Origin: an uncultured bacterium
GTDB taxonomy: Bacteria; CAIJMQ01
Reading direction: 5' to 3'
Length of the DNA stretch: 8,279 nucleotides
Assembly: GCA_903821905.1 (NCBI GenBank)
Contig: CAIJMQ010000095.1
Coordinates: forward strand, 1 to 8,279
The notes under the pieces were generated by a model, which worked only from the letters and a program-made list of their open reading frames with translations, searched no databases and was not told the DNA's origin. Position numbers and translations under genes: made by a program. Position 1 is the stretch's first letter; each line of letters begins with the position of its first letter. Positions 1 to 8,279 of the stretch are shown piece after piece.

Positions 1-369
1 AACCAGTTCAATGCCTTCTTGTTCAAAGATATTTGCAATGGTCCATAATAGAGAAAAATCGCCTTTGTCTCCCATTTTACCAAGAAATTGTTTTACCTTA
101 TTGTCAAAATGATGGCTATCAAGGAGCAATTTCTTGTCAATTTTACCCGAGAAAAGGAGTCTTTTAATTTCCGCTTCCTTTAAGATAGTTACGAGCTTTT
201 CAATCTCACCAAGATGCAGCCAGTATACTGTATTACCTGTTTTTTCAATTTCTTTTTTTGTTATACCTTTTAAAGCCAATATGAGAATATCCTCACGTCT
301 CTTTTGAATTTTATCAATAATCAAAAAAGGTAACTCGCCTGCTCCGGCTATTACGGCTATTCTTTCCAT
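1..369 (-). CDS. lpxI: LpxI, UDP-2,3-diacylglucosamine pyrophosphatase (partial, N-terminal 123 aa)
   Basis: The gene starts at ATG 369-367 and runs off the window edge without a stop, so only the first 123 residues are visible (family length is roughly 270-280). The N-terminus has the LpxI/DUF1009 hallmark IAGAGELPFL (residues 7-16), then YWLHLGEIEKL near 49-59, a LLFSGKI strand at 71-77, and GDKGD at 100-104 leading into a helix ending EQEGIEL, all typical of the family's N-terminal domain. LpxI hydrolyses UDP-2,3-diacylglucosamine to lipid X and UMP at the inner face of the cytoplasmic membrane, replacing LpxH. The catalytic C-terminal domain lies outside the window. It follows lpxA by 14 bp, which fits the pathway. 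No Shine-Dalgarno sequence is seen in the AT-rich spacer, so translation may be coupled to lpxA. The family call is firm; activity cannot be judged from the N-terminal half. Confidence 0.85.
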   Translation of the reverse strand, partial: MERIAVIAGAGELPFLIIDKIQKRREDILILALKGITKKEIEKTGNTVYWLHLGEIEKLVTILKEAEIKRLLFSGKIDKKLLLDSHHFDNKVKQFLGKMGDKGDFSLLWTIANIFEQEGIELV

Positions 370-383
370 TTTTTATATTTAAA

Positions 384-1205
384 TTACTTCGTTATTCCTC
401 TTTTAGATTTCTCTATAAATGTGATTATATGTTTTATTTCAACCTGGCGAGGGAATTGTCCTTTCAATTTCTTTAGAGCTTGAGATGTATTAAGACCATC
501 TCTAAAAATAATCTTAAAGGCTTCTTTCAATATACTGATTACCTCTTCCGGGAAATCATTTCTTTTCAAACCTACTGAATTAAGACTATATATTCGTAGT
601 GGGTGGCCATCTGCTTTAGAATACGGGAGGACATCTTTAACAACTTTTGAACAACCTCCAATAATAGAGAGCTTGCCTATATTCACAAACTGGTGAACCC
701 CCACTAATCCTCCTAAAATTGCATTGTCTTCTATATTTACGTGCCCTCCCAAAGCGGCTGCATTTGCCATAACAATACCGTTACCAAGACGGCAATTATG
801 CGCTACGTGGGAGTAAGCCATTAGATAATTATTATTACCTATTATGGTCGCAGTGCCTTCTTCTGTTGACCTGTTAATCGTTACATATTCTCGAATCGAA
901 TTATTATCGCCAATTTTGAGATGGGTCTTTTCCCCTGTATATTTAAAATCTTGGGGGGGCGTGCCTAAAACAACACCCTTAGAAATATTGCAATCCCTGC
1001 CTATCACAGTCCTATCATCAATAAAGACATTGGGGCCAACTTTAGTGTTTTCTCCAATAACTACACCTTGCCCAATAGTTGTATAAGGCCCGATTTCCAC
1101 CCCTTCCCCTAAATACACTTCCTTGTGAACAACAGAAGTTGGATGAATTTGGGCTTTTTTTCTTTTGAGGATACCCTTTTCAGCTATTTTATATAATTTA
1201 GACAT
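384..1205 (-). CDS. lpxA: LpxA, acyl-ACP--UDP-N-acetylglucosamine O-acyltransferase
   Basis: This cytoplasmic enzyme makes the first step of lipid A synthesis, moving a 3-hydroxyacyl chain from ACP to the 3-position of UDP-GlcNAc. At 273 aa it is close to the usual 260-270. Residues 18-190 are left-handed beta-helix hexapeptide repeats (for example VEIGPYTTIG, 36-45), and a helical C-terminal domain follows from about 210. The catalytic His is H136 in HVAHNC (133-138), equivalent to E. coli H125. PPQDFKY (83-89) matches the substrate loop with its conserved Lys (K88), and HQF is at 171-173. The residue matching E. coli G173, part of the hydrocarbon ruler, is Gly (G184 in IIGGCS), which suggests a longer acyl chain than the C10 of the Pseudomonas type; this is inference. 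The start is supported by an AAGGA site 9 nt upstream. A 16-residue extension precedes the first HPT coil. It follows the lpxC-fabZ fusion by 51 bp. Confidence 0.97.
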   Translation of the reverse strand: MSKLYKIAEKGILKRKKAQIHPTSVVHKEVYLGEGVEIGPYTTIGQGVVIGENTKVGPNVFIDDRTVIGRDCNISKGVVLGTPPQDFKYTGEKTHLKIGDNNSIREYVTINRSTEEGTATIIGNNNYLMAYSHVAHNCRLGNGIVMANAAALGGHVNIEDNAILGGLVGVHQFVNIGKLSIIGGCSKVVKDVLPYSKADGHPLRIYSLNSVGLKRNDFPEEVISILKEAFKIIFRDGLNTSQALKKLKGQFPRQVEIKHIITFIEKSKRGITK

Positions 1206-1214
1206 ATATTAAGT

Positions 1215-1219
1215 TCCTT
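1215..1219 (-). promoter_or_regulatory. Ribosome-binding site of lpxA
   Basis: On the minus strand the sequence AAGGA lies 9 nt before the ATG at 1205. It supports that start over later methionines and gives a 16-residue N-terminal extension before the beta-helix. Confidence 0.6.
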
Positions 1220-1238
1220 AAGTTTGAATGGAAATTTA

Positions 1239-1254
1239 AGTATTATTAAATACT
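1239..1254 (-). repeat. Small perfect inverted repeat just after the lpxC-fabZ stop
   Basis: AGTATT-TAAT-AATACT on the minus strand is a perfect 6-bp palindrome with a 4-base loop, starting 2 bp after the TGA of lpxC-fabZ (1259-1257). The arms are A/T-rich and no U-run follows directly, so it is a poor candidate for an intrinsic terminator. It could be an mRNA processing or 3'-end stabilising element between lpxC-fabZ and lpxA. It may also be chance in AT-rich DNA. Confidence 0.35.
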
Positions 1255-1256
1255 GA

Positions 1257-2540
1257 TCAGTTTTTATCAACTAAAGAGAAGATGAAATCTGCCTCAGCAA
1301 CTATTTTATCTTCTACCGTAGCAAAAGCATGAACTTTTCCTGTTCTCTGTTTAAGTTTTTGTACTTCGACTTCTATCAATAACTGGTCGCCAGGCAAGAC
1401 TGGTTTTCTAAATTTTGCATTCTCTATTACTGCAAAAAATGGCAATTTGCCTTTACTCTCAGATTTACTCAATAGTAATACTCCAGCTACCTGAGCCATG
1501 GTTTCTAGGGTTAAAACAGCCGGCATTACGGGAAAATCTGGAAAGTGCCCCTGGAAAAAGCTTTCTCCCCCAGTAACTAATTTCAAGCCCACTGCACGCC
1601 TTTTCCCAAGAGAAAGGATTCTGTCTACAAATAGGAAGGGATATCTATGTGGTAGTATTTTTTTTATTTCTCTTATATCCATAAACTCTCCCATATCGCT
1701 TCCTCCTTTTATTATTTTCTTTGCCATTTGTATATTTAAAGCATGGCCACTCTTCATACCGATTATATGAGTATTTTTCAGATGCTTTCCGCTAAGAAAA
1801 AGGTCGCCTATAACATCCAAAGCTTTATGGCGTGCAATCTCGTTAGAAAATCTTAAATCATCATTAAGGATTTTGTCCCCGTCTATTACAACAGCATTCT
1901 CTAAACTTCCACCTTTAATCAAGCCTTTTTCTTTTAGCGAAAGCACTTCCTCTAGAAAGCCAAATGTTCTTGCCGGAGCAATTTGCTCTGCAAAAACTTT
2001 CTCGCCCTCAAAAGATACCGAACAAGTATTTTTGCCAAGTTTTCTGTCAGCAAACTCGAAAGTATAAGTTACATTTCTGGATTTGGCAGGTAGAAGCATG
2101 AGATAAGAGTCATTTTCTTTATTCGAAACTATATATGGGAATGAAGGAGTAAAAGTTTCTTTCTTTTTATTCTGAAAATTTTTCCCAGCTTTTATAAGAA
2201 TATCAGCCCAAGATTTAGAGCTGCCATCTAAAACGGGCGGCTCGGAATTGTCTATTTCTACCAACAGGTTATCAATTTCAACCCCAGCAACCGCTGCCAT
2301 TACATGCTCAATTATATTAATTTTAACGCCATCTTTTTCCAGAGACGTGGACCTATCGCTATGGTTTGCATGCTCGACTTTAGCGGGTATTCTTGGATTA
2401 CCGGGGAGGTCTACTCTGACAAAAACAACTCCTGTATCTTCGGGGGCGCTTTTAAACTTAAGATGCGTAGTTTTCCCAGTATGAAGCCCTATCCCTTCAA
2501 TAGATGCCTCTTTCTTTATACTACACTGTTTTTCTTCCAT
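1257..2540 (-). CDS. lpxC-fabZ: Bifunctional LpxC deacetylase / FabZ dehydratase fusion
   Basis: A single 427-residue frame. Residues 1 to about 275 are LpxC, the Zn-dependent deacetylase of UDP-3-O-acyl-GlcNAc and committed step of lipid A synthesis. Zinc ligands are H79 (in IEHVMAA), H238 and D242 (RHKALD); the base E78, the RTFGF loop (191-195) and catalytic H266 (SGHALN) are present, with numbering almost the same as E. coli. Residues about 283-427 are FabZ, the 3-hydroxyacyl-ACP dehydratase: LPHRYPFLFVDR (296-307), catalytic H332 in GHFP and E346 in LETMAQ, spaced 14 apart as in the family. Two substitutions stand out: A341 where PGVL normally has Gly, and G325 where Asn is usual in VTxNE. 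The linker is very short (about 276-286) and carries a strong internal ribosome-binding site and ATG (M283). LpxC and FabZ compete for the same hydroxyacyl supply, so fusion or co-expression balances lipid A and fatty acids. The SD at the main start is weak (GGTGA, 3 nt spacing). It follows skp by 26 bp. Confidence 0.96.
   Translation of the reverse strand: MEEKQCSIKKEASIEGIGLHTGKTTHLKFKSAPEDTGVVFVRVDLPGNPRIPAKVEHANHSDRSTSLEKDGVKINIIEHVMAAVAGVEIDNLLVEIDNSEPPVLDGSSKSWADILIKAGKNFQNKKKETFTPSFPYIVSNKENDSYLMLLPAKSRNVTYTFEFADRKLGKNTCSVSFEGEKVFAEQIAPARTFGFLEEVLSLKEKGLIKGGSLENAVVIDGDKILNDDLRFSNEIARHKALDVIGDLFLSGKHLKNTHIIGMKSGHALNIQMAKKIIKGGSDMGEFMDIREIKKILPHRYPFLFVDRILSLGKRRAVGLKLVTGGESFFQGHFPDFPVMPAVLTLETMAQVAGVLLLSKSESKGKLPFFAVIENAKFRKPVLPGDQLLIEVEVQKLKQRTGKVHAFATVEDKIVAEADFIFSLVDKN
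1692..1709 (-). promoter_or_regulatory. Internal ribosome-binding site and start codon at the LpxC/FabZ junction
   Basis: On the minus strand AAAGGAGGA (1709-1701) is followed after 6 nt by an in-frame ATG (1694-1692), codon 283 of the fusion. Initiation here would give a 145-residue FabZ beginning MGEFMDIREI, the normal size of the free enzyme (E. coli 151). The SD core is the same as at the true starts of skp and parB in this window, and it is much stronger than the SD of the fusion's own start. The Shine-Dalgarno sequence is read through as Lys-Gly-Gly in the linker, which is not a conserved protein motif. It is either a working internal start or a relic of separate genes. Confidence 0.6.
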
Positions 2541-2566
2541 AAATCACCAGAGAATGGAGAAATTCT

Positions 2567-3094
2567 TTATTTGCTATTAACATAATCAACTATTTCTTTT
2601 GTCAGATTAAGACTTGTATCTGAAAAAATAAGCTGATTCTGATCAAAAATCATAAAGTAACCCTTTTCTTTGCCATAGTTAGAAACTTTTCCCCTTAACT
2701 CTTCTATTAATTTCTCAATTGTTTTTCTTCCATCACTATCCATTTCTAGATTAAATTCTTGTATCATCTTGCTGGTTTGTGTTTTTGCATTTTCAATTTC
2801 TTTACTTAATTTACCCTTTTCTTCTTCGGATAGCACTCCCGAATTCATCTTTTTCTCAAGTTCTGCGATTTTGTTCTTTTCTATATCAACCTTAGCCTGG
2901 AATTCATTAACCTTACCTTTACGTCGTTCATCTTCCACCTTTGTTGGTGAATAAGAGTGATAAATTGTCAAGAAATCTGCAAATCCTATCTTGCCTACAT
3001 TAGAAGAATTTTTCCCTTGGCTAAATATAGGCGTAGATATAGAGAGAAGGATGCCCAAAACCAACGAAAGAAAAACCTTGTTTTTAATAAACAT
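2567..3094 (-). CDS. skp: OmpH/Skp-family periplasmic chaperone
   Basis: A small 175-residue protein with a clear Sec signal peptide: basic MFIKNK, a hydrophobic core at about 7-22, and probable cleavage near residue 25-27 (IFSQG). The mature part begins with the OmpH-type strand KIGFADF (35-41). A long charged coiled-coil hairpin follows at about 52-138, with heptad-like Glu/Lys/Ile/Leu spacing. It ends with the family C-terminal strand and helix YFMIFDQNQLIFSD (146-159), then LTKEIVDYVN. Skp trimers hold unfolded outer-membrane proteins in the periplasm and pass them to BamA, whose gene lies directly upstream (22-bp gap). Length fits the family (about 160-180). The start is fixed by an excellent AAAGGAGGT site 6 nt upstream. 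In many diderms lpxD follows skp; here lpxC-fabZ follows after 26 bp. Sequence conservation in this family is low, so the call rests on architecture and context. Confidence 0.9.
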   Translation of the reverse strand: MFIKNKVFLSLVLGILLSISTPIFSQGKNSSNVGKIGFADFLTIYHSYSPTKVEDERRKGKVNEFQAKVDIEKNKIAELEKKMNSGVLSEEEKGKLSKEIENAKTQTSKMIQEFNLEMDSDGRKTIEKLIEELRGKVSNYGKEKGYFMIFDQNQLIFSDTSLNLTKEIVDYVNSK

Positions 3095-3100
3095 TCAACT

Positions 3101-3109
3101 ACCTCCTTT
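3101..3109 (-). promoter_or_regulatory. Strong ribosome-binding site of skp
   Basis: AAAGGAGGT on the minus strand ends 6 nt before ATG 3094-3092. It is near-ideal and stronger than those of its neighbours bamA (none seen) and lpxC (GGTGA), as expected for an abundant chaperone made from a shared mRNA. Confidence 0.8.
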
Positions 3110-3116
3110 CAAAAGT

Positions 3117-5501
3117 TTAAAAAGAATATCCCATTGTAAAGTGAAGTCGCCATTCTTTTCTTTCTATACCATAACCATAGTCCAAGTTCACTGGGCCTAT
3201 GGGTGTCTGCATTCTCACTCCAGCCCCAACACCGGAAGAAAGGTCATTAAAATCTATCTGATCAGTTTCTTTCCAAGCATTACCTACGTCATAAAAAAAT
3301 GCGCCCCTTATTACTCTCTTCCAGATTGGGAACGTATATTCAGCGTTAGCTACAAAAAAGGATTTGCCTCCGATAGGGTTTCCGTCTTCATCTTTAGGCC
3401 CCACATCCCTTTCCGGATATCCCCTTATCGTATCAGCCCCTCCAATAAAAAAACGTTCATTTATTGGCACATTATCCGAAGGGGAAAATTCTTTTGCTAT
3501 ACCTGCCCTCAAACGCAGTGATACAACCTGTTCGTATTCCTCTTTTTTAACCACAGGATAAAACCATGTGGCATCCCCCGCATACTTAGTGAAATTCCTG
3601 TCACCACCCAGAAAACCGCCTGCATATTCCATGGAAATATTACCCAAAAATCCTTGAGTCGTAATAAAAGCATCATCTCTGGTATCTCTTGTAAGCCCAG
3701 CCATTAAACTGGAAGTGGCAAATTCCCCTTCTTCTTCCTTTATAACATCGGATGCATCGGATGCAACGCTCGAAATATTAACAACTTCATACTTGTACAT
3801 AGTATTAAGACTAACATAATCCGTTAGACGTTTACTAATTCTTACGTCTCCGCCTGTATTTCTTTGGTCATAGGCACTCCAATCACGCCTACTATCATAT
3901 ATGTCAAATCCCAAGGACAATGGATATCCCATAAAATATGGCTCAGTAAAGCTCAAGGTATATTCTCCGCTTTTTGCTCCAAATCGTGCCTTAGCTTTTA
4001 TTTTCTGCCCCCCGCCTGTAAAACTAGGCGGATTCCCTATATCAAAATTATCCTGCTGGAGTTGAACAAACCCAATTAGATCTTCAATGCTGGAATAACC
4101 TACACCAAAAGTGAGAGAACCTGTTTTCTTTTCTTCTACTTCGAAAACAAGGTCTCTTAATTCCGGTCTGTCAGTCGGCTCTGTATATGCTTTTACATCT
4201 CCAAAATATCCTAAGTTAAAAAGCTTAGCTCTTGACCTCTTTACCTTATCGCCGTCAAATTCTTCTCCTGGCTTAATAGTAAGTTCTCTCCTTATTACAT
4301 TGTCTTTGGTTTTGGTATTGCCTCTAATTTTTATAAGACGTACATACGTCTTAGGGCCTTCTTCAATATGATAAATTATACTAACTTTCCTGTTTTCCTT
4401 ATCTACAGAAACTTCATCCCATATTTGTGTAATAATATAACCCTTTTGGGCATAATAATTCCTTAATTTGTTTATATCTTCAGGTACAGTATTAGGGTTG
4501 TAAGGTTTCCCTGCTGCGATTTGAATTTTACCAAACAATTCATCTGTTTTGAATAATTTATTACCCATGACACTAACTTCTTTTACTGTGTAAAGGGGTC
4601 CCTCATCAATTTCTATGGTTATAAAAAGTAGTCTTCCTTCTTTAGTGTATTTTAAATTATCATTTACAATTTTTGCGTCTAGGTAACCAAAAGACTGACA
4701 AACATCAACTATCCTCTTAAGGTCATTATTAAACTCTTCCTTACCAAAAACGCCCTTTCTGAAAAATTGAGCTGTTTTTGTCTCCATCTTCGCTTTTATC
4801 TGCTTCTCTGGTACATGTTTATTGCCTAAGATTTTTATTTCTTTTACTTTTGTCCTCGGACCTTCTTTAATATTAATCGTAATGGCAACTTTTTTATCTG
4901 CTTCTTTAACTTTAACCTCTGGTGTAATCTCCGTACTATAATATCCCTTTTTCTCGTATAGTTCAGTAATCCTTTTAATATCTTCATCTAAAGTCTTTTT
5001 TATGTAAATATCGCCTGCCGAAATAGCTATAACCCTGTCTATTTCCTCCTTTTTAATCACACTATTACCCTTAAGCTCAATCTGGTCTACATAGGGTTTT
5101 TCTTCAACTATATATGTAACTTTAATTCCTCCCTCAATAGGCGTGGCATCTATAGAGATATTGGAAAAATAACCTAACTCATAAATATTTTTTATATCCT
5201 GTTTAATGGTCTTTTCAGAAAGAATATTGCCTTCCTGCGTTTGTATTCTGGACATAATTATCATTGAAGAAATTCTTTTATTCCCGCTAATTTCTATTTT
5301 TTTCACCAAACTCGTCTGTAATTCTCCTGACTGCTTTTCAGGCGCAGGGAGAGTCGTTGGGTTTTGTAAATTAGAAGTTGATCCTATCTCATCGCCAGAT
5401 TGCTGTCCCATTAGGGAGCAAGAAAGAAAATTAAAACAACAATATGCTTGCAGTATAAATGTTAAAAAAATAAATATATTAGTTTTTATTCGCATTTTCA
5501 T
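3117..5501 (-). CDS. bamA: BamA, outer-membrane protein assembly factor
   Basis: BamA inserts and folds beta-barrel proteins in the outer membrane. The 794 residues include an N-terminal hydrophobic signal (about 7-29) and a Ser/Gly/Gln/Pro-rich linker to about 62. Five POTRA domains follow, each opening with a strand ending in GN: about 64-136 (EISGNKRI), 137-215 (ELKGNSVI), 216-303 (KILGNKHV), 304-384 (SVMGNKLF) and 385-459 (KIRGNTKT). A 16-strand-type barrel runs from 460 to 794. The barrel has the conserved IRGY motif of loop L6 (692-695) and ends in the C-terminal beta-signal LHFTMGYSF with terminal Phe. Length matches the family (about 790-810). The start overlaps accD by 23 bp and has no Shine-Dalgarno sequence; a second ATG at 5495 is equally unmarked, so translation is probably coupled to accD. 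C28 in FLSC resembles a weak lipobox. skp follows 22 bp later. Confidence 0.97.
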   Translation of the reverse strand: MKMRIKTNIFIFLTFILQAYCCFNFLSCSLMGQQSGDEIGSTSNLQNPTTLPAPEKQSGELQTSLVKKIEISGNKRISSMIIMSRIQTQEGNILSEKTIKQDIKNIYELGYFSNISIDATPIEGGIKVTYIVEEKPYVDQIELKGNSVIKKEEIDRVIAISAGDIYIKKTLDEDIKRITELYEKKGYYSTEITPEVKVKEADKKVAITINIKEGPRTKVKEIKILGNKHVPEKQIKAKMETKTAQFFRKGVFGKEEFNNDLKRIVDVCQSFGYLDAKIVNDNLKYTKEGRLLFITIEIDEGPLYTVKEVSVMGNKLFKTDELFGKIQIAAGKPYNPNTVPEDINKLRNYYAQKGYIITQIWDEVSVDKENRKVSIIYHIEEGPKTYVRLIKIRGNTKTKDNVIRRELTIKPGEEFDGDKVKRSRAKLFNLGYFGDVKAYTEPTDRPELRDLVFEVEEKKTGSLTFGVGYSSIEDLIGFVQLQQDNFDIGNPPSFTGGGQKIKAKARFGAKSGEYTLSFTEPYFMGYPLSLGFDIYDSRRDWSAYDQRNTGGDVRISKRLTDYVSLNTMYKYEVVNISSVASDASDVIKEEEGEFATSSLMAGLTRDTRDDAFITTQGFLGNISMEYAGGFLGGDRNFTKYAGDATWFYPVVKKEEYEQVVSLRLRAGIAKEFSPSDNVPINERFFIGGADTIRGYPERDVGPKDEDGNPIGGKSFFVANAEYTFPIWKRVIRGAFFYDVGNAWKETDQIDFNDLSSGVGAGVRMQTPIGPVNLDYGYGIERKEWRLHFTMGYSF

Positions 5502-6366
5502 TATTATTAGGGGGGTTTTGTGTAGATTTGATATAGAAAAGTTTGAAAATTTTTAATAAAGTAGGCTTCATGTTTTTCCTATGGACAACCATATCCAACA
5601 TGCCGTGTTCCAGTAAAAATTCTGCTCTTTGGAATTTATCCGGCAACTTTTGTCTGACAGTCTGCTCAATTACTCTTGGGCCAGCAAAACCAATTAAAGC
5701 GCCTGGTTCAGCAATGATAATATCAGCTAAAAAAGCAAAAGAAGCGGAAACTCCTCCTGTTGTTGGGTCTGATAGTATAGAAATAAAAGGTAATGCCTTA
5801 TTACTATAAAGATTAATGGCAGATGATGTTTTCACCATCTGCATAAGAGAGAGAATACCTTCCTGCATTCTAGCGCCTCCTGAAGCAGAAACAATAACCA
5901 AGGGCATTTCCTTATTGCTTGCTCTTTCTATTAGACGACATACTTTTTCGCCAACTACAGATGCCATACTACCACCCAAAAACGGGAAATCAAATAACCC
6001 AATAGCCACTCTGTAAGTTCCAATATCTCCTTCTCCTGTAATAATAGCTTCATTTAGGCCTGTCTTTTCCTGTGCTTCTTTAACTCTGTCCGGATAATTT
6101 TGGCTATCTTTGAACTTAAGGGGATCAATAGAGACCAAGTTAGCATCTATCTCCTCAAAAGTATTGTCTTCTACTAACTGAATCAACCTCTCCTTTGCCG
6201 AAAGTCGAAAATGATAGTCGCATTTAGGACACACCTTAAGATTCTTAATTAATTGTTCATTATACAAAATTCTTGAACAAGAAGGGCATTTTGTCCAAAG
6301 TCCTTCCGGGATGTCTTTTCTTTGCTTAGCTTTTAATATATATCCTACACTTCTTTTCCAAGCCAT
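5479..6366 (-). CDS. accD: AccD, acetyl-CoA carboxylase carboxyltransferase subunit beta
   Basis: AccD and AccA form the carboxyltransferase that moves CO2 from carboxybiotin to acetyl-CoA, giving malonyl-CoA for fatty-acid synthesis in the cytoplasm. The N-terminal zinc ribbon has C27, C30, C46 and C49, the same numbering as E. coli. The crotonase-fold domain follows with GGSMASVVGEK (131-141), the oxyanion-hole region SASGGARMQEG (160-170) and DPTTGGVSASFA (200-211), then FAGPRVIEQT (227-236). Length, 295 aa, is typical. The last 11 residues (PPNNNENANKN) are low-complexity and coincide with the overlapping bamA start. The ATG at 6366 is backed by GAAGG (6380-6376) 9 nt upstream. No accA is in the window. 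It is the first gene after the 227-bp gap and lies downstream of a promoter, so it probably heads the envelope operon. Confidence 0.97.
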   Translation of the reverse strand: MAWKRSVGYILKAKQRKDIPEGLWTKCPSCSRILYNEQLIKNLKVCPKCDYHFRLSAKERLIQLVEDNTFEEIDANLVSIDPLKFKDSQNYPDRVKEAQEKTGLNEAIITGEGDIGTYRVAIGLFDFPFLGGSMASVVGEKVCRLIERASNKEMPLVIVSASGGARMQEGILSLMQMVKTSSAINLYSNKALPFISILSDPTTGGVSASFAFLADIIIAEPGALIGFAGPRVIEQTVRQKLPDKFQRAEFLLEHGMLDMVVHRKNMKPTLLKIFKLFYIKSTQNPPNNNENANKN

Positions 6367-6400
6367 TATGAAATGCCTTCACTATCGTTTAGAACAGTTT

Positions 6401-6448
6401 TTATCTAATCCTGGGGGGAGGTTTTGCTGGGATTTTCTCGCCCACCAT
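6401..6448 (-). other. Possible 15-codon leader ORF upstream of accD
   Basis: ATG 6448-6446 opens a mini-frame reading MVGEKIPAKPPPRIR and ending at TAA 6403-6401, 34 nt before the accD start. It lies inside the predicted accD leader RNA, about 20 nt after the predicted transcription start. Its three consecutive Pro codons are the type of sequence that slows ribosomes without EF-P. The only SD-like word (AAAAGG) is about 13 nt from the ATG, which is far. The start region (TGGTGGG) could pair with the C-run of the Pro codons (CCCCCCA), with one mismatch. It may be a regulatory leader peptide or chance; the evidence is thin. Confidence 0.18.
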
Positions 6449-6473
6449 AATAAACTATTGACCTTTTCAGAGC

Positions 6474-6503
6474 AGTTTACTAAAGGACATAAGCTATTGT
6501 CAA
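6474..6503 (-). promoter_or_regulatory. Sigma70-type promoter for the accD-bamA-skp-lpx operon
   Basis: On the minus strand a perfect -35 box TTGACA (6503-6498) is followed after 18 bp by TAAACT (6479-6474), four of six matches to TATAAT. Transcription would begin near 6467, giving a leader of about 100 nt before accD. It lies in the only sizeable intergenic gap before the six-gene run accD to lpxI, as expected for the operon promoter. No extended -10 TG is present. Confidence 0.6.
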
Positions 6504-6561
6504 CCCCGTTATAGATCCATTTTAACCTTTTAATAGTTATTTTACTATCTCCCTCATTGTT

Positions 6562-6587
6562 AGGATTTCTTCTGATTTTATAATCCT
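6562..6587 (-). repeat. Inverted repeat after the parB stop
   Basis: AGGATT and AATCCT arms (6 bp each) flank a 14-base A-rich loop, 6 bp after the parB TAA. A second weak palindrome (ATAGT/ACTAT, 6533-6548) follows. Neither has a G/C-rich stem with a U-tract, so neither is a convincing intrinsic terminator. parAB transcripts may end here by another route or read into accD. Confidence 0.3.
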
Positions 6588-6593
6588 GCCTGC

Positions 6594-7403
6594 TTAAAAT
6601 TTAACTCCCAACATCTCAAGTACCCTATTTAGGTCATCGTTGGAATAATATTCTATTATAATGGAACCCCTGTGCCTACCTATTTTCAAAATAACTTTCG
6701 TACCAAGCAGTTGTTGGAGCCTTTCTTCAATATATTGAGTATGTACATCTTTTTTCTCGGTTCTTTTCTTTCTATATGCAATTTTCTCTGTTTCTCTTAC
6801 AGAGATTGCTTTTTCTTTTAGCTTTTTGTATAGCTTTTCTCTTTCTTCTAGTGGTAACGAAAGTAGAACCCTACCATGCCCCTCGCTAATGGTTCCTTTT
6901 ATAATTTCATCTTGAATAGGTTGGGACAATTTTAACAACCTCATTGTATTTGCAACTGATGACCGTTCTCTTCCGACAATTCTTGCTACACCTTCTTGAG
7001 ATAGATTAAATTCTTCAATGAGAGCCACATACCCAGCTGCCCTTTCGATAGGATTTAACTCTTCCCTCTGAAGATTCTCTACTAAAGCCAATTTTAGCTG
7101 CCCCTTGTCATCTACATCTCTAATAATTATGGGAATAGTTTTAAGCCCTGCCCCTTTGGCTGCCCTCCATCTTCTTTCTCCGAAAATAATTTCATAATTA
7201 TCATCCAAAGGTTTTACCACAACAGGCTGAAGAACCCCGTCTTCTTTTATTGATTCAATAAGACTATTCATTCGTTCTGTATCAAAGTTTTTACGCGGCT
7301 GGCGTCTATTGGGAATTATTCTATCTATATCTACAAATCTAACGGTTTCTTTCGGGGATGGAATTAAAGCTTCAAGCCCTCTACCCAACGCTCTTTTGGG
7401 CAT
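6594..7403 (-). CDS. parB: ParB/Spo0J chromosome-partitioning protein (CTPase clamp)
   Basis: ParB binds parS near the origin, closes into a CTP-dependent DNA clamp and spreads to build the partition complex. The 269 residues show the N-terminal ParA-contacting peptide [12 protein letters not shown] (3-14), the ParB/Sulfiredoxin-type N domain with [11 protein letters not shown] (30-40), CTP-binding box GERRWRAA (75-82) and box [12 protein letters not shown] (109-120). The helix-turn-helix follows at about 135-160 ([17 protein letters not shown]), then a charged linker (about 200-220) and a C-terminal dimerisation domain ending at 269. All expected motifs are intact and the length is slightly short of the usual 280-290. 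It overlaps the end of parA by 23 bp and has its own strong AAAGGAGGT site 8 nt upstream, which fixes the start. No parS palindrome is visible in the window. Confidence 0.97.
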
Positions 7404-8157
7404 TTCTACTCACCTCCTTTGCGAGATTCAGATAACTCCTTGCCCCTTTTGAAAAGGGAGCATATAAAATAGCCGGTTTACCAAAACTTGGAGCTTCTGA
7501 CAACCTAATATTCCGAGGAATTAATGTTTTATAAACCTTGTCTGGGAAATATTTCTTTACCTCTGCCATAACTTCTCTTGTAAGATTTGTTCTTAAATCG
7601 ACCATAACAAGGGCTATCCCTGCTATTTCTAGAGAGGAATTAAACGAGTTTTTAATCTGCCCTATAATATCTACAATTCTTCCCAATCCTTCAAGTGCAT
7701 AATATTCGCATTGTATGGGAATAATCACAAATTTGGCTGCAACTAACGCGTTAACAGTCAATAAACCTAACGAGGGAGGACAATCTATGAAAATAAAATC
7801 AAAATCTTCTTTTACCTTTTCCAGTTTCGTTTTTAATATAAACTCCCTGGACAGCATATCCACAAATTCAACCTCTGCACCAATCAAACGAGCGTTTGAT
7901 GGTAAAACAGATAAAGTTTTTATGCCTGTAGGGATAATCAAGTCCTTAACATCTATATCGGTTATTAGAAACTCATAAGCTGTCTGGGTTATAATTTTCC
8001 CATTTATACCAAAACCTGCCGTAGCGTTGGCTTGTGGATCAAGGTCCACCAAAAGAACCTTGTTTCTTCTAATTGCCAAAGAAGCTGACAGGTTAACAGC
8101 TGTAGTGGTCTTGCCAACTCCACCTTTTTGATTAGCAATAGCAAAAATTTCGCCCAT
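7381..8157 (-). CDS. parA: ParA/Soj chromosome-partitioning ATPase
   Basis: A deviant-Walker ATPase that binds the nucleoid in its ATP dimer form and, with ParB, moves chromosome origins apart. At 258 residues it has no N-terminal helix-turn-helix, so it is the small chromosomal Soj type rather than a plasmid type-Ia ParA. Visible motifs are deviant Walker [11 protein letters not shown] (10-19) with signature K11 and K16, Walker A' DLDPQANAT (38-46), Walker [12 protein letters not shown] (121-131), and the [14 protein letters not shown] segment (215-228) whose Arg residues bind DNA in Soj. All are intact. The start at 8157 matches the family's usual beginning ([13 protein letters not shown]), although no Shine-Dalgarno sequence precedes it. 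parB overlaps its end by 23 bp. In many bacteria the pair lies near the origin; nothing in the window confirms or excludes that here. Confidence 0.97.
7412..7420 (-). promoter_or_regulatory. Strong ribosome-binding site of parB inside parA
   Basis: AAAGGAGGT on the minus strand lies within the last codons of parA, 8 nt before the parB ATG (7403-7401). It allows independent parB translation in addition to coupling through the 23-bp overlap. Confidence 0.75.
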
Positions 8158-8180
8158 ATAGAAAGAGATTAAAGGCTAGA

Positions 8181-8227
8181 GACTATAGGCTTTTGAGAAT
8201 TTGAATTTTGTCTCAAGGCTTTTAGTC
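8181..8227. repeat. Imperfect inverted repeat in the parA leader
   Basis: The outer arms GACTA (8181-8185) and TAGTC (8223-8227) and the inner arms TTGAGA (8193-8198) and TCTCAA (8211-8216) pair around a 12-base A/T-rich centre. The unpaired parts between the arms hold a GGCTTT word on both sides in direct orientation, and TTTAGTC is repeated in tandem at 8221-8234. The whole 122-bp stretch upstream of parA is built from variants of a few short words (TAGTCT, AGCCTT, CTCAAA). No clear promoter or coding frame is seen in it. Confidence 0.4.
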
Positions 8228-8241
8228 TTTAGTCTAAAAAC

Positions 8242-8261
8242 GTTTATTTAGAGTTTATTTA
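8242..8261. repeat. Two 9-bp direct repeats (GTTTATTTA) with 11-bp period
   Basis: GTTTATTTA occurs at 8242-8250 and 8253-8261, one DNA turn apart, in the A/T-rich region upstream of parA. It could be a protein-binding pair or part of the parA promoter, or just A/T-rich simple sequence. Confidence 0.3.
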
Positions 8262-8279
8262 TTTTGATATTGTTTAGAG

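Follow-up and report, generated by a model that had tools for sequence, protein, structure and literature searches.

A Shine-Dalgarno sequence and in-frame ATG kept at the seam of an LpxC-FabZ fusion suggest a second product, free FabZ

LpxC catalyzes the committed step in making lipid A, FabZ is used throughout fatty-acid elongation, and the balance between the two enzymes is a classic control point. A fusion alone would lock both enzymes at a 1:1 ratio. The lpxC-fabZ gene in the window, by which we mean the whole 8,279-nucleotide stretch of DNA analyzed here, raises the question of whether such a gene specifies one product or two. A sequence-only reading had noted a Shine-Dalgarno sequence (SD), six nucleotides and an in-frame ATG at the LpxC/FabZ boundary, and we confirmed this arrangement on the minus strand at 1709-1692 (AAAGGAGGAAGCGATATG, that is, AAAGGAGGA-AGCGAT-ATG in frame between LpxC and FabZ). 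The coordinates of the relevant features are collected in Table 1.

Table 1. Features of the lpxC-fabZ fusion gene and its seam in the window.
Feature	Position	Strand	Detail
lpxC-fabZ fusion ORF	1257..2540	-	427 aa, 47.2 kDa (47,237 Da), one open frame
Fusion start with weak SD (GGTGATTTATG)	2538..2548	-	-6.9 kcal/mol
LpxC deacetylase domain, aa 5-277	1710..2528	-	PF03331 E 7e-87; TIGR00325 250 bits
Internal Shine-Dalgarno AAAGGAGGA	1701..1709	-	duplex with 16S tail -11.8 kcal/mol
Coil linker, aa 279-286 (GGSDMGEF region)	1683..1706	-	between last LpxC helix and FabZ; Lys278 just before begins AAAGGAGG
Internal in-frame ATG, Met283 of 427, proposed free-FabZ start	1692..1694	-	same place in 6/6 Ratteibacteria-like fusions
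Second in-frame ATG, Met287, usual FabZ N-terminus	1680..1682	-	conserved in 6/6
Predicted free FabZ product	1257..1694, including stop codon	-	145 aa, 16.3 kDa (16,286 Da)

The minus strand of the window carries parA-parB, accD, bamA, skp, lpxC-fabZ, lpxA and lpxI, where parA, parB and bamA are names that we presume from sequence, and the order accD-bamA-skp-lpxC/fabZ-lpxA-lpxI is identical in five relatives as far as their DNA reaches. By domain content, the gene is a bifunctional LpxC-FabZ fusion: both domains are complete, share a single frame and score above their own equivalog cut-offs (TIGR00325, 250 vs 187.25 for the LpxC part; TIGR01750, 166.6 vs 155.15 for the FabZ part, aa 287-422). 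Residues H79, H238, D242, H332 and E346, which we take to be candidate zinc and catalytic residues, are invariant across an alignment of 29 fusions. The AlphaFold2 model (mean pLDDT 89) shows a helix at 266-278 followed by coil to about residue 286, with a pLDDT dip to 71 in the linker; the first FabZ elements span 287-295, and the internal SD-ATG site falls into the coil before them. A false fusion through sequencing error was ruled out, as the reading frame runs uninterrupted through the seam in each of the six species of the phylum that carry the gene. As a separate observation, a frameshift near the 3' end cuts the fabZ part short in the metagenome-assembled genome G004 (L006, L111), which may be an assembly error.

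With a start codon that shares the reading frame of the longer gene and a properly spaced SD (6 nt, or 7 nt if counted from GGAGG), the seam has the makings of an in-frame internal start. FabZ models begin at aa 287-288, so a product starting at Met283 would comprise the whole of FabZ, and translation from this ATG indeed gives the normal-sized protein that had been predicted, of 145 aa and 16,286 Da. The Met287 ATG, at which standalone FabZ usually starts, follows 12 nt after that of Met283; it was rejected as the internal start, since the SD lies about 19 nt off and is too far away to target it. The usual SD applies in these bacteria, because the 16S tail of G002 reads GGATCACCTCCTTT. Also as claimed, the starts of skp and parB use the same SD core, AAGGAGG in both cases, and the start of the fusion itself has a weak SD (GGTGA, -6.9 vs -11.8 kcal/mol at the internal site). 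Across the six fusions, the SD at the upstream start is weak or absent (-6.9, -1.9, +3.4, +2.4, -0.5 and +0.6 kcal/mol, the first value being that of the window); weak-SD starts are frequent in genomes of the phylum, and a weak upstream start alone is not unusual. A search for an internal promoter that would drive a fabZ-only transcript returned no excess of promoter-like matches (6 vs 5.7 +/- 2.8 in shuffles).

Measured against the genomic background, the seam signal is strong. In stretches of G000, the genome of the window, totalling about 195 kb, an SD duplex of -11.8 kcal/mol or stronger occurs at 2 of 794 internal in-frame ATGs, the 1st percentile of SD energies at internal ATGs being about -9.5. 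In G002, where the sample was 300 kb with about 1148 internal ATGs, the junction has -12.2, a value that two further ATGs also reach, one of them again at a domain seam. The backgrounds available for the second family of the phylum (f2) are small and noisier, with 3/64 and 2/45 internal ATGs as strong, junction included. The motif AAGGAGG-N(4-9)-ATG occurs 87 times genome-wide vs 26 times in a reversed control, and among the 22 such sites in the window plus the 195 kb of G000, only the seam site lies in frame and at least 60 codons from either end of its gene.

The searchable phylum, which is Ratteibacteria-like, comprises seven genomes in two families, f1 and f2; the fusion is present in six of them, and the remaining one is 64% complete. 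Among named records, the closest are metagenome-assembled genomes of Candidatus Ratteibacteria and Candidatus Omnitrophota. In all six fusions, which represent just six species, three of them of one genus, a strong SD (-11.3 to -12.4 kcal/mol) lies 4-7 nt upstream of an ATG at the same place, and the equivalents of both Met283 and Met287 are present. The seam reads AAAGGAGGAAGCGATATG in G000, AAAGGAGGAGAAGATATG in G003, GAAGGAGGAGATATG in G002, GGGGAGGAGGAGATATG in G001, and AAGAAGGGGGAAAACATG and AAGAAGGGGGAAAATATG in G005 and G004. In f2, the SD is spelled by other codons than in f1. The f1 genomes G001 and G002 have about a dozen inserted codons directly upstream, yet GGAGGAGATATG with its GGAGG and the ATG are retained. 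This constancy spans considerable divergence. Proteins of f1 and f2 are 48-50% identical, and their 4-fold sites are 19-29% identical with 23-26% expected by composition, indicating synonymous saturation; within its own family, G000 shares 35-42% of these sites, with 27% expected. In the LpxC tree, the six sequences form one clade (98/89) with family branches of 0.42 and 0.75, placing the families more than one substitution per site apart, and the deep forks, which bear on a single vs multiple origin of the fusion, are not resolved. A loss of the SD or the Met in close relatives that keep the fusion had been proposed as evidence against an internal start; this check was run, all six keep both, and the idea was not refuted by it. 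Each of the six genomes encodes one FabA/FabZ-type domain, the fused one, and no separate fabZ was found elsewhere in any of them (G000 being 84% complete). The fusion is the only fatty-acid-elongation dehydratase found in the six genomes.

A conserved signal of this kind might still be a coincidence at the protein level, in which a Lys/Glu-Gly-Gly stretch, conserved or drifting as a flexible spacer, happens to spell an SD, Met283 is an ordinary residue and only the fusion is made. When amino acids were held fixed and codons shuffled synonymously, the observed SD strength was reached in 28-49% of the f1 versions (p 0.28-0.49), as a coincidence would have it; GGAGG arises whenever GGA encodes the first of the two glycines, and about one Gly codon in three is GGA. 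Of the 23 glycines that the four f1 proteins share, only one is encoded by GGA in every species, and an all-GGA column appears in the alignment within the SD. The f2 sequences behaved differently in the same shuffles (p 0.02-0.07), and SD strength and openness of the RNA, taken jointly with amino acids fixed, gave p 0.025-0.16 per species. At the codon level, the evidence with fixed amino acids is thus only suggestive for f2 and not significant for f1, and codons alone do not prove selection. The codon-level conservation test that the sequence-only reading had recommended proved weak, since an SD arises easily from the codons of a Lys/Glu-Gly-Gly linker. However, the linker residues themselves vary between the families (KGGSDM, REGGDM, KKGENM) while SD strength and ATG are kept, so a fair estimate falls somewhere between this conservative test and an unconditioned one. 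Linkers in other phyla are mostly of another kind, and the RNA around the seam is unusually open, which also speaks against a coincidence: from -22 to +18 relative to the ATG, the RNA has almost no structure in any of the six species (dG -1.7 to 0, within the top 2-20% of each gene for openness), and the same place in fusions of other phyla is ordinary, with a median openness percentile of 38-61%. We consider a coincidence of linker composition unlikely.

We extended the comparison to other phyla, counting as a seam start any start codon with an SD dG of -9 or below. Such a start is present in 6/6 fusions of this phylum, 1/16 of the G033 phylum (a TTG), 0/30 of Bacteroidota and 3/16 of others, the three cases being G035, G024 (GGTGGTGACGAAATGATG) and L033 (GGAGGGAACCGTGATG). 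The absence in the G033 phylum is real, since ordinary gene starts there have SDs about as strong as in the present phylum. Most fusions of other phyla thus lack the signal that the relatives with the same gene have kept, and it follows from these counts (Bacteroidota 0/30, G033 phylum 1/16, others 3/16) that the seam signal is lineage-specific and not a general requirement of the fusion. An internal start as a general rule for LpxC-FabZ fusions was rejected on the Bacteroidota and G033 counts. Nor does the earlier argument from stoichiometry, according to which a cell's greater need for FabZ than for LpxC would favour an internal start, apply generally, as Bacteroidota carry the fusion without one. 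In unrelated phyla, L013, L237 (G024 phylum) and L033 show an SD-like stretch with ATG (or ATGATG, GTGATG) at the seam and are possible independent cases.

The same signal is found where the two genes are still apart. In the G036 phylum, a standalone fabZ adjoins lpxC and starts with AAAGGAGG in 3/4 genomes, giving the layout lpxC-TGA-...AAAGGAGG-N7-ATG-fabZ, and this split arrangement is likely to be the ancestral form. In L015 and L201-L206 of that phylum, lpxC and fabZ are adjacent but not fused; those of L015 share a frame, with a single TGA between them, one step from a fusion. The matching split state would also suit a relic, in which the lpxC stop was lost and the old fabZ ribosome-binding site persists unneeded, possibly with some internal initiation left. 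Hotdog-domain fusions, LpxC-FabZ included, have been proposed to arise when the stop codon between neighbouring genes of an operon is lost (PMC516016). A site without use should, however, have decayed, given that the fusion is older than the f1/f2 split, with more than one substitution per site and synonymous saturation between the families; SDs are depleted within the genes of most bacteria (PMC5100845), and fusions of other phyla lost or never had the signal. We therefore hold a mere relic to be quite improbable. The related suggestion of a recent fusion that kept the old fabZ signal is unlikely as well, because all six species keep SD and Met across two families that are about 50% identical and saturated at synonymous sites.

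An SD placed exactly at a domain boundary, in coil between two folded domains, could alternatively act as a pause site that slows elongating ribosomes so that LpxC folds before FabZ, the ATG being incidental. Such a role could be filled without an ATG 4-7 nt downstream and without open RNA, yet both are kept in 6/6, and the domain boundary of most other fusions lacks a comparable site. SD-driven ribosome pausing is itself disputed. We regard this possibility as very improbable.

The signal at the seam is thus present, strong, situated in open RNA and kept in 6/6 species despite their divergence. We consider it probable that the seam is a working in-frame internal start that yields free FabZ besides LpxC-FabZ. 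From one mRNA, initiation at the weak upstream start would yield the 47-kDa LpxC-FabZ, and initiation at the strong linker SD and ATG a normal 16-kDa FabZ. Free FabZ would presumably be more abundant than the fusion, both types of FabZ chain may mix in FabZ oligomers, and the capacity for fatty-acid dehydration could thereby be set apart from the dosage of LpxC. The seam site probably descends from the ribosome-binding site of a once separate fabZ, which, after loss of the lpxC stop codon, would have been held by selection. That translation initiates at the seam in the cell is what we infer from sequence comparison; the two-product interpretation put forward in the sequence-only reading is partly supported and strengthened by the relatives, though not proven.

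If true, the internal start would free the FabZ/LpxC ratio while preserving a channelled or co-regulated fusion. More broadly, domain seams with a strong in-frame SD-ATG offer a simple signature for seeking two-product fusions across genomes. It is conceivable, and we put this forward tentatively, that the phylum has a recurring arrangement in which fused essential enzymes keep a seam SD-ATG that sets the ratio of fused to free product, decoupling FabZ supply from LpxC. Another candidate for a two-product fusion is found in G002: a 591-aa restriction-modification-like fusion (L146:1520-3292, minus strand; an N6 methylase with a weak Methylase_S-like match) has an in-frame AAGGAGG-N8-ATG at its methylase/specificity seam (317 + 274 codons). 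In-frame internal starts as such are known, and it is the place of this putative one, at the LpxC-FabZ seam, that is unexpected; our literature search found no paper describing an internal start for LpxC-FabZ.

Among known systems, the Bacteroidota/Chlorobi LpxC-FabZ (NF009667/PRK13188), of which a bifunctional example has been described in Chlorobium (PMC516016), resembles the fusion in the window in joining an LpxC and a FabZ domain, in that order, in one frame. It differs in that the Bacteroidota fusions have no internal SD and start at the seam (0/30), and the window protein, with a full-length score of 442.9 bits, falls below the curated cut-off of 465 for the NF009667 (PRK13188.1) equivalog. 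Adjacent but separate lpxC and fabZ genes (G036 phylum, Sumerlaeota) have the same order as in the window, and in three of the four G036-phylum genomes AAAGGAGG lies a few nt ahead of the fabZ ATG, but there a stop codon ends lpxC ahead of the fabZ start, a stop that the fusion lacks. A further likeness is found in type III secretion, where SctQ/YscQ/Spa33 is, like lpxC-fabZ, a single gene joining two parts that are separate elsewhere (FliM-like and FliN-like). An internal in-frame start in SctQ gives rise to the C-terminal part, SctQ-C, which works with the full-length protein (PMC4295842; PMC6925163). SctQ is a structural component whose second product was proven by mutation, whereas lpxC-fabZ encodes metabolic enzymes in a different phylum, and its second product is predicted from sequence; the lpxC-fabZ seam has a strong SD, in contrast to the Spa33-CC start, for which no SD could be identified. 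By analogy, SctQ/SctQ-C appears to be the closest proven parallel to the putative start at the lpxC-fabZ seam.
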